Made by a program: the position numbers and the translations under genes. Shown in pieces: positions 1 to 64,000 of a DNA stretch of 64,000 nt. The stretch comes from Lysobacter capsici (GTDB taxonomy: Bacteria; Pseudomonadota; Gammaproteobacteria; Xanthomonadales; Xanthomonadaceae): positions 1,736,001-1,800,000 of the forward strand of contig NZ_CP094357.1 in assembly GCF_014779555.2 (NCBI RefSeq), written 5' to 3'. Position 1 is the stretch's first letter; the number at the start of each line of letters is the position of its first letter. Under the pieces are notes generated by a model. It made no database searches, was not told the origin of the DNA, and saw nothing but the letters and a program-made list of their open reading frames with translations.

Positions 1-375
1 AAGGACGTGTTCGACCTGATCGGCGGTTTCGTCGCAGGCATCGGCCGCATCGTCGCCCTGCATCCGTGGCTGCCGTCGTTGTGGGTGCGCGAGGTGCTGT
101 GCGAAGGCGGCGCGTTGCGCGAAAGCGTCCTGTTCCGGCAGATCGGCCCGGTGCTGCCGCGGATGATGGCCAAGCGCTTCGCCCAGGCTCAGGCCGAGGG
201 CCGGATCAACGCCGATCTGGACCCGCGCCTGCTGATGGTCAGCCTGATCGGGCTGACTTTGTTTCCGGCCGCGAGCGCGCCGATCTGGCGGCATATGTTC
301 GACGCGGACGATCTCGATCTGGAAGCCCAGCGCCGGCATGCGCTGGCCTTGCTCGACCGGGGTTTGACGCCATGA
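1..375 (+). CDS. TetR/AcrR-type regulator, C-terminal fragment
   Basis: The reading frame is open from the first base, so this is the 3' part of a gene that begins outside the window. About 124 residues are visible. They resemble the C-terminal ligand and dimerisation domain of TetR regulators, with amphipathic helices and a stretch around LPRMMAKRFAQAQAEG; the DNA-binding domain is missing. The stop codon overlaps a possible ATG of the next gene, so it likely heads the operon with the efflux genes that follow and may regulate them. The family call rests on the downstream context as much as on the sequence. Confidence 0.6.
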   Translation, partial: KDVFDLIGGFVAGIGRIVALHPWLPSLWVREVLCEGGALRESVLFRQIGPVLPRMMAKRFAQAQAEGRINADLDPRLLMVSLIGLTLFPAASAPIWRHMFDADDLDLEAQRRHALALLDRGLTP

Positions 376-392
376 CAGGCGAGGGCGATCGC

Positions 393-1412
393 ATGAAAAC
401 GAAGCTTGTTGCACAAGCCGGCCCGGTTGATTCGGCGCGAATGTCGCATCGCCCGGGCGCAACGACGAAGACCTGGCTGCTGGTATCGTTCGCCGCGCTA
501 TCGCTCGCGGCCTGCGGCAAACACGAACCGCAGGCGCTGGGCACGCTGGAATGGGATCGGGTGACCCTGCCCGCGCCGGCCGCGGAAAAAATCGTCCGCA
601 TCGATGTGCGCGAAGGGCAACGGGTCAAGGCCGGCACGCGCGTGCTGCAGCTCGAACTCGACCGCACCCGTTCGCAATTGAACGCTGCCCAGGCGCAGGC
701 GCGCCAATCGGCCGACGCGCTGGCCGAACTCGAAGCCGGCCCGCGCAGCGAAACCATCGCCCAGGCGCGCGCCAACCTCGCCGCCGCGCAGGCGCAGCAG
801 CGCGACGCCAGCGCGTACTACGCGCGCGTGCAACCGCTCGGCCGAAGGCAATTGATCGCCGCTGCCGAGGTCGATCGCGCCCGCGCCGCCGCCGGCAACG
901 CGCAGGCGCAGGTAGGCGTCGCCCAGGCCGCGTTGCTCGAACTCGAACACGGCACCCGCCGCGAACAGATCGCGCAGGGCCAATCCGCGCTCGCCGCCGC
1001 GCAGGCGCAAGCGCAGGTGCAGGCGGTGACGTTCGGCAAACTCGACGTGCTCGCGCCGCGCGACGGCGTGGTCGACAGCCTGCCGTACAAGCTCGGCGAT
1101 CAGGCGCCGGTCGGTTCGCCGCTGGCGGTGATGCTGGTCGGCGCGCGCCCGTATGCGCGCGTGTACGTGCCCGAGCCGATCCGCCAGGACGTGCGCGTGG
1201 GCACCCAGGCGCGGGTCTACATCGAAGGCCGCGAGCAGGCGTGGAACGGCCGCGTGCGGATGATCCGCAGCGAATCCAGTTTCACCCCGTACTACGCATT
1301 GACCGGCGAAGACGCCGCGCGCCTGAGTTATCTGGCCGAGGTCGAACTGAGCGACGCGAAATCCGCCGATCTGCCGGCCGGCTTGCCGGTGCGGGTCGAG
1401 TTCGCGCGATGA
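393..1412 (+). CDS. HlyD/YbhG-like periplasmic adaptor lipoprotein
   Basis: This is a membrane-fusion (adaptor) subunit for the ABC exporter encoded next. It has a lipoprotein-type signal with lipobox LAAC, a split biotinyl-lipoyl-like domain (IDVREGQRVKAGTRVLQLEL), a long Ala/Gln-rich coiled-coil hairpin, then a beta-barrel part ending in LPAGLPVRVEF. The family anchors in the inner membrane and links the transporter to an outer-membrane channel. ATG 372 overlaps the previous stop, but ATG 393 has a better ribosome-binding site (GAGGG, 7 nt upstream); ATG 441 would give the most typical lipoprotein signal. The stop overlaps the ABC ATPase start. Confidence 0.8.
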   Translation: MKTKLVAQAGPVDSARMSHRPGATTKTWLLVSFAALSLAACGKHEPQALGTLEWDRVTLPAPAAEKIVRIDVREGQRVKAGTRVLQLELDRTRSQLNAAQAQARQSADALAELEAGPRSETIAQARANLAAAQAQQRDASAYYARVQPLGRRQLIAAAEVDRARAAAGNAQAQVGVAQAALLELEHGTRREQIAQGQSALAAAQAQAQVQAVTFGKLDVLAPRDGVVDSLPYKLGDQAPVGSPLAVMLVGARPYARVYVPEPIRQDVRVGTQARVYIEGREQAWNGRVRMIRSESSFTPYYALTGEDAARLSYLAEVELSDAKSADLPAGLPVRVEFAR

Positions 1413-2419
1413 GCGACGCCGCGCTCGCCGACTCGGACCGCATGCAGGCCGCCGCCGATCAAGCGCCCGCGATCAAGGCGCGCGGCATGAGCAAGCAGTT
1501 CGGCGAATTGCGCGCGGTCGACGATGTCGACCTGACCGTGCCGCGCGCCTGCGTGTACGGCTTCCTCGGCCCGAACGGCTCGGGCAAATCGACCACGATC
1601 CGCATGCTGTGCGGTTTGTTGACGCCGAGCGCGGGCGAGATCGAAGTGCTCGGCCTGAAGATTCCCGAACAGGCCGAAGCGCTGCGCCGGCGCATCGGCT
1701 ATATGACCCAGAAGTTCTCGCTGTTCGAAGACCTCACCGTGCGCGAGAACCTGGAATTCCTCGCCGCCGTGCAGGACATCCCGAAGGCGAAAGCGCGCCA
1801 GCGCATCGACGAACTGGTCGAGCAATACCATTTTTCCGATCGCCAGAAACAGCTCGCCGGCACCATGAGCGGCGGCCAGAAGCAGCGCCTCGCCCTGGCC
1901 GGCGCGGTGATCCACGGCCCCGAATTGTTGTTTCTGGACGAACCGACCAGCGCGGTCGATCCCGAGTCGCGCCGCGATTTCTGGGAGAAGCTGTTCGAAC
2001 TCGCCGATACGGGCACCACCTTGCTGGTGTCGACGCATTACATGGACGAAGCCGAACGCTGTCACCGCCTGGCGATTCTCGATCAAGGCAAGCTCGTCGC
2101 CGACGGCACCCCGGCCGAATTGACCGGCGCGCTCGCCGATCGCGCGATCGAAGTGCGCGCCGCGCAACCGCGCAAGGCGCAGCGGGTGCTGGTCGGATTG
2201 CCCGGCGTGCTCAGCGTCGCCCAGGTCGGCAACAGCCTGCGCGTGTTGCTGGCCGATGCGCATACCGCCGAGCACAGTCTGGAACAGGCGTTGCGCGAGG
2301 CGGGCTTGCCCGCGCAGGTCGACAAGGCCAAGCCCAATCTCGAGGACGTCTTCGTCTCGGCCACCCGCGGCCACGAACCGCCGGCATCGACCCAACCAGC
2401 CACGCAGGCCACGCCATGA
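1409..2419 (+). CDS. ABC transporter ATP-binding protein (YbhF-like)
   Basis: This is the energy-coupling subunit of an ABC-2 type exporter. A single ATPase domain is present: Walker A GPNGSGKST, Q-loop near YMTQKFSLF, signature MSGGQ, Walker B LLFLDEP and switch histidine in STHYMDEA. It has 336 residues; E. coli YbhF has two fused ATPase domains, so this is the half-size form. Its start overlaps the adaptor stop (ATGA) and its stop overlaps the permease start, which indicates translational coupling in one operon. Confidence 0.93.
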   Translation: MSDAALADSDRMQAAADQAPAIKARGMSKQFGELRAVDDVDLTVPRACVYGFLGPNGSGKSTTIRMLCGLLTPSAGEIEVLGLKIPEQAEALRRRIGYMTQKFSLFEDLTVRENLEFLAAVQDIPKAKARQRIDELVEQYHFSDRQKQLAGTMSGGQKQRLALAGAVIHGPELLFLDEPTSAVDPESRRDFWEKLFELADTGTTLLVSTHYMDEAERCHRLAILDQGKLVADGTPAELTGALADRAIEVRAAQPRKAQRVLVGLPGVLSVAQVGNSLRVLLADAHTAEHSLEQALREAGLPAQVDKAKPNLEDVFVSATRGHEPPASTQPATQATP

Positions 2420-3504
2420 AACTGCGCCGTCTGTGGGCGATCGTGCTCAAGGAAATCCGCCAGCTGCGCCGCGACCGCATCACCCTGGCGATGATCGTGA
2501 TGATCCCGGTCGGGCAACTGGTGTTGTTCGGCTACGCGATCAATCTCAACCCGCGCGGCCTCAATGCCGCGATCGCCGACCAATCCAATACCGCAGCGTC
2601 GCGCGCGCTGGTCATGGACATGGTCGCCACCGGCGTGATCGCGCCGGTCGCGCAGGTGCAGACCCCGCAACAACTGGTCGAACTGTTGCGCCAGGGCCGG
2701 ATCAGCGTCGGCGTGCACGTGCCGCCGGATTTCGAACGCCGCCGCATCGACGGCCGCGAAGTCGCCCAGGTGATGGTCGACGGCAGCGACACGGTGGTGC
2801 AGAGCGCGGCCGCGCAATTGGCGCAGTTGCCGGTCGACAGTTCGGTGGTCGCGCCGCGCAAAGTCGCGCCGATCGGCGTGGTCGCGTTCTACAACCCGCA
2901 GCGACGTTCGCCGGTCAATATCGTGCCGGGCCTGATCGGAGTGATCTTGACCATGACCATGGTGATGTTCACCTCGGTCGCGATCGTGCGCGAACGCGAG
3001 CGCGGCAACATGGAACTGCTGATCACCACCCCGGTCAGCCGTACCGAACTGATGGTCGGCAAGGTGCTGCCGTATGCGGTGATCGGCCTGATCCAGACCA
3101 CGGTGGTGTTGCTGCTGGGCACCTGGCTGTTCGCGGTGCCGATCAAGGGCAGCGTGCTCGACGTCTATCTGGCCGCGGTGCTGCTGATCCTGGCCAATCT
3201 GGCGCTGGGCCTGATGATTTCGACCAAGGCCGCCTCGCAGTTCCAGGCCATGCAGATGACGGTATTCATCCTGCTGCCGTCGATCCTGCTGTCGGGTTTC
3301 ATGTTCCCGTATGCCGGCATGCCGGTGGCCGCGCAATGGTTGTCCGAGGTATTGCCGATGACCCATTTCCTGCGCCTGATCCGCGGGGTGATGCTGCGCG
3401 GCGCGAGCCTGTGGGAACTGTGGCAGGACGTGCTGTATCTGAGCGCCTTCATCGCGGTGATGATGAGCGCGGCGGTGGCGCGTTTCAGCAAGCGTCTGGA
3501 TTGA
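2416..3504 (+). CDS. ABC-2 type transporter permease (YbhR/YhhJ-like)
   Basis: This 362-residue inner-membrane permease has the ABC-2 layout: one N-terminal transmembrane helix (about residues 20-40), a large extracytoplasmic domain, and five or more C-terminal helices. The motif ERERGNMELLITTPVSR before the C-terminal helices is typical of the YhhJ/YbhR group. It completes the TetR-HlyD-ATPase-permease operon, probably a drug or amphiphile exporter. The substrate cannot be read from the sequence. Confidence 0.93.
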   Translation: MKLRRLWAIVLKEIRQLRRDRITLAMIVMIPVGQLVLFGYAINLNPRGLNAAIADQSNTAASRALVMDMVATGVIAPVAQVQTPQQLVELLRQGRISVGVHVPPDFERRRIDGREVAQVMVDGSDTVVQSAAAQLAQLPVDSSVVAPRKVAPIGVVAFYNPQRRSPVNIVPGLIGVILTMTMVMFTSVAIVRERERGNMELLITTPVSRTELMVGKVLPYAVIGLIQTTVVLLLGTWLFAVPIKGSVLDVYLAAVLLILANLALGLMISTKAASQFQAMQMTVFILLPSILLSGFMFPYAGMPVAAQWLSEVLPMTHFLRLIRGVMLRGASLWELWQDVLYLSAFIAVMMSAAVARFSKRLD

Positions 3505-3533
3505 TCGCGACGTTGCGATGACGGGCCGCATGG

Positions 3534-3563
3534 ATCCGGACGCCGCGGACGCGGCGTCCGGAT
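3534..3563. terminator. perfect hairpin between convergent genes
   Basis: A perfect 13-bp inverted repeat (ATCCGGACGCCGC / GCGGCGTCCGGAT) with a 4-nt loop lies between the permease gene and the convergent gene at 3584-4027. No long T-run follows on either strand, so it may work as a weak bidirectional terminator or an RNA-stabilising stem-loop. Confidence 0.6.
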
Positions 3564-3583
3564 GGACTCATGCCGGCGCGCCC

Positions 3584-4027
3584 TCAGCGCGACTTGGTCG
3601 AGCTGACGCCTTTCTCGCTGATGCTCTTGCCCGCCGGTTCGACAACCAGATCGAGGCTGCCCTTGGCGTCGAACGAAGCGGTCGCCGCGTCGATGGCCCT
3701 GGCCGGCGCGGCTTGAATGTCGCGAACCGGCGCCGCGGTCGCGGCCCCTGCCTGCACCGCACGCGTCGGCCGCACGCCGCCCGAGGTGGCGCCGGGATCG
3801 ACGCCGATGTTGCCGGCGACTCTGGCTATGGCCGGCTTGCACGGCGAACTCACCACCAGCTTGCCTTCCCAGCGGCGGTTGGTGCCCGGCGGAATCGGCT
3901 TGCCGTCCTTGTCGACGCAGCCCCAGCTGCCGTCGGGGTTGTGAACCACGGTGCCTTCCTTCGCCCAGGCCGGACCGGTCACGATCGCCAACAACAAACC
4001 GATGCAAAGCAGTGCATTCTTGCTCAT
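3584..4027 (-). CDS. secreted hypothetical protein
   Basis: I do not recognise the family. The protein has 147 residues with a clear Sec signal peptide (MSKNALLCIGLLLAIVTGPAWA, cut after AWA). A short region follows with two cysteines (WGCVDKDGK, SSPCKPAI) that could form a disulfide, then a low-complexity Ala-rich C-terminus. A periplasmic location is expected. It is convergent with the exporter operon and probably transcribed alone. Confidence 0.7.
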   Translation of the reverse strand: MSKNALLCIGLLLAIVTGPAWAKEGTVVHNPDGSWGCVDKDGKPIPPGTNRRWEGKLVVSSPCKPAIARVAGNIGVDPGATSGGVRPTRAVQAGAATAAPVRDIQAAPARAIDAATASFDAKGSLDLVVEPAGKSISEKGVSSTKSR

Positions 4028-4218
4028 GGCGTTTTTTCCTTAAAACTGCGATGGGTGTGGGGTGGACGTGTTCTATCACCCGCGACCGCCGCAGCAAGAC
4101 CTGCCGAAATAAGTTGTTAACTTAAAGTTAATTGCGCGGACAGGCCGCGTTCACGCTGCGTCGAACGTCGTAACTTGGCGGCTTAGAACGGATTGCGTCG
4201 TAAGCACAGGACACCGCG

Positions 4219-4626
4219 ATGGAAGCGAATTCACCCAAGGTTTCGGGCTCGCGCTTCAATGCGAACCCGGCGCGCGAGTCCAAGCGCGCACTGCCCGTGG
4301 TGCTGGCGTTCGCGGCCGTGCTCGCGCTGATTGCATGGTCGATGTTGCGCGAGTACCCGCTCAGCGGCGATGAGTTCAAGCGCGTGTTGAAACCGCCCAT
4401 CGGTAATTCCTACGGCTACTGGCTGCTCTACCGTCGCGATCACGGCTTGTACTGTTTCAAGACTCCGCATCCGATGTACTTTCCCGATTGGCGTTACTGC
4501 GTGCCGGAAACCGAGATAGAACTGATCCGCGACGGCAAGCCGGTCGAGGTGAACGACCATCTCGGCGTCGGCGACGTAGTGCTCAAGCCCGGTCGCTATC
4601 CCGGCGCGAAACGCGAAGTGTTGTGA
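4219..4626 (+). CDS. hypothetical single-pass membrane protein
   Basis: This 135-residue protein has one transmembrane helix at about residues 25-45 (LPVVLAFAAVLALIAWSML) and a periplasmic C-terminal part with two cysteines (YCFKT, YCVPE). The family is not recognised. The roughly 190-bp gap upstream to the divergent gene at 3584-4027 probably holds promoters for both genes. Confidence 0.65.
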   Translation: MEANSPKVSGSRFNANPARESKRALPVVLAFAAVLALIAWSMLREYPLSGDEFKRVLKPPIGNSYGYWLLYRRDHGLYCFKTPHPMYFPDWRYCVPETEIELIRDGKPVEVNDHLGVGDVVLKPGRYPGAKREVL

Positions 4627-4799
4627 GCCGGTCGTAGCGATCACTCGCCGGCGATGACGATTGTCATCGGCATCGGATTTCGTGATTTGCGATCCGGATT
4701 CCCGGCCGCGGCATGACAGCGAATGTGTCGCCTATCAAGCTTCGGCCGCGAGCGCGCGCCTAGCATCGAGCGCGAACTGCCAGCCTTTGGGGGCCCGCA

Positions 4800-6629
4800 A
4801 TGAACTCGATACTTCTGCGCGCTGCGTGGATGGGCATGCCGCGCGTGTTGCTGCTGCTGGGCCTCGTCGTCGCGTTGCGCACAGTGACGCCGACACCGGA
4901 TTACGTCGGTCCTTATCCGGGCGCATTGGACCGAGCCAACGCGAACGATTCGGCAAGCGCGTTGGGCGTGGCGCCCGCGCCGCGCGCGGTCTCGGACACG
5001 GTAGCCAGCGACGCCGAAGCGGCGCGCTTCCTGGCGCAGGCGACCTTCGGCCCGACCCTGGAGGACATCGCGCGACTGCGGCAGATCGGTTATTCGGCCT
5101 GGATCAACGAGCAAGTCGGTTTCCCGATGTCGTCGCAACTGACCTTCATGAAGAACGCCGCGCAGCGCGCCGGCACCGGCGACAGCGTGCGTCGCGACTG
5201 GCGGCTGGATGCGTGGTTCGTCAACGCGCTCGGCGGCAAGGACCCGATCAAGCCGACCGTGCTGCATCGCGATCAATTGCGCCAGCGCGTGGCGTTCGCG
5301 CTCAGCGAAATCTTCGTGGTCTCCGATGCAACCTCGGACCTGCTCGGCAACACGCCGCACGGCATGACCCATTACTACGACACGCTGGCGCGCGATGCCT
5401 TCGGCAATTTTCGCACCTTGCTGGAAGACGTGACCTTGCATCCGGTGATGGGCATCTACCTGTCGATGATGCAGAACCAGAAACCCGACCCGGTCAACAA
5501 CATCCGTCCCGACGAGAACTACGCGCGCGAAGTGCTGCAATTGTTCAGCGTCGGGCTGGTGCGGCTCAATGCCGACGGCACGCCGCTGCTGGACGCCAAT
5601 CAGCAACCCATCCCCGCTTACGACCAGGACACGGTCAAGGGCTTCGCCCACGTGTTCACCGGCTGGACCTTCAATGGGTGCCAGGCGCAGGGCTATTTCG
5701 ATTGTTACTACTACGATTCCAGCGCGCCGGCCTGGGTCACGCCGATGGAGAACCAGGCCGCGTACCACGCCTCGGCGCAGGCGAAGCAATTGTTGAACTA
5801 CACCGGTGTGTCGCTGCCCGGAGGCGTGCTCGCGGCCGGCGGCAGCGGGCGCGGCGATCTGGACGCAGCGCTCGACAATATCTTCCGACATCCGAATGTC
5901 GGGCCGTTCATCGGTCGGCAGTTGATCCAGCGATTGGTCACCAGCAATCCGAGCCCGGCCTATGTCGGCCGCGTCGCCGCCGCGTTCAACGATAACGGCC
6001 AGGGCGTGCGCGGCGATCTGCGCGCGGTCGTGACCGCGGTGCTGATGGACGCGGAGGCGCGCGATCCGGCCTCGCAACCCGAGCATTTCGGCAAGGTGCG
6101 CGAGCCGATCCTGCGCCTGACCCATCTGTGGCGCGCCTTGAACGCGAAATCGAAGTCGGGCTTTCTCGACGAGTTCTGGACCCTGGACGGCAACCTCGGC
6201 CAGTCGCCGATGTACGCGTCCTCGGTATTCAATTTCTTCAGCCCGCGCTACAGCCCGGTCGGCGAGCTCTCGCAATTGCAGCTGGCCGCGCCGGAACTGC
6301 AACTGGCCACCGACTACATGCTGCCGGCGAACGAGGGCTATCTGATGCGCAAGATCTTCGATGCCTATGTCGGCAACCCCGGCGGCATCGGCGACGACGA
6401 GATCGCGATCAACCTAAGTCGCGACCTGGCATTGGCGACAAATCCCGGCGCCTTGATCGATCGCTACAACACCTTGTTCCTGTCCGGGCAGATGAGCGCA
6501 CCGATGCGCCAGGTGCTGCTGGAACGGCTCAACGGCATGCCGGCCAACACCACCGCGGCCAAGCGCGAGCGGGTGCAGGAAGCCTTGTACCTGATCGTCA
6601 ACTCGCCCGAATACGTGGTGCAGAAGTGA
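4800..6629 (+). CDS. DUF1800 domain-containing exported protein
   Basis: This 609-residue protein has an N-terminal hydrophobic signal/anchor (about residues 13-27) and a full DUF1800 domain. Recognisable parts are RFLAQATFGPTLEDI near the start and REVLQLFSVGL and FTGWTFNG in the middle. DUF1800 proteins are exported and of unknown biochemical role; they almost always sit beside a DUF1501 gene, as here. The downstream gene starts about 20 bp later and is surely co-transcribed. Confidence 0.88.
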   Translation: MNSILLRAAWMGMPRVLLLLGLVVALRTVTPTPDYVGPYPGALDRANANDSASALGVAPAPRAVSDTVASDAEAARFLAQATFGPTLEDIARLRQIGYSAWINEQVGFPMSSQLTFMKNAAQRAGTGDSVRRDWRLDAWFVNALGGKDPIKPTVLHRDQLRQRVAFALSEIFVVSDATSDLLGNTPHGMTHYYDTLARDAFGNFRTLLEDVTLHPVMGIYLSMMQNQKPDPVNNIRPDENYAREVLQLFSVGLVRLNADGTPLLDANQQPIPAYDQDTVKGFAHVFTGWTFNGCQAQGYFDCYYYDSSAPAWVTPMENQAAYHASAQAKQLLNYTGVSLPGGVLAAGGSGRGDLDAALDNIFRHPNVGPFIGRQLIQRLVTSNPSPAYVGRVAAAFNDNGQGVRGDLRAVVTAVLMDAEARDPASQPEHFGKVREPILRLTHLWRALNAKSKSGFLDEFWTLDGNLGQSPMYASSVFNFFSPRYSPVGELSQLQLAAPELQLATDYMLPANEGYLMRKIFDAYVGNPGGIGDDEIAINLSRDLALATNPGALIDRYNTLFLSGQMSAPMRQVLLERLNGMPANTTAAKRERVQEALYLIVNSPEYVVQK

Positions 6630-6651
6630 CGCGTCCCTGGAGGGCACTGTG

Positions 6652-8046
6652 ATGAAACGTCGTGAGTTCCTGCGCAATGCGATCCTGACCTCGCTCGGCG
6701 GCGCCGGCCTGTACTCGGCGCTCGGCAATCTGCGCCTGGTCGAAGCGGCGACGCGCGCCTACGGACCGGCCAGCTTCAATGATTACAAGGCGCTGGTGTG
6801 CGTGTTCCTGTTCGGCGGCAACGATTCGTTGAACATGGTGATCCCGCGCGACAACAGTCACTACGCCCAATACCGCAATGCGCGCGTGACCTTGGCGGTG
6901 GAGCAGGATCAATTGCTGCCGTTGCTGCCGCAAACCGGCGGTGGTGCGTCCGATGGGGCCGACTACGGCTTGCAGGCATCGATCGGCGGCGAGGACACGG
7001 TCGGCATGAGCGGTCTGCAAGGCCTGTTCAACAGCGGCCATGCGGCGGTGCTGGGCAATGTCGGCACGCTGATCCGGCCGACCCGCAAGATCGACTACCT
7101 CAATCACGCGGTCGAACTGCCGCCGCAGCTGTTCTCGCACAACGATCAGCAGCAGTACTGGCAGGTGTCGCGCACCGGCGACGGACGCAACCTGGGTTGG
7201 GGCGGCCGCATCGCCGATCTGCTGCACGACGCCAATCCCGATGCCTTCATTCCGATGTCGGTGTCGCTGAATTTCGAAAGCATCCTGCAGCGCGCGGGCA
7301 ACGGCAGCCAGTATGTGATCGGCAATGGCGGGCCGCGTTATTTCAGCCGTTTCGAATGGGACGGCGACAGCCGGCGCGCGTTCCTGGCGCTGATGGCGCC
7401 GAACGCGCAGCCGCATGCGTTCGGCCGCAGCTACGCCGCGTCGTTCCGGCGCGCGCGAGAGAACGCTGACGCGGTCGGCACCGCGCTGGATTCGTCCTCG
7501 GACCTGCAGACCGCGTTTCCGAACAGCGACCTGGCCGAGCAGCTGAAGATGGTCGCGCGCATGATCAAGGTGCGCGAGGTGCTGGGCCTGAAGCGGCAGG
7601 TGTATTTCGTCTCGATGGGCGGCTTCGATCATCACGACCGTCTGCTCAGCGAACAGCCGGCGCTGCTGTCGCGATTGTCGCAGGCGCTGACCGCGTTTCA
7701 CGCCGCGACCGTCGAACTGGGCGTGGCGGACAAGGTCACCGCGTTCACCGCTTCGGATTTCGGCCGCACCTTGTCGTCGAACGGCGACGGTTCCGATCAC
7801 GGTTGGGGTGGGCATCATTTCGCCGTTGGCGGCGCGGTGCGCGGAGGACGGTTCTTCGGCACGATGCCGACCCTGGTCAACGGCGGCGACGACGACGCGG
7901 GCTGGGGGCAGATCATTCCGACCACCGCGGTGGATCAGTACGCGGCGACGCTGGCGAAGTGGTTCGGGGTGGCGGATGCGGATCTGGATCTGATCTTTCC
8001 GAACCTGGGGAATTTCGCGGTGCGGGATCTTGGGTTTATGGCTTGA
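6652..8046 (+). CDS. DUF1501 domain-containing Tat-exported protein
   Basis: This 464-residue protein starts MKRREFLRNAIL, a twin-arginine-type signal (RREFLR). Family landmarks are FLFGGNDSLNMVIP near the N-terminus, MGGFDHHD, and TASDFGRTLSSNGDGSDHGWGG near the C-terminus. The Asp/His-rich motifs recall the alkaline phosphatase/sulfatase fold, so a metal-dependent hydrolase is possible but unproven. ATG 6652 is preferred over GTG 6649 because GGAGGG lies at a good distance. It pairs with the DUF1800 gene upstream. Confidence 0.88.
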   Translation: MKRREFLRNAILTSLGGAGLYSALGNLRLVEAATRAYGPASFNDYKALVCVFLFGGNDSLNMVIPRDNSHYAQYRNARVTLAVEQDQLLPLLPQTGGGASDGADYGLQASIGGEDTVGMSGLQGLFNSGHAAVLGNVGTLIRPTRKIDYLNHAVELPPQLFSHNDQQQYWQVSRTGDGRNLGWGGRIADLLHDANPDAFIPMSVSLNFESILQRAGNGSQYVIGNGGPRYFSRFEWDGDSRRAFLALMAPNAQPHAFGRSYAASFRRARENADAVGTALDSSSDLQTAFPNSDLAEQLKMVARMIKVREVLGLKRQVYFVSMGGFDHHDRLLSEQPALLSRLSQALTAFHAATVELGVADKVTAFTASDFGRTLSSNGDGSDHGWGGHHFAVGGAVRGGRFFGTMPTLVNGGDDDAGWGQIIPTTAVDQYAATLAKWFGVADADLDLIFPNLGNFAVRDLGFMA

Positions 8047-8080
8047 GTGGCTGGTAGTGCGAATCAGGCATAGACCCAAG

Positions 8081-8223
8081 ACCGTCATTCCCGCGAAGGC
8101 GGGAATCCAGTGACTTTAGCTCGTACATTCATCTGCTGAGTCAGTTCACGAAGCGAGCATCCGCAGGCGTTCGGGCCAGAACGTTCAAAGTCACTGGATT
8201 CCCGCCTTCGCGGGAATGACGGT
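8081..8223. repeat. inverted pair of 37-bp REP-like elements
   Basis: Positions 8081-8117 and 8187-8223 are perfect inverted copies 37 bp long, separated by 69 bp. Each contains the palindrome TCCCGCGAAGGCGGGA. Such paired repeats are common between genes in xanthomonads. This pair lies between the convergent DUF1501 and GNAT genes and could fold into a large cruciform or terminate transcription. Confidence 0.85.
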
Positions 8224-8274
8224 AGGTGGGTTTCGGCGGGTCTTGCGCCATCAGCGAGCCCGTGGCTGTTATCG

Positions 8275-8316
<42 letters not shown>

Positions 8317-8332
8317 CAGCCAAAACGGCCCC

Positions 8333-8875
8333 TCAAAGCACCCGATGCATCACCAGCACATCGACCAACCCCAGCCTGTCATGCCGGAACGCGCCCGGCA
8401 CCCGCCCGACAATCGCGAAGCCATGCTTTTGCCACAGATGCACCGCGGCGGTATTGCTGCTGACCACGTAGTTGAACTGCATCGCCAGGAAGCCGGCGTC
8501 GCGCGCCTGGATCAGCGAGTGTTCGCACAATGCGCCGCCGATACCGCGGCCCCAGGCGCGTTCGGCGACCATGTAGCTGGCGTTGGCGACGTGGTCGCCG
8601 CGGCCGAGTTGGTTGGGGCCGAGTTTGTAGCAGCCCAAGGTTTCGCCGGTATCGGATTCGGCGATGAAGCTGCGATACGGCGGCGAGGTCCACATCGCCT
8701 GCGCGCGCTGCATCGACAGGTCGGGCGGATAGTTGTAGATCTCCCCGCGCGCCAGCACTTCGCCGAAGATCGGCCAGATCCTTGCGAACTCATCCGCGCC
8801 GATCTGGCGAATAACCACATCGCGAATCGCCGCGTCGCCGGTGGCGCCATCGCGAATGACCAAGTCGCGCTGCAT
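8333..8875 (-). CDS. GNAT family N-acetyltransferase
   Basis: This 180-residue protein has the GNAT fold. The acetyl-CoA binding loop is AWGRGIGGALCEH (R/Q-x-x-G-x-G/A pattern), followed by NYVVSSNTAAVHLWQKHGF, the usual motif B region. The substrate is not predictable. The start is taken at ATG 8875 because the frame upstream runs into the neighbour region without another good start. It lies 23 bp downstream of miaB on the same strand and may be co-transcribed with it. Confidence 0.85.
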   Translation of the reverse strand: MQRDLVIRDGATGDAAIRDVVIRQIGADEFARIWPIFGEVLARGEIYNYPPDLSMQRAQAMWTSPPYRSFIAESDTGETLGCYKLGPNQLGRGDHVANASYMVAERAWGRGIGGALCEHSLIQARDAGFLAMQFNYVVSSNTAAVHLWQKHGFAIVGRVPGAFRHDRLGLVDVLVMHRVL

Positions 8876-8898
8876 GCCTGCGACCCCGCGCCCGAGAC

Positions 8899-10311
8899 TC
8901 AAGCCGCGGCTTGATCGCCGCCCAACTGAACCCGCCCGCGCAGCGAATTCGACAGCGCCTGCGTAATCAGCACATCCACGAACTGGCCGATCAAACGCGG
9001 CGGCGCCGGGAAATTCACCGAGCGCATGTTCTCGGTCTTGCCGGTGAGTTCGTTCGGGTCTTTGCGCGACGGGCCTTCGACCAGCACGCGCTGGACGCTG
9101 CCGACCATGCTCTGCGAGATGCGCAGCGAATTGGCGTTGATCGTCGCCTGCAGGCGCGACAGGCGCGCATGCTTTTCGGCATCGGTCACGTTGTCTTCCA
9201 GGTCTGCGGCCGGGGTGCCGGGGCGGCGCGAGTAGATGAAGGAGAACGACTGGTCGAACCCGACGTCCTCGATCAGCTTCATGGTCTTTTCGAAATCCGC
9301 GTCGGTCTCGCCGGGGAAACCGACGATGAAGTCCGAGGAGATCGAGATGTCCGGGCGCACCGCGCGCAGCTTGCGGATCTTCTGCTTGAATTCCAGCGCG
9401 GTGTAGCCGCGCTTCATCGCCGACAGGATGCGGTCGCTGCCGGCCTGGACCGGTAAGTGCAGGTAGTTCGCCAGTTGCGGCACGTCGCGGTAGGCCTCGA
9501 CCAGCGAATCGCTGAATTCCAGCGGATGCGAGGTGGTGAAGCGGATGCGGTCGATGCCGTCGATTTCGGCGATGGTGCGGATCAGCAGGCCCAGGTCGGC
9601 GATCTCGCCGTCTTCGCCGTACGGCCCGCGATAGGCATTGACGTTCTGGCCGAGCAGATTGACCTCGCGCACGCCTTGCGCGGCCAGTTGCGCGACTTCG
9701 ACCAGCACGTCCTCGAACGGACGGCTGACTTCCTCGCCGCGGGTGTAGGGCACCACGCAGAACGAGCAGTACTTGCTGCAGCCTTCCATGATCGAGACGA
9801 ACGCGCTCGGGCCTTCGGCGCGCGGCTCGGGCAGGCGGTCGAACTTTTCGATCTCGGGAAAGCTGATGTCGACCTGCGGCAGCCCGGTGTCGCGCTTGGC
9901 GCGGATCAGCTCGGGCAGGCGGTGCAGGGTCTGCGGGCCGAACACCAGGTCCACATACGGCGCGCGCTTGACGATCGCCGCGCCTTCCTGCGAAGCGACG
10001 CAGCCGCCGACGCCGATGATGACCTGGCGATCGCCCTGCTTGTGCTGCTTCCAGCGGCCGAGCTGGCTGAACACTTTTTCCTGGGCCTTCTCGCGGATCG
10101 AGCAGGTGTTGATCAGGATGACGTCGGCTTCGCTGGCGTCGGTGGTGAGCTCCAGGCCGTCGCTGGCGGCGAGCACGTCGGCCATCTTGGCCGAGTCGTA
10201 CTCGTTCATCTGGCAACCGTGGGTCTCGATGAAGAGTTTCTTGGCGCCCGGCACGGAAGGGCGGGCGGCGCCCGCGGCGGGCGCCGTGGGCAGGGGATGC
10301 AGGTCGGTCAT
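8899..10311 (-). CDS. miaB: tRNA-2-methylthio-N6-dimethylallyladenosine synthase
   Basis: This radical-SAM methylthiotransferase adds a methylthio group to i6A37 of tRNAs. The N-terminal UPF0004 domain begins [16 protein letters not shown], with cluster cysteines in GCQ, NTCSI and GVGGCV. The radical-SAM cluster is CSKYCSFC in the middle, and a C-terminal TRAM domain ends the protein. The length of 470 residues is normal. The start is MTDLHPL; longer frames upstream are not family-like. Confidence 0.96.
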
Positions 10312-10480
10312 GGCGGTCCGGGTCCGGGAAGGGCGGCGGTTAATCCGCGCCGGAGTGGCTGGGTGCAGCGGGGCGTCAGTGTATCTCCTAGCCGGCGCGG
10401 GTGGGTCCAGGACGCGCCGGCGGTCACGTTTTCGAATCAAGGGCTTGGCAGGCCCGGCCGGGCAGGGGACACTCCGCCGA

Positions 10481-11500
10481 ATGAGGGGGAGCTCGCTGCT
10501 GTTGGGACTGGTCTGCCTGTTGGCGTTCGCGCCGGCGGGGGCGGGCACCATTTGGCGTTGCGAGACCGCCGCCGGCGAGCGCAGCTACGTCAGCAAGAAG
10601 GTCAAGGGCGCGACCTGCACGGTCGCCAGCTCTTACAGCAGCGCCGCCAGCCGGCCGCGCAATCCGACCCCGGTGTCGTACGCGCCGCCGGCGCCGGCGA
10701 TGGGCGCGGTCACCGCCGGCGCGGGGACGGGTGGGGTGCCGGTGTCGGCGCACAACAACCCGCCGGCCACGTTCAACGGCGCGGCCGCGACCATGGCCGC
10801 GGCCGGGCTGCGGCCCGGCGCGATGGCCCCGGCGACCGCGGACGCCGCTTCCAATGCCGCCGCGATCGCCCCGGTCAGCGCACCAGTGCAGATCCCGAAG
10901 CCGCAGCAACCGCCAACCCGATTGGTCCAGGGCCAGGTGTATTCCTTTATCAAGGATGGCGTGCGCCATTACACCAGCAAGCGACCGCAGGGGCTGGCCA
11001 ACGCCAGCGCGGTGCGGACCATCCGCTACAGCTTCATTGAGACCTGCTTCGCCTGCGCCAGCCAGCCCGGGGTCAACTTCGGCACGCTGCGCCTGAACAC
11101 GGCGGCGTTCTCGGCCGAGATCGCCGCGGCCGCGCGCCAGCACGGGGTCGAGGAAGCGATCGTGCGCGCGATCATCCACGCCGAATCGGCCTACAACCCC
11201 AATGCGATGTCGCGGGTCGGCGCGCAGGGACTGATGCAGCTGATGCCGGCCACCGCGCGCCGGTTCGGGGTCGGCAACGCCTTCGACGCCAACCAGAACA
11301 TCCAGGGCGGGGTGCAGTACCTGGCCTGGCTGCTCAAGCGCTTCAACGGCGACCTGACCCTGGCCGCGGCCGGCTACAACGCCGGCGAGGGCGCGGTCGA
11401 CAAGTACCGCGGCGTGCCGCCGTACGCCGAGACCCAGCGCTATGTGCAGCGGGTGGCGGTGCTGGCGCAGCGCTATCGTTCGGCGGTGGTCGCGCGCTGA
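10481..11500 (+). CDS. lytic transglycosylase, SLT domain
   Basis: This is an exported peptidoglycan lyase of 339 residues. A signal peptide ([16 protein letters not shown]) is followed by a DUF4124-like N-terminal module ([16 protein letters not shown]), a Pro/Ala-rich linker, and a C-terminal SLT domain. The catalytic Glu is in [14 protein letters not shown], with [10 protein letters not shown] and [15 protein letters not shown], the standard family motifs. It is divergent from miaB and cleaves glycan strands in the periplasm. Confidence 0.92.
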
Positions 11501-11917
11501 CCAGGGTTGCGGGGCGGCCGGCGCAGGCTGCCGAGCTCCGGGCGAGACGGTTCGCGATCGCGTGCAAGTCCGCCGTCGACGCCGAAATCCCGGCGACGCG
11601 GCCGATCGCGCACCGCGCGGCGGCGCGATGCCCACGCAACCCGTGCCGGGCGCGCCGCCGTTCGCCCGCCGCTGTTCCCCGCCCCTAGCCGATTAAGCGC
11701 GAATAAGCCGCCTTTTACCGGCTCGACGCCGGCCGCCGCCGCCGCCGCGCGCCACCGCGTCGTGGTTTTGCAATACCGCCGATTGTCGCGCCCTTAACGG
11801 TTCCGCTACACTTCCCCGTCTTTTGTGCCGCCAGCCTTTCGCCAGTGGTTAAGTAGTTCCCCATGGTGCCCGGTCGGTGCGGCGTAACTTCGAATTGCAG
11901 CTTTCGCGGAGTGCCGG
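11501..11917. other. 417-bp gap upstream of petA
   Basis: No convincing gene is seen. There is a GCC trinucleotide-rich stretch near 11731-11750 and a small hairpin CCGGC-TCGAC-GCCGG before it. The AT-richer part from about 11760 to 11880 probably holds the petABC promoter, but I could not pick a clear -35/-10 pair. Confidence 0.5.
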
Positions 11918-12538
11918 ATGGCCAACCAAGGGGTCCACGATCCTATTAACACGGGCCGACGTCGGTTCCTGACGGCGACCACGGCAGTGGTCGGTGCGGT
12001 CGGGGCCGGTTTTGCGGCGGTACCCTTCATCAAGTCCTGGAACCCCAGCGCGCGCGCCAAGCTCGCCGGTGCGCCGGTGACCGCGGACATCAGCGCCCTG
12101 GCCGAAGGCCAGCGCCTGGTCCTGGAATGGCGCGGTCAGCCGATCTGGATCGTCAAGCGCTCCGAGGCCATCCTCAAGGCGCTGCCGACCCTGGACAGGC
12201 ATCTGCGCGATCCGAAGTCCGAGAACCTGGATCAGCAGCCGGCCTACGTGCGCGCCGCCAATCCGGAACTGCGCTCGATCAAGCCCGGCATCTCGGTGCT
12301 GGTCGGCCTGTGCACCCACCTGGGCTGTTCGCCGGAAATGAAGGCCGAGATCCGGCCCGAAGCCTTCGACCCCGAGTGGAAGGGCGGCTACTTCTGCCCC
12401 TGCCACAAGTCGCGTTTCGACATGGCCGGCCGGGTGTTCCAGGGCGTGCCCGCGCCGATCAACCTGCTGGTGCCTCCGCACTACTACGCAGACGACAACA
12501 CCATCATCATCGGCGTTGATCCGAAGGGAGCGGCGTAA
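11918..12538 (+). CDS. petA: ubiquinol-cytochrome c reductase Rieske subunit
   Basis: This is the Rieske iron-sulfur protein of respiratory complex III, 206 residues. It has an N-terminal membrane anchor with a Tat-like RRRF motif (GRRRFLTATTAVVGAVG) and the 2Fe-2S binding boxes CTHLGC and CPCHKS. It takes electrons from ubiquinol at the periplasmic face and passes them to cytochrome c1. It is the first gene of petABC, four bases before petB. Confidence 0.97.
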   Translation: MANQGVHDPINTGRRRFLTATTAVVGAVGAGFAAVPFIKSWNPSARAKLAGAPVTADISALAEGQRLVLEWRGQPIWIVKRSEAILKALPTLDRHLRDPKSENLDQQPAYVRAANPELRSIKPGISVLVGLCTHLGCSPEMKAEIRPEAFDPEWKGGYFCPCHKSRFDMAGRVFQGVPAPINLLVPPHYYADDNTIIIGVDPKGAA

Positions 12539-12541
12539 GTC

Positions 12542-13801
12542 ATGTCCAACATCCTTACCCGAACCGCCAACAACGTCTTCGATTGGGTCACCGCTCGCGC
12601 GCCCGGCATGATGCCGGTCTATCGCAAGCACATGACCGAGTACTACGCGCCGAAGAACTTCAACGTCTGGTACTACTTCGGTTCGCTGGCGCTGCTGGTG
12701 CTGGTCAACCAGATCGTCACCGGCATCTTCCTGACGATGCACTTCAAGCCGTCCGCGGCCGATGCGTTCTCGTCGGTCGAATACATCATGCGCGACGTGG
12801 AGTGGGGCTGGCTGATCCGCTACATGCACTCCACCGGCGCATCGCTGTTCTTCATCGTCGTCTACCTGCACATGTTCCGCGGCCTGCTGTACGGCTCGTA
12901 CCAGAAGCCGCGCGAGCTGGTGTGGATCCTGGGCATGCTGATCTATCTGGTGCTGATGGCCGAAGCCTTCATGGGCTACGTGCTGCCGTGGGGCCAGATG
13001 TCGTTCTGGGGCGCGAAGGTCATCATCTCGCTGTTCGGCGCGATCCCGGTGATCGGCAACGGCCTGACCGAGTGGATCATGGGCGACTACCTGCCCGGCG
13101 ACGCCACCCTCAACCGCTTCTTCGCCCTGCACGTGATCGCGCTGCCGCTGGTGCTGTTGCTGCTGGTGGTGCTGCACCTGGGCGCGCTGCACGAAGTGGG
13201 TTCCAACAACCCCGACGGCGTCGACATCAAGAAGGGCCCGAAGGGCAACCGCTGGGACGCGAACAAGCCGCTCGACGGCATTCCGTTCCACCCGTACTAC
13301 ACGGTCAAGGACCTGGTCGGCGTCGGCTTCTTCCTGATCATCGCCGCGTTCATCATCTTCTTCGCCCCGGCGATGGGCGGCTGGTTCCTCGAGCACGACA
13401 ACTTCACCGAGGCCAACCGCCTGGTGACGCCCGAGCACATCAAGCCGGTGTGGTACTACACCCCGTACTACGCGATGTTGCGGGTGATCCCGCACAAGCT
13501 GTCGGGCGTGCTGGTCATGTTCGCGGCGATCGCGATCCTGTTCCTGGTGCCGTGGCTGGACCGCTGCAAGGTCAAGTCGGTGCGTTACCGCGGCTGGATC
13601 AGCAAGTTCATGCTGATGCTGCTGGCGGCGTGCTTCATCTGGCTGGGCAAGATCGGCGCCGGCCCGGGTACCGACCCGGTCGAGACCATCGTCGGCCGCG
13701 TGCTGACCTTCCTGTACTTCGCCTTCTTCATCACCATGCCGCTGTGGACCAAGCTCGACAAGACCAAGCCGGTGCCGGAACGGGTGACGATGCATGACTA
13801 A
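12542..13801 (+). CDS. petB: cytochrome b subunit of the bc1 complex
   Basis: This 419-residue integral membrane protein has eight or so helices. Haem-ligand histidines fall in RYMHSTGASLFFIVVYLHMF and in FFALHVIALPLVLLLLVVLH. The Qo-site motif PEHIKPVWYY corresponds to the PEWY loop, with Trp in place of Glu-Trp order (PVWYY). The last eight bases overlap the ATG assigned to petC. Confidence 0.97.
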   Translation: MSNILTRTANNVFDWVTARAPGMMPVYRKHMTEYYAPKNFNVWYYFGSLALLVLVNQIVTGIFLTMHFKPSAADAFSSVEYIMRDVEWGWLIRYMHSTGASLFFIVVYLHMFRGLLYGSYQKPRELVWILGMLIYLVLMAEAFMGYVLPWGQMSFWGAKVIISLFGAIPVIGNGLTEWIMGDYLPGDATLNRFFALHVIALPLVLLLLVVLHLGALHEVGSNNPDGVDIKKGPKGNRWDANKPLDGIPFHPYYTVKDLVGVGFFLIIAAFIIFFAPAMGGWFLEHDNFTEANRLVTPEHIKPVWYYTPYYAMLRVIPHKLSGVLVMFAAIAILFLVPWLDRCKVKSVRYRGWISKFMLMLLAACFIWLGKIGAGPGTDPVETIVGRVLTFLYFAFFITMPLWTKLDKTKPVPERVTMHD

Positions 13802-14621
13802 GTCCAGCACCCAGGTCCGTCTGCAAGAGTCCGCGGCGGTCGCCGCCGACTTTCCAAACAGCCAGCCTCTGCAGAAGAATCGCATCGTGAAGAAGCTCGC
13901 CACCTTCGTCGCCGGACTGCTCGTGTCGGCCACCGCCTTCGCTTCCGGCGGCGGCAACCTGATGCAGTCGGAGACCGACCTGAGCAACCGCGCCTCGCTG
14001 CAGCGCGGCGCGCAGCTGTACATGAACTACTGCTCGGGCTGCCACTCGCTCAAGTACCTGCGCTATTCGCGCATGGCCGAGGACCTGGGGCTGACCGAAG
14101 AAGAGGTGATGAACAACCTCAACTTCACCGGCGCCAAGTTCGGCGAGCAGGTTCAGGTCAACATGACCGCCGAGCACGCCAGCCAGTGGTTCGGCAAGAT
14201 GCCGCCGGACCTGAGCGTGATCGCGCGCGTGCGCGGCAGCGACTGGATCTACACCTACCTCAACGAGTTCTATCTCGACGAGACCCGTCCGCTGGGCTGG
14301 AACAACAAGCTGTTCCCGAACGCCTCGATGCCCAATCCGCTGTGGGAGCTGCAGGGCCTGCAGCACGCGGAATACGGCGAGCTCGACAAGGCCACGGGCG
14401 AACGCCCGGTCCATGCGCTCAAGGTGACCCAGCCCGGCAAGCTCGACGCCGAAGGCTTCAAGACGGCCACGCGCGACATCACCACATTCCTCGAGTACGC
14501 CGGCGAACCGGCCGCCCTGAAGCGCCAGAGTCTCGGCGTTTGGGTGATCCTGTTCCTGGCGTTGTTCACCTTCATCGCGTATCTGTTGAAGACCGAGTAC
14601 TGGCGCGACGTGGAGCACTGA
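13794..14621 (+). CDS. petC: cytochrome c1
   Basis: This is the c-type haem subunit of complex III. It has the CXXCH haem site YCSGCHSLKY, the axial ligand region PPDLSVIARVRG, and a C-terminal membrane anchor (LGVWVILFLALFTFIAYLL). ATG 13794 overlaps petB but gives a 31-residue leader before the signal peptide. GTG 13887 would start directly at KKLATFVAGLLVSATAFA and may be the true start. Confidence 0.94.
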   Translation: MTKSSTQVRLQESAAVAADFPNSQPLQKNRIVKKLATFVAGLLVSATAFASGGGNLMQSETDLSNRASLQRGAQLYMNYCSGCHSLKYLRYSRMAEDLGLTEEEVMNNLNFTGAKFGEQVQVNMTAEHASQWFGKMPPDLSVIARVRGSDWIYTYLNEFYLDETRPLGWNNKLFPNASMPNPLWELQGLQHAEYGELDKATGERPVHALKVTQPGKLDAEGFKTATRDITTFLEYAGEPAALKRQSLGVWVILFLALFTFIAYLLKTEYWRDVEH

Positions 14622-14633
14622 CGTCGTTCGACT

Positions 14634-14664
14634 GGAAAACCCACGCCACAAGCGTGGGTTTTCC
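14634..14664 (+). terminator. terminator after petABC
   Basis: A perfect 13-bp stem (GGAAAACCCACGC / GCGTGGGTTTTCC) with loop CACAA starts 12 bp after the petC stop. The T-run lies within the right arm. Confidence 0.8.
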
Positions 14665-14795
14665 GCTAGGGTGTCGGCTCCACCGAGTCGACAACCTTGG
14701 CAAAGTCCAATGCAGGCTCGAGGCCGTGATGACCTTCCACAGCGGGTGGGGGGCGTCTTGCGACTGGCGGATTCCGGTCGTTGGAGAGGTCGATG

Positions 14796-15431
14796 ATGGC
14801 GGCGAGCCCCCGTATGCGTAATGCACTGACTCTGTTTTCGTCCACCGATTGCGTGCTGTGTCATCGCGTCCGGCTGGTGCTGGCGGCCAAGGGCGTCACC
14901 TACGACCTGATCCCGGTCGACCCGCAGAACCCGCCCGAAGACCTGGTCGACCTCAATCCCTATCACTCGGTGCCGACCCTGGTCGAGCGCGATCTGGTGC
15001 TGTACGCGGCCAGCGTGGTCTGCGAATACCTGGACGAGCGCTACCCGCATCCGCCGCTGATGCCGGTCGATCCGCTGTCGCGCGCGCGTCTGCGCCTGGC
15101 GATGCTGCGGCTGGAACACGACTGGGTGCCGCAGGTGCAGGCCATCCAGATGGGCAACAAGGCCCAGGCCGAGGCCGCGCGCAAGCGGCTCAAGGAACTG
15201 CTGACCGCCTCGGTGCCGCTGTTCAAGGCCAGCAAGTTCTTCCTGAATCCGGAAATGAGCCTGGCCGACTGCGCCATGGCGCCGATCATCTGGCGCCTGC
15301 CGTCGCTGGACGTGCCGCTGCCGAAGGACGGCAAGGCGATCGAGGACTACGGCAACCGGATCTTCCGCAACCCCGGTTTCACCCGCAGCCTGACCGAGCA
15401 GGAGCGCAAGCTGCGCGATTTGCCGGGTTAA
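14796..15431 (+). CDS. sspA: stringent starvation protein A
   Basis: This 211-residue RNA-polymerase-associated protein of glutathione-transferase fold has an N-terminal thioredoxin-like domain (LTLFSSTDCVLCHRVRLVL, then NPYHSVPTLVERDLVLYAASVVCEYLDE) and an all-helical C-terminal domain. GGAGAGG at 14783-14789 supports ATG 14796 or the adjacent ATG 14793. It lies downstream of petABC and upstream of sspB. Confidence 0.94.
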   Translation: MAASPRMRNALTLFSSTDCVLCHRVRLVLAAKGVTYDLIPVDPQNPPEDLVDLNPYHSVPTLVERDLVLYAASVVCEYLDERYPHPPLMPVDPLSRARLRLAMLRLEHDWVPQVQAIQMGNKAQAEAARKRLKELLTASVPLFKASKFFLNPEMSLADCAMAPIIWRLPSLDVPLPKDGKAIEDYGNRIFRNPGFTRSLTEQERKLRDLPG

Positions 15432-15774
15432 GGCCGGGATTGGGGATTCGGGATTCGAGATTGGGGAAGCGAGAGGCGGGAAGCGGGTTCGTGGGGCGCA
15501 GATCGTCTGGGCTGAACTTCACCCGATGTCTTGCGTTCCGATCGCGCTGAAGCGTCGCCGTTCCCGGGCCCGAAAGCGTCTGAAATCCTTCCTGTAACCA
15601 TCACGAAGGATCGGCCGCGCGGGCAGGGCGGGCATGGCCTGGTTGCCGCCGGACTCGTCACCGCGTGCAGCCGGCTCGCGATCCGTCGCTGGCGGGCGTT
15701 CGTCGACGATGGCGGCGCCGCGTGAATGCGCTGCTGGCCGCCTGCCGGCCGGTGCTTTAGCTTAAAATGCGTAT
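15432..15774. other. gap sspA-sspB with GGGATTC repeats
   Basis: The first 35 bases carry degenerate GGGATTC/GGGATTG units (about 15436-15466), the same repeat family as at 23829-23877. The rest shows no supported gene. A promoter for sspB may lie near TTTAGCTTAAAATGCG, just before the start codon. Confidence 0.5.
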
Positions 15775-16272
15775 ATGACCGAAAGCAGCACGCCGATGAC
15801 CAGCCACCGCCCCTATCTGTTGCGGGCACTGTACGAATGGATCGCCGACAACGGCATGACCCCGCACCTGCTGGTCGACGCCACGCGCCCGGCGGTGCAG
15901 GTGCCGGCGCATGCGGTCAAGGACGGCAAGATCGTCCTCAACGTCGCCGCGCGCGCGGTCTCGCACCTGGAAATGGGCAACGACCTGATCCGCTTCAGCG
16001 CCCGCTTCGGCGGCGTCAGCCATGCGGTCTCGGTGCCGGTTGGCGCGGTGCTGGCGATCTATGCGCGCGAAACCGGGCAGGGCATGGCCTTGCCGGAAGA
16101 CAGCAGCCTGGAAGAGTCGGCGCTGGACGAAGGGCAGGACGAAGCCGAGGCGGGTTCGCCGCCGGTGCTGAGCGCGGTGCCGAACGATCCGGCGCCCGAG
16201 GGCGACGACGACGGCCCGCAGCCGCCTTCGCCTTCGCCGCGTCGCGGCGGGCATTTGCGGATCGTCAAGTAG
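15775..16272 (+). CDS. sspB: ClpXP specificity-enhancing factor SspB
   Basis: This 165-residue adaptor has the ssrA-tag-binding domain (SHRPYLLRALYEWIADNGMTPHL, LNVAARAVSHLEMGND, VPVGAVLAIYARE). A disordered acidic/Pro-rich linker follows, ending in the ClpX-binding tail RGGHLRIVK. It delivers ssrA-tagged peptides to ClpXP. The pairing with sspA is the usual one. Confidence 0.95.
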   Translation: MTESSTPMTSHRPYLLRALYEWIADNGMTPHLLVDATRPAVQVPAHAVKDGKIVLNVAARAVSHLEMGNDLIRFSARFGGVSHAVSVPVGAVLAIYARETGQGMALPEDSSLEESALDEGQDEAEAGSPPVLSAVPNDPAPEGDDDGPQPPSPSPRRGGHLRIVK

Positions 16273-16415
16273 GCCTCGCGATTTCCTTGTCTTTCTAGCG
16301 GTGAGCGAAGGAAGTGCGGAATCGGGAAGGCGGTCCCGTGCTGGTTCTGCGTAGGGGGAGTGGCGATGCGAACTGATTTGTTTCGCTCGATCGATACCAC
16401 GCGCCCTCACCCCGG

Positions 16416-16511
16416 CCCTCTCCCGCACGCGGGAGAGGGAGACGGAGAAAGATGGAGATACGAGGTAGGCGAGTCGCCGCCGCTTTCCCTTCTCCCGCTT
16501 GCGGGAGAAGG
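16416..16511. repeat. two CTCTCCCGC-type hairpin repeats
   Basis: Two self-complementary elements lie in the gap between sspB and the convergent DUF3301 gene. CCCTCTCCCGC / GCGGGAGAGGG spans 16416-16439 and CCTTCTCCCGC / GCGGGAGAAGG spans 16488-16511. They are interspersed REP-like elements, probably also acting as a bidirectional transcription barrier. Confidence 0.75.
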
Positions 16512-16543
16512 TGCCCGAAGGGCGGATGAGGGCAAGCGAGCGC

Positions 16544-16867
16544 CTAGTGCAACTGCGACGGCTCGCGCGCAATCGGCCCGCTGAACGCGATCAGCCGCTC
16601 CCCGCGCAGCACCAGCCGGCCGACATGCCGGTCTTCGCCGTCGATCGAATAGTCGAAGCGGAACGTGCGCTCGAACCCGAGCCAGCCGCTCTCGCGCCGG
16701 ATCACTTTCAGCCCGATCGCATGCACGCTCTGATCGAGCCACTGCACCCCGGCCGCGCGGCAGGCGTCGCGGCCGACCGCTTCGGCGCGCTCGGCGGCGG
16801 CGCGGCCCGCGCTCCAGAACGAGAACGCGGCGGCGCCGAATATCATCAGGAAGATCAGGCTGGGCAT
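16544..16867 (-). CDS. DUF3301 domain-containing protein
   Basis: This 107-residue small membrane-anchored protein has an N-terminal hydrophobic helix (MPSLIFLMIFGAAAFSFW), a conserved middle (ACRAAGVQWLDQSV) and a beta-rich C-terminus (GFERTFRFDYSIDGEDRHVG) matching DUF3301. The function is unknown. It lies downstream of nadC on the same strand. Confidence 0.8.
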   Translation of the reverse strand: MPSLIFLMIFGAAAFSFWSAGRAAAERAEAVGRDACRAAGVQWLDQSVHAIGLKVIRRESGWLGFERTFRFDYSIDGEDRHVGRLVLRGERLIAFSGPIAREPSQLH

Positions 16868-16908
16868 GGCGAATGTCTGGCGGCGGCGAGGGGCAAAGCC
16901 AAGGGGCT

Positions 16909-17787
16909 TCAGCCCGGCGGCGGACCGAGTTTCAACGAAAGATCGATCGCCCGCACATGTTTGGTCAGGCCGCCGATCGAAATGCAGTCGACCCCGTCCT
17001 GGGCGATGGCGCGCAGCCCGGCCAGATCCACGCCGCCGGAGACTTCCAGCGGAATGCGACCGTCGAACGGCGCGGCGCGCGCGATCCGCACCGCCTCGCG
17101 CCGAGTCGGCGCATCGAAATCGTCGATCAGGATGCGATCGCAGCCCTCGGTCAATGCTTCGCGCAGCTGATCCAGCGATTCGACTTCGACGATCAGCGGC
17201 AGCTGCGGATGCTTCGCGCGCGCGCCGCGGATCGCCGCGGTCAGCGAGCCGGCCGCGCGTACGTGGTTTTCCTTGAGCATCACCGCGTCATACAGACCGA
17301 TGCGATGGTTGACCCCGCCGCCGACCCGGACCGCGTACTTCTGCGCCAGGCGCAGGCCGGGCAGGGTCTTGCGGGTATCGAGAATGCGGGTGCCGGTGCC
17401 TTCGACGGCCGCGACATGCGCCGCGGTGGTCGTGGCGGTGCCCGACAGGGTCTGCAGGAAATTCAGCGAAGCGCGTTCGGCGCTGACCAGGGCGCGCGAG
17501 CGGCCCTGCAAGGTCGCCAGCACCGTGCCCTTGGCGACGCGGTCGCCTTCGGCGACCCGCCAGTCGATCTGAACGTTCGGATCGAGCGCGCGATGGCAGG
17601 CGTCGAACCACGGCCGCCCGCACACCACCGCGTCTTCCTTGCACAACAGGTAGGCGATGTCGGCCGAATCGGGCAGCAGGTCGGCGGTGACGTCGCCGCC
17701 GCCGAGGTCTTCGGCCAGCGCGTCGGCCACGTCGGCCTCGATTTCGGCCGAGGGCGGCGGGGTCAGGTCGCGGACGGGCGCGCTCAT
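16909..17787 (-). CDS. nadC: nicotinate-nucleotide diphosphorylase (carboxylating)
   Basis: Quinolinate phosphoribosyltransferase of NAD synthesis, 292 residues. Family motifs include AEDLGGGDVTADLLP near the N-terminus, SGTATTTAAHV, ILDTRKTLPGLRLAQKYAV with quinolinate and PRPP binding residues, and LEVSGGV near the C-terminus. Its ATG overlaps the stop of the upstream Trm112-like gene by four bases. Confidence 0.96.
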   Translation of the reverse strand: MSAPVRDLTPPPSAEIEADVADALAEDLGGGDVTADLLPDSADIAYLLCKEDAVVCGRPWFDACHRALDPNVQIDWRVAEGDRVAKGTVLATLQGRSRALVSAERASLNFLQTLSGTATTTAAHVAAVEGTGTRILDTRKTLPGLRLAQKYAVRVGGGVNHRIGLYDAVMLKENHVRAAGSLTAAIRGARAKHPQLPLIVEVESLDQLREALTEGCDRILIDDFDAPTRREAVRIARAAPFDGRIPLEVSGGVDLAGLRAIAQDGVDCISIGGLTKHVRAIDLSLKLGPPPG

Positions 17788-18053
17788 GCGCTCGGGAAGT
17801 CGCTGACTTGGGCGGTGGCGATGGCGTTTTCCGAATCCAGCAGCGGAATGCCGTCGTCGACGATGTAGACGATCTTGCGGTCGCGGGTGATCAACGCTTC
17901 GCGCAGCGCCTCGGATTGGGCCTCGCCGCCGCCGCGGACCAGGCCGCCGGCGGCGATCGCGGCGTTGAGCGCCTGCAGGCCGCGGCTTTCCAGCGGGAAC
18001 AGCGGTTGGCGGGTGGTGGGGCAGACGAGCAGGTCGAGCAGTTTGCGATCCAT
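17784..18053 (-). CDS. Trm112-like (YcaR-type) small protein
   Basis: This 89-residue protein starts [19 protein letters not shown], the typical CP motif of the Trm112/YcaR family. It ends with [14 protein letters not shown], matching the family consensus (Y-PI-GIPVML...EA). Members act as small activating partners or are uncharacterised. There is one cysteine only, so no zinc site is expected. It overlaps the nadC start and is co-transcribed. Confidence 0.85.
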
Positions 18054-18117
18054 ACGGTGCGGTGCCGGTACGACGGGACAGGGCGTTAGAATACGTCTTT
18101 GCGCCAAGGCACGCCCC

Positions 18118-18654
18118 ATGTCCCCAGCCCAGTCTTCCGCTTCTTCGTCCGGTTCCTCGTCCAACGCGCCGCCGCTGGTCGGCATCGTCATGGGCTCGCG
18201 CTCGGACTGGGAAACCATGCAGCACGCCGCGGCCAAGCTCGAGGCGCTGGGCGTGCCGCACGAAGTCCGGGTGGTCTCGGCGCATCGCACCCCGGATGTG
18301 TTGTTCGAATATGCCGACACGGCGGCCGCGCGCGGCCTGCGCGCGATCATCGCCGGCGCCGGCGGCGCGGCGCATCTGCCGGGCATGCTCGCGGCCAAGA
18401 CCGCGGTGCCGGTGCTCGGCGTGCCGGTGCAGTCCAAGGCGCTCAACGGCATGGACTCGCTGCTGTCGATCGTGCAGATGCCGGCCGGCATCCCGGTCGC
18501 GACCTTCGCCATCGGCAATGCCGGCGCGGCCAACGCGGCGCTGTTCGCCGCGGCGCTGCTGGCCTGGGAACACCCCGCGATCGGCGCGGCGCTGAGCGCG
18601 TTCCGCGCGCGCCAGACCGACGATGTGCTCGCCCACGACGACCCGCGCCAATGA
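18118..18654 (+). CDS. purE: 5-(carboxyamino)imidazole ribonucleotide mutase
   Basis: This class I PurE of 178 residues carries [37 protein letters not shown] and [17 protein letters not shown]. It converts N5-CAIR to CAIR in purine synthesis. A Ser-rich N-terminal tail of about 15 residues precedes the domain. Its stop overlaps the purK start (ATGA). Confidence 0.97.
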
Positions 18655-19790
18655 CCACCGTCGGCATTCTCGGAGGCGGGCAGCTGGCCCGCATGCTCGC
18701 GCTTTCCGGCGCGCCGCTCGGCTTGCGTTTCCTGGTGCTCGACAGCGCGCAAGATGCCTGCGCGGGGCAGTTCGCGCCGATGGTGGTCGGCGATTACACC
18801 GATCAGGCCGCGCTGGATCAGTTCGCCTCGAACATCGACGTGGCTACCTTCGATTTCGAAAACGTGCCGGCCGAGTCCGCGCACTGGCTGGCCGAACGCC
18901 GGCCGGTGTTCCCGAGCCCGCGCGCGCTGGCGGTGGCGCAGGATCGCCTGGCCGAGAAGACCCTGTTCCTCGACCTGGGCATCCCGGTGCCGGATTTCGC
19001 CGCGATCGGCACGCGCGAATCGCTCGACGCGGCGCTGATCAAGATCGGCACGCCGTGCATCCTCAAGACCCGCCGCCTGGGTTACGACGGCAAGGGCCAG
19101 TTCCGGATCAAGACTCCGGCCGACGCCGACGCGGCCTGGGCCGCGCTCGGTCCGCAGGCCGACAAGGTCGGTCTGATACTGGAAGGTTTCGTCGCCTTCG
19201 AACGCGAGCTGTCGGTGGTCGCCGTGCGCGGCCGCGACGGCGAATTCCGCGCCTGGCCGATCACCGAGAACTGGCATGTCGACGGCGTGCTGTCGGCGAG
19301 TCTGGCGCCGGCGCGCGTCGACGACGCGCTCAGCGCCACCGCGATCGGCTACGCGAGCAAACTCGCCGAAGCGCTGGGCTACGTCGGCGTGTTCGCGCTG
19401 GAACTGTTCTGCCGCGACGGCGTGCTGCTGGCCAACGAACTCGCGCCGCGCGTGCACAACTCCGGTCATTGGACGATCGAAGGCAGCGAGACTTCGCAGT
19501 TCCAGAACCATCTGCGCGCCGTGCTCGGCCTGCCGCTGGGCGACACCCGCGTGCTCGGTCAGGCCTGCATGCTCAACTGGATCGGCGAGATGCCCGATGC
19601 GAACGCGGTGCTGAGCGAGGCCGGCGGGCATTGGCACGATTACGGCAAGCAGCCGCGCGAAGGACGCAAGGTCGGGCATGCGACCTTGCGCGCGGATTCG
19701 ACGCGCGAACTCGCTGATGCGCTGCAACGCGTCGGCGATTGGCTCGATCGCCGGGAACAGGTCGCGCCGGTCATCGCACGGCTGGGATGA
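18651..19790 (+). CDS. purK: 5-(carboxyamino)imidazole ribonucleotide synthase
   Basis: This ATP-grasp enzyme of 379 residues has [13 protein letters not shown] at the N-terminus, [14 protein letters not shown] in the ATP-grasp, and [16 protein letters not shown]. It makes N5-CAIR from AIR, bicarbonate and ATP for PurE. It is translationally coupled to purE, and its stop overlaps the start of the next gene. Confidence 0.97.
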
Positions 19791-20365
19791 CGGCCGCGGC
19801 TTGGTTTCATCGCCCGCCGCGCAGGCCGTGGTGGCTGGCGAAATACGGGGCGGCGTTGTTCGCGACCCTGCTGATCGGCGGCATCGGCGTGTTGTTCGTG
19901 TACGACACGCCGATGAATGCCGGTTATCACCAGGCTTTCGCTTGGCTGTGGGCGCCGTGTCTGCTCGTCGTGGCGGTATTCACCGCCCGCTACTGGGCGT
20001 GGTTGCGCTCGGGCCGGCCGGGTTGGAGAGGCCCGCTGCTGGCCGTCGTCATGTGGCCGATGTTGATGCTGGCATCGGCGCCGTATGTGTTGCTGATCAA
20101 TTCGTTCGCCGACCACGGCTGGGCGGTCTATCGCGGGCCGGTGATCGACAAACACATCACCGGCGGGAGGTCGCGCGCGTCGGTCGTGACGGTTCGCGAT
20201 ACCGGCGGACGCGGCGAACTGTCGGTCGCGCTGGCGCCGGCGGATTACGAGCGCGCCCGCATCGGCCAGATCATGCAGTGCCGCTATCGCATCGGCGTGT
20301 TGCGGATCCCATTTCGCTGGCGCCGAGCCGATTCCGGCCCGGTCTGCGCGCGGATGGACTCGTGA
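19787..20365 (+). CDS. hypothetical membrane protein
   Basis: This 192-residue protein has three predicted transmembrane segments (AALFATLLIGGIGVLFVY, FAWLWAPCLLVVAVFTARY, PLLAVVMWPMLMLASAPYVL) and a soluble C-terminal part. I do not recognise the family. It overlaps purK by four bases, so it belongs to the purEK transcript. Confidence 0.65.
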   Translation: MTAAAWFHRPPRRPWWLAKYGAALFATLLIGGIGVLFVYDTPMNAGYHQAFAWLWAPCLLVVAVFTARYWAWLRSGRPGWRGPLLAVVMWPMLMLASAPYVLLINSFADHGWAVYRGPVIDKHITGGRSRASVVTVRDTGGRGELSVALAPADYERARIGQIMQCRYRIGVLRIPFRWRRADSGPVCARMDS

Positions 20366-20423
20366 ACGCCCGGCCGAGACGCGGGTCGGCATCGGTGGAT
20401 CGCCATGTTTGCGCAGCCCAGCC

Positions 20424-20951
20424 TCAAGGGTGGGTCTGATCCACCGCTTGCGGCTCGGACGCCTGCGCTGAGGCGAGCTTGCGCATCTGCAACATCAAAC
20501 CGATCAGATACACCAGCGAATACACGATCAGCACCGCGGCCAGGCCGAGCGTCAGCGCGCTCGGCGCCGCTTGCGTCGCCGCCAGCCCGTCGTGGGTCCA
20601 GCGCCAGGCCAACCGACCGACCAGCAGCACGGTCAGCGCGCCGCCGATCCAGGGATTGGGCGTGTAGACGCGGCGGCCGTCGCGCATGGCGACGTGGGTG
20701 TGCTTGAGCGCGAGCAGGCCGACGCCGACGCCGAGCACCGCGCCGACGGCCATCGCCGGCGCGAGCTGCGGCTGCACCACCGCCAGGACGATCAGCATGC
20801 AGGCGACCAGCGCCAGAATTCCGAGCCGGATGCCGCTGCGCACCGGCCGCCAGGGCTGCACGCCGAAGGTGCGGCGGATGCGGCGGTAGACCATCAGCGC
20901 CGACAGCGCCGGGACCCAGTAAGGAGCGGTGGAAGCGAATGCCGAGGCCAT
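20424..20951 (-). CDS. hypothetical multi-pass membrane protein
   Basis: This 175-residue protein has five or so hydrophobic helices and the motif RRIRRTFGVQPWRPVRSG after the first helix, resembling DUF1453/CcdC-like integral membrane proteins. The start is chosen at ATG 20951; an in-frame TTG further upstream (21011) is less likely. It is convergent with the purK operon. Confidence 0.6.
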   Translation of the reverse strand: MASAFASTAPYWVPALSALMVYRRIRRTFGVQPWRPVRSGIRLGILALVACMLIVLAVVQPQLAPAMAVGAVLGVGVGLLALKHTHVAMRDGRRVYTPNPWIGGALTVLLVGRLAWRWTHDGLAATQAAPSALTLGLAAVLIVYSLVYLIGLMLQMRKLASAQASEPQAVDQTHP

Positions 20952-21063
20952 GAGCGAGGTTAAAGCTGCCAGAGTGCGAGCGAGCTTGAGCGCGACGGGC
21001 CAAGGCCGCAAGTGCGTTCCTGCATTGCCCCGCGGCCCGAATGCCCACGCATCTTCGATCGCC

Positions 21064-21175
21064 CCCTGTAGGAGCGGCGCGAGCCGCGACCGCAGGGCTG
21101 CCGGTTGCGTCGCAGGCCGGAGGCGGGCGTCGTTATCGAGGGTTCGTGGTCGCGGCTCGCGCCGCTCCTACAGGG
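21064..21175. repeat. 28-bp inverted repeat, TGTAGGAGCGG family
   Basis: Positions 21064-21091 and 21148-21175 are perfect inverted copies. The element TGTAGGAGCGGCGCGAGCCG is a REP-type repeat common in pseudomonads and xanthomonads, often associated with TnpA-REP-like transposases. No such transposase is seen nearby. Confidence 0.85.
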
Positions 21176-21208
21176 AGCTCATGAAGCCGAATCGGCAAGC
21201 CCAAAACA

Positions 21209-21234
21209 AAACGGCCGGGTTGCCCCGGCCGTTT
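21209..21234 (-). terminator. terminator of the superoxide dismutase gene
   Basis: A perfect 11-bp stem (AAACGGCCGGG / CCCGGCCGTTT) with a 4-nt loop starts 24 bp past the stop codon of the minus-strand sod gene. On the minus strand it is followed by TTGTTTTG. Confidence 0.8.
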
Positions 21235-21258
21235 CGGTATCGCGATGACGCCGTTGGC

Positions 21259-21837
21259 TTACTTCAGGTTCGCGGCCACGAAGTCCCAGTTGACCAGGTT
21301 CCAGAACGCCTCGACATACTTCGGACGCGCGTTGCGGTAGTCGATGTAGTAGGCGTGTTCCCACACGTCGCAGGTCAGCAGCGCGGTGTCTTCGCCGGTC
21401 AGCGGAGTGGCCGCGTTCGGGGTGCTGACCAGGGCCAGCGAGCCGTCCGGACGCTGCACCAGCCAGCCCCAGCCCGAGCCGAAGGTGCCCACCGCGGTCT
21501 TGGTGAACTCTTCCTTGAACTTGGCGAAGTCGCCGAAGGCCTTGTTGATCAGTTCGGCCAGCTTGCCGGTCGGCTCGCCGCCGCCCTTGGGCGACAGGCA
21601 GTTCCAGTAGAAGGTGTGGTTCCAGATCTGCGCGGCGTTGTTGAACATGCCGCCCTGGGACTTCTTGATGATCTCTTCCAGCGACAGCGAGGCGAACTCG
21701 GTGCCTTCGATCATCTTGTTGAGATTGTCGACGTAGGCCTTGTGGTGCTTGCCGTAGTGGTAGTCGATGGTCTCGCCGGAGATGGTGGGTTCGAGCGCGG
21801 TGCGGTCGTAGGGCAGGGCAGGCAATTCGATGGCCAT
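21259..21837 (-). CDS. sodB: superoxide dismutase [Fe]
   Basis: This 192-residue enzyme has metal ligands in [21 protein letters not shown] and [11 protein letters not shown]. The signatures [16 protein letters not shown] and GSGWGWLV favour the iron type. The start at [11 protein letters not shown] is chosen by family; upstream Met codons would add an unrelated Pro/Arg-rich leader. It is divergent from grxD with a 192-bp shared promoter region, which suits joint oxidative-stress control. Confidence 0.96.
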
Positions 21838-22029
21838 TGGCGGGCTCCTAGGTTCGAGAGGGGGCTGGCTAGCGGAGGGGCGCCGCGGCCGCTGTTCCGC
21901 CGCCGGGACGATGGGGTTCCGGGGCCGACGCGTCGGCGACGCCATGAAGGCTTACAATTCATATTCTATCCCCACGTTTCGTTGCCTAACCGTCAAGGTC
22001 GGCAACAAACCCCGTCAGGAGCAGCACCC

Positions 22030-22350
22030 ATGTCCGTTATGGAACGGATCCAGGCCGAAGTCGAAGCCCATCCGATCGTCCTTTTCATGAAGGGCACCGC
22101 GCAGTTCCCGATGTGCGGCTTCTCCAGCCGCGCGGTGCAGGCGCTCAAGTCCGCCGGCGCGACCAAGCTGCACACGGTCAACGTGCTCGAAGACGCCGAA
22201 GTGCGCGCCAATCTGCCGCGTTACTCCAATTGGCCGACCTTCCCGCAGTTGTTCATCCACGGCGAGCTGATCGGCGGTTGCGACATCACTCTCGAACTAT
22301 TCGAGTCCGGCGAACTGGCGCGCATGATCAGCGAGACCCAGACGCAGTGA
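22030..22350 (+). CDS. grxD: monothiol glutaredoxin, Grx4 family
   Basis: This 106-residue protein has the monothiol active site CGFS (QFPMCGFSSRAVQAL) and glutathione-binding motifs WPTFPQLFIHGELIGGCDI. Members carry or transfer Fe-S clusters. The next gene's GTG start overlaps its stop. Confidence 0.95.
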   Translation: MSVMERIQAEVEAHPIVLFMKGTAQFPMCGFSSRAVQALKSAGATKLHTVNVLEDAEVRANLPRYSNWPTFPQLFIHGELIGGCDITLELFESGELARMISETQTQ

Positions 22351-23105
22351 GTTCGACCGCCGCCAACGCCGCGGGCGATGCCCGCGCGGCGCAAGCCCTG
22401 GAAGGGCGGGTGGTGCTCGTCACCGGTGCCAACGGCGGGCTGGGCTCGGCCGCGGCCGGCGCCTGCGCGGATGCGGGCGCGACGGTGGTGCTGCTCGGCC
22501 GCAAGCTGCCCAAGTTGAACAAGGTCTACGACGCGGTGGCCAAGCGCGGTCCCGAGCCGCTGCTGTACCCGCTCGACCTGGAAGGCGCGCAGCCCGACGA
22601 CTACGCCGAAATGGCCGCGCGCATCGACAGCGAGCTGGGCCGGCTCGACGGCGTGCTGCACTGCGCCGCCGATTTCCCCGGGCTGACCCCGCTGGCGCAG
22701 ACCGACCCGGCCGCGTTCGCGCGCGCCGTCCACGTCAACCTGACCGCGCCGTGGTGGCTGTCGCAGGCCTGCCTGCCGTTGCTGGCCAAGGCGCCCGATG
22801 CGGCGCTGGTGTTCGCGCTGGACGACCCGCAACGGGTCGGTCAGGCCTACTGGGGCGGCTATGGCGCCGCCCAGCACGCGCTCGCCGCGCTGGTCGGCAT
22901 GCTGCATGCCGAACTGCTCAATTCCAGCATCCGCGTGGCCGGACTGCGGCCGGGCCCGATGCGCACCCCGCTGCGTTCGCGCGCCTATGTGGAAGACAGC
23001 GACCGCGCCGCGCGCGATCCGTCCGCATACGCGCAGGCTTGCGTGAATCTGCTGTCGGCCGACGGCGCGGTGCATCGCGGCCAGGTCTGGTCGCCGGTTC
23101 CGTGA
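22347..23105 (+). CDS. SDR-fold protein with altered catalytic residues
   Basis: This 252-residue protein has a Rossmann N-terminus with the NAD(P) motif TGANGGLG (residues 26-33) and is closest in look to YciK-like short-chain dehydrogenases. The catalytic YxxxK is YGAAQ here (Tyr172, Gln176), and the usual catalytic Ser region reads FALDDP. The enzyme may therefore be inactive or use another mechanism. GTG 22347 overlaps the grxD stop, so the two are co-translated. Confidence 0.8.
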   Translation: MSSTAANAAGDARAAQALEGRVVLVTGANGGLGSAAAGACADAGATVVLLGRKLPKLNKVYDAVAKRGPEPLLYPLDLEGAQPDDYAEMAARIDSELGRLDGVLHCAADFPGLTPLAQTDPAAFARAVHVNLTAPWWLSQACLPLLAKAPDAALVFALDDPQRVGQAYWGGYGAAQHALAALVGMLHAELLNSSIRVAGLRPGPMRTPLRSRAYVEDSDRAARDPSAYAQACVNLLSADGAVHRGQVWSPVP

Positions 23106-23118
23106 CGGCCGCGCCGCC

Positions 23119-23712
23119 ATGACCATCGCTTCGGCGGCGCTGCTGCTGTTCATCATTCTCGACCCGCTCGGGAACATCCCGGTGTTCCTGAGCCTGCTGC
23201 GCGGGCTGCCGCCCAAGCGCCAGCGCATCGTGCTCGCGCGCGAACTATTGATAGCGCTCGGCGTGTTGATGCTGTTCCTGTGGGGCGGCAAGTACGCTCT
23301 GGAGCTGATGCACCTGCGTCAGGAATCGGTCTCGATCGCCGGCGGCATCGTGCTGTTCCTGATCGGCATCCGCATGATCTTCCCGCCGCCGGAAGGGCTG
23401 ATGGGCGAGATCCCCGACGGCGAGCCCTTCATCGTGCCGATGGCGATCCCGCTGGTCGCCGGCCCCTCGGGCATGGCCGCGGTGATGCTGATGGGCAGCA
23501 ACGACCCCGCGCGCCTGGGCGACTGGAGCCTGGCGCTGATGATCGCCTGGGGCGCGACCGCGGCGATCCTGTTCTCGGCGACTTTGCTGTACAAGCTGCT
23601 CGGCCGCCGCGCCCTGATCGCGATCGAGCGCCTGATGGGCATGCTGCTGGTGGCGATTTCGGTGCAGATGATCCTGGACGGGTTCGCGGCGTTTTTGCCG
23701 GGGCCGCCGTAA
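23119..23712 (+). CDS. MarC family inner-membrane protein (YhgN-like)
   Basis: This 197-residue protein has six predicted transmembrane helices. Family motifs are IILDPLGNIPVFLSLL, GGIVLFLIGIRMIFP and PMAIPLVAGPSG. MarC proteins have no proven transport function. It starts 13 bp after the SDR gene. Confidence 0.92.
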   Translation: MTIASAALLLFIILDPLGNIPVFLSLLRGLPPKRQRIVLARELLIALGVLMLFLWGGKYALELMHLRQESVSIAGGIVLFLIGIRMIFPPPEGLMGEIPDGEPFIVPMAIPLVAGPSGMAAVMLMGSNDPARLGDWSLALMIAWGATAAILFSATLLYKLLGRRALIAIERLMGMLLVAISVQMILDGFAAFLPGPP

Positions 23713-23767
23713 GGCGGCGGCCCGGGAATCGGGAATTGGGAGTCGGGAATCGTAAGAGCAACAACCG

Positions 23768-23791
23768 AAGGCCCGCCGCAAGGTGGGCCTT
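23768..23791 (+). terminator. terminator after marC
   Basis: A 10-bp stem with one G-T pair (AAGGCCCGCC / GGTGGGCCTT) and a GCAA tetraloop is followed by GTTTCATTT. Confidence 0.75.
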
Positions 23792-23828
23792 GTTTCATTT
23801 GCCAGGCCGAAGGCTCAGGCTTTCATAC

Positions 23829-23877
23829 GATTCCCGATTCCCGATTCCCGATTCCCGATTCCCGATTCCCGATTCCC
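23829..23877. repeat. heptanucleotide repeat (GATTCCC)x7
   Basis: Seven exact GATTCCC units occur in tandem. The same heptamer appears in reverse orientation about 100 bp upstream (23723-23752) and near 15436-15466. It is a dispersed simple repeat typical of xanthomonad intergenic DNA. Confidence 0.9.
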
Positions 23878-24168
23878 GTGCGGCGCCCCATACGCCCCAG
23901 CACGCAACCAGGCACCCCAAGGGCGCCCGCTTATACAACTTTGCCGTGCGTGCCGGTTCAGTTGTGGCCGCCATCACCGTGTGACAAGGCTTGATGCCGG
24001 TCACGTCTCTGTCACACAGCGTCCCTAGCCTGTTAAACTGCTGTTAACCCGGCGGGCCACTGGTCGCGCGGGTAGGGGCTAGCCAAATCCAAATCTCGTG
24101 CAAGGCTGCGGCGCGAAGCTGCGCCTGCCGATAATCCGCCACGCATTTCACGTCCTGAGGCCACCGTA

Positions 24169-27100
24169 ATGACCCATCCGAACCGCGTCCGCATGTCCAA
24201 GCTCACGCTTGGTCTGCTCGCCGTACTCGCCACCGCACCTGTGTTCGCGCAGTCCACCTCCGCTGGCGTCGCCGGTCGCATCACCAGCGCCGACGGCCAG
24301 CCGGTTGCCGGCGCCGTGGTGACGATTACCCACTCCGAGTCGGGCACGGTCAGCCGCGCTACCACCGGCGACGACGGCCGCTACAACGCGCGCGGTCTGC
24401 GCGTCGGCGGTCCTTACACGATCACCATCAGCAAGGACGGCGGCGGCACCGCCACTCAGGATGGCGTGTACCTCAGCCTCGACCAGGTCGGCAATGTCGA
24501 CGCGCAGCTCGGCCAGGTCGCCACGCTCGACGCCGTCCAGGCCGTCGCGTCGGCTTCGCTGAAGACCTTCAACGCCGATAACAAGGGTTTGAGCACCAAC
24601 CTGTCGCGCGTGGAAATGGACCGCATGCCGTCCCCGGACCGTTCGATCCAGAACATCGTCCGCGCCGATCCGCGCATCGTCATCACCGACCGCGACCGCG
24701 GCGCGTTCTCGGCCGCCGGCCAGAACTTCCGCTACAACAGCATCACCATCGACACCGTCAACGCCGGCGACCCCTTCGGCCTGAACGACAACGGCCTGCC
24801 GACCAAGGGCACGCCGATCTCGCAGGACGCGATCGAGAGCTACAACATCTCGACCGCCAACTTCGACGTCGCCACCCGCCGCGGCGTCGGCGCGTGGGTC
24901 AACGCGGTCACCAAGAGCGGTACCAACGACTTCCACGGTTCGGTGTACTACACCTACCAGAATGCCGACGACATGATCGGCAAGAACGAAGCCGACCGTA
25001 AGTGGACCGGCTTCACCAAGGACTCGACCATCGGCGCCACCCTCGGCGGCCCGATCATCAAGGACAAGCTGTTCTTCTTCGCCTCGTACGAAGAAAGCAC
25101 CAAGACCAGCCCGGGCGCGATCTGGGGCCCGCAGGGTTCGGGTTCGACCAATGAAGTCATCGGCCTGAGCCAGGCCCAGGTCGACGCGATCAGCGCGGCC
25201 GCCTCCGCCAAGGGTCTGACCCCGGGCAGCTCGTCCTCGGCCAACGCCGACATCGAAGCCAAGCGCGGCCTGATCAAGTTCGACTGGAACATCAACGATT
25301 TCCATCGCGCCAGCTTCCGCATCAGCCGCACCGAAGAGCTCGAGCCGATCATCGTCCAAGGCAATACCTCGCGCCTGAACCTGTCGAGCAACTGGTACGT
25401 GTTCGACAAGACCAGCACCTCCTACGCGCTGAGCCTGTACGACGACTGGACCGAAAACTTCTCGACCGAAATGTCGATCGGCTACAGCGACTTCAAGCAG
25501 ACCCGCGGCCCGCTGACCGGCGGCTACCAGCCGGAAGTGACCGTGCGCACCAGCGGCGCCGACACCGGCCCGGCCGTGGTCATGGGCACCGAGTTCTCCA
25601 GCCAGGCCAACGATCTGGCGGTGAAGTCCTGGAACGCCTACTTCGCCGGCAGCTGGTTCATCGGCGACCACGTGGTCAAGGCCGGTCTGGACTACCAGAG
25701 CGACGAGCTCTACAACCTGTTCCTGCAGAACTACAACGGTTCCTACGAGTTCAACTCGATCGCCGACTTCCAGAACGGCACCTACCGCCGTTACCGCGTC
25801 AACGTGCCGGCGCCGGGCTACAGCCTGGGCAACGTCGCGGCCGAGTTCAAGATGAAGCAGTACGGCTTCTTCCTGCAGGACACCTGGCAGGTCAACGACA
25901 AGCTGTCGGTCCAGTACGGCGTGCGTTACGACATCCCCAAGATCGATACCGATCCGACCTTCAACCCGTGCTTCGCCGCCGCTCCGGGCACCACCGGCGA
26001 CCTCGGCCCCTGCGGTCTGCGTCGTAACACCGGCACCGCCAACGTCAACTCGGCGTTCGGCGGCTACGGCTTCAGCAACCAGGGCACGATCGACGGCAAC
26101 GGCGCGATCCAGCCGCGCTTCTCGTTCAACTATGCCTTCGACACCGAGCGCTTCACCCAGTTGCGCGGCGGCGCGGGTGTGTTCATCTCCAACACCCCGG
26201 CGGTGTGGGTGGCGAACCCGTACTCCAACAACGGCGTCGCGGTGGCCAGCTACGACATCAACCGTCGCCGCGTGGCGACCGATCCGGCGTTCAGCTCCGA
26301 CCCGTACAACCAGAACCTGCCCGGTTCGCTGACCAAGCCGGGCCTGGGCAGCACCCAGATGAACGTGAGCGTGGTCGATCCCGACTTCGACATCCCGAAG
26401 GTCGCCAAGTACACCCTCGGCCTGGATCACCAGCTGCCGTGGTGGGACATGGTCGTCAGCGCCGAGTACCAGTACCTCGACACGCTCAAGGGCATCAGCT
26501 ACCAGAACATCAACCTGGGCGCGCCGACCGGCGTGCTGCCGGACGGCCGTCTGAGCTACGCCCGCTTCCCGAACCAGGCCCCGGGCAGCGCCAACACCAC
26601 GCGTTGGAATTCCAACCCGTCGTTCGGTCAGCAGATGATCTATCTGACCAACACCGACAAGGGTCATTCCGACAGCTTCACCCTGTCGTTGAAGAAGCCG
26701 TTCGCCGACAACTGGAGCGCGATGATCGGCTACACCTTCAGCCGCGCCACCGACGTCAACCCGGGCACGTCCTCGGTCGCCAACTCGAGCTTCCAGAACC
26801 GCTCGTGGATCAACCCGAACGACGACTACGAGTCGATCTCGAACTACTCGATCCCGAACCGCATCATCGCGTCGGTGACCTGGGAGAAGGCGTTCTTCGG
26901 CGACTACAAGACCAACGTCTCGGCGTTCTACGACGGCCATAGCGGCGCGCCGTACAGCTGGATCTTCGGCAACGACGTCAATGGCGATTCCTACACCCGC
27001 GATCTGGCCTACATCCCGGCCGGCCCGAACGACGTGTCGTGGGCGCCCGGCGTGACCGCGGCGATGAAGCAGTCGTTCTTCGAGTACATCGCCCAGAATC

Positions 27101-27480
27101 CGGACCTGGCCCGTTACCAGGGCGACGTGTTCAAGCGCAACGCGGCGCGCGCGCCGTGGGTCAATCAGCTCGATCTGTCGATCAGCCAGGAAATTCCGGG
27201 CTTCATGAAGGAGCACAAGGGCCAGATCCGTCTGGACATCTTCAACGTGCTCAACATGATCGACAAGAGCTGGGGCGTGGAGCGTCGCGCCGACTTCCCG
27301 CTGGAGCGTCGCCTCGCCGACGTGCGTGGCGTGGATGCCAACGGCAAGTACATCTACGACATCTCCACCCCGACCTACAACGTCGGCGGCAAGTACACCC
27401 CGGCGCGTCTGCCGGTCAACGAAAGCTTCAACCCGTCGCAGCGTTGGTCGCTGCTGCTGACGCTGCGCTACACCTTCTGA
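24169..27480 (+). CDS. Oar-like TonB-dependent outer-membrane receptor
   Basis: This 1103-residue protein has a signal peptide (LTLGLLAVLATAPVFAQS), an N-terminal carboxypeptidase-regulatory-like beta domain (GVAGRITSADGQPVAGAVVTI), a plug domain (IQNIVRADPRI), and a long beta-barrel ending in the aromatic FNPSQRWSLLLTLRYTF (terminal Phe). The order matches Oar/OmpA-related receptors common in Xanthomonadaceae. The ligand is unknown. A conventional TonB box is not obvious. Confidence 0.92.
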   Translation: MTHPNRVRMSKLTLGLLAVLATAPVFAQSTSAGVAGRITSADGQPVAGAVVTITHSESGTVSRATTGDDGRYNARGLRVGGPYTITISKDGGGTATQDGVYLSLDQVGNVDAQLGQVATLDAVQAVASASLKTFNADNKGLSTNLSRVEMDRMPSPDRSIQNIVRADPRIVITDRDRGAFSAAGQNFRYNSITIDTVNAGDPFGLNDNGLPTKGTPISQDAIESYNISTANFDVATRRGVGAWVNAVTKSGTNDFHGSVYYTYQNADDMIGKNEADRKWTGFTKDSTIGATLGGPIIKDKLFFFASYEESTKTSPGAIWGPQGSGSTNEVIGLSQAQVDAISAAASAKGLTPGSSSSANADIEAKRGLIKFDWNINDFHRASFRISRTEELEPIIVQGNTSRLNLSSNWYVFDKTSTSYALSLYDDWTENFSTEMSIGYSDFKQTRGPLTGGYQPEVTVRTSGADTGPAVVMGTEFSSQANDLAVKSWNAYFAGSWFIGDHVVKAGLDYQSDELYNLFLQNYNGSYEFNSIADFQNGTYRRYRVNVPAPGYSLGNVAAEFKMKQYGFFLQDTWQVNDKLSVQYGVRYDIPKIDTDPTFNPCFAAAPGTTGDLGPCGLRRNTGTANVNSAFGGYGFSNQGTIDGNGAIQPRFSFNYAFDTERFTQLRGGAGVFISNTPAVWVANPYSNNGVAVASYDINRRRVATDPAFSSDPYNQNLPGSLTKPGLGSTQMNVSVVDPDFDIPKVAKYTLGLDHQLPWWDMVVSAEYQYLDTLKGISYQNINLGAPTGVLPDGRLSYARFPNQAPGSANTTRWNSNPSFGQQMIYLTNTDKGHSDSFTLSLKKPFADNWSAMIGYTFSRATDVNPGTSSVANSSFQNRSWINPNDDYESISNYSIPNRIIASVTWEKAFFGDYKTNVSAFYDGHSGAPYSWIFGNDVNGDSYTRDLAYIPAGPNDVSWAPGVTAAMKQSFFEYIAQNPDLARYQGDVFKRNAARAPWVNQLDLSISQEIPGFMKEHKGQIRLDIFNVLNMIDKSWGVERRADFPLERRLADVRGVDANGKYIYDISTPTYNVGGKYTPARLPVNESFNPSQRWSLLLTLRYTF

Positions 27481-27505
27481 TCGGCTGAGCCGACGCGAAC
27501 CAGCG

Positions 27506-27540
27506 AAACGGCCGGGGCTTCCCCGGCCGTTTTTCTTTTT
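27506..27540 (+). terminator. terminator after the TonB receptor
   Basis: A perfect 12-bp stem (AAACGGCCGGGG / CCCCGGCCGTTT) with a CTT loop is followed by TTCTTTTT. It is a canonical rho-independent terminator 25 bp past the stop. Confidence 0.93.
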
Positions 27541-27682
27541 ATGGGGCCATGGGTTTCGCGGCCGGGCAGGGTGGGGCGGCACGGCCGCGGACCGGTACGG
27601 CGAGCGCCACGGTCGCCGCAGTCGCATAGCAAACTGCTAGAGTCCTCCCCACTAATCGATGAAGAAAACAGAGAAAAACGCA

Positions 27683-29065
27683 ATGACCGCACCTTCCATT
27701 CCGGCCGTCCTGCCGACGGTCAACGCCCGCATCTACCCAAAGGGCGGGCTCGACGTTCTGTCCCGCGACGAGGTCGCGCGCCTGCGCGACGCCTCCACCG
27801 GCATGCACGACCTGCTGCGTCGCTGCGCCCTGGCGGTGCTGACCAGCGGCAGCGCCTCCGACGACCCGCGCGCGGCGCGTGAGCTGTATCCCGATTTCGA
27901 TATCGAAGTGCATCAGCAAGACCGCGGCATGCGCATCGATCTGGTCAAGGCGCCGGCGATGGCCTTCGTCGACGGCGACATTATCCGCGGCGTCGCCGAG
28001 CTGCTGTTCGCCGTGGTCCGCGACCTGGCCTACACCGCGATCGAACTGGGCAAGGGCGGCGGCCGCGATCTCGACAGCAGCGACGGCCTGACCGACTCGG
28101 TGTTCGGACTGCTGCGCAACGCGCGCATCCTGCATCCGGCCGACCCGAACCTGGTGGTGTGCTGGGGCGGCCATTCGATCTCGCGCGACGAATACATCTA
28201 CACCAAGCAGGTCGGCTACGAGCTGGGCCTGCGCGGCCTGGACATCTGCACCGGCTGCGGTCCGGGCGCGATGAAGGGCCCGATGAAGGGCGCGACCATC
28301 GCCCACGCCAAGCAGCGCAAGCGCAACATGCGCTACATCGGCATCACCGAGCCGGGCATCATCGCCGCCGAATCGCCGAACCCGATCGTCAACCACCTGG
28401 TGATCATGCCGGACATCGAGAAGCGCCTGGAGGCCTTCGTCCGCATGGGCCACGGCATCATCGTGTTCCCGGGCGGCGTCGGCACCGCCGAGGAGATCCT
28501 GTATCTGCTCGGCATCCTGCTGCGCGAAGAGAACGCCGGCCTGCCGTTCCCGTTGATCCTGACCGGCCCGACCGCGTCGGCGCCGTATTTCGAGCAGATC
28601 GACAAATTCATCCGCCTGACCCTGGGCGACGCGGCGACCTCGCGCTACGAGATCATCGTCGGCGACCCCGAGCAGGTCGCCAAGCGCATGAGCCACGGCA
28701 TCCGCAAGGTCCGCGAATACCGCATCGAGCAGAAGGATTCGTTCTTCTTCAACTGGTCGATCGACATCCCGCTGACCTTCCAGCGCCCGTTCGTCCCGAC
28801 CCACGAGGCGATGGCCGCGCTGGACCTGCACCACGGCCGCAAGCCGCACGAACTGGCGGCGGATCTGCGTCGTGCGTTCTCGGGCATCGTCGCCGGCAAC
28901 GTCAAGGAGGACGGCATGCGCCGGATCGAGGAATTCGGCCCGTTCGAGATCCACGGCGACCCGGACATGATGCAGTCGCTGGACGAACTGCTGCGCGCCT
29001 TCGTCGAGCAGCGCCGGATGAAGATCGCCGGCGAATACCGCCCGTGCTACCGCGTGGTGACCTGA
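27683..29065 (+). CDS. ppnN: nucleotide 5'-monophosphate nucleosidase PpnN
   Basis: This YgdH/PpnN-type enzyme of 460 residues has the LOG-fold motif FPGGVGTAEEILYL in the C-terminal half. NLVVCWGGHSISRDEYIY and GCGPGAMKGPMKG precede it. The family hydrolyses nucleoside monophosphates to base plus ribose phosphate and is controlled by (p)ppGpp. ATG 27659 would add eight residues (MKKTEKNA); ATG 27683 is chosen as closer to the family start. Confidence 0.93.
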   Translation: MTAPSIPAVLPTVNARIYPKGGLDVLSRDEVARLRDASTGMHDLLRRCALAVLTSGSASDDPRAARELYPDFDIEVHQQDRGMRIDLVKAPAMAFVDGDIIRGVAELLFAVVRDLAYTAIELGKGGGRDLDSSDGLTDSVFGLLRNARILHPADPNLVVCWGGHSISRDEYIYTKQVGYELGLRGLDICTGCGPGAMKGPMKGATIAHAKQRKRNMRYIGITEPGIIAAESPNPIVNHLVIMPDIEKRLEAFVRMGHGIIVFPGGVGTAEEILYLLGILLREENAGLPFPLILTGPTASAPYFEQIDKFIRLTLGDAATSRYEIIVGDPEQVAKRMSHGIRKVREYRIEQKDSFFFNWSIDIPLTFQRPFVPTHEAMAALDLHHGRKPHELAADLRRAFSGIVAGNVKEDGMRRIEEFGPFEIHGDPDMMQSLDELLRAFVEQRRMKIAGEYRPCYRVVT

Positions 29066-29076
29066 GCGAAGGCCGC

Positions 29077-29103
29077 TGAAAAACCGGGGTTTTTCACTTT
29101 TTT
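29077..29103 (+). terminator. terminator after ppnN
   Basis: The stem TGAAAAAC / GTTTTTCA with loop CGGG is followed by a T-run at 29098-29103. Confidence 0.8.
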
Positions 29104-29114
29104 GCACAAGAGTG

Positions 29115-29143
29115 TTGACGCCGGTCGACTCAGTAAGCATCAT
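29115..29143 (+). promoter_or_regulatory. probable promoter of tRNA-Asn
   Basis: TTGACG at 29115-29120 and CATCAT at 29138-29143 are spaced by 17 bp and lie 10 bp before the mature tRNA 5' end. This fits a sigma-70 promoter. Confidence 0.55.
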
Positions 29144-29153
29144 ATGCAGCCCC

Positions 29154-29230
29154 GCCCGAATAGCTCAGCCGGTTAGAGCACTTGACTGTTAATCAGGGGG
29201 TCGTTGGTTCGAGTCCAACTTCGGGCGCCA
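29154..29230 (+). tRNA. tRNA-Asn (anticodon GTT)
   Basis: The 77-nt cloverleaf has acceptor stem GCCCGAA / TTCGGGC, D-arm TAGCTCAGCCGGTTAGAGCA, anticodon loop CTGTTAA, T-loop GGTTCGAGTCC and an encoded CCA. The prophage integrase gene begins immediately beyond, so the 3' half of this tRNA is the inferred attachment site (attL side). Confidence 0.97.
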
Positions 29231-29240
29231 GTATTACCAA

Positions 29241-29267
29241 GGGCTGCGAGCAATCGCAGCCCTTTTT
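29241..29267 (+). terminator. terminator after tRNA-Asn
   Basis: The 9-bp stem GGGCTGCGA / TCGCAGCCC with loop GCAA is followed by TTTTT. It lies just inside the prophage end, so the tRNA keeps a terminator after integration. Confidence 0.9.
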
Positions 29268-29298
29268 ATTTCGCCCAAATTCTGCTATTCCGCCCAAA

Positions 29299-30294
29299 TT
29301 ATCGGGCCGGCTGCGCCCGTTTCGGCTTCGCCCGGTAGTGCTTCCGGGTCACCTTGGAGTCCTTGTGCGCGAGCAGATCGGCGGCCTGTTCGTCGGTGTC
29401 CTTGTCGCTTCCGGCCTTGCGCCGGAGATCGTTCAGGCGGACGTCCTTGACCGACGTCTTGTCGCGCGCCACGCGCCATAGCGCACGCACGCCGCCGGGG
29501 GTATACGGCCCCGGCCCGCGCTTCGCGTGCTTCCCCCTCGGCGCACTCTCGAATAGGTATTCGCGCCCCTTCCGGGTCCATAGCTGGTTGGCCTGAGCCA
29601 CGCAGGCGCGCAGCTCGTCCGACCATTCGATCAATACCGGTGTGCTGGTCTTCTTCGTGACGGCGTAGATTCCTTCGTCGACGCTGATATCGCTCAATTT
29701 TACTTTCACGACGTCGCTTTGCCGCAGACCGGTGAGGTACGAAAAATTGAGCATGCACGACAGCTTCGGCGACGCCGCGTTAAGCAGAACAGCTAACTCG
29801 CCGTCATGGATATAACGCTGCCGTGGCTGCTCATCGTTACGGAACTGTAATTTCTTGGTCGGGTCTTCGCCTTTGAACGCGCCGACGCGCCGGGCGTGTG
29901 AAAACGCTGCGGACAATAGCGCGCGGTCGCGGTTCGCCTGCACGTCGCCGCGCTCGATCAAATACCGATAAATGTCGCTCGGCTCGACGTCGCTCAGATC
30001 AACATGCCCGAAGACCGGAACGAGATTACTCGTGCTGATTTGGTAGCCTTCGAGCGTCGATTTCGTGATCGGCTTTTTTCTCGTCGTCGCCCATTCGATG
30101 TAGTGCGCGATGGCCTGCTGCACGGTGCGCACTTCGGGTTTTTGGCCCACGATGGCGGCGTACTTAATCAGAGCTGGGCCGAATTCGCGGCCCAGCTTTA
30201 CCCACGGCGCGGAACCGCGCACATACCAATATGTTCCGCACCGCAGCCTGATTCCCAGCGGCAAATGCGTGTTCTTTTTGCGGCGCCTTCCCAT
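29299..30294 (-). CDS. int: prophage tyrosine recombinase (integrase)
   Basis: This 331-residue site-specific recombinase has an N-terminal SAM-like core-binding domain (about residues 55-150), then the catalytic domain. The first catalytic Arg is in YLTGLRQSD, the second Arg in LNDLRRKAG, the late His in LLAHKDSKVT and the nucleophile Tyr in TRKHYRA. The usual H-x-x-R box reads N-D-L-R, a common variant in this group. It lies 68 bp from the tRNA and reads toward it, as expected for integration at tRNA-Asn. Confidence 0.95.
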   Translation of the reverse strand: MGRRRKKNTHLPLGIRLRCGTYWYVRGSAPWVKLGREFGPALIKYAAIVGQKPEVRTVQQAIAHYIEWATTRKKPITKSTLEGYQISTSNLVPVFGHVDLSDVEPSDIYRYLIERGDVQANRDRALLSAAFSHARRVGAFKGEDPTKKLQFRNDEQPRQRYIHDGELAVLLNAASPKLSCMLNFSYLTGLRQSDVVKVKLSDISVDEGIYAVTKKTSTPVLIEWSDELRACVAQANQLWTRKGREYLFESAPRGKHAKRGPGPYTPGGVRALWRVARDKTSVKDVRLNDLRRKAGSDKDTDEQAADLLAHKDSKVTRKHYRAKPKRAQPAR

Positions 30295-30536
30295 CAGCCG
30301 GCCCTCCTTATTGCGCTCCAGTTTGGCTTGGCGCGAGCGCGCGGGGTCGCCGTCGTGCTACCGCTAGCGAGGAACAGCGCCCGCTCGACAAGCGGGCGCC
30401 CATTTGCGCTAGGAACGAACTTGATGTTCATCTGCGCCAGCTTCCTGCACTGAGCCTTGTAGCTCGTCGGCAACAAACCGGTCAGCTCGCCAACCGCGGC
30501 TTCAGAAAGCCAAGGCGATTCGTGCTGGCTGCTCAT
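30294..30536 (-). CDS. DUF4224-like small protein beside integrase
   Basis: This 80-residue protein contains LSEAAVGELTGLLPTSYKAQCRKLAQMNIKF, then ANGRPLVERALF, matching the DUF4224 pattern of small proteins encoded next to integrases in Xanthomonas-type prophages. It may act as an excisionase-like DNA-binding factor, but this is inference. Its stop overlaps the integrase ATG, and GGGAGG precedes its start. Confidence 0.75.
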   Translation of the reverse strand: MSSQHESPWLSEAAVGELTGLLPTSYKAQCRKLAQMNIKFVPSANGRPLVERALFLASGSTTATPRARAKPNWSAIRRAG

Positions 30537-30805
30537 CGCGCATGACCTCCCTTGAAGCGCAGCCCGAGCTGCACAAGGTTGCTCGCCGGCTCTGGCCGTT
30601 GCCGCGGCGTGCGGATTCGATGGGCGCGTTTCCACTCCGCTAGCGCATCAGTGAAGTCCGCGTGTTTACGCGTCTGGCTGCAGGCGCATTCGATCAGGTG
30701 TCCCCCGCCGGCGCCGGCGCGCCGTGCGTCGAAGATGTGCCGCGCCGCGTGGCCTTGCTTGCACGTCGGAAGAGCTTCGACATGGGTAATCTGGCGTTGG
30801 GTCAT
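30533..30805 (-). CDS. phage hypothetical protein with Cys/His pairs
   Basis: This 90-residue basic protein has cysteine/histidine spacing LPTCKQGHAARH and LIECACSQTRKH that could bind zinc. I do not recognise the family. It overlaps both neighbours by four bases, so it is part of the early operon. Confidence 0.6.
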   Translation of the reverse strand: MTQRQITHVEALPTCKQGHAARHIFDARRAGAGGGHLIECACSQTRKHADFTDALAEWKRAHRIRTPRQRPEPASNLVQLGLRFKGGHAR

Positions 30806-31137
30806 GGCCTCACCTCCGTTGCGAGTTGGGCGGCAAATAGCGCGGCGGGGGCGCTCGCGTTGCCGAGTTCCTGAATGTCGATTGTTGGGCGCTGCAGCGA
30901 ATCGATCAGCGCATATGGCCGGGGAATATCCGCGCGGCGAGTCTCGTGTTGCTGGCGCTCGGCGATGTGGCCACGCAGGGCCGTGAGAATTCCGGCCGCG
31001 GCAGCGTGGCTGCAGCGGCGTTTGTATTCGTCGTGTCCGGCGGTGTCGGGGCAGTTTGCGAGTTGAAACGCCTGCGCACGCGCTGCCTCAATCTCAATGT
31101 CCAACGCCGCCAGCACATTTGGTGTGGGCTTAGACAT
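30802..31137 (-). CDS. phage hypothetical protein
   Basis: This 111-residue protein is mostly helical by composition, with PNVLAALDIEIEAARAQAFQ and CSHAAAAGILTALRGHI. The family is not recognised. It overlaps the methyltransferase gene by eight bases and the next gene by four, consistent with translational coupling. Confidence 0.6.
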   Translation of the reverse strand: MSKPTPNVLAALDIEIEAARAQAFQLANCPDTAGHDEYKRRCSHAAAAGILTALRGHIAERQQHETRRADIPRPYALIDSLQRPTIDIQELGNASAPAALFAAQLATEVRP

Positions 31138-32923
31138 GGCGGGCTTCTCCGGGCAGCGTTAGGGCAACTGCGACGTCGCGGACCCAGATCGGGGTGGCTC
31201 CCAGCGCAAAGGTCTGCCCGGTCCAGGCCAGCAGCAGCGTTCGGCCGATTTCCTCGCCGATCGCCCGCGCCGCCGCCGGCGGAACCGCGTTACCGATGCG
31301 CTCGCGCCAAGCCTGGTCGGACAGCCCGTCGAGCTCGAGCTTTTCTTCCGGGTCGACCAGGGACTGCAGGGCCGCAAGCTCAAGCGTGGTGAACGGCCGG
31401 TGCCACGTGCCGTCCAGGCTCCGAATCACGCATGTGACGCTCTCCCGCGCGCCAGGAAGGCGCGGGTCAGCAACGGACCACCTGCCGTTGTCGTGGCCGG
31501 CGGCGGCGCTCACAGCGCCGCTGGAGCCGTTCCAGCCCACCACGCCGTAGTGCCCATTGGTCAGGTAGGCGTCGCCCTGCTGGCGCTGATTGGCCGGGCG
31601 TGGGTCCGCAATAGCGTAGGCGCCGGCATCGTCCCCACCGATCACAGTGCCTGCAGATCCGCCCCACCGCGCAACCGGGTACTTCGACCACAGCTTGCCG
31701 GCCGCGCTCGGCCGCGGATCCGCGACACCGCCGCCACCAGCGGGCCGGAAGTCCCCAGTGACGACGCCGGCCGTGCCGGACATACGGACTATGCGGTAAG
31801 CGTTCTTGTGCCGCTCGCCGGCGCAGCGCGGATCTGCAACGCTGAAAGTTCCCTGGCCCGGCGACTTCACGCCGATGACCGCGCCTGCTGTATCGGTCAT
31901 CCGCATTACGCCGTACTGCTGGTACTGCGCGGCGCCCGCGGCAGCGCGAGGATCTGCGATCGAGAATGCGCCATTGCTGGGCAGGCTCTCGCCGGCGACG
32001 GCGCCAGTCGATTCCTCCCACCGCCGGACGCCCAGCCAGCCGCCGAAGTGTTCCGGCACGATCAGATAGTCGCGCAGGTGGCCGTCTTCGATCGCCAGCT
32101 TGTTCAAGCTGCGCCAATCGCTGCCGGCTTCGACGAACGCGAGTCGCACCCAGGTTTTCCACTGCAGCGCCGGTACGCGATGCATCGGGCCGGCGCGCTC
32201 CACGTCGCCGGCGAGTGGCATCCGGTCGAGCACTGAGCCAACGGCCTGCAGCCGGCGCCGCCCGGGCTCGTACAGGAACGGTGGAACCTTGTCGCGGTGG
32301 CGCGCCACCAACAAGAAGCGTTTGCGGCTTTGAGCGAGGCCGCCCAGCTCGCCGCAATCGTGCGTGGTTTCGGCGACGACGTAGCCGTAGGCGCGCAGTA
32401 GTGCCGTGATCTGGTCCAGCAGATGACGGCCGCGGGTGGCGATGCGCGGCACGTTTTCGAATAGCAGCACTTCGACCGGATCGTCTTTGTACGCCTCCAG
32501 CGTCAACATGATCCCGCGCAGCGTCAGCCTGTTGAGCGCCAAATACTTGGGCGTCCGGCTCTTGCTTTCCGGCATCAATCCCGAAAAGCCCTTGCATGGC
32601 GCAGACAGGAAAAGCACATGCGGCCGCTGACCGTGGAAGGCCGCGTGGATCTCTGCAGTACCAGCCTCGCGCCAGCCTCGCGGCGGCTCGGCGCCGTGGA
32701 AGTCGCGGTACTGGTCGCGGTCGAACAGATCCAGGACGGTGCCGCGCACGCCGGCAATGCGGGTGAAGTCGGCGATTGCAGCAGGATCGCTGTCGATCCC
32801 GCCGATACAAACGAATCGGCCGCGCGCAGCGCCGATGTCAGGCCGCGCCTGATTGAATCCTTTGGCGCCGCCAGCGAGACCGCAGAACAGGTGGCCGTGG
32901 TTGATGGTGTAGATGGTGCTCAA
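31130..32923 (-). CDS. C5-cytosine DNA methyltransferase with repeat-rich TRD
   Basis: This 597-residue enzyme has C5-MTase motifs in order: motif I HLFCGLAGGAKG, motif IV APCKGFSG with catalytic Cys110, motif VI FENVPRI (156-160), motif VIII QSRKRFLLV (198-206), motif IX near FTTLELAALQSL and motif X RIGNAVPP (542-549). Between VIII and IX, residues about 297-490 hold five repeats of roughly 40 residues. Each has R/G-W/M-x-x-S/T-x-G-x-V followed by ADPR (ADPR at 323, 363, 401, 439 and 485). No restriction enzyme gene is nearby, so it probably protects phage DNA from host restriction. Confidence 0.93.
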   Translation of the reverse strand: MSTIYTINHGHLFCGLAGGAKGFNQARPDIGAARGRFVCIGGIDSDPAAIADFTRIAGVRGTVLDLFDRDQYRDFHGAEPPRGWREAGTAEIHAAFHGQRPHVLFLSAPCKGFSGLMPESKSRTPKYLALNRLTLRGIMLTLEAYKDDPVEVLLFENVPRIATRGRHLLDQITALLRAYGYVVAETTHDCGELGGLAQSRKRFLLVARHRDKVPPFLYEPGRRRLQAVGSVLDRMPLAGDVERAGPMHRVPALQWKTWVRLAFVEAGSDWRSLNKLAIEDGHLRDYLIVPEHFGGWLGVRRWEESTGAVAGESLPSNGAFSIADPRAAAGAAQYQQYGVMRMTDTAGAVIGVKSPGQGTFSVADPRCAGERHKNAYRIVRMSGTAGVVTGDFRPAGGGGVADPRPSAAGKLWSKYPVARWGGSAGTVIGGDDAGAYAIADPRPANQRQQGDAYLTNGHYGVVGWNGSSGAVSAAAGHDNGRWSVADPRLPGARESVTCVIRSLDGTWHRPFTTLELAALQSLVDPEEKLELDGLSDQAWRERIGNAVPPAAARAIGEEIGRTLLLAWTGQTFALGATPIWVRDVAVALTLPGEARHV

Positions 32924-33270
32924 TTTGCACCCCCTGGAAAACGGCGCGCAATCACGGCCTCGGCGTATTCCAAGAAGGGCGCGCGCAGGTCAACGAAGCG
33001 AGTGTTGGATCGGCTGATGCCATAGCCGCGGCGAGCGGTGGCGATCGCGCTGCCGAGAAACCGCAGGGTCCAGTCCAGGCTGGCGCGGTCGGAGCTGTTG
33101 CAATCCTCCATCCATCGCGCGAGTTCGCGCTCTAGCCGATCAATCTCGGCTGTGGACAGGGTGTCCGCGTGCTTGAGCTCGGCCTGCAGGAGTTTCGCGC
33201 GGGTGGCCATCATGCGAGCGCGCTCTCGGCGCCCAGCGCGGCGCGACTCCATGCGCATGAACCTAGTCAT
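32920..33270 (-). CDS. phage hypothetical protein
   Basis: This 116-residue very basic protein begins MTRFMRMESRRAGRRERARMM and continues with a helical region (AELKHADTLSTAEIDRLERELARW). ATG 33270 is chosen because GGGAGG lies just upstream and because longer versions would overlap the next gene. The family is not recognised. Confidence 0.6.
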   Translation of the reverse strand: MTRFMRMESRRAGRRERARMMATRAKLLQAELKHADTLSTAEIDRLERELARWMEDCNSSDRASLDWTLRFLGSAIATARRGYGISRSNTRFVDLRAPFLEYAEAVIARRFPGGAN

Positions 33271-33538
33271 GGCCACCTCCCGAACCGATGCAGCGCGATA
33301 CGTACTCATTCTCGGCGCGGCTGTACGTTTCGTTGCAAAAGCAGCCCATGAATCGCACATCGGCGCCGCAGCAGGCGCTGCGGTGATGATCACGTGCGGC
33401 CTCCAGCTTCACTTCGTAGGTGCCGGCGCCCCAGCGCTTGACGGCAATGGGGCCGACTTTGCGTGCATCATCGGCCTTGATCGTGCCGACCTTTTCGCCG
33501 TCTTTGTAGACCTCGAAACTACTCAGGTTATCGGCCAT
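33263..33538 (-). CDS. phage hypothetical protein with Cys-rich patch
   Basis: This 91-residue protein has a beta-like N-terminal half (SFEVYKDGEKVGTIKADDA) and a cysteine patch ACCGADVRFMGCFCNE that suggests metal binding. GGAGG precedes ATG 33538. It overlaps both neighbours. Family unknown. Confidence 0.6.
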   Translation of the reverse strand: MADNLSSFEVYKDGEKVGTIKADDARKVGPIAVKRWGAGTYEVKLEAARDHHRSACCGADVRFMGCFCNETYSRAENEYVSRCIGSGGGHD

Positions 33539-33914
33539 CGTCGCCTCCGATTGCCATGCACAGAACAATCCGTGCGGGATCGAGTAGGCGAAGATCAGAG
33601 GCTTTGCAGCGACCACGTTTGAAGACGTTGTACTCGTGCGCGAGGTGTTCCAGGCGATCGCCGAAGTCAGACCGGCCGCTCGCGATGTTCAGCCATACGT
33701 GCACTTCCATCTGGCAATGAGAGGCATCGCAGCGGATGACATCGATCGCGTGCGCCAGGGTTTCGCTATCCAGCGCCCGCAGCTCGTCGAGCGGAAACGG
33801 AAATCGGTTGGAGTTGTAGATCCCGAGCAGCACGCCCGCCGCGACGCGCGCGCCGCTGGTTCCGCGATGTTGCTGGGTCATGTTCCAGAGATAGATCAGC
33901 GATGCGATCTTCAT
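33528..33914 (-). CDS. phage hypothetical protein, possibly DUF7673-like
   Basis: This 128-residue protein contains GARVAAGVLLGIYNSNRFPFPLDELRALD, a pattern I associate with a phage/plasmid family of unknown function (DUF7673), though I am not certain. It overlaps its neighbours by 11 and 4 bases within the early operon. Confidence 0.6.
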   Translation of the reverse strand: MKIASLIYLWNMTQQHRGTSGARVAAGVLLGIYNSNRFPFPLDELRALDSETLAHAIDVIRCDASHCQMEVHVWLNIASGRSDFGDRLEHLAHEYNVFKRGRCKASDLRLLDPARIVLCMAIGGDDGR

Positions 33915-34093
33915 GCCGTCACCCCGCGGCGGACAGCCATGACGCGCCGGCGGCGCAAGGTGACGGGGATTTGGCCTACCGCAAGGCCGACGTGGCCGGC
34001 GCGGGGCGCGCGCGAGGACCAAAGTCGGGCAGCCAAGGCGCCGCCGGCGGCGGGCGCGATCAGGAGCATCAGGAGCGCGATCAGCTCAAGCAC
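33911..34093 (-). CDS. small phage membrane protein
   Basis: This 60-residue protein has one N-terminal transmembrane helix (LELIALLMLLIAPAAGGALA) and a basic tail. GTG 34093 is chosen because a near-perfect AAGGAGGTG ribosome-binding site lies just upstream, inside the end of the next gene. Confidence 0.55.
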   Translation of the reverse strand: MLELIALLMLLIAPAAGGALAARLWSSRAPRAGHVGLAVGQIPVTLRRRRVMAVRRGVTA

Positions 34094-34499
34094 GGCGCAC
34101 CTCCTTAGCTGCCTCGGCCATCGCGGCGGCGCCGGCCGCGGTGGGCGGCTTCGGCAGCATCTGGGCGACTCGGAAGGGCAGCTCCAGGCTGTCCAGGAAC
34201 TCCACCAGCTCAATGCCGATTCGGTCCTCGGCGGCGATGAACTCCGGATCACGGGTGCGCCAAGCTCCCGAGGCGTCGAGCGACCACGTGCGGCTGACGG
34301 TGCTGTGACCGCCCATGTCGAGGGTGGCGATCACGGCAACGCGATCGCGGTGGATATGAAGCATCACGACGGCTGTGCATTCGCGCGGTCGGTCGGCGCC
34401 GTTGAGGTAAATCGCTCCCGTGGTAGCCTCCGCGCCGGGTCCGGTGCTGACCCCCTGCGACTGTGTTGCGGCTGTCGGATCATCCGTCTGCTGTTGCAT
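34086..34499 (-). CDS. phage hypothetical protein
   Basis: This 137-residue protein has a disordered Thr/Gln-rich N-terminus followed by a folded part (AVVMLHIHRDRVAVIATLDM, ELVEFLDSLELPFRVAQML). The family is not recognised. About 80 bp separate it from the next gene upstream. Confidence 0.6.
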   Translation of the reverse strand: MQQQTDDPTAATQSQGVSTGPGAEATTGAIYLNGADRPRECTAVVMLHIHRDRVAVIATLDMGGHSTVSRTWSLDASGAWRTRDPEFIAAEDRIGIELVEFLDSLELPFRVAQMLPKPPTAAGAAAMAEAAKEVRRA

Positions 34500-34578
34500 G
34501 GCTAAAGCTCCTAGGCTTCGTGGTGGGAAGGCCCAGGGGCGGCGTTGGCGCGCCGCCCGCCGGACCCGCTGGTCCGGC

Positions 34579-34848
34579 TCAGTCGGTGACTAAGCCGCGG
34601 GTAGGGGGCGACGCAGGGCCGACGCGCTGCGCGTTATTGAGGGCGCCGTGGACGTCCTGCGCGATGTACTCGGCGACAGCGGCGATGCTGTCGTGCGACA
34701 CATCGACGAAGGACACGGCCTCCGACGAAAGAGCCGCGAGAAGCGCCGCAGCCAGTTGGGCGCGGCGCAGGCGGTTCATGTCGTCTTCGCTGAAGACGTA
34801 GTTGATGCCCTCGGGGAGCGTCGGGACAGCGGCTAGGCGCGCACTCAC
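34579..34848 (-). CDS. phage hypothetical protein
   Basis: This 89-residue helical protein contains GINYVFSEDDMNRLRRAQLAAALLAALS. The family is not recognised. It overlaps the 73-residue gene upstream by four bases (ATGA type). Confidence 0.55.
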   Translation of the reverse strand: MSARLAAVPTLPEGINYVFSEDDMNRLRRAQLAAALLAALSSEAVSFVDVSHDSIAAVAEYIAQDVHGALNNAQRVGPASPPTRGLVTD

Positions 34849-35066
34849 GATTGCACCTCATCGCCGAGCAGGTCGTGGACCTGATTGATGGCGGTGACCA
34901 CTTCGGCGAGCGTCAGATCGGTGACCACCTCGCGCGCGTTTTCCAGCTTGACCATCAAGGCCAGCCACGCGTGGTGGTTCCAGTCGAGGGTGTTGGCGAT
35001 TTCGCCGAAGGCAGCGGCGATCTCGCGGCGCGGGTTGCCAGGCGCAACAGGGGTGTCGTGCGACAT
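34845..35066 (-). CDS. small phage protein downstream of C4-like RNA
   Basis: This 73-residue acidic helical protein contains IAAAFGEIANTLDWNHHAWLALMVKLENAREV. The family is not recognised. Its GGAG ribosome-binding site (35073-35076, minus strand) is paired in a short hairpin with CTCCA (35085-35089). A few bases further upstream lies a segment complementary to the C4-like RNA core, so translation is probably controlled. Confidence 0.6.
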   Translation of the reverse strand: MSHDTPVAPGNPRREIAAAFGEIANTLDWNHHAWLALMVKLENAREVVTDLTLAEVVTAINQVHDLLGDEVQS

Positions 35067-35377
35067 GCGGGGCTCCAGGTAGGTTGGAGTCCGGCATCCC
35101 GACGCCAATCGGGGTGACGGACGGTGCGCGGTTGGCGTACCGGACCTGGGGCCGGCAGACCTTGCGGTCTCCGCGCACCGCCCGCCGTAGAAACGGCTGG
35201 CATTTGCCCACGACGACACAGCGGGCAATAAAAAAGCGCCGTGCATCGATCGATGGGCGCTGGTGCGCCAGGAATACGGGACGCCAATCCCGGTCGCCGA
35301 TTGTGCGGCGACGGCACATAGGCTGCGCCGAAGCTGCGCGCCAGTCAAGTCCGTTCGGCGAGGCGCGACCGCGGCGC
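35067..35377 (-). ncRNA. C4-type antisense RNA region (candidate)
   Basis: Read on the minus strand, this gene-free stretch is rich in structure. A 10-bp stem joins CGGTGCGCGG (35180-35171) to CCGCGCACCG (35131-35122). Inside it is a hairpin AGACC-GCAA-GGTCT (35170-35157) and, before it, hairpin CCGT-TTCT-ACGG (35196-35185). The loop segment CCAGGTCCGGTACGCCAA (35149-35132) can pair with two flanking copies containing TTGGCGT (35287-35281 and 35108-35102). This resembles the phage P1/P7 C4 RNA plan. The identification is from memory and geometry, not a search. Confidence 0.5.
35230..35260 (-). terminator. hairpin with T-run downstream of primase gene
   Basis: On the minus strand GCGCC...GGCGC, with an inner CATCGATCGATG palindrome, is followed by TTTTTT (35235-35230). 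It could terminate primase transcription or end a short leader before the C4-like core. Confidence 0.6.
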
Positions 35378-38098
35378 TCATTTCCGGAACGTCCAGCATT
35401 TGATGACGGGAGACGCGCCCTGGTTTCCGGCGCGAATCTTGCTGTTCACCGCTACGTTGGCGTCGATGCACTTGTGGCGGCGTGAGTCGCGCAGCAGGGT
35501 GCGCAAAACTTTCAGATCGGCCAACTGCTGCGAGTGGTAGGCGGCCTTCGCTGCGAACTCGTTGAGGTTGATCGCGATCGTGTTCTCGTCGCGCGAGTGG
35601 TTCACGGTCGGCTTTTCGTGGTTGAGGCCTTCCAGGAACTCGTAGACCTCCCAGAACTCTGCGACCAGGGGATGGTCCGCGCTGATGGCGCGCTGGCGAT
35701 CCAGGGCCATTTCGACGATCGCCTGCGCGGTGCCTTCGACCATTTCGGTGGTCAGCGGCACCACTAGGCGCAGGCAGTCCAGCAACGCCAGCATCTGCGC
35801 GTGGTTCTTGATCACGCGCTCAATTCGAATGTCCTTTTTCTCGCGTAGGCGCGCTTCGTACACGCGCACGCGCTCGTTGAACTTGGCGAGGATCTGGCCT
35901 TCGGCGCGGACGGCTTTGAGCAGGAAGTACGCGAGCGCGTCCACCGGCAGCGAGTTGAGGTTGTCGGCCGCTTCGCGGCTCTCCGTCGTTACCGTGGGCC
36001 GCTTGAAGTGCAGCTTGACGATGCGGGTCAGGATCGCTTCGGAAGCATCGACCGGCGCGTTTTGACTGATGACGATGGTGCCGCGGAACGGCGGCTCGTA
36101 GGTTTCATTGCCGCCGTTTCGAACGCCGCGCGTGCGCAGCGTGCCGCCGCCGAAGAAGTCCTTCAGCTCGTCCCAATCGAAGCTCCTGGCGTGCGCTTTG
36201 TCGGGCTGGCTGCGGTCTGCCTCCAGCAGCACGACGGGCATGTTCGCGATCTGGCCCATCGCGCGGGACCGGCCGGCCACGGACGACTTGGCGGGATCAA
36301 AGCCCTCGTAGTCTTGGCGGCCCAGCAGCTTCCACAGGAACGTCAGCAGCGTAGTCTTGCCGGCGCCTGCCTCGCCGGTTGCCTCCAGGAAAGGGAACGA
36401 TTCGTGGGCATCGCGGATCTGTTCGGCGAACAGCGAACCGAACCAGAAGGCCAGGGCGACGATGCCGTGCGTTCCGAAGCACAACCACAGCCACGGCAGC
36501 CAGTCCTCGCGGTAGGCCTCGGCGTCGCGCTGCAGACGCAGCCGGATCGACTTCTGGGTGCTCTTCAGGCGCAGCTTGTCGAAGTCGAAGTAGTCCTCGG
36601 CATTGACCTGCACCAGTTCGCCCTCGCGGACGGCCAGTTCGCCCAGAAGATAGGCGCGGTGTTCCTTGCTGTAGCCGATGAAGTCGATTGCATCGACCGT
36701 TTTGATATTGAAGAGCTGGTCCTTCATGACGTGGATCAGCTGCGCCGCGGTGCCGTCGAACACCGCGCCCGGCGCGAAGCTCGCGAGCCGATCGCGGAAC
36801 GTGGGGGCGTTGAGCGTCTGGGACGAGGTAAAGGTGCCTTTTACACTCGGTGCGTCATGCGGGAAATCGACGCGGAAAAAATACCAGGACTCGTCGGTCA
36901 CTTCGTTGCGCTGGAAATAGAGCGCTTCCGGATAGCAGTTGGCGATTTCGTGAACATCAGCCGCAGCGCGGCGCAAGCGATCCTCCGCGACCTCGTCCAG
37001 CTCGTCCTCGTCCAGGCCTTTCTCGGCGGTGTACTGGCTGCGCGCCTTCTCGTAGCGCAGCTTGTCAAATTCGAACCAGTACAACCGCGAGCGATGCCCC
37101 AGATGAAAACCGGAGCGTTTGTCGTGGTCGTACATCAACAATCCCTTCTCCATCGCGCTCTTGGCCAGGAACAGCGCGCCTTGATACCGAGCTTCCGCGA
37201 TGTCATCTGCCCATTGCTTCGCCGCGGTGTCGGCTTCGGCGTATGCGTGCGCGCGCAGGTGAAGATCGTTCCAGTCGGTCTTCTTCCCGTCGCGCTGAGG
37301 GATTAGCGCAGCGCGGCAGCGGAAGCCCAAGGCTTCGGCGCGGCGGACGTGCTTGCGGATGTAGTCGTGGGTGCCCGGGCGATCGCCAACAGCCGGTTCG
37401 TTGTCGAGAGCCCATATCAAAGTTGGCAGATTGCCCGAGCGCCGCTTAGCGAGAGCGCGGAGCGATTCCTCCGGGAATGCGTTGCTGCTCATCGCCGACA
37501 CGGCCGCGTGGCCGTGCTGGACGTGGGCGATAGCATCGAAGATGCCCTCGGTCACCCAAACCTCGCTCGCGGTGTCGAGCATGGTGTCCACCGCAGGCAT
37601 ACACCACCACACCCCGGCGTAGCTCGCGCCCGGCTTGAAGCGCGCCTTTTGCTTTCCAAACCGGTGCGGTCGATCGATCAGGCGTTCCCAATACCCGCCC
37701 TTGTCGAGTGCGAAGCGCACCGTCGCGGTGCCGGCTTCGATCTTGCGGTCGTAATAGGTCTCTTGCGTGTAGAGCCCACGCAGGTCTTTGAGCGCGAAGC
37801 CGCGGTTGAACTCCAGGTACGCATCCGCTGCGGCGGTCGGATTGGCCGGTGTTGCCGTATAGCGTTTGGACCAGTCGTCGAACAGATCGTCGTACAGGTC
37901 TTTGACGTGCAATTCGCGGCCGCACTTGGACTGCCGGCCGCAGCGCAACACCCACGGTTTCAGGTGGCTGGTGTAAAGCTCTTTTTTTCCGCACGCCGGG
38001 CACTTGCCGCCGCGCATGTAGTCGGTGCCCGGGCGATGCTTGAGCCCGTAGTCGCGCTGAAGGCGGTCGATGACCTGGTGGCGGATGCTGTCCTGCAT
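35378..38098 (-). CDS. P4-alpha-like primase/helicase
   Basis: This 906-residue phage replication protein has an N-terminal zinc finger (CPACGKKELYTSH...CGRQSKCGRELH), a Toprim-like primase part (EVWVTEGIFDAIA, LIWALDNE), and a C-terminal AAA/SF3-like ATPase with Walker A ATGEAGAGKTTLL and Walker B-like MPVVLLEADR. It probably primes and unwinds DNA at the prophage origin. ATG 38098 is used because a GAGG lies upstream and the longer frame would overlap the next gene. It replaces the P2 A-type rolling-circle initiator, which I do not see. Confidence 0.88.
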   Translation of the reverse strand: MQDSIRHQVIDRLQRDYGLKHRPGTDYMRGGKCPACGKKELYTSHLKPWVLRCGRQSKCGRELHVKDLYDDLFDDWSKRYTATPANPTAAADAYLEFNRGFALKDLRGLYTQETYYDRKIEAGTATVRFALDKGGYWERLIDRPHRFGKQKARFKPGASYAGVWWCMPAVDTMLDTASEVWVTEGIFDAIAHVQHGHAAVSAMSSNAFPEESLRALAKRRSGNLPTLIWALDNEPAVGDRPGTHDYIRKHVRRAEALGFRCRAALIPQRDGKKTDWNDLHLRAHAYAEADTAAKQWADDIAEARYQGALFLAKSAMEKGLLMYDHDKRSGFHLGHRSRLYWFEFDKLRYEKARSQYTAEKGLDEDELDEVAEDRLRRAAADVHEIANCYPEALYFQRNEVTDESWYFFRVDFPHDAPSVKGTFTSSQTLNAPTFRDRLASFAPGAVFDGTAAQLIHVMKDQLFNIKTVDAIDFIGYSKEHRAYLLGELAVREGELVQVNAEDYFDFDKLRLKSTQKSIRLRLQRDAEAYREDWLPWLWLCFGTHGIVALAFWFGSLFAEQIRDAHESFPFLEATGEAGAGKTTLLTFLWKLLGRQDYEGFDPAKSSVAGRSRAMGQIANMPVVLLEADRSQPDKAHARSFDWDELKDFFGGGTLRTRGVRNGGNETYEPPFRGTIVISQNAPVDASEAILTRIVKLHFKRPTVTTESREAADNLNSLPVDALAYFLLKAVRAEGQILAKFNERVRVYEARLREKKDIRIERVIKNHAQMLALLDCLRLVVPLTTEMVEGTAQAIVEMALDRQRAISADHPLVAEFWEVYEFLEGLNHEKPTVNHSRDENTIAINLNEFAAKAAYHSQQLADLKVLRTLLRDSRRHKCIDANVAVNSKIRAGNQGASPVIKCWTFRK

Positions 38099-38103
38099 TG
38101 CGA

Positions 38104-38322
38104 TCAGGCCTCGCGATCCCTGCACAGATAATTCCGTGCCCACGCTTCAGGGGACGGGATACGTTCGAAGTCGCCGCCGGCGGCGATGAACGCTTCGACC
38201 TCCGCGCGCAGTTCGTCGGCCTTGCGCGCCTTGATCGTCGGTTCGACGATCTCCGACTGCACCGGGAGCGGCGCTTTGCTGAAGTTCGGGATCTGTGCCG
38301 AGTACCACCCGTAGTCCTTCAT
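38104..38322 (-). CDS. phage hypothetical protein
   Basis: This 72-residue protein starts MKDYGWYSAQIPNFSKAPL and contains ADELRAEVEAFIAAGGDFERIP. The family is not recognised. It overlaps its upstream neighbour by four bases and ends five bases before the primase start. Confidence 0.55.
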   Translation of the reverse strand: MKDYGWYSAQIPNFSKAPLPVQSEIVEPTIKARKADELRAEVEAFIAAGGDFERIPSPEAWARNYLCRDREA

Positions 38323-38606
38323 CGTGTGGCCTCGCGCTCGATGCGTCCGGTGTTCAGCAGTTCGATGCCGTCGTCGGTGACGCGGACGGCGCAGAACGAA
38401 GCGCCCACCGGCGCGACCAAGCCGAGCTTGGCCAGCGCGCCGACGTCGGCTGCGGTGTGGATGGCGTCAAGCTCGCGCACGTGGAATCGGCGCGGGACAT
38501 AGGCCTCGCCGGAGTTGGTCAGGACCAAACCGGCGCAGCGATCGGCTGATTGCAGGCAAAGCTGTAGCGTTGACGGCAGAGCCGCCAATTCGATTGACCG
38601 GAGCAT
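38319..38606 (-). CDS. phage hypothetical protein
   Basis: This 95-residue protein has a winged-helix-like look (LDAIHTAADVGALAKLGLVAPVGASF, VRVTDDGIELLNTGR). It may bind DNA, but that is only an impression. It lies in the early operon between the Ogr-like and primase genes. Confidence 0.55.
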   Translation of the reverse strand: MLRSIELAALPSTLQLCLQSADRCAGLVLTNSGEAYVPRRFHVRELDAIHTAADVGALAKLGLVAPVGASFCAVRVTDDGIELLNTGRIEREATR

Positions 38607-38613
38607 GTGGACC

Positions 38614-38940
38614 TCAGTGGTCGGCGTTAGCGGGGATGCTGTCGAGCAGGTCGAGCTGCCTCTCCCCCTGGGCTTCCCGGTAGGCCTTGAGCGCGATGTT
38701 TCGCGCGTAAGACGGCGATTCGGGTAGGTCGCTGGGGCGGGCGTTCGGCAGGCCGCTGGGGCTGGCGATGCCGGTGAGTTCGGTGTGGCCGGTGTAACTG
38801 GCGCCGCACATCGGGTTGTCGCAGACGTAGGCGTCGTGCCGCAGATGCTGATGGGACAGATAGCTGGTGCGCTTGATCAGCACGCTGCCGCAGGCGTCGC
38901 AGGTGAACACCACGCGCTTCCGCTGGCTGAACACGGTCAT
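38614..38940 (-). CDS. Ogr/Delta-like zinc-finger late activator
   Basis: This 108-residue protein has the Ogr/Delta signature: a CDACGS zinc pair, RTSYLSHQHLRHDAYVCDNP and MCGASYTGHTEL (C-x2-C...C-x4-C). The family activates P2-type late promoters by contacting RNA polymerase alpha. It sits in the early operon here, whereas P2 ogr follows gene D. Confidence 0.85.
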   Translation of the reverse strand: MTVFSQRKRVVFTCDACGSVLIKRTSYLSHQHLRHDAYVCDNPMCGASYTGHTELTGIASPSGLPNARPSDLPESPSYARNIALKAYREAQGERQLDLLDSIPANADH

Positions 38941-39170
38941 TACTGGGCCTCCCCTAGGGGCGCGATCACGCCCGCCTTCAGGCCGAGCAGAACGGCGGCG
39001 CGATGAGCCTCGCCGTAAACGCCCTTCTTTTGCTTGTGCAGCACCTGATACACGGTCGCGTAGGGCAGGTCGTGTCGGCGCGCGAAGGCGGCGATGGTCT
39101 CGCCTCGACTCTTCAACTCGGCCAGCGCCTGTTCCGGCGTCCGGATTTTCGGCCCTTGTGCGTTGGACAT
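38940..39170 (-). CDS. gp16-like (BcepMu type) DNA-binding protein
   Basis: This 76-residue protein reads RTPEQALAELKSRGETIAAF, then ARRHDLPYATVYQVLHKQKKG and HRAAVLLGLK, close to the helix-turn-helix family of BcepMu gp16. As the first gene of the leftward operon opposite the repressor, it could play the Cox/Cro role. It overlaps the Ogr-like gene by one base. Confidence 0.75.
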   Translation of the reverse strand: MSNAQGPKIRTPEQALAELKSRGETIAAFARRHDLPYATVYQVLHKQKKGVYGEAHRAAVLLGLKAGVIAPLGEAQ

Positions 39171-39180
39171 GGGTTAAATA

Positions 39181-39230
39181 AAGTTCAGAAGTGGGAACTT
39201 GGATGGGATCATTGGGTAAAAAATTACCCA
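39181..39230. promoter_or_regulatory. repressor/early divergent control region
   Basis: Two inverted repeats lie in the 85-bp gap between the divergent gp16-like and repressor genes. AAGTTC...GAACTT is at 39181-39186 and 39195-39200, and TGGGTAA-AAAA-TTACCCA at 39213-39230. They are candidate operators for the repressor or the gp16-like protein. Confidence 0.6.
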
Positions 39231-39255
39231 TGTCAACAGGTGGATGGGTATCTGA

Positions 39256-39870
39256 ATGGACGACCTCGTAAAAATTTGCGCACGCATCAGGGAGGAGCGC
39301 ATCCGACTGGGCATGAGCCAGCAGGAAGCGGCCGACGTGGGCGGCGTGACGCGCAAGACGCAGGCGGCCTACGAGAGCGGCGCTTCGGCGCCGACTGTCT
39401 CGTATCTGCTGTTGATCGCAGCGCGGGGGATCGACGTGCAATACGTCATTTCCGGGTCTCGCGACCGCGGATTGATGGAGGGCCACGTCAGCCTCGACGT
39501 GCTGCCCGGCTTCGCGCCCGCCGACGGGCCGACAACGATTCAGCTGCCAGAGTTTTTACTGCAGCGGAAGGTTGGAATGACGGCGATCACAAACGTGCGA
39601 TGGGCGCTGAATCCTTCGCGCGCGATGGAACCCGAGATAGAAAGGAACCAGCTTGTTCTGGTGGATGTATCACAGTCTCAGATTTCGGGGTTGATTGACG
39701 GTAATACTTACGCGTACACGTTGTGGGATCGGCCCGACATTCGGCGGGTGAAGTTGTGGCGCGATCGTCTGGCGGTTGTTGGGTACGGGAAGAGCCCGGA
39801 GTCAACGGACGTTTTCAAAGATGATGAAGGCAGCCTAGAGATCTTCGGTGCTGTCGTGGGTGTGCTCTAA
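39256..39870 (+). CDS. CI-like prophage repressor without S24 dyad
   Basis: This 204-residue protein has an N-terminal XRE helix-turn-helix (RIREERIRLGMSQQEAADVGG, then KTQAAYESGASAPTVSYLL) and a C-terminal LexA/S24-like fold (MEPEIERNQLVLVD, GNTYAYTLW). The site normally G-D-S-M is SRAM here (Ala123 in place of the catalytic Ser), and the catalytic Lys region reads DIRRVKLW (Arg163). Self-cleavage is therefore not expected. It is the lysogeny repressor by position. Confidence 0.85.
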   Translation: MDDLVKICARIREERIRLGMSQQEAADVGGVTRKTQAAYESGASAPTVSYLLLIAARGIDVQYVISGSRDRGLMEGHVSLDVLPGFAPADGPTTIQLPEFLLQRKVGMTAITNVRWALNPSRAMEPEIERNQLVLVDVSQSQISGLIDGNTYAYTLWDRPDIRRVKLWRDRLAVVGYGKSPESTDVFKDDEGSLEIFGAVVGVL

Positions 39871-39901
39871 ATTTAACGAAAGGACACAGGGGGCGGGCGG
39901 C

Positions 39902-41479
39902 ATGGAGGTAGTTAGCCGTAATTGGAGGCCCGTAGTTCAGGGCTTGATTTTCAGCGTCGTGTACGGCGCTTTGATGCTTAGTTCGTGGCGGCTCTCCGTC
40001 GATCAGTGGTATCTGCCGGCCGGCATCCGCTTGGCGGCGTTGCTGTTTCTTCCGACGCGGTTCTGGCCGTATATCCTCGCGGGCGACGCCGCCGCGTTCC
40101 TGACGCTGCGCGTGCCGAAGGCGGAACAGTACGGCGAGCTGTGGGCGTACCTGAGTCCATTTTTGCTCGGGCCTGCGGTTGCCATAGTCCCGGCGATCTT
40201 CCGCCGGCAGTTGGGCGTGATCAGCGATCGTGAGCGCTGGTTCCCCGTGATCGCGCTGGCGACTGCGGTGTGGACAGCGATCGCCAACATGACGATCAAT
40301 TTCGCGCTGTCCGGCCCGTCCAGCAGCGGCACAGTTGAAAACTTCTTGCGCTTCTCGGCCGGGCAGTACCTTGGCATGGTCATCTTTGTGCCCGCCGTGA
40401 TGGTTTGGATTCGGCGCAAGGACGGCATGTTCTGCCCGCGCCAATTCTCCACCCACTTGGTCGTCGCCGTCGCGCTCACTGCTGTGGCCTACTTCGCCGC
40501 GAACTACACCGGCAGCGAGCCAGCCCTGCGCCAGTTGTTACTGCTGTTGATGATTGTCCCGGCGGTTGTGCTGACTTTTATGCACGGTTGGCGTGGTGCG
40601 GCGCTTGGGATCGCGGTCGCGAGCGTAGCGTTCGGGCTCCCAACAACAGCGTTCGACGCCGCTGGTGCTCACGATGCCGTAGCTTTCGTCGTCCAGATCG
40701 CGTTGGCGATCGCGACCGTAGCGTTATACGTGTTCGGTGCAGCTATCTCCGCGCACTACGACCATGCACGAAAGCTGGGCGTCGCCGAGCGCCACGCGCT
40801 CAAGATTGCGCATAGCAGCTTTGTGTCCAGGGAGCGGCATCTGCGTGAGAGCGTGATCGCGCTGGCGCAACTGCAATCGGGTCGCGATGAGGACCGACGC
40901 AACATGGCGCGTTGGTTGGAAGAGATGGGCCACACTGCTGCGGCCGCCGATCTGCAGCGCGTCGGCAAGCAAGAGTCGCGACTGTTCGACGAGCACGCAG
41001 CGGCCTTGTATCCGCTGCGGATCGAGCGACACGGCCTTTTCGACGTGCTGCAGTCTGTTGCGTTCAGCAGCGTTTGGGCCGGCGGTAGAGACGTGCGATT
41101 CGTGTTCCGTGGCGCCGCCCGCGCGCTCTCCGTCGATCTACAGTTGGCGGCGTATCGGTGCGCGTGCAATGCGGTGGCGCTGTTGGCGCAGGGGGCACCG
41201 ATTCGTCAGACCGTGCGCGCCCGCGTCTGGGCGGGTGGTGAATACCGCGGCATCGTCGTGTCGATCGAGGCGACTGCGGGACAGGCGATCCCGCCGAATC
41301 AGACGGCGACCCTGGCGGCCCTGGAGCTTGAGGGGCGCATAAACGCAAATGGCGGCGCCGTGAAGCGCCGCCATGCGAATCGGATCAGCTTCCTGCTGGT
41401 CGAGCCGGTCGGCCCGACCAGCGACCGTCAGCGCTCTCCTGCCGGCGTCACCGCCCACCAGTCGCCGCTGGTGGTCTGA
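39902..41479 (+). CDS. MASE1-type membrane protein with degenerate kinase core
   Basis: This 525-residue protein has about eight transmembrane segments in residues 12-285, with a MASE1-like start (LSSWRLSVDQWYLPAGIRLAAL), and a cytoplasmic tail. The tail resembles NarL-type sensor kinases, but the dimerisation box reads RRNMARWLEEMGH, with Glu340 where the phospho-His should be. The ATPase part keeps only an N-box-like YRCACNAV (418-425). No response regulator is near. It follows the repressor by 31 bp and may be expressed in the lysogen. Confidence 0.75.
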   Translation: MEVVSRNWRPVVQGLIFSVVYGALMLSSWRLSVDQWYLPAGIRLAALLFLPTRFWPYILAGDAAAFLTLRVPKAEQYGELWAYLSPFLLGPAVAIVPAIFRRQLGVISDRERWFPVIALATAVWTAIANMTINFALSGPSSSGTVENFLRFSAGQYLGMVIFVPAVMVWIRRKDGMFCPRQFSTHLVVAVALTAVAYFAANYTGSEPALRQLLLLLMIVPAVVLTFMHGWRGAALGIAVASVAFGLPTTAFDAAGAHDAVAFVVQIALAIATVALYVFGAAISAHYDHARKLGVAERHALKIAHSSFVSRERHLRESVIALAQLQSGRDEDRRNMARWLEEMGHTAAAADLQRVGKQESRLFDEHAAALYPLRIERHGLFDVLQSVAFSSVWAGGRDVRFVFRGAARALSVDLQLAAYRCACNAVALLAQGAPIRQTVRARVWAGGEYRGIVVSIEATAGQAIPPNQTATLAALELEGRINANGGAVKRRHANRISFLLVEPVGPTSDRQRSPAGVTAHQSPLVV

Positions 41480-41871
41480 TAGACCCACACGTCGATCGCG
41501 TTGGTGCCGTACACCCGCTTCGCGCTGGTGTACGCCGGGATCGTGACAGCGTTGCCGGGCACGGACACGCGGTCGGCGTCAACGCCGATCGGCAGCACCC
41601 AGAACGTGTCGCCGATGCGACCCACCGCGGCCCGGACGGCGCCGGCGCTGTCGTTGGCCTGCACGTAGCGGATTCCGTCGCGCTGGAACTCGTAGACGCT
41701 CCAGGTCGAATCCGCGGCTACGTCGGCCGTAGTGGGAAAACTCTCGCCTAAGCCGACGCTGGCGAGCTTCTGAGGGCTGTTTCCATCGGATGGGCAGCAT
41801 GCGAGGCTGGCCAGCGGGCTCGCGAGCAGCGCGAGGCCCAGGACCAGTGCGGATCTGGAGCGGGTGAGCAT
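41428..41871 (-). CDS. prophage lipoprotein of unknown function
   Basis: This 147-residue protein has a lipoprotein signal with lipobox SLAC (LGLALLASPLASLAC) and a beta-rich domain (WVYQTTSGDWWAVTPAGER at the end). A strong AGGAGG lies before ATG 41871. It overlaps the 3' end of the MASE1 gene by 52 bp, tail to tail. It may be a superinfection-exclusion or lysogenic-conversion protein; this is inferred from position and signal only. Confidence 0.65.
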   Translation of the reverse strand: MLTRSRSALVLGLALLASPLASLACCPSDGNSPQKLASVGLGESFPTTADVAADSTWSVYEFQRDGIRYVQANDSAGAVRAAVGRIGDTFWVLPIGVDADRVSVPGNAVTIPAYTSAKRVYGTNAIDVWVYQTTSGDWWAVTPAGER

Positions 41872-41945
41872 TCCTTCCTCCTTGGCGTGGTGGGCGCCGT
41901 CCCAACGGCGGCCCGGTTCGTTGTAGCCCTGCGACAGTACCGTAT

Positions 41946-41961
41946 TGTGATTGCGGTCACC
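41946..41961 (-). promoter_or_regulatory. CRP/Clp-like site upstream of lipoprotein gene
   Basis: TGTGA-N6-TCACC matches the CRP/Clp consensus TGTGA-N6-TCACA in nine of ten fixed positions. It lies about 75 bp upstream of the lipoprotein start at 41871. Clp is the global CRP-like regulator of xanthomonads. Confidence 0.45.
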
Positions 41962-42056
41962 CGCCATGCCGGCATGTTGCAGGGTTGCCTACGGCCAGCC
42001 TACCCCGGAGCGGCCACGGAAACCGGCACCTTTTCCGACAACTGAGATCGCAGAAC

Positions 42057-42085
42057 AAAAAAAAGCCGCCGGGGTTCCCGGCGGC
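42057..42085 (-). terminator. terminator after the late operon end
   Basis: On the minus strand the stem GCCGCCGGG / CCCGGCGGC (loop of three) is followed by eight T residues. It ends the D-small lipoprotein transcript. Confidence 0.92.
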
Positions 42086-42110
42086 CTGTTCTAACGCCGT
42101 CAGCGGCGCG

Positions 42111-42359
42111 CTACAGCTGCGCCTGCGGCGGCTGCGGGCCGAGGCCGCCACCCCCAGGGCCGGCCGGGCCGCGGCGCTTGGGGCGACGCCGGCGGCGATA
42201 CAGGTAGGCCGCGGCGCCGGCGATCACCAACAACACCAAGACCAGCATGCCGAAGCCCGGCGACTCGGTGACGGAAGTGGCCGGCGGGCTGCTCGCGCAC
42301 GCCGGCAAAAGGATCAGGGAACACGCGAACAGCACGAACAGGGACAACATGGGCCTCAT
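42111..42359 (-). CDS. small prophage lipoprotein with C-terminal TM helix
   Basis: This 82-residue protein has a lipoprotein signal with lipobox LPAC (LFACSLILLPAC), a second hydrophobic helix (GMLVLVLLVIAGAAAYLYR) and a basic Pro/Gly-rich tail. AGGAGG precedes the start. It lies 40 bp after gene D and before the late terminator. Function unknown. Confidence 0.65.
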   Translation of the reverse strand: MRPMLSLFVLFACSLILLPACASSPPATSVTESPGFGMLVLVLLVIAGAAAYLYRRRRRPKRRGPAGPGGGGLGPQPPQAQL

Positions 42360-42399
42360 GGTTTCCTCCTAGGGTGGGCACCGCGGGGCCGGCGTCGGA

Positions 42400-43413
42400 T
42401 CAGGATCCGCCGCCGGCGTCGGTCTCTAACTCCAGCTTCGTGGTGAAACCCGCCGAGCTGGTGATGGTGTGCGTGGTCTTGGCGATCAACCAGGCCGTGT
42501 CGTCGATCTCCGGTTTGAAGCCGCGCAGGCGCAGTTTTTGCTCCGGGGACAGGTCGGCGCGCCCAAGCGCTAGCGTGAAATCCATCTTCGCCGCGCCGCG
42601 CTTGATGCGCTTCCATTCGGCATTGGCGTGTTCCCGCGCTTCGGTTTCGTTGTTGTAGGTCTCGCGCAATCGCTTGGCGTTGCCGCTCGCGCCTACCAGG
42701 ACCGATTTTCGATTGGCGCCGGGCTTGTTGTTCCAATAGGCGCGCACGCCGCTGTAGCTGTCGCGATCTGCCGCTCCGTAGCGGTGTTTGTCGCCGCTCG
42801 CGCGCGTGATCAACGCGGTCGGCAATGCTTGACCGCTCGCGGTGGTGCCGCTTCCGATCGGCATAAACAGCAGACTCCCAGCCTTCACTGTAGCGACCGC
42901 GTCATAGCGCTGTCCGAGTCGCGTCAACAGATGCACGTCGCTTTCGCCGGTCTGGTCCAGGTGCGCGATCTGGACGCCGGTCAGAGCTGGCGCAATGCGC
43001 GCCTGCAGCCCGTGTTCTCCGGCTAAGCTGCGGATCACGTCACCCAAAGTGACCTGATGCCAGCTGCGCTCGCGCCGCGTGCGCATTGGATTACTCAGGT
43101 CGGCGCTGCGGGCGCGAACCGTGATCACGTCCGGCGCGCCACTGTGTTCGACCTCGTCGACGCGGAAGGTGCCTTTTTCGATCAGGCCGGCATCCTCCCA
43201 CCCGATCGCCACGGATAGCGCAACACCGCGGCGCGGCAGCGCCATACGCCCATCGTGGTCATGAATGACCAAGTCGAGCTGGTCGGCTTCGCCGCCGCGC
43301 GACTCAGTCAGCGTCAGCTCCAGCAGGCGCGGCTTGAACCGTTCGGTCAGATCCGTGCCATCCAACACCACGCGCCACGCGGGCACAGCATAGGGTTCCG
43401 CGTTCTGGGTCAT
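42400..43413 (-). CDS. D: tail protein gpD (late control D)
   Basis: This 337-residue protein of the P2 gpD/gp27-like hub family contains LTESRGGEADQLDLVIHDHDGRM, then LPRRGVALSVAIGWED and the long domain ending TAWLIAKTTHTITSSAGF. It forms the hub between the tail tube and the spike. It overlaps gene U by four bases. Confidence 0.92.
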   Translation of the reverse strand: MTQNAEPYAVPAWRVVLDGTDLTERFKPRLLELTLTESRGGEADQLDLVIHDHDGRMALPRRGVALSVAIGWEDAGLIEKGTFRVDEVEHSGAPDVITVRARSADLSNPMRTRRERSWHQVTLGDVIRSLAGEHGLQARIAPALTGVQIAHLDQTGESDVHLLTRLGQRYDAVATVKAGSLLFMPIGSGTTASGQALPTALITRASGDKHRYGAADRDSYSGVRAYWNNKPGANRKSVLVGASGNAKRLRETYNNETEAREHANAEWKRIKRGAAKMDFTLALGRADLSPEQKLRLRGFKPEIDDTAWLIAKTTHTITSSAGFTTKLELETDAGGGS

Positions 43414-43826
43414 CGGGATGCTGCCTGGTCCGAGGATTCGTTCATGGCTTCGTCGTCGACGCGAAGGAGCGACAGCTGAAACTCGATGCGGCGAGCCGCA
43501 CCGTCTTGAAAGAACAGCGACCGGCTGTCGCTGATCGACTTCAGCACGAACGCGCCGTAGACCAGACCTGTGCCGTCGACCAAGGCCAGTGGCCGGCCTT
43601 GATTCGCTAGGTCGCGCAGCAGATCCAGCGAAGCCGGATCGCCCGTGAGTTCGGGGGCGATCCGCCCGCTAAGCTCAATTGTCTCTTCATCGGGGCCGAG
43701 GTACTGATGCGCGGCGCGTGCGCCGATGCGATCGCTGCTGGCGTGTCGCCACGCGTTGGATCGCTGCAGCTGCTCATACGCAAGCCGCGGCAACGAGAAA
43801 ACGAAAGTTCCTAGTGCCATCATCAT
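43410..43826 (-). CDS. U: tail protein gpU
   Basis: This 138-residue P2 gpU-like tail terminator/baseplate protein reads LGTFVFSLPRLAYEQLQRSNAW, then ETIELSGRIAPELTG and QGRPLALVDGTGLVYG, which are typical of the family. It lies between T and D. Confidence 0.93.
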   Translation of the reverse strand: MMMALGTFVFSLPRLAYEQLQRSNAWRHASSDRIGARAAHQYLGPDEETIELSGRIAPELTGDPASLDLLRDLANQGRPLALVDGTGLVYGAFVLKSISDSRSLFFQDGAARRIEFQLSLLRVDDEAMNESSDQAASR

Positions 43827-43837
43827 GCGCGCGGCCC

Positions 43838-46528
43838 TCAGTTGTAGTCGGTGAGGCGCGAGCGTGTACGCGCAGCGTCGCGTCGATCGCGCTCATCTAG
43901 CTGGCGACGAACTTCGGCGGCGATCGCTTTCTCGTCCATGCCCGGCGCCGCGTAGATGTTGATTTCGTAGTGCCGGGCGCCGCCGGAATCGCGGGCAATA
44001 GCAGGCGCGATCGGACCGCGTGTGTCGATCGCGATGGCCGGCGATGCCGCGGCCGCGATCGCAATGCCGGCGCCAGCTTGCTGCAGTCGGCCGCCAAACG
44101 CGGCGATGCGCTGCAAAGGTGCACGCTGGCCGCGCTCCAGGCCGCCGGCGAAGCCCTGCATGGTGAAGTCGCCCAACTGCGCGAACACACGCGAAGGGCT
44201 GTGAATGCCGAGGATCCGCTTCAGGCCGCCGATAGCACCGCTGCCCAGCGACGATATGACTTCGCCTACGGCGCCGAGCCGCGAGCGGATACCGTTGACC
44301 AAGCCAGCGACCATGTCGATACCGGCCTGCAACATCTTTGCCGGCCAACCGCCCAGGATCCCATTGATCGCAGCCCACATCGATGCAAGCCCGGAGCGAA
44401 TCTTGTCGCCGTCGCCGCTGAAGATGCCGGTCACCAGCGTCCACGCGCCGCTCACGTATTGCTTCACGCGCTCCCAGAGCCCGGCGAGATAGGGCGCAAT
44501 CGTGCCCCAGTTGTTGATGATCATCCCCAGCGGCGAATACGCGAACAGCTTCTTGATCCACTCCCATGCCCAGGCGGCGATGGCGACGATGCCGTCCCAG
44601 AGTGCCTGGAACCAGGGGCCGAACGTGTCCCAGTTGCGATAGATCACGTATACAAGGCCCGCGATCAACATCAGCAGCACGCCTATGGGATTCGCGGTTA
44701 TCGCCATACCAACCATGCGCAGGCCGGTGGCGACCAACGGCAGAACGCGTGCGCCAACGCTCATCAGCACCTTGCCGATGCCGGTGAACAGCGGCGCCGC
44801 GGCGGTGGCGGCCATTTTGAGCCCGGCGAAGGGCATCAACACGGTACCGATCGCTAAGGCGAGACTGCCCGCAGCCGCGACCACGGCGACAATCACGGCC
44901 AGCACCTTGAACAGGCCGCCGGCGAGTTCGGGGTTCGCCTTGACCCAGCCCTGGAAGCGATCCGCCAGTTGCGTAATCAGCTCGATCAGATTTTTGATGT
45001 CGGGCGCGGCGGCTTCGCCCATTGCGGCCAAGCCGTTGACGAATGTACCGGACGCGGCGTCCCAGAGATTCTTCAACGTGCCTAGCTGCGAGTTCACCCG
45101 TTGCTGCAGGCTCGCCTGCGCGGCCATCTTCGCCTGAACCTCGCCATATCCCGCAGCACCCTTGGAGATCAGCAGAGACACGACCTGCAGCGTTTCGGCG
45201 TCGTCACCGAACAGCTTTTTGATCACGGCCAGCCGGTCAGAAGTGTTGAGCTTTTCCAGCTTCTTCAGCTGCGCGAACATCTGGTCCAGGCCGCCGAACT
45301 CGCCCTTGCCGTTGCTGAAGTCCAACTTGATGCCGCTGTCCTTGACCAGCGCGTTGGCTTTGGCGAGTTTGCCTTCGTCCAGTGCCCCCTGAAACACCTT
45401 GCGGTAGGCGTTGCCGGCGGCCTCGCCCTTCATGCCGGCTTGGTCCGCCATGACCAGCAGCGGCGCGAACGCGCGGGCGGCGTCGATGCCCGACGTTTTG
45501 ATCACGTCCATCGACGACGTCATCTTGCTGAAGCCCTGCAGCATGTTCTCGGCGTCGACGCCCAGATAGAACGTTCGCTGGATCACGTCGCTGAGCGCCA
45601 TCATGTCGCGCTCGCTGGTGCGCGTGGCGTCCTGCAACTTGGCAGCAAACTCCGCTGCCTCGCTGTAACCCATCTTGAGCTGCACGCCGATGTAGCCGGT
45701 GGCTTCACCCAGGCCGCCAAGGATGACCTTCGCCGACATGCCTTGGCGGCGCAACATGGTCATCATCTCGTAGAAGTCGGCGGTGGTTCCCGGCAGCCGG
45801 TTGCCGAGCTTCTGCGCGAGCGCGTCGATTTGCGCGAACTCGGCTGACACCTTGCCATTGGCGCCCATCATCGACGCGCGCAGCTGCGTGGCGGCTTCCT
45901 CCTGCGCGGCGAACGCGGCGACGGGCGCGCCGAGGCCGCGGGCGGCGGCGACACTGCCGGCGACAGCTACCGCGCCGCCGGCGGCGAGCTTCGCGCCGGC
46001 GCGTTGCAGGCGTTGCATCTTTGCCTGCGCCGCGCCCAACTGGCCCAGGCGCTTGCGTTGTGCGTCGAGCGCGCGGTTGGCGCCGGCGATATCGGACTGC
46101 AGTTTGCGCTCATGCACGGCGAGACGCGACGTGCTGACGCCTGTCGCTTCCAGGGCTTGCTTGGACGCAGCAAGAGCGGCACGTTGTTTGGCTTCCGCCT
46201 CGCGCAGACGGCCCACCACTTCACCTTGCTTCTTCAGCTGCGCGGTGAGCTTCTTCGTCGGTGCGTCTGTGGCGTTGGCTGCGGCGCCGAGCTGCCGCAG
46301 CTCGCGCTGCGCCTGAACGAGCTTTGCCGACGTGCTGCCCAGCGCCGCCTCCATCTTGCGAAAGCCATCGATATCGCGCTGCGCGGCCTCAAGGCGCTTG
46401 AGTTCGGTCTGCGTGGCGCGCAGCGCCTTCGCGGTGGCGCCGCTGCCGCCCATGATGCGCTTCAGCGGACCGGACGCGCGGTCGATCGCGTCGAGCAGTA
46501 CCTGCAGTTTCAGGGTGTTTCCCGCCAC
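43838..46528 (-). CDS. T: tail tape measure protein gpT
   Basis: This 896-residue protein has a long N-terminal coiled-coil region (about residues 30-190, KALRATQTELKRLEAAQRD), then the TMP core (AQKLGNRLPGTTADFYEMMTM...). Hydrophobic stretches lie near residues 555-680 (LALAIGTVLMPFAGLKMA) and the motif ILGIHSPSRVFAQLGDFT near residue 790. Its length sets tail length. GTG 46528 is the start, two bases from the end of the E' frame. Confidence 0.93.
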   Translation of the reverse strand: MAGNTLKLQVLLDAIDRASGPLKRIMGGSGATAKALRATQTELKRLEAAQRDIDGFRKMEAALGSTSAKLVQAQRELRQLGAAANATDAPTKKLTAQLKKQGEVVGRLREAEAKQRAALAASKQALEATGVSTSRLAVHERKLQSDIAGANRALDAQRKRLGQLGAAQAKMQRLQRAGAKLAAGGAVAVAGSVAAARGLGAPVAAFAAQEEAATQLRASMMGANGKVSAEFAQIDALAQKLGNRLPGTTADFYEMMTMLRRQGMSAKVILGGLGEATGYIGVQLKMGYSEAAEFAAKLQDATRTSERDMMALSDVIQRTFYLGVDAENMLQGFSKMTSSMDVIKTSGIDAARAFAPLLVMADQAGMKGEAAGNAYRKVFQGALDEGKLAKANALVKDSGIKLDFSNGKGEFGGLDQMFAQLKKLEKLNTSDRLAVIKKLFGDDAETLQVVSLLISKGAAGYGEVQAKMAAQASLQQRVNSQLGTLKNLWDAASGTFVNGLAAMGEAAAPDIKNLIELITQLADRFQGWVKANPELAGGLFKVLAVIVAVVAAAGSLALAIGTVLMPFAGLKMAATAAAPLFTGIGKVLMSVGARVLPLVATGLRMVGMAITANPIGVLLMLIAGLVYVIYRNWDTFGPWFQALWDGIVAIAAWAWEWIKKLFAYSPLGMIINNWGTIAPYLAGLWERVKQYVSGAWTLVTGIFSGDGDKIRSGLASMWAAINGILGGWPAKMLQAGIDMVAGLVNGIRSRLGAVGEVISSLGSGAIGGLKRILGIHSPSRVFAQLGDFTMQGFAGGLERGQRAPLQRIAAFGGRLQQAGAGIAIAAAASPAIAIDTRGPIAPAIARDSGGARHYEINIYAAPGMDEKAIAAEVRRQLDERDRRDAARTRSRLTDYN

Positions 46529-46529
46529 G

Positions 46530-46643
46530 CTAGTCCGCTCCGCTTCGCTCTCGGGCGCGTTCGCGCCACTCCATCAGTTCCGTCAGGGACAGCTCGTCCA
46601 TCGCCGCGGGCGGCCAGTGGAAGACCGCGGCGATATCCGCCAT
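46530..46643 (-). CDS. E': gpE' extension (GpE family small tail protein)
   Basis: The 37-residue segment reads MADIAAVFHWPPAAMDELSL at its start and then EWRERARERSGAD, matching the GpE/E' family. It may have its own ATG at 46643, but its frame is open back to the slippery site in gene E, so it is mainly expected as the C-terminal part of gpE+E'. Confidence 0.88.
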   Translation of the reverse strand: MADIAAVFHWPPAAMDELSLTELMEWRERARERSGAD

Positions 46644-46651
46644 CGCGTCCT

Positions 46652-46954
46652 CTACGCGCCGAGGGACAGGGCCGCCCGATCCGCCTTCGGCAAGAAAAAA
46701 CCCACTACCTCGCTGCCGATCGTCATCAGATCGGGCAGGTCGAGCTGGCCGACGTCGTGCGCGGTGAGGGTCGGATTGGTGATGCGCGGCAGTACGACAT
46801 GCAGGGCGGCCACGTCCAGCTTGAGCAGCTCGGCCAGGGCGATGCCGCGCAGCTCGCCGGCGGCGGGTTTGCGCAAGGTGATTCGCTCGATTCGCTGCTC
46901 GCCGCGGACGATCGGGGTTTCCAGAGTGATCTCGGTGGTCTGTGTGTTGCTCAT
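46652..46954 (-). CDS. E: tail assembly chaperone gpE
   Basis: This 100-residue protein of the P2 gpE family contains ITLRKPAAGELRGIALAELL, then LTAHDVGQLDLPDLMTIGSEV. It helps assemble the tape measure into the tail. The 0-frame ends at 46652; a -1 shift at 46700-46694 would extend it into E' for a 141-residue product, very near the size of P2 gpE+E'. Confidence 0.93.
   Translation of the reverse strand: MSNTQTTEITLETPIVRGEQRIERITLRKPAAGELRGIALAELLKLDVAALHVVLPRITNPTLTAHDVGQLDLPDLMTIGSEVVGFFLPKADRAALSLGA
46694..46700 (-). other. -1 ribosomal frameshift site (T TTT TTC)
   Basis: The heptamer T TTT TTC is in the correct phase in gene E (codons GGT TTT TTC). After a -1 slip the frame stays open from 46694 through ATG 46643 to the stop at 46530. 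P2 uses T TTT TTG at the same place. Confidence 0.88.
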
Positions 46955-47005
46955 GGGGCTCTCTCCAGGGAAGGGAACGCCCGGCAGGCGCCGAGCGTTC
47001 TAGGG

Positions 47006-47515
47006 TCAGATACCGATCGCGCGACGCTGTTCGGCGAGAAGATCGACGCCGTTAACGATCTCGATCATGTTCACCAGGTCGATCTCGATAACGGCCACGC
47101 CGTTGACCATCAGCTTGTAGTAGCTGCAGGCGAACTTGGCCGTGAACTCGGTCGCTTCGCCGGGCTTCGCGCTGCCGAGGTCGACCTCGCTGTAGCGCCC
47201 GCGCGTTACGACTTCCACCGAGTCCACGCCGCCGGTGTCGTCGCGCTTGTATGCGCCCGCGAAGCGCCACTGCACGGCATCGTGCCGGGTGGCGCCGTAC
47301 TGCTGCAGGACCGAGCGCATGAAACCGCCGAACTTGGCCTCCATCTCGATCGCGTCCTGGCCGTTGTCGATCTTCACCGGGCCGTTCATGCCGCCGGCGC
47401 GGTAGTCCTCCATCAAGCGGGTGAGCGTCGGCAGCTTCACCTCCACGACTTGGCCGATATAGCTCTCGCCGTTGCCGAAGAGGTTGCAGTTCGCGAGGGT
47501 TTTGGGCATTGCCAT
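47006..47515 (-). CDS. FII: major tail tube protein gpFII
   Basis: This 169-residue protein has family features PKTLANCNLFGNGESYIG at the start, PTLTRLMEDYRAGGMNGPV and YYKLMVNGVAVIEIDLVNMI at the end. It polymerises inside the sheath. It is co-transcribed with FI. Confidence 0.95.
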   Translation of the reverse strand: MAMPKTLANCNLFGNGESYIGQVVEVKLPTLTRLMEDYRAGGMNGPVKIDNGQDAIEMEAKFGGFMRSVLQQYGATRHDAVQWRFAGAYKRDDTGGVDSVEVVTRGRYSEVDLGSAKPGEATEFTAKFACSYYKLMVNGVAVIEIDLVNMIEIVNGVDLLAEQRRAIGI

Positions 47516-47546
47516 AGTTGTCTCCGGAAATCGGGCGTTGCGATGG

Positions 47547-48716
47547 TCAGCCGTTCACGCGGTCGGCGAAGTCGGCGAGGTAACGATCGGTGATGCGTTG
47601 CTTGAGAATCAGGCTTTCCAGCGGCGGGACCGGGGTGTAGTCGTAGTCGATGTAGAGCTTGCCGCCGGCGAGGGTGTCCTTGGTGTTGATGGTTTCGTCG
47701 TACCAGGCGGACGCGTCGATCACGTAGCCATTGGCCTTGAGCTCGCGGAACTTGGCGTTGATGGATTCCACGATGTCCCGCACCAAGGTCGGGTGCATGG
47801 GCTTGTCGATCGCCCACGCAAGCCCGTCCGCGATCGTGTCCATCAGTACCTGCGCCGTGCGCGTCGCGGATTCGAACGCGAACAGCGGATCGTCGCTGCA
47901 GGTGCGCGAGCCCCAGAACCGGAAGCCGTTGTAGTTGACCAGCGTGGTCACGTCGCCGGCGTTGAGATATCCGGCGTCCGTGGTGGAGTCCTGCAAGTCC
48001 CAGTACACGTCGCGGGAGATGCCGGTAACGCCGTCGACGGCGACGTTCGACAGGGTTTTGTGCCAGCCCTGCTCCTGGTCGATCTTGGCGCGCAGACCCA
48101 AAGCCCGCGCCACGGCGAAGGCGGGCTTGGTGCTGCTGGTGGTGGTATCCCAGCCCAGGAAATCCGGCCAGATGATCATCAGCTCGCGAGCCGCGAAGCT
48201 GTCCCGGTACTGGACCACCGATTCCTTGTCTGCGCTCGCGGCGCCGCTGATGTACGCCATCGCACGCAGTTTCTTGGCGACGATGGCCAGAGCCGCAGCG
48301 ACCGGCTGCGTATCCAGGCCCGGACAGCCGATGATCCGCGGCTTGATGTTGAGTTGACTCTGGGCGACAAGCAGCGCCTGCAGGCCGGTATAGGTCGCGC
48401 CGGTAGCGGAGCCGATGACGTTGGTGGTGGTGGCGGCGTCCGAGGCGCCGGCCTCGACGCGCACAACAATGGTCCACGGGTCCGCCTGGTCGGCGATGGC
48501 CTGCAGAGTCGGGCGCAGCGTGCCGTTCGTTCCCGCCTTCGCCAGCGCGGCGCGCAGGTTGGTGAACAGCACCGGCTTGTTCAGCGGGAATACGATTGGG
48601 TCGGCGTCGCTGGACGTGCAGACCACGCCGACGATTGCGGTCGACACGGTCCGAATCGGGCGGCCGCCTTCGTTGATTTCTTCGACGCGAACGCCGTGAT
48701 GATAGGTGTCGACCAT
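47547..48716 (-). CDS. FI: major tail sheath protein gpFI
   Basis: This 389-residue contractile sheath subunit starts YHHGVRVEEINEGGRPIRTV and has the conserved C-terminal region (LAGGKLYIDYDYTPVPPLES, then LKQRITDRYL). The length matches P2 FI (about 396). Confidence 0.95.
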   Translation of the reverse strand: MVDTYHHGVRVEEINEGGRPIRTVSTAIVGVVCTSSDADPIVFPLNKPVLFTNLRAALAKAGTNGTLRPTLQAIADQADPWTIVVRVEAGASDAATTTNVIGSATGATYTGLQALLVAQSQLNIKPRIIGCPGLDTQPVAAALAIVAKKLRAMAYISGAASADKESVVQYRDSFAARELMIIWPDFLGWDTTTSSTKPAFAVARALGLRAKIDQEQGWHKTLSNVAVDGVTGISRDVYWDLQDSTTDAGYLNAGDVTTLVNYNGFRFWGSRTCSDDPLFAFESATRTAQVLMDTIADGLAWAIDKPMHPTLVRDIVESINAKFRELKANGYVIDASAWYDETINTKDTLAGGKLYIDYDYTPVPPLESLILKQRITDRYLADFADRVNG

Positions 48717-48730
48717 GTTCTTCTCCGTGA

Positions 48731-49090
48731 TCAGTAGAAACCGCTGCGCAGCGGCAGAGTGATGCGGGTGTACTCGTTTGTTGGGCCGCTGTCGGTGCGC
48801 CGGCCCTCCAGGTAAAGCGTGAAAGCGCCCGGCTCGGCACCGGGAGTCAGATCGATACGGGTTAGGCGCAGACGGGGCTCCCAGCGCATCAGTGCAGTCG
48901 CGGTGGCGCCGTAGAGCTTCATCCGTGTGGCGCCGTTGAAGGGTTGGTCGATCAGCTCCGGCAGCAACGATCCATAGTCGCGGCGCATCACGCGCGAGCC
49001 GATCGGCGTCATCAGGATGTCGGCGATCGACTGACGAAGATGGTCAGTGCCGTCGATCCATCGGCCGGTGCTGGCGTCCATGCCCTTCAC
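48731..49090 (-). CDS. W: baseplate wedge protein gpW
   Basis: This 119-residue GPW/gp25-family protein has TDHLRQSIADILMTPIGSRV and MRRDYGSLLPELIDQP, the conserved EPR-containing core (RWEPRLRLTRI). It overlaps V by four bases. Confidence 0.94.
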   Translation of the reverse strand: MKGMDASTGRWIDGTDHLRQSIADILMTPIGSRVMRRDYGSLLPELIDQPFNGATRMKLYGATATALMRWEPRLRLTRIDLTPGAEPGAFTLYLEGRRTDSGPTNEYTRITLPLRSGFY

Positions 49091-49659
49091 GCTGGCGGTC
49101 CCGACTGACCCGAACCCGGCTGGACATTCTTATGCGGGTGATTCTTGAGGCTCTTTCCGCCGCCGATCACGTCGACCTCGGCGGTGACCGTGCCACTCAC
49201 GCCGGCGTCGCCGTTGATCTGGGTAGCGCCGTTGACGATCAGAGGGCCGTTGATGGTCACGCCGCCATCCGCCGTGATCTCGGCGGTTCCACCGGCCGGC
49301 AACGCGGCTTGAAGGGCGTGCGCCGCTTGGTCGTACTGGATCAGCGCGCCGTCCGCGAAGCGGATCAGATGCAGCGATTGCGCATTTGATGGTGCGACGA
49401 ACGCATCGGAGTAAATGCCGCGCAAGAAGACGGCGCCGTGTGTGTCGCCGTTCGGGCACAGCAGGATGCCTTGCTCGCCGAGAGAAGGCGCCGACCATTC
49501 GATGGTCTCGCCGGCTCGCGGAACGAACCACGGCACCAAATCGGTCTTGATCTCGCCGGTATCGACACGACAGCGAGCTGCTGCGTGATCCACTTCGGCG
49601 ATGGTGCCGAAGCGGATCGCGTTGCCGAGCTGACGCTGAAGTTCGGAGACGGAATCCAT
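49087..49659 (-). CDS. V: baseplate spike protein gpV
   Basis: This 190-residue protein has an N-terminal OB-fold part (VSELQRQLGNAIRFGTIAEV), a middle beta-helix (GGTAEITADGGVTINGPL) and a C-terminal tip with the iron-binding HxH motif in KNHPHKNVQPGSGQSGPP. It pierces the outer membrane. A TGT-N13-ACA element lies 47-65 bp upstream. Confidence 0.93.
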   Translation of the reverse strand: MDSVSELQRQLGNAIRFGTIAEVDHAAARCRVDTGEIKTDLVPWFVPRAGETIEWSAPSLGEQGILLCPNGDTHGAVFLRGIYSDAFVAPSNAQSLHLIRFADGALIQYDQAAHALQAALPAGGTAEITADGGVTINGPLIVNGATQINGDAGVSGTVTAEVDVIGGGKSLKNHPHKNVQPGSGQSGPPA

Positions 49660-49705
49660 GCCGTCATGGTGTGGCCGCGCTCGCGGGCGCGCATGGATTC
49701 CGGGC

Positions 49706-49724
49706 TGTTAGGACGTGGATTACA
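49706..49724 (-). promoter_or_regulatory. candidate Ogr-type late promoter element (pV)
   Basis: TGT and ACA are separated by 13 bases (TGTTAGG...TTACA), 47-65 bp upstream of gene V. The same arrangement occurs upstream of J and of P. P2 Ogr sites are, from memory, TGT-N12-ACA near -55. Confidence 0.5.
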
Positions 49725-49743
49725 CGGCGAGCGATAGCCGGCG

Positions 49744-50529
49744 TTAGTTCTTCTGCTCGGGATTATGCGACAGGACGATCGTCCCAGGAAACGCTTCGAA
49801 CATGAAGCAATCGACATCTTCCACGTCGATGTTCGCTACCTGCAGAGGCGCGTCGACGAACGCGACAGAATTGATCGGCACCTCCTCGCGGTCGATGGAC
49901 AGGAAGGCGTCGCCGCTGCGCAGCTCCCGTGCCTGCCGCCACGCCCACGCGCCGTCCCGCAGCACGAAGAACCGATGTTCGTAGGTGGCGCGCAGCTCGC
50001 CATTGATTAGCCAGTGCGAGGGGTAACTGGCGTGCAGGGTCATACGAACGGTGACTGGCACCAACTGGCCACGCTTGCCCGCTTCCCGTTCAACGTTCCA
50101 GACGGTCCAGTCCGGCGAGCTTTCGTCGATCATGCCGTCGACGTAGTAGCCCACGACCTGGTCGCCGGGCTGAATGTCCTCGATCCGCTTCGTGTTGCCG
50201 CTGCACAAAGGGATCATCGTGCCTAAGGGTAGGCACCCGCCGCCGCCATCGCCGCCGCCGCCGACAGAGCCACGTTGCGCATACATCTGGCGAATGTCGA
50301 CGCCCTGTTCGTTGCGATAGCCTGTGTCCACCGGTAGCGTGGTGCCGCCCAGTGATCGCGGGTAGTAGCGTGCGGACAGATCGGAAGCAGTGTCTGCGCG
50401 CATCCCCGCATCGGGCGCGGCCGCGGCGGTGCCGCGAGCATGGAAGACGTCGTCCAGGTCAACGGCGCCGTTGTACGTCACACCGGCAATGGTGACGTTG
50501 GATAGCAAGGTGCGCAGCCCCACGGCCAT
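49744..50529 (-). CDS. tail-operon protein with C-terminal Hint (intein-like) domain
   Basis: This 261-residue protein has residues 1-90 looking like a phage tail-fibre-associated domain (LDDVFHARGT, TGYRNEQGVDIRQMYAQRG). A Gly-rich linker leads to Cys99, which opens a Hint domain: CLPLGTMIPLCSGNTKRIED, block-B TYEH (182-185), then FVDAPLQVANIDVEDVDCF and the C-terminal VLSHN (252-256). Only PEQKN follows. All main Hint residues (Cys, TxxH, HN) are kept, but the +1 residue is Pro, so splicing is unlikely while N-terminal cleavage remains possible. It lies between H and V. Confidence 0.82.
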   Translation of the reverse strand: MAVGLRTLLSNVTIAGVTYNGAVDLDDVFHARGTAAAAPDAGMRADTASDLSARYYPRSLGGTTLPVDTGYRNEQGVDIRQMYAQRGSVGGGGDGGGGCLPLGTMIPLCSGNTKRIEDIQPGDQVVGYYVDGMIDESSPDWTVWNVEREAGKRGQLVPVTVRMTLHASYPSHWLINGELRATYEHRFFVLRDGAWAWRQARELRSGDAFLSIDREEVPINSVAFVDAPLQVANIDVEDVDCFMFEAFPGTIVLSHNPEQKN

Positions 50530-52403
50530 CAGTGCTTGCCCTCAAGGACGAAGACGCGCTCGGCCAATTCCTGGACGGCCTTGATCAGCAACGGAACTAG
50601 CTGACCATCCTCGACCGCGTCCAACTTGCGGTCGCCGTATTCGATCGCGCCAGCGAACACGGGTTCTGGCACGATTTCTGCGAGCTGTTCGGCGATCACG
50701 AAAAGACGCTTTCGCCCGCCGTCCTCGTGGTAGTCCTGCTTGTAGCTGCCGATGGCAGTTTCGATGCGCAGCAGCTCCGCTAGGCCATAGGGGATCGGCC
50801 CATCGATGTCCTTCAGCTCGCGCGACGAGCCCTTCTGGAATCCTCCGTCGACGACGAGCTGCGCGCCGGGCATTCGATACGACCCGCCATCCCAGAACAA
50901 GTAGCGGTCTCCGCGCCCAAGGAAGATCACGCCGCTGCCATCCCCGCGGCTGGCAGTGACGTCTGCGAACTGAACGGTGGCTCCAATGCTGGCCTTTGTG
51001 TTGGGGTCGAAGTTGCCGCGGCTCCAAATTTCCCACGGGCCAAACATCAGCCGCTGTCCGTCCCAGCCGAATTGGTGTCCAGAGTTGCCGAAGAGAAAAT
51101 AGCCCTTGGTCGGATCTTGCAGACCGCGCACGGCGGCGGTATTCGATACGCCGACGTCGATCAGGTCAACGTCATTGCCGACCCGGAAAAAGCCGCCATT
51201 ACTGCCGTAATCCAAGGCGACGAAGTTCGGAGCGGCGACCGTGCCGGTGTACTCTGTGGTCTTGCTCGATTTGTGCGTGCGGTAGATCTGGCCCTTCGAC
51301 GTGGAAAACAGGCCTATGGCCTCGTTGTTGGAGTAGTAGTAGAAGTCGTCGACCCCGAAAGTGATCGCGCTCTCGCCAGCGTTGTCGACGCCGATCCGGA
51401 TCCCCGTGCCGGTGAACTGCGGGTCGCGCCGTGGAGCCTTTGCCGCCAGCGCCGAGACCAAGCCGGCCACCTTCGTTTGTTCCAGGTCCGGGATCCGAGC
51501 CACGTCGAAGACGCCGGATTGCACGTCCGCAGCCGCGTGAATGTGGCCGCTCGGCGGAAAGGCGGGGGGCTTTCCGGTGACTTCCAGCCAGGTGGGCCAC
51601 CGGGATGCTGTGCTGGGGACGTTGTCCAGGTTCGCCCAGTCGTGGCGATGCCCGCTGGGCGGAAAGCTCGGCGGTACTCCGGTCAGGTTGTCCCACGCCA
51701 GGTAATAGGCGCCGTGCTGGCCGTCCAGCAGGTCCGCATCTAGGCCCTTGCCGGCGCCGTCGTCTTTCAACGCCGCGGACTTGATCTCCAGCGCACCGCG
51801 CAGAAGCGCGGCCGTTGCCAGTGCGAGCAGCGGCTTTACAAACGCGCTGGGCGCGTTTGCGCCAAAGCGCGCGTTCAGCACTGCCTTGATTCCGGCCGCG
51901 GTCACGGCGCGGCTGTTGTCGACGCCTGCGATAGCTTCGTCGTTGTCCGCCAGCTCCACCACACCTTGGACCGTCGTAGTCGCCGGCGGATTCATCCAGT
52001 CGGTGTCGCCGAACGTCAGGCTGGTGGCCAGGATGTCTTCTATACGACCGTCGACTGCAAGCAACAGCATTGCCTGCGCCGCCTTCTCCATGATCGGCGA
52101 CGTCGCGCAGTAGGTTGCGACCAGGATGCCGCTGTCCGCGTAGAGGCCGAAGCCCCACAACGTGTACTGGTCAGAGCTGTCGTCCCGCAGCGTGACGTGA
52201 ATCGTATCGTCCGCCACTGCCGCGCCAGCGAAGGTGCGCAGGCGCTTAATCTCGCCGGGCAGCACGGTAAGTTCGGCTGTCGCCGCGAACGATTGCCCGG
52301 TTACGCCAATTTCGCTGATGCGAACGGCTGCGGTGCCGGTGTTCTCGGGGTTGACCATCGCGGCGCGGCCGGCCGTGGTCAGTTTCATGGTCGGAAGCGT
52401 CAT
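50529..52403 (-). CDS. H: tail fibre protein gpH with S74 chaperone
   Basis: This 624-residue protein has an N-terminal P2 gpH-like attachment region (TMKLTTAGRAAMVNPENTGT, FGDTDWMNPPATTTVQGVVE) and a repeat-like shaft (PPSFPPSGHRHDW, PPAFPPSGHIHAA). The C-terminal intramolecular chaperone is of peptidase S74 type (SSRELKDIDGPIPYGLAELL at about residue 526, FVIAEQLAEIVPEP). The S74 part trimerises the fibre and then cleaves itself off. No gpG-like assembly gene is present. Confidence 0.9.
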   Translation of the reverse strand: MTLPTMKLTTAGRAAMVNPENTGTAAVRISEIGVTGQSFAATAELTVLPGEIKRLRTFAGAAVADDTIHVTLRDDSSDQYTLWGFGLYADSGILVATYCATSPIMEKAAQAMLLLAVDGRIEDILATSLTFGDTDWMNPPATTTVQGVVELADNDEAIAGVDNSRAVTAAGIKAVLNARFGANAPSAFVKPLLALATAALLRGALEIKSAALKDDGAGKGLDADLLDGQHGAYYLAWDNLTGVPPSFPPSGHRHDWANLDNVPSTASRWPTWLEVTGKPPAFPPSGHIHAAADVQSGVFDVARIPDLEQTKVAGLVSALAAKAPRRDPQFTGTGIRIGVDNAGESAITFGVDDFYYYSNNEAIGLFSTSKGQIYRTHKSSKTTEYTGTVAAPNFVALDYGSNGGFFRVGNDVDLIDVGVSNTAAVRGLQDPTKGYFLFGNSGHQFGWDGQRLMFGPWEIWSRGNFDPNTKASIGATVQFADVTASRGDGSGVIFLGRGDRYLFWDGGSYRMPGAQLVVDGGFQKGSSRELKDIDGPIPYGLAELLRIETAIGSYKQDYHEDGGRKRLFVIAEQLAEIVPEPVFAGAIEYGDRKLDAVEDGQLVPLLIKAVQELAERVFVLEGKH

Positions 52404-52417
52404 GGCGGGCCTTTGAA

Positions 52418-52960
52418 CTATTCGACCTGCAGCTGCAGGCGGCGATAGGAAGCGACTCGGGCGGCAAACACCACGCCAACTGGCAACTTGGCTTGGACGC
52501 CCTGCGTGAATGTGAAATGCGACCGGACGGGTTTTGTTCTGCTGACCTCGGCGATCACGTCGTTGACGTACTGGGCCGTGGCGGTTTCCCCGCCTTCGCC
52601 GGTTAACGTCAGCACCATTTCGAAGGTGTGCGGCTGTCCTGGCGGCTCTTGCTGCCACCACTCGCGTAGCTGCACCGCGCCACCGAAAGCCGCTACGACC
52701 TGCCGCACGCTTTGCGCGGTGCCCTTGCGGCGTTGGATTTCCATCGCGGTTCGAAGTCGTGCGCGCTTGACGTGTTCCGGCCAGTTGGGCTGCCACGTGT
52801 CGATCGACAAAGCCCACGCCAACCAGGGCAGCAATTCGACGGGGCACGTGTCGGCGTTCCATAGCTTCCGCATGGGGGTCGGCACGTCATCGATGCGAGC
52901 CGACGCGCGTTCCAGAGCACGTTCGAGCGACGTCGCGTTGGGCGGCAACAAGCTACTCAT
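52418..52960 (-). CDS. I: tail/baseplate protein gpI
   Basis: This 180-residue P2 gpI family protein starts SSLLPPNATSLERALERASA and has LPWLAWALSIDTWQPNWPE. It joins the tail fibre to the baseplate. It overlaps J by eight bases. Confidence 0.93.
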   Translation of the reverse strand: MSSLLPPNATSLERALERASARIDDVPTPMRKLWNADTCPVELLPWLAWALSIDTWQPNWPEHVKRARLRTAMEIQRRKGTAQSVRQVVAAFGGAVQLREWWQQEPPGQPHTFEMVLTLTGEGGETATAQYVNDVIAEVSRTKPVRSHFTFTQGVQAKLPVGVVFAARVASYRRLQLQVE

Positions 52961-53843
52961 CGACGCCGCCAGAAGTGATCGTGATGCCTGTACACCAGGA
53001 CGCTTCGGTGCGATCGATGACGAGTCCGGACGCCGGCGACGTGATCTCGACGCGCTGCACGCCTTCGGAGTGCAGTACGGAGTAGATGCCTGACAGGGGA
53101 ACGTCCCGCCCGATTCGGTGTGATTCCTGGACGTAACGCTCCAGTCGGCGTTTGGATTCGGCGAGGACCAAAGCGGAATCGGGACCGGCGTAGGTGTACA
53201 CCGTCGCTTCCACGGCATAGCGCACGATGGTGGCCGCGCGCACGGTCACGTGATCGGTGAGCGGGCGTACCGAGTCATCGGACAGCTTGGCGGCCACCGC
53301 GGCGACCAGGGCGGCATCGGCAGTGCCGTCGTTCTCGCGCGCCAGAACGGTCACAACGACCTCGCCGGGGGAAGGACTCGTAGCCGACGCATCCAACACG
53401 CTCGCGTGGGCGCTGAGTGCGTGGAAAATGTACGCGCCTTCCGGTCCGGCCACGCTGAGACTTTCCGGCGAAAGCTGTGCGCGGCGCCGGAACTCCAAAT
53501 CGCTTTCCATCGTCGGCGGGATGGATTGCGCCGGATTGCCCGGATCGAGCACTTTTCGCGTTACACCGAAGCCGAACGCCAACTGGTCCAGATCAGATCC
53601 TGCCGCGTAGGCCAGCATTACGGCCCGACAGCCTTCATTCGCTCGCTGCCGGACTTTCACTTCGCGGTACGCAAGCACCTGCAGCGCCTTGTAGATGGGA
53701 TCGGCTTCGGTGAACGCGCTGAACTCTGGCGCGAAGCGGCGGAAGTCTGCGAGGATCTGCGCCAGCACGACTTCGTAGTCGATCTGTTCGACAATGGCGG
53801 GCGCGGGCAACCGCGAGAGATCGACGGCGGTAAAGGTGGACAT
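52953..53843 (-). CDS. J: baseplate assembly protein gpJ
   Basis: This 296-residue baseplate J-like protein starts FTAVDLSRLPAPAIVEQIDY and has FTEADPIYKALQVLAYREVK and AYAAGSDLDQLAFGFGVTR. It is the first gene of the J-I-H-Hint cluster, with a late promoter element upstream. Confidence 0.94.
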   Translation of the reverse strand: MSTFTAVDLSRLPAPAIVEQIDYEVVLAQILADFRRFAPEFSAFTEADPIYKALQVLAYREVKVRQRANEGCRAVMLAYAAGSDLDQLAFGFGVTRKVLDPGNPAQSIPPTMESDLEFRRRAQLSPESLSVAGPEGAYIFHALSAHASVLDASATSPSPGEVVVTVLARENDGTADAALVAAVAAKLSDDSVRPLTDHVTVRAATIVRYAVEATVYTYAGPDSALVLAESKRRLERYVQESHRIGRDVPLSGIYSVLHSEGVQRVEITSPASGLVIDRTEASWCTGITITSGGVDE

Positions 53844-53909
53844 GGCGTGGCCGGGCGCGGGTTGATTTCAGAGTCGCCGCGCCGGCCTGATGCAACAACG
53901 CAGTCGCGT

Positions 53910-53928
53910 TGTAGGAGCGATTTCTACA
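53910..53928 (-). promoter_or_regulatory. candidate Ogr-type late promoter element (pJ)
   Basis: TGTAG-N9-CTACA is a perfect 5-bp inverted repeat (TGT-N13-ACA), 67-85 bp upstream of gene J, in the 104-bp gap between S and J. Confidence 0.55.
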
Positions 53929-53947
53929 TTCGCCCTCGTTGCTCGCG

Positions 53948-54394
53948 CTATCGCGTGAGGTGTTCGACTAGCAGATCGCGGATCGCCTGGCGCTCTGCCT
54001 CGGTGAATCCCAGCAGTTGACGGCGCTCATAGCGCACGGATGGACCATCACGGTCTACGCGATCGGTCAGGCCTTCTTGGTGGACGCGGGCGATGCGGGC
54101 GACGCGCCCAAGAAAGCCGACCGCTGCGCCGCGTTCGCTGGCCTCGATCTTCAGATAGCGCGCTTGCGTTATGCGCTGGAACATCGCGGCCTTACGTCGC
54201 TTGATCTTGCCTGCCTCGTCGCGTTTGCGGGGCGCGTATGCGCTACCGTCCGGGTTCCGTTGATCACGAATACGCTGAATTTGACCGCGGCGCAGCTCGC
54301 CGCCAATAGTCCGGGCGAGTGCGCGACGTTGGGATGGTTCCAGCTTGGCGAGCAGCGGCGCGACCCACGCTTCCAATTGCTGCAGCTCGTCCAT
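53948..54394 (-). CDS. S: tail completion protein gpS
   Basis: This 148-residue phage virion morphogenesis family protein contains LEAWVAPLLAKLEPSQRRAL, YAPRKRDEAGKIKRRKAAMF and GRVARIARVHQEGLTDRV, matching P2 gpS. ATG 54394 starts the conserved part. It is followed by the J promoter region. Confidence 0.92.
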   Translation of the reverse strand: MDELQQLEAWVAPLLAKLEPSQRRALARTIGGELRRGQIQRIRDQRNPDGSAYAPRKRDEAGKIKRRKAAMFQRITQARYLKIEASERGAAVGFLGRVARIARVHQEGLTDRVDRDGPSVRYERRQLLGFTEAERQAIRDLLVEHLTR

Positions 54395-54396
54395 GA

Positions 54397-54885
54397 TCAG
54401 CCCGCTGCAGCGTCCGGCGCGTCCCAACCGCCGATCCATTCGCCCTGCAGGTACACATCCCAGCGACCGCCGGGAAGTGTGGACTCGATCTCGGGCTCGG
54501 GGTAATGCTCCACCTTGTACCCGCCGCCTTGCTGCTTATGCACGCCGACGCGCTCGGTCAGCGGCAGCCTGATTTCCAGGTCTACCTTGTCGTTCGCCAG
54601 CAGCTCGGCCTCAAACGCGATGCCGTCGCGAAGCGAAGGATTGGCCAGCAGCTCGGATTGATTGCGCGCCAGCCACACAAGCAGCGGGACCATGACCGCG
54701 TCAGGGTGGCCGCCGAAGTCGGTGATGATCAGGTGCAGCGTATACCGATACTCAAACGACAGACCCGGCGCGAGCGTGGCCGCTAAACCGCCCTCTTTGA
54801 TAAACAGCAGCATTCGGTCCGGGTCGCGCTTGAGTTCCGGTATCGCCGCGGTGAGCTGCGCTCGCAGGCTCTCCGGCTTGATCAC
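54397..54885 (-). CDS. R: tail completion protein gpR
   Basis: This 162-residue P2 gpR family protein contains IKPESLRAQLTAAIPELKRD at the start and TLHLIITDFGGHPDAVMVPL. GTG 54885 overlaps the Rz stop (GTGA) and is preferred. Confidence 0.9.
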   Translation of the reverse strand: MIKPESLRAQLTAAIPELKRDPDRMLLFIKEGGLAATLAPGLSFEYRYTLHLIITDFGGHPDAVMVPLLVWLARNQSELLANPSLRDGIAFEAELLANDKVDLEIRLPLTERVGVHKQQGGGYKVEHYPEPEIESTLPGGRWDVYLQGEWIGGWDAPDAAAG

Positions 54886-55400
54886 GGCGATTCGCTCGTC
54901 GGAAGTGAATTGATGTAGTCCTGCAGGCCGATCATTTGCTCTCGGATTGTGTGACACGTGGTGTAGTTGCCCGCGACGGTGTCGGCGACGGCAGAGAGCG
55001 TAAGGCCGGCGGCGGGCGCATCAGGATCTCCGGCGCTGGCGTCCGGGGCCGTATTTGCGGCGGCGGCGTCGTGGATGCGCACGAAGCCAGCAGGAACAAC
55101 GCAAGCGGCATCAGCTTTTGCGGTGACATAAACCGGGATCTCCTTGGTGATGGTGGCGCCGGTGAGGTGAACCGTCTGCACGCGGTCGACGTATTGGGTC
55201 ACGATGCGAACATTGGCTCGCGCCGCGTCGCGTTCGATGCGAGCGGTATCGCGTTCGACCGTTGCTACGGCGTACCGCGCCTTTGCGTCGTCGGTGTCGC
55301 GCTGCGCCGCGGCGATTCGGCTTTGCTGGTAGGCGGCGCCGAAGGCGATGGCCGCGAGTAGCGCGACCATGAGAAGCGCGAGGATGGCGCGGGCCGACAT
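54882..55400 (-). CDS. Rz: Rz-like inner-membrane spanin
   Basis: This 172-residue protein has one N-terminal transmembrane helix (ILALLMVALLAAIAFGAAY) and a coiled-coil-like periplasmic part (RDTDDAKARYAVATVERDTA). It works with the nested Rz1 lipoprotein to fuse inner and outer membranes at lysis. It overlaps the endolysin gene by one base. Confidence 0.88.
   Translation of the reverse strand: MSARAILALLMVALLAAIAFGAAYQQSRIAAAQRDTDDAKARYAVATVERDTARIERDAARANVRIVTQYVDRVQTVHLTGATITKEIPVYVTAKADAACVVPAGFVRIHDAAAANTAPDASAGDPDAPAAGLTLSAVADTVAGNYTTCHTIREQMIGLQDYINSLPTSESP
54932..55129 (-). CDS. Rz1: Rz1-like outer-membrane spanin, nested in Rz
   Basis: This 65-residue proline-rich lipoprotein lies entirely within Rz in another frame. 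The signal is MSPQKLMPLALFLLASC (lipobox LASC), followed by TTPPPQIRPRTPAP, the hallmark of Rz1. Confidence 0.88.
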   Translation of the reverse strand: MSPQKLMPLALFLLASCASTTPPPQIRPRTPAPEILMRPPPALRSLPSPTPSRATTPRVTQSESK

Positions 55401-56041
55401 CAGCTCACCCCCAGAATGGACAGGGCGCGGCGGGTGCGGTCGATGCGGTCCTGCAGGCCTTCCGGCGTGCGCTTCGACGTGGCCGAGCCCAGGTTGATCT
55501 TCCGGCTGACCGCGAGGATGTCGCCAGCGTCCGCTAGCGCGTTCAGCCCGTTATCCTGCCAGTACGCGGCTGCGGCCATCGCGCCGACATCGACGTCGAG
55601 CAGGAGCGCCGGCTGCTCCTCCAGCGGCTGGCCGATCAGCAGGCCCGCACGGCGATAGTTGTCGCGCCCGGTAACCTGGATCGGGCCGCGGCCGCGGAAC
55701 CGGTAGCCGTCGCCGCTGGCGACGTTGCCGTTACCGTTGCGACCGGCGTAGACCTGGTTGCCCAGCTTCTCCGGTTGGCGCAGGTACTGGCTGGCGGCGT
55801 CGGGCGGCAGTCGATGCCCGAACACTTGCAGCAGTCGCGGCAGGCTGCTGTAGCTGAGGTTTTCTTCCGTCCGCGAAAGGCTGAGGCTTTCGTGTCCGAG
55901 CTCCGCGACGAAGTGCGCGATGCGCCGCGGCGTGCTGATGCTGAACTTGCGCATGGCAGCGCTCAACGCGGGATGCCAGCGGTTGGCGCGCACACTCGGG
56001 CAGCGCATGGCTTGTTGCAGTTGTTCTGCGGTGAGCATCAT
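55400..56041 (-). CDS. GH19 endolysin
   Basis: This 213-residue glycoside hydrolase family 19 (chitinase-like muramidase) has catalytic Glu residues in HFVAELGHESLSLSRTEEN and the conserved GRGPIQVTGRDNYRRAG. There is no signal peptide, so it needs a holin. ATG 56041 or 56038 can serve; they overlap the holin stop. Confidence 0.93.
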   Translation of the reverse strand: MMLTAEQLQQAMRCPSVRANRWHPALSAAMRKFSISTPRRIAHFVAELGHESLSLSRTEENLSYSSLPRLLQVFGHRLPPDAASQYLRQPEKLGNQVYAGRNGNGNVASGDGYRFRGRGPIQVTGRDNYRRAGLLIGQPLEEQPALLLDVDVGAMAAAAYWQDNGLNALADAGDILAVSRKINLGSATSKRTPEGLQDRIDRTRRALSILGVS

Positions 56042-56313
56042 TCGACCCTCAGAATGCGCGCGACGTTGCCGCGGGCGCGGTAGGTAAGGACTGCGAGTAC
56101 AGCCAGGACGCCCAACTGCCAGGGGCTTGCGTGGGCAGAGGCGCCCGCCAGCGTGATGTGGATGGCTTGCCCGCCGGTGCAGACGATGAGCAGCCATGCG
56201 CACAAGCCAACACCAACGCGGTGGGAAGCGTCCGGCCCGCGCTGGTAGGTGATCAAGCGGGCGCAGATGGCGACGCAGGCGATCAGCGTCAGGGCGGTAA
56301 CAAGGCTATGCAT
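56038..56313 (-). CDS. phage holin-like membrane protein
   Basis: This 91-residue protein has three hydrophobic segments (LVTALTLIACVAICARLI, VGLCAWLLIVCTGGQAIHI, QLGVLAVLAVLTY) and a basic tail. Its position before the endolysin and its length fit a class I holin or antiholin. It overlaps the next membrane protein gene by eight bases. Confidence 0.8.
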   Translation of the reverse strand: MHSLVTALTLIACVAICARLITYQRGPDASHRVGVGLCAWLLIVCTGGQAIHITLAGASAHASPWQLGVLAVLAVLTYRARGNVARILRVE

Positions 56314-56662
56314 TCGGCGGCCCTCCGCGGCGCAACCAGTTCAGGTCGAAGGCGCGGCTCTTTTCGATCAGCGTCAGCGTGATCGTGATGGCGACGGCCG
56401 ACGCCACGAAAGCGGCCACGCCAGTGGAACGAATCGGGATCCACCGGACGATCTCGATGCCGGATTGATAGCCGGCCACAACGCTGACCAGCAGATAGAC
56501 GAGTCGCTGCCAGGTCGGCAGCGATTTCGCGGACACCACGAAAAGGGTCGCGCCGGCGAAGGCGCCGATCAGTGCATCGCCGTCGATGCCCGGCCACATC
56601 GCGGCAAGGCCCACTCCTGCGGTGAGCCCGCCGGCCGTGGAAAGGGAAGTCGGTTCGGCCAT
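56306..56662 (-). CDS. putative second holin
   Basis: This 118-residue protein has three or so hydrophobic helices (GGLTAGVGLAAMW, ALIGAFAGATLFVVS, GVAAFVASAVAITITLTLI) and a charged C-terminus. It resembles the putative holins of xanthomonad P2-like prophages. With the 91-residue neighbour it may form a holin/antiholin pair. Confidence 0.78.
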   Translation of the reverse strand: MAEPTSLSTAGGLTAGVGLAAMWPGIDGDALIGAFAGATLFVVSAKSLPTWQRLVYLLVSVVAGYQSGIEIVRWIPIRSTGVAAFVASAVAITITLTLIEKSRAFDLNWLRRGGPPNA

Positions 56663-56667
56663 CAGGT

Positions 56668-56883
56668 TCAGTCCCAGAGTTGGACCAGCGGCCGAACTGC
56701 GGCCGCGGTGGTGGAAGGGGTGAGTTCGGGAAGATCGACAGGCGTACCGTGCGGAAGGATGGCGCCGAGCTGGCACAAGCCCGGATTGAGCTCCAATGCC
56801 ATCTCCAGCAGGCCCACGGTCCGGCCGAGGTGTCGCCAGCACAGCAGGTCAAGCGTGTCGCCTTGGCGCGCGTAGACGCGCAT
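56668..56883 (-). CDS. X: tail protein gpX
   Basis: This 71-residue LysM-like P2 gpX protein reads VYARQGDTLDLLCWRHLGRT and ends LPELTPSTTAAAVRPLVQLW. It lies directly before the lysis genes, as in P2. Confidence 0.93.
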   Translation of the reverse strand: MRVYARQGDTLDLLCWRHLGRTVGLLEMALELNPGLCQLGAILPHGTPVDLPELTPSTTAAAVRPLVQLWD

Positions 56884-57347
56884 CAGATCAGCTCCACAGT
56901 GATGCGCGAGGCTCCCAGAAAGTCGCGCACCGCAAAGCGCAGATCCCGACGCAGCTCGTCGATGCTCGGCGTCAGATCGTCGGCACGTTTATCGCCTGCG
57001 GCCGCGGTGTCGTAGGAGCGATACCGTTGGGCCAGCTCGGCAGCCGTCCCACAAGCGATGGCTCGCAGGTATAGCTGAGCGAGACGGGACACGCCGTCGA
57101 TGTGCTCGGAAGGCACGTCGTTGAGCTTTTCGAATCCCGCGTTCTGCTGCTGCGCCCGCCACTTCGCCAGATCGGCGTTGACTTCCAGCGCCACGGCGAC
57201 GATGGTCGAGCGCAGACGATCGGGCGCGACGGCGCCATCGATGCGCATGGCGGCGCGCAACGCGATCGGATCGATCGATGGCCAGAACTCGCTGTTCGCA
57301 ATGACCGCTTCGTCTCCAGCGTTTCCGTTTGCGATGAATCCGCTCAT
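56883..57347 (-). CDS. L: head completion protein gpL
   Basis: This 154-residue P2 gpL family protein contains FWPSIDPIALRAAMRIDGAV and VSRLAQLYLRAIACGTAAEL. It overlaps X by one base. Confidence 0.92.
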   Translation of the reverse strand: MSGFIANGNAGDEAVIANSEFWPSIDPIALRAAMRIDGAVAPDRLRSTIVAVALEVNADLAKWRAQQQNAGFEKLNDVPSEHIDGVSRLAQLYLRAIACGTAAELAQRYRSYDTAAAGDKRADDLTPSIDELRRDLRFAVRDFLGASRITVELI

Positions 57348-57444
57348 GACAGGATCTCAGGTCGCCGGTGGTCGGGGCGTCACCGCATCGGAGAGAGTGA
57401 TGCGGATCAGCCCCGAGCCGGCGGGGTTGCGTGGGGACGCTCGG

Positions 57445-58164
57445 TTAGCTGCTCGCGCCGGCATCCGCCGGCGGCGCAGCGTGTTTCTTCAAGAAGCGCT
57501 CGGCGCGCTCCAGATCCTTCTTGCCGCCGCAGCTGCTGTGCAGGTCGATCGCTCGCTTGAGGTTGTCGACGCCGGCCTGGACGTCGGCCCCGGGCGGCAC
57601 GGAGTCGTCGGTGACTCCGTTCAGCAGTGCCCGACCCAGCGCCAGATGGAGCTTGGCGCGCACTTCGTCGGGCATATCCTCGGTAGCCGTCAGCGCGGCG
57701 GCGTGGGCGAGGATGCCGGCGTCGAACAACTCGCCGACCTTTTGCGCCTTCAGCGCGGCTTCCGCGATTTCCTCGGCCACGAGGCAACCGGTGGTGCGTT
57801 CGAAGCGATCGGGCATCGCCAGGCCGTGCCGCAGCACGTACTCGGCGACGGTGAGGGCTTCCTGAAAGGCGCCCACGTCGATGCACCACAGCATCGTCGT
57901 GGTAAGTACTTCATCCGGCGTGCCGTTGCCGGCCTCGATCACGCCGGCGACATAGGGGCCGTAGGCGGGCAGCATGTCGCGTTTGAGTTCGGCCTTGGCC
58001 TGTGCGGACTGGACCTGCTTTAGCCGCAGACGATCAGACTGCAATTGGGCCATGTGCTGCTCATAGGCGGTGGCGCCGGCCATCAGCTCGTTGGAGCCTC
58101 GGCTGGCGGCCTCCTTGGCCGCCAGTGCCTGGACGTAGTGATTCTTAGCAGGGCTGTGCGCCAT
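57445..58164 (-). CDS. M: terminase small subunit gpM
   Basis: This 239-residue P2 gpM-type endonuclease subunit contains LKRDMLPAYGPYVAGVIEAG, VLTTTMLWCIDVGAFQEALT and HGLAMPDRFERTTGCLVAEE. ATG 58164 starts MAHSPAKNHY. A 97-bp gene-free gap follows to L. Confidence 0.93.
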   Translation of the reverse strand: MAHSPAKNHYVQALAAKEAASRGSNELMAGATAYEQHMAQLQSDRLRLKQVQSAQAKAELKRDMLPAYGPYVAGVIEAGNGTPDEVLTTTMLWCIDVGAFQEALTVAEYVLRHGLAMPDRFERTTGCLVAEEIAEAALKAQKVGELFDAGILAHAAALTATEDMPDEVRAKLHLALGRALLNGVTDDSVPPGADVQAGVDNLKRAIDLHSSCGGKKDLERAERFLKKHAAPPADAGASS

Positions 58165-58169
58165 GTCGG

Positions 58170-59186
58170 TCAGGCCTCGATCTCGATGTGCTCGACGACG
58201 CAGCCCAGGCCGAAATCCTCGACGACATACGCGTCGTTCGACGATTCGTAGTTGGCGATCTGATTCAGTTCGGGTTCTTCCTTCATGTAGCGGCGCCGAC
58301 CATTGATCTGCCAGTACAGCGACAGGTTCTTCAGCGTAGTGATCAGCAGAGTGCCGTCCGGGATGTACGGAACTTCCGCGAGCGGCAGACCGCCCGCGCG
58401 CTTCTGGGACAGGATGATGTCGGTTGCCAGCTTCTCGGTGGCCGGCTGGTCCTTGTTGACCATCGGAAAATACTTGTCGTGCACCAGCTCGCGGCCCAGC
58501 ACTACGATGAGGGCCGGATTCTTCTGGTGCCACGGATCGATCAGCGCGCTGACTGCGTCGTAAACGAGAGCGTCGAGGTTCTTGTAGTCCGCATTGACGC
58601 TGGAGCCGATGACGACTTTACCGGCGGTCTTGCCCGACGCGAGCACGCGAGCGTTGGCGTGGTCGCGGTACTGCTGCAGCCAGCCCTTGTTGACGTCCTG
58701 CAGCAACGGATTGGTTGCGCGGTTGGTCGTGGGCGCCACGCTGGTGCCGTTGAAGCCGATCATCAGGCGATCGAGCGCCTGCCGTTGCACGATCGCATCG
58801 CGCAGGCGGGCCTGGAAGTCGGGGAACTTGGCCCAGGCGTCGAGCGTCGCGTATTTGATCGCGGTGTCGAAGTCGGTCTGCACCGCCTGATACCCGGTGC
58901 CGTCGACCGCGGCGACGTTGCGCGGTTGGCGCTTCTGACCGGCGCTGGTGTCGGTTCGGCCGGCAACCGTGCCGGAGACGCCCAGGGCAACCTTCTCGCC
59001 CTGAAGTTCGTCGACGCCGACGACGTTGATCTTGCTCAGGAACTCGCTGGATTCCTGAATGCGGTTTTCCAGCTTCTGCTGGACAGTGGGCGCCACAGCG
59101 AACGTGACGGCGGTCGACTCGACTTCATTGAGCTGAGCGACCTGGGCGTTATAGGCGTTGAACTGGCGACGGGTAAGCGGGCGCAT
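58170..59186 (-). CDS. N: major capsid protein gpN
   Basis: This 338-residue P2-type capsid protein starts RPLTRRQFNAYNAQVAQLNE and has KYFPMVNKDQPATEKLATDI and GRRRYMKEEPELNQIANYES. It lies in the O-N-M order of P2. Confidence 0.96.
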   Translation of the reverse strand: MRPLTRRQFNAYNAQVAQLNEVESTAVTFAVAPTVQQKLENRIQESSEFLSKINVVGVDELQGEKVALGVSGTVAGRTDTSAGQKRQPRNVAAVDGTGYQAVQTDFDTAIKYATLDAWAKFPDFQARLRDAIVQRQALDRLMIGFNGTSVAPTTNRATNPLLQDVNKGWLQQYRDHANARVLASGKTAGKVVIGSSVNADYKNLDALVYDAVSALIDPWHQKNPALIVVLGRELVHDKYFPMVNKDQPATEKLATDIILSQKRAGGLPLAEVPYIPDGTLLITTLKNLSLYWQINGRRRYMKEEPELNQIANYESSNDAYVVEDFGLGCVVEHIEIEA

Positions 59187-59237
59187 TGCGTGCTCCGAGA
59201 AATTCGACTGGATGGGGCGGTGTTTGTTCTGGTGGGC

Positions 59238-60098
59238 TTAGCAGTCGGTGAGTTGCGCCGACCCGATGCCCGTGGCCGCGGGACGACCCGGCTGGCTGTG
59301 GTCGACAGTGGCGCCCAGTTGCGACTTCAGCGCGGTAAGGTCAGCACTCAGGCTCTGGACACGCGCCTTCAATTGCCCGTTCTCGCGCTCGATCTCGCCA
59401 AACCGTTGATCCTGCTGGCGCACGTGACTGGCCACGGCCGTGACGGCTTCGCCGACCGCGGCGAAGTCGGTGGGCGCAGTCGGCGGCGCGACCGGCTCTG
59501 CCGGCTTCTTGCCCAGCAGAGCCTCGACGCGCGAAAACAGCGCATCGACCAAGCTCGGCTTATCGTCGATCTCTTCGAATTCGATGTCCGACTCGATGGC
59601 TACGCTGAAGAAGTTGTCCGGCGATTGCTTGCGCGACTTCAGCGGGCTGGCGTCGGGATTTTTGGTGGCGAACTCGAACATCTCGGTGCCCAGGCTGGCC
59701 GGACTGTCGGTGACGCCGAGCCCGCGCAGATACGCTTTGCCAGAGCCGGCGAAGTTCGGATCCACTTCGATCGAGCTGTAGACCTTCTGCTTAGCCTTCG
59801 TCATGGACACGAACTCGGACGTGGGCTCGACCTGGGCGAACAGCGCCAAGCGATCCTTGCCGTCGATCTGCACGGTGTCGGTTTTCACCGACAACACGTC
59901 GCCCATGCAGCGGAAACCCCACTCGGGATTCATGCCGCGGATGTGCTCGATGAAGATGCGGGCGCCGTACTTTTGCGGGTCGTAAGAGCCCGCGATATCG
60001 GTGAGCCAGCTGCGCTCGATGGTGCGGCCATCGCAGGTGGCACCCTCGACCGCGACCCGGAAAAACTTCGAACGGAACTTTTTGACTTTCTCCGACAT
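59238..60098 (-). CDS. O: capsid scaffolding protease gpO
   Basis: This 286-residue P2 gpO protein contains KKFRSKFFRVAVEGATCDGR and KYGARIFIEHIRGMNPEWGF. The C-terminal part has a long coiled coil (FGEIERENGQLKARVQSLSA). It scaffolds the procapsid and carries the serine protease. Its 286 residues match P2 O (284). Confidence 0.95.
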   Translation of the reverse strand: MSEKVKKFRSKFFRVAVEGATCDGRTIERSWLTDIAGSYDPQKYGARIFIEHIRGMNPEWGFRCMGDVLSVKTDTVQIDGKDRLALFAQVEPTSEFVSMTKAKQKVYSSIEVDPNFAGSGKAYLRGLGVTDSPASLGTEMFEFATKNPDASPLKSRKQSPDNFFSVAIESDIEFEEIDDKPSLVDALFSRVEALLGKKPAEPVAPPTAPTDFAAVGEAVTAVASHVRQQDQRFGEIERENGQLKARVQSLSADLTALKSQLGATVDHSQPGRPAATGIGSAQLTDC

Positions 60099-60188
60099 GG
60101 TGTCCTCTGCGCGTTTGGGCAGGATGCGAGTGCATCGCTAGAGGCTTAATGGTCGGCACCGGCTGCAATAGCAGCAACGCGGGCAGCA

Positions 60189-60207
60189 TGTAGCTGCCGC
60201 GGATACA
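60189..60207. promoter_or_regulatory. candidate Ogr-type late promoter element (pO/pP)
   Basis: TGTAG-N9-ATACA (TGT-N13-ACA) lies in the 155-bp divergent gap, 47-65 bp upstream of P and 91-109 bp upstream of O. It may serve P mainly; no second copy was seen nearer O. Confidence 0.5.
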
Positions 60208-60253
60208 CGGGGAAAAACTGTTTGCCGGGTGGGCTGCTGGGCACGCTAGCTAC

Positions 60254-62017
60254 ATGAACAGCGTTGCAGCCCAGCTACCGATGGATACGCGCCGACAGGC
60301 TAAATTCCTGTACTGGATGGGCTGGCGTATCTGCGAGATCGCCGAGGCGACCGGCGAGAAAGAGAAGACTTTACACAGCTGGAAGGCGCGCGACGAGTGG
60401 GACCGCGCAGATAACGTTGAGCGGATCGGCGGCGCGCTTGAGGCGCGCTTGGTCTTGCTCATCATGAAGGATGGCAAGACGGGGGGCGATTACAAAGAGA
60501 TCGACCTTCTGCACCGCCAGTTGGAGCGGCAAGCGAGAATCCAGCGATATCAGGATGGCGGAACCGAGGCCGGACTGAACCCAAAGCTGGACAACCGCAA
60601 CGCTGGGCCGAAGAAGAAGCCCCGGCGCAACGAGTTCAGCGAAGCGGATGTGGAGCGGCTGGAGCAGGCGTTCATCGACGGCTGTTTCGACTACCAACGC
60701 GACTGGTATCGCGCCAGCAATCAACGCACGCGCGCGATTCTGAAATCCCGCCAGATCGGCGCCACATACTACTTCGCCCGCGAGGCGCTGATTGACGCCC
60801 TCAAGACCGGGCGCAATCAAATTTTCTTGAGCGCGTCCAAGGCCCAAGCCTTTTTGTTCCGCGGATACATGCAGTCCTTCGTCCGTGAGGTGCTGGACCG
60901 GGATCTATTCGGCGGCGACAGCATCTTGATTCCGAACGGGGCGGAGCTGTTCTTCCTCGGAACTAATGCCCGCACGGCACAGGGCTACCACGGAAACTTC
61001 TACTTTGACGAATTCTTCTGGACGTACAAGTTCGACGAGTTGAACAAAGTGGCGTCGGGCATGGCGATGCATAAGAAGTGGCGAAAGACCTACTTCAGCA
61101 CTCCGTCGAGCATGGCGCACCAGGCCTACACCTTCTGGACCGGCGAACGGTTCAACAAGGGTAAGCCAGTCGCCCAGCACCTGAAGATCGATGTTTCGCA
61201 CGATGCCCTCGGCCCGGGGCGGCTGTGCGAGGATCGCCTGTGGCGGCAGATCGTCACCATTCTCGACGCCGAGCGTCGCGGCTGCGATCTGTTCGACCTG
61301 GAAGAGCTACGGCGTGAGTACAGCGCCGAAGCCTTTTCCAATCTGCTGATGTGCGAGTTCGTCGACGACGGCGCGAGCATCTTTCCGCTGGCTATGCTGC
61401 AGCCGTGCATGGTGGACAGCTGGGTAGCTTGGGGCGACGACTATCGCCCGTTTCACAAGCGACCGTACAACGATCGAGCCGTGTGGTTGGGGTATGACCC
61501 GTCCGAGACCGGCGACAGTGCTGCCTTGGTCGTTCTGGCGCCGCCGCTCACGCCGGGTGGAAAGTTCAGGTTGCTTGAGCGTCACCAGTTCCGCGGTATG
61601 GATTTCGCAGCGCAGGCGAAAGTGATCGAGCAGGTAACGAAGCGCTTCTGGGTGACGTACATCGGCATCGACACGACAGGCATGGGCACCGGTGTAGCGC
61701 AGCTGGTGCGCCAGTTCTTCCCAAACCTGACGACTTTCAGCTATTCACCCGAAGTGAAAACGCGCCTGGTTCTTAAGGCGTTCGATGTAATTCACAACGG
61801 ACGGTTGGAGTTCGACGCCGGCTGGATCGACGTCGCCCAGTCGCTGATGGCGATCCGCAAGACCATGACTCCTAGCGGTCGGCAGATGACATACACCGCC
61901 GGGCGGACCGAAGCAACCGGTCACGCCGATATCGCTTGGGCACTCTTTCACGCGCTACACAACGAACCGCTGGAAGGCCAAACCGGCCGAAATACCAGCG
62001 TCCTGGAGATCATGTGA
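60254..62017 (+). CDS. P: terminase ATPase subunit gpP
   Basis: This 587-residue large terminase has an N-terminal helix-turn-helix-like part (FLYWMGWRICEIAEATGEKE), an ATPase motor with Walker A-like LKSRQIGATYYFAREAL and Walker B-like NFYFDEFFW, and a C-terminal nuclease-like region (WLGYDPSETGDSAALVVL). The length matches P2 P (590). It is divergent from O, as in P2. Confidence 0.95.
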   Translation: MNSVAAQLPMDTRRQAKFLYWMGWRICEIAEATGEKEKTLHSWKARDEWDRADNVERIGGALEARLVLLIMKDGKTGGDYKEIDLLHRQLERQARIQRYQDGGTEAGLNPKLDNRNAGPKKKPRRNEFSEADVERLEQAFIDGCFDYQRDWYRASNQRTRAILKSRQIGATYYFAREALIDALKTGRNQIFLSASKAQAFLFRGYMQSFVREVLDRDLFGGDSILIPNGAELFFLGTNARTAQGYHGNFYFDEFFWTYKFDELNKVASGMAMHKKWRKTYFSTPSSMAHQAYTFWTGERFNKGKPVAQHLKIDVSHDALGPGRLCEDRLWRQIVTILDAERRGCDLFDLEELRREYSAEAFSNLLMCEFVDDGASIFPLAMLQPCMVDSWVAWGDDYRPFHKRPYNDRAVWLGYDPSETGDSAALVVLAPPLTPGGKFRLLERHQFRGMDFAAQAKVIEQVTKRFWVTYIGIDTTGMGTGVAQLVRQFFPNLTTFSYSPEVKTRLVLKAFDVIHNGRLEFDAGWIDVAQSLMAIRKTMTPSGRQMTYTAGRTEATGHADIAWALFHALHNEPLEGQTGRNTSVLEIM

Positions 62018-63024
62018 TGTCTAACGCCGAATCGCAGGCGCTAACGGCGCCGGCTGGCCGTATCGAAGCTTTCACCTTTGGAGACCCCACGCCCGTACTT
62101 GAATCCCGGGGTTTTCTCGATTATGTCGAGTGCGTGGAAAATGGCAGATGGTACGAGCCCCCGGTCTCGCTCGACGGACTTGCGCGCACGACGCGTTCGA
62201 ATGTCTACCTGCAATCGGGCCTGATCTTCAAGCGCAACATGCTCGCGCGGACGTTTATCCCGCATAGGCTCTTGTCGGGTGCAGCCTTCGAACAGCTGGC
62301 CTTGGACTGGGTCACGTTCGGCATGGCCTACGTCGAGGATGTGAAGTCTGTGCTGGGATCGTCCGCCAAGCTGCAGCCGTGCTTGACCAAGTACATGCGC
62401 CGCGGCGTTGACCTGGAGTCCTACTTCATGGTGCGGGGCTGGCGCGATGAGCACGCGTTCCGGCCTGGAGCCGTCTACCAGCTGCGCGAAGCCGATGTGG
62501 ATCAGGAAATTTACGGCATGCCGGAGTGGTTAGCTGCGCTGCAGTCGGCGCTGCTCAATGAATCGGCGACACTTTTCCGCCGCAAGTATTACAACAACGG
62601 TTCGCATGCCGGGTTCATTCTCTATCTGACCGATGCTGGCGTGAATGAAGAGGACGTGGACAACTTGCGCACGGCGCTGCGTAGTGCGCGTGGCCCCGGC
62701 AATTTCCGGAACCTTTTCCTGCACTCCCCCAACGGAAAAAAGGACGGAATGCAGCTTATTCCGGTCAGCGAAGTTGCCGCCAAGGATGAGTTTAGCGGTA
62801 TCAAAAACATCACTCGCGACGACATGCTGGGCGTCATGCGTGTGCCGCCGCAGCTTCTGGGCATCGTCCCGCAGAATGCGGGGGGCTTCGGCAATATCCG
62901 CGAGGCGACGGTGGTATGGGCCGCAAACGAGCTGGAGCCGTTGCAAACGCGCATGTGCCGGCTGAACGACCTTATCGGTGACGAAGTGATTCGCTTCCGT
63001 CCCTACGAACCGCCGGTGGCGTGA
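62017..63024 (+). CDS. Q: portal protein gpQ
   Basis: This 335-residue P2-type portal contains AFTFGDPTPVLESRGFLDYV, GRWYEPPVSLDGLARTTR and MLGVMRVPPQLLGIVPQNAG. ATG 62017 overlaps the P stop (TGATG). The operon continues into the Com-like gene. Confidence 0.96.
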   Translation: MSNAESQALTAPAGRIEAFTFGDPTPVLESRGFLDYVECVENGRWYEPPVSLDGLARTTRSNVYLQSGLIFKRNMLARTFIPHRLLSGAAFEQLALDWVTFGMAYVEDVKSVLGSSAKLQPCLTKYMRRGVDLESYFMVRGWRDEHAFRPGAVYQLREADVDQEIYGMPEWLAALQSALLNESATLFRRKYYNNGSHAGFILYLTDAGVNEEDVDNLRTALRSARGPGNFRNLFLHSPNGKKDGMQLIPVSEVAAKDEFSGIKNITRDDMLGVMRVPPQLLGIVPQNAGGFGNIREATVVWAANELEPLQTRMCRLNDLIGDEVIRFRPYEPPVA

Positions 63025-63248
63025 TGCGCGTGGTTCTATTGCCCGTTCGTTGCGGCGAGTGCGCGCGGTTGCTGGCCAAGGCCGCGCACTACGCTGAATT
63101 ACAGATCAAGTGCCCACGTTGCGGCACTCTCAATCATATGAAGGCCCCGAGCCTCTCGATAGATCGCCGCGAGCGATTAGACGAAGGCTCGATCGATGAA
63201 AAACCAGCTGTTGCAGGGCGACGCCCTGAAGTTGTTGCCGACTCTTGA
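63024..63248 (+). CDS. Com-like zinc-binding translational regulator
   Basis: This 74-residue protein has zinc-type cysteines VRCGECARLL (Cys10, Cys13) and IKCPRCGTLNHMK (Cys30, Cys33), matching the Mu Com family. In Mu, Com is an RNA-binding protein that opens translation of the mom DNA-modification gene. Here it overlaps a DNA methyltransferase gene by 53 bases. The start overlaps the Q stop. Confidence 0.85.
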   Translation: MRVVLLPVRCGECARLLAKAAHYAELQIKCPRCGTLNHMKAPSLSIDRRERLDEGSIDEKPAVAGRRPEVVADS

Positions 63249-63906
63249 TGCCGGCAGTTTTGATGCCCTGATAACGGACCCGCCGTATGCCAGCGGCGGC
63301 GTACATGCCAGCGATCGACGGCGCGCCCCCTCGGTCAAGTACATGCAGGGCGGAACTCCACCGCTCCACGCGGAGTTCGCCGGAGATGAGCGTGACCAGC
63401 GATCGCACTTGCGCTGGATGGTGCTGTGGTTGTCCGAGTGCTCGCGATTGCTGAAAGAGGGCGCCCCGGTATGTCTGTTCAGCGACTGGCGGCAATTGCC
63501 GCTGACCACTGACGCGCTGCAGGCCGCAGGCTTCACCTGGCGCGGCGTCGCCGTCTGGGACAAGACCGAGGGAGTACGACCGCAGCTCGGCCGCTTCCGA
63601 TCGCAGGCCGAGTACATCGTTTGGGGAAGCAAGGGCGCGATGCCGCTCGCGCGGCGGGCGCCGATCCTGCCGGGCGTCATCCGCGCGAAGGTCCGCAAGG
63701 ACGACAAGCTCCACATGACCGGCAAGCCCACCGAGCTTATGCGGCAGGTCGTGCGGATCTGCGAGGAAGGCGGGCGGATCCTGGATCCTTTCGCCGGTTC
63801 CGGCACCACGTTGGTAGCCGCGCAGCTTGAGGGCTACAGCTGGACTGGGTGCGAGCTGACCCAGCACTACGCCGACGTTACCCGCGAGCGCTTGTCTACT
63901 TTGTAG
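63196..63906 (+). CDS. site-specific DNA methyltransferase (amino-MTase, DPPY)
   Basis: This 236-residue enzyme has catalytic motif IV DPPY (residues 28-31) near the N-terminus and the SAM motif I LDPFAGSGTTLV near the C-terminus. That is the beta-type order seen in N6-adenine and N4-cytosine MTases. The target is unknown. It starts inside the Com-like gene and may be translationally controlled by it. Confidence 0.9.
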   Translation: MKNQLLQGDALKLLPTLDAGSFDALITDPPYASGGVHASDRRRAPSVKYMQGGTPPLHAEFAGDERDQRSHLRWMVLWLSECSRLLKEGAPVCLFSDWRQLPLTTDALQAAGFTWRGVAVWDKTEGVRPQLGRFRSQAEYIVWGSKGAMPLARRAPILPGVIRAKVRKDDKLHMTGKPTELMRQVVRICEEGGRILDPFAGSGTTLVAAQLEGYSWTGCELTQHYADVTRERLSTL

Positions 63907-63930
63907 CGCTCGGTGCCTTTGCTTCGAACT

Positions 63931-63960
63931 GAGCCGCCCATCTGGGCGGCTCTTTTTCTT
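63931..63960 (+). terminator. terminator after P-Q-com-MTase operon
   Basis: The stem GAGCCGCCC / GGGCGGCTC with a 4-nt loop is followed by TTTTTCTT. The last 40 bases of the window show no gene; the distal prophage end (attR) must lie beyond. Confidence 0.92.
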
Positions 63961-64000
63961 GGGTGCTCAGTGCTGCGGCGTCATCTTTGGGCCATTTTGT

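Follow-up and report, generated by a model that had tools for sequence, protein, structure and literature searches.

The minus strand of the window, by which we mean the whole 64,000-nucleotide stretch of DNA analysed here, very probably carries a C4-type immunity switch that acts on a 73-codon gene, orf73. The element is a fresh member of a known family. A C4-like antisense RNA had been proposed at this site from the sequence alone, and the Rfam C4 model (RF01695) matches positions 35192–35110 with 66.3 bits against a curated cut-off of 45 (E 1.2e-10 over the 64-kb window). In relatives, the antisense segments of C4 change together with both of their targets, and the linkage of C4 to orf73 is conserved.

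Layout of the locus and fold of the C4 core

The C4 locus is placed between a phage primase gene and a series of small early genes on the minus strand. Its features are listed below in the direction of transcription.

35378–38143, minus: phage DNA primase gene (phrog_1139), ending about 30 nt ahead of the −35 box
35343–35348, minus: putative −35 box TTGACT of the C4 promoter; its spacing to a1 is shared with relatives and P1
35325–35320, minus: weak −10 candidate CAGCCT, the best found here, matching 2 of 6 bases
35281–35287, minus: a1 target TTGGCGT, in the loop of the hairpin CGGGA-TTGGCG-TCCCG (sequence, coevolution)
35268–35272, minus: b1 target CCTGG; the antiterminator 5' arm begins with its GG (sequence, coevolution)
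35256–35269, minus: proposed antiterminator hairpin GGCGC-ACCA-GCGCC (sequence, folding, arm-swap test)
35230–35260, minus: intrinsic terminator, GCGCC (35260–35256) with GGCGC (35240–35236), followed by TTTTTT (35235–35230)
35110–35192, minus: C4 antisense RNA, RF01695 (covariance match of 66.3 bits, fold)
35144–35149, minus: b' antisense segment CCAGGT, in the third stem-loop
35132–35138, minus: a' antisense segment ACGCCAA
35102–35108, minus: a2 target TTGGCGT (sequence, coevolution)
35073–35092, minus: hairpin GGACTCC...GGAG, which hides the Shine-Dalgarno site and carries b2 (arms covary in relatives)
35075–35080, minus: b2 target ACCTGG, overlapping the Shine-Dalgarno GGAG at 35076–35073 (coevolution)
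34845–35066, minus: orf73, 73 codons with ATG at 35066, proposed direct target gene
34579–34848, minus: orf89, the gene after orf73, overlapping it by 4 nt

The short sequences on which the original prediction was built are all present on the minus strand where it had placed them: CCAGGT...ACGCCAA at 35149–35132, the upstream TTGGCGT (35287–35281) and CCTGG (35272–35268), the downstream TTGGCGT (35108–35102) and CCGGAC (35094–35089), and the GGAG at 35076–35073 before the ATG at 35066. The predicted 10-bp perfect stem corresponds to ten adjacent pairs inside a 16-pair outer stem. The core folds with −51.3 kcal/mol and a z score of −4.7, and none of 200 shuffled sequences folded equally well. 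The outer stem encloses two hairpins and the unpaired a' segment, a' and b' are complementary to a1b1 upstream and to a2b2 downstream on the same strand, and b2 shares bases with the ribosome-binding site of the first gene, which are the marks of C4 membership. GGC occurs at 35186–35184, the place equivalent to the start of the C4 RNA of phage P1, and, by analogy, a mature RNA starting with this GGC would span approximately 35186–35113. The upstream partner scored under the cut-off with the c4-a1b1 model (RF03163; 43.1 bits, cut-off 46.7), as did the a1b1-terminator segment with the isrK model (RF01394; 45.5 bits, cut-off 50). The upstream segment of L002, the closest relative found, passes for c4-a1b1 with 50.5 bits and lies below the isrK cut-off with 49 bits. 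A search of the whole host genome returned one C4 match, the window locus. C4 was absent from the other 19 genomes searched in the genus of the host and present in 93 of the 395 genomes searched in the family.

A strict sigma-70 scan of the window found no promoter at the C4 locus. Comparison of different a/b codes (see below) locates a TTGAC 60–61 nt 5' of a1 in 37 of 49 codes, four of the 49 being one-sided, against a mean of 0.22 and a maximum of 2 in 500 shuffling runs. Some of the spacers between the −35 and −10 boxes contain inverted repeats of varying sequence, which are perhaps repressor operators; arms of at least 5 occur in 9 of 37 spacers versus 9.2% of shuffles, and the mean arm length is 3.57 versus 3.39 in shuffles. 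A simple terminator scan returned none at the C4 leader, probably because the scan allows only loops of 3–8. With its 4-nt overlap, orf89 is probably translationally coupled to orf73.

Coevolution of the C4 code and its targets

The a' and b' segments were extracted by script from 112 C4 loci, comprising the window, L002 and 110 loci from the family, and represent 58 different codes. The 110 family loci consist of the 30 best returned and 80 that were hand-picked among the matches listed, mostly better-scoring ones, passing over some places such as contig ends and neighbours of loci already included; good C4 copies are thus favoured in the sample. Codes were divided into two-sided (47) and one-sided (11) once it was apparent which of them lacked a2. 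Among the two-sided codes, a1 is an exact 7/7 complement in 44 of 47 versus 14 of 1824 code swaps, and a2 is exact in 45 of 47 versus none of 1824 swaps; L057 is counted within the 47 though its a2 has been lost. When all 58 codes are included, 45 have an intact a2 (0 of 2934 swaps) and 51 an intact a1 (65 of 2934). The second half of the code behaves likewise: complements of at least 6 nt are present at b1 in 42 of the 47 codes (11.7% of swaps) and at b2 in 45 (14.2% of swaps), and b2 overlaps a Shine-Dalgarno-like site in 43 of the 47.

The window and L002 provide a direct example. Their scaffolds share 56 of 58 bases (five end bases on each side excluded), whereas a' changes from ACGCCAA to CTGCCAA and both a1 and a2 change from TTGGCGT to TTGGCAG; b', b1 and b2 are altered in step as well. 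Together with the a2 counts against swaps, these differences provide strong compensatory changes for the pairing that had been predicted. L044 and L145, two near-identical C4 loci of one genome, exhibit a concerted a'/a1/a2 difference that is confined to the a half. Codes diverge more quickly than the scaffold: of 74 pairs of loci with at least 97% identical scaffolds, which are not independent of one another, 16% differ in a' and 50% in b'.

A further 25 C4 loci completed the listed over-cut-off matches of 39 genomes, omitting two below the cut-off. Avoidance of identical codes within one genome did not reach significance, with 1 pair observed against 3.34 expected (P 0.14) and, in a second genus, 0 against 1.34 (P 0.20), and code exclusion within genomes was accordingly rejected as evidence of immunity. 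Tandem C4 copies, each no more than about 1 kb from its neighbour, occur in three contigs (G244:C58 near 87636 and 88000; G151:C72 near 24289 and 25164; G654:C9 1700–3092). One C4 group has a1b1 upstream and no a2b2 downstream (L023, L048, L049, L051, L063, L068, L089, L091, L092, L109 and L111), so its function must differ. All its members belong to one genus (g29), with up to 10 copies per genome among the 10 candidates scored per genome.

The downstream target and the hidden Shine-Dalgarno site

The original prediction had composed the downstream copy of TTGGCGT and CCGGAC. Coevolution bears out the former as a2, and the latter was rejected as b2. A full 6-nt complement of the CCGGAC kind (35094–35089 in the window) is found in 1 of 56 codes, that of the window only, and one of at least 5 nt in 7 of 56; complements of this kind score as swapped pairs do (3.45 versus 3.39). 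In 54 of 56 codes the best match to b' on the downstream side is at least 6 nt long. This test is asymmetric to the former in that it takes the best match of the whole b' loop rather than one 6-mer, and its fair control is the swap test with its 14.2% of swaps at 6 nt or more. Downstream, b' coevolves with ACCTGG at 35080–35075, positioned on the Shine-Dalgarno site, and not with CCGGAC. In terms of duplex energy the CCGGAC pairing (−14.2 kcal/mol) is stronger than the ACCTGG pairing (−10.4 kcal/mol) yet it does not coevolve, hence energy alone is misleading here.

CCGGAC is part of the 5' arm of the hairpin in which the Shine-Dalgarno site is hidden. This hairpin had also been predicted, and its arms covary in relatives (GGAYTCC with GGARTCC; 5.09 for own arms versus 3.51 for swapped ones). 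Folding of the isolated leader yields an unpaired probability of 0.00 for the Shine-Dalgarno site. A single RNA with two targets fits the data as well as the two competing partners of the prediction.

The upstream target as a possible attenuator

The upstream target a1b1 is labelled 'putative' in the P1 record, and comparison of relatives suggests for it a concrete, testable role as an attenuator. The b1 sequence runs into a GGCGC that is able to pair with a nearby GCGCC across the loop ACCA. The same GCGCC (35260–35256, minus strand) can pair instead with a later GGCGC that precedes six T, so that within 35269–35230 the antiterminator and terminator hairpins are mutually exclusive. As b1 overlaps the antiterminator arm, C4 might trigger the terminator in its own leader.

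This arrangement was modelled by folding leaders with b1 masked. In 59 codes (14 others having been skipped for want of an exact a1 or a T run), the mean terminator pairing rises from 0.58 to 0.91, compared with 0.61 for a control mask, and the rise exceeds 0.2 in 34 codes versus 11 with the control. A second set of 30 loci, 26 of them from a class-wide search and 2 of 32 loci having given no T run, yields 0.54 to 0.85 with a control of 0.66, and a rise in 14 loci versus 7; in this set b1 was misplaced for L170, L171 and L191, and was reset by hand for the arm-swap test only. The window, L002, P1 and P4 belong to both sets. Masking has no effect in P4 (1.00 before and after), and no rise, or a fall, is seen for L085, L087 and L104 in the larger set and for L171 and L198 in the smaller. 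In the window the terminator pairing is 0.79 free and 0.98 with b1 masked at equilibrium. The terminator is thus already favoured there, and attenuation would matter in the window only if cotranscriptional folding favours the antiterminator.

In the arm-swap test the antiterminator arm scores 5.07 with its own leader versus 4.51 with swapped leaders, and 0 of 5000 shuffles are as good, while the 5 pairs reached by 26 of 30 loci are also reached by 51% of swaps. For the 17 loci whose arm is not GGCGC, the arm scores 5.06 with its own leader, 4.57 with swapped ones and 3.89 with shuffled ones (0 of 5000 permutations). On these folding results we lean, by a small margin, towards an attenuation step in which C4 bound to b1 would free the terminator, the gain being modest. 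The authors of the IsrK study proposed a termination role for the C4-like STnc1160, and reported that its co-expression deepened rather than relieved the growth arrest caused by IsrK (PMC4825925, available text). A description of the b1/antiterminator arrangement was not found in the portions available of the literature on C4 RNA with terminators or on c4-a1b1, although an earlier one may exist.

Comparison with known systems

The predicted agreement with the plan of phage P1 holds element by element, through promoter, a1b1, C4, a2b2 and a 73-codon gene. P1 C4 RNA belongs to the same Rfam family and scores 68.8 bits in the same search. The P1 record marks a1, b1, C4, a2, b2, icd and ant1, and the spacing in the window agrees with it within a few bases: the −35 box of P1c4 lies 60 nt upstream of a1, the end of b2 lies 10 nt ahead of the start codon, and the first gene of 73 codons overlaps the next by 4 nt. 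Unlike P1, the window has a different code and its locus sits behind a primase gene. No similarity was detected between orf73 and P1 Icd, and orf73 was rejected as an Icd homologue. It is the RNA logic, not the protein, that is kept between P1 and the window.

The CI RNA of satellite phage P4 (seqA/seqB/seqC) is also of this family, with 74.9 bits and a and b targets on both sides. A P4-alpha-like primase had been predicted next to the C4 element. The primase is indeed adjacent; its order is opposite, as alpha lies downstream of C4 in P4 and the primase lies upstream of C4 here, so that direct action of C4 on the primase gene by a/b pairing is excluded. The Gifsy-1 region IsrK-orf45-anrP with STnc1160 is described as having an upstream IsrK with a terminator, a small ORF, an antirepressor-like gene and pairing between these parts, and IsrK is reported to be an activator in trans (PMC4825925, available text); the isrK match of the window lies below the cut-off. 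Group 1 C4-like sRNAs of Acinetobacter baumannii contain the C4 motif, appear to be cut from longer transcripts and occur in many copies, and are proposed to act on incoming phages or bacterial mRNAs; adjacent targets are not discussed in the part of that report available (PMC5320573).

Linkage to orf73 and prophage context

Homologues of orf73 follow C4 in 36 of the 138 other C4 sequences searched. In 35 of the 36 the alignment begins at residue 1, 43–51 nt past the end of C4; in L040 it begins at residue 10, in register with this spacing. Homologues of orf89 were found downstream of C4 in 16 of the 138 sequences, many of whose flanks end too early. The orf73 protein matches the profile phrog_26166 (E 2.3e-17) and, weakly, phrog_17048 'anti-repressor' (E 0.0018). 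It also resembles the end of Smp131 gp37, which is named 'anti-repressor' in the RefSeq record and hypothetical in the GenBank record. The orf73 operon is probably antirepressor-like, a label that derives from a weak match and a database annotation. No ANT domain was matched in orf73 or the two following genes.

A blastn search of region 34845–35400 against a phage collection gave no match at E 1e-5, and a search of the viral collection found a single relative of orf73, L002. Judged by the primase, the closest phage records are those of Smp131 and Dobby, which are listed under Peduoviridae; neither yielded a C4 match. Of 24 primase relatives from named genomes, 14 have a C4 match at the Rfam cut-off downstream of the primase, 3 have one upstream and 7 have none within the DNA examined. 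The C4 matches of L122, L136 and L138 lie upstream of a related primase, in the P4-like order. In L121, orf137 lies approximately 150 nt behind the primase, and C4, orf73 and orf89 gave no match; C4-orf73-orf89 therefore looks like a module, of which L121 is a possible natural empty site.

Genes for a tail protein and a tape measure protein in the window indicate a tailed-phage prophage. A tRNA gene (29154–29227) adjoins a phage integrase gene (29299–30294) and marks a likely attachment site. No 16-mer of 29051–29400 recurs elsewhere in the window.

Proposed mechanism and alternative explanations

In the prophage state, the promoter at the end of the primase gene would produce a leader RNA from which C4 would be cut, presumably by RNase P. 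C4 would then pair through a' and b' with a2b2 just downstream and, as b2 overlaps the ribosome-binding site of orf73, translation of orf73 would be blocked, and that of orf89 too by coupling. Pairing of C4 with a1b1 would cover the first bases of the antiterminator arm at b1, the shared GCGCC would be freed, the terminator would form and transcription would stop before C4. As an RNA repressor that limits its own synthesis, C4 would hold the orf73 operon off and make the lysogen immune to phages of the same a/b code.

The role of the upstream partner can be read differently. In the scheme known from IsrK, a short terminated a1b1 RNA would activate in trans by diverting C4, or the stretch of the long mRNA that contains it, from the ribosome-binding site, and would be an antagonist of C4 instead of its second target. 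The isrK model does match the a1b1-terminator segment of the window with 45.5 bits, short of the cut-off of 50, and passes its cut-off in 8 of 13 primase relatives; IsrK itself is reported to activate orf45-anrP in trans (PMC4825925, available text). That b1 lies on the antiterminator arm speaks for C4 acting directly on termination, within the limits of the folding results. Because both schemes use the same pairings, coevolution cannot separate them, and we consider the trans-activating antagonist possible but the less probable reading. It is unlikely that C4 functions chiefly as in P4, ending transcription of the operon early through lost translation and Rho and having little effect on orf73 translation. 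P4 C4 is of the same family, with 74.9 bits, and precedes the primase operon, and P4 CI RNA is described as a termination factor by the IsrK authors (PMC4825925, available text), whereas b2 lies on a Shine-Dalgarno-like site in 43 of 47 codes, which points to translation, and the primase is upstream of C4 here.

The C4 module could be a remnant that was kept by chance in a defective prophage and has no current function; the 16-mers of 29051–29400 revealed no second copy of the attachment-side sequence in the window, so that the prophage may be incomplete. Complementarity at the a and b sites is nevertheless exact despite divergence from relatives, and the primase, orf73 and orf89 frames are open, which renders decay very improbable. 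A long frame, 34845–35471, is open through C4 into orf73 in the window, and that of L002 ends at the same stop. When the window is aligned with L002, three single-base gaps fall in the stretch from a1 to the start of orf73. The codons read across C4 therefore differ between the two frames, whereas the RNA pairs are preserved. Coding through C4 was rejected on these gaps, and we assign it almost no weight.

Relation to sRNA-Xcc1

L120, a Vulcaniibacterium locus with an 84% identical primase, carries a match to Rfam sRNA-Xcc1 (RF02221; L120:7058–7145, 75.3 bits) in the place of C4 before the orf73 homologue. Its a' TTATGAG is complementary to a CTCATAA on both sides and its b' ACTTGTGC to a GCACAAG, likewise on both sides; the downstream GCACAAG extends into the Shine-Dalgarno site. 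A terminator-like stretch is situated between the upstream and downstream targets.

The pattern extends to other copies. The set of 53 sRNA-Xcc1 loci (L120:7058–7145, L199–L246 and L255–L258) comprises the best 30 of one search, 22 of 30 from a second, and L120; in the second the 8 lowest-scoring were omitted and 6 of the 22 kept are below the Rfam cut-off. After one locus with a short flank was excluded, the set comprised 37 distinct codes. Upstream complements of at least 6 nt are present for a in 26 and for b in 27 of the 37 codes, versus 5.9% and 4.8% of swaps; downstream, the counts are 14 and 15 versus 4.1% and 4.4%. None of 5000 permutations matched these values in any of the tests. If 5 nt are required at each of the four sites, 13 codes are two-sided, 15 upstream only and 9 other, so the downstream target is missing in many. 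The Rfam model of sRNA-Xcc1 has an outer stem and two inner hairpins; its sequence differs from that of C4, and it forms a separate Rfam family, listed without a clan. Two copies folded singly are only slightly better than shuffles (z −1.4 and −1.7). These comparisons suggest that sRNA-Xcc1 is built on the same plan as C4.

sRNA-Xcc1 was found in 149 of the 395 family genomes searched (E ≤ 0.001), in 147 of them over the cut-off. Six of 10 translated next-gene proteins were tested against Pfam, and 4 of the 6 are SymE-like. The host chromosome carries a copy outside the window (L229, G000:C1:1582301–1582383), which has an upstream a1b1 and no clear downstream a2b2, and precedes a small gene without a Pfam match. 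In the available text of three papers sRNA-Xcc1 is described as virulence-linked or as trans-acting with predicted targets elsewhere (PMC2996969, PMC12444791, PMC12189769); one of them notes symE beside sRNA-Xcc1 and suggests a divergent regulatory mechanism. One paper that names both sRNA-Xcc1 and C4 antisense RNA gives them in a table, and no link between them was found drawn in the portions available.

The relatives of the window show a specificity code in the course of change: C4 and both of its targets move jointly and the scaffold stays. For specialists the point of interest is the extended reading, with attenuation and sRNA-Xcc1 included, towards which the balance tips only slightly. 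C4, the IsrK-like upstream partner and sRNA-Xcc1 would then form one class of code-swapping RNA switches, in which an antisense RNA is cut from the leader that it controls and a two-part code is read at two sites, the leader terminator as negative feedback and the ribosome-binding site of the next gene; phages would use it for immunity, and other loci, in its sRNA-Xcc1 form, for silencing SymE-like toxins. Membership in such a class predicts the target of sRNA-Xcc1, namely the gene directly behind it. If this is true, sRNA-Xcc1 would be a repressor of its own locus rather than mainly a trans-acting virulence sRNA.
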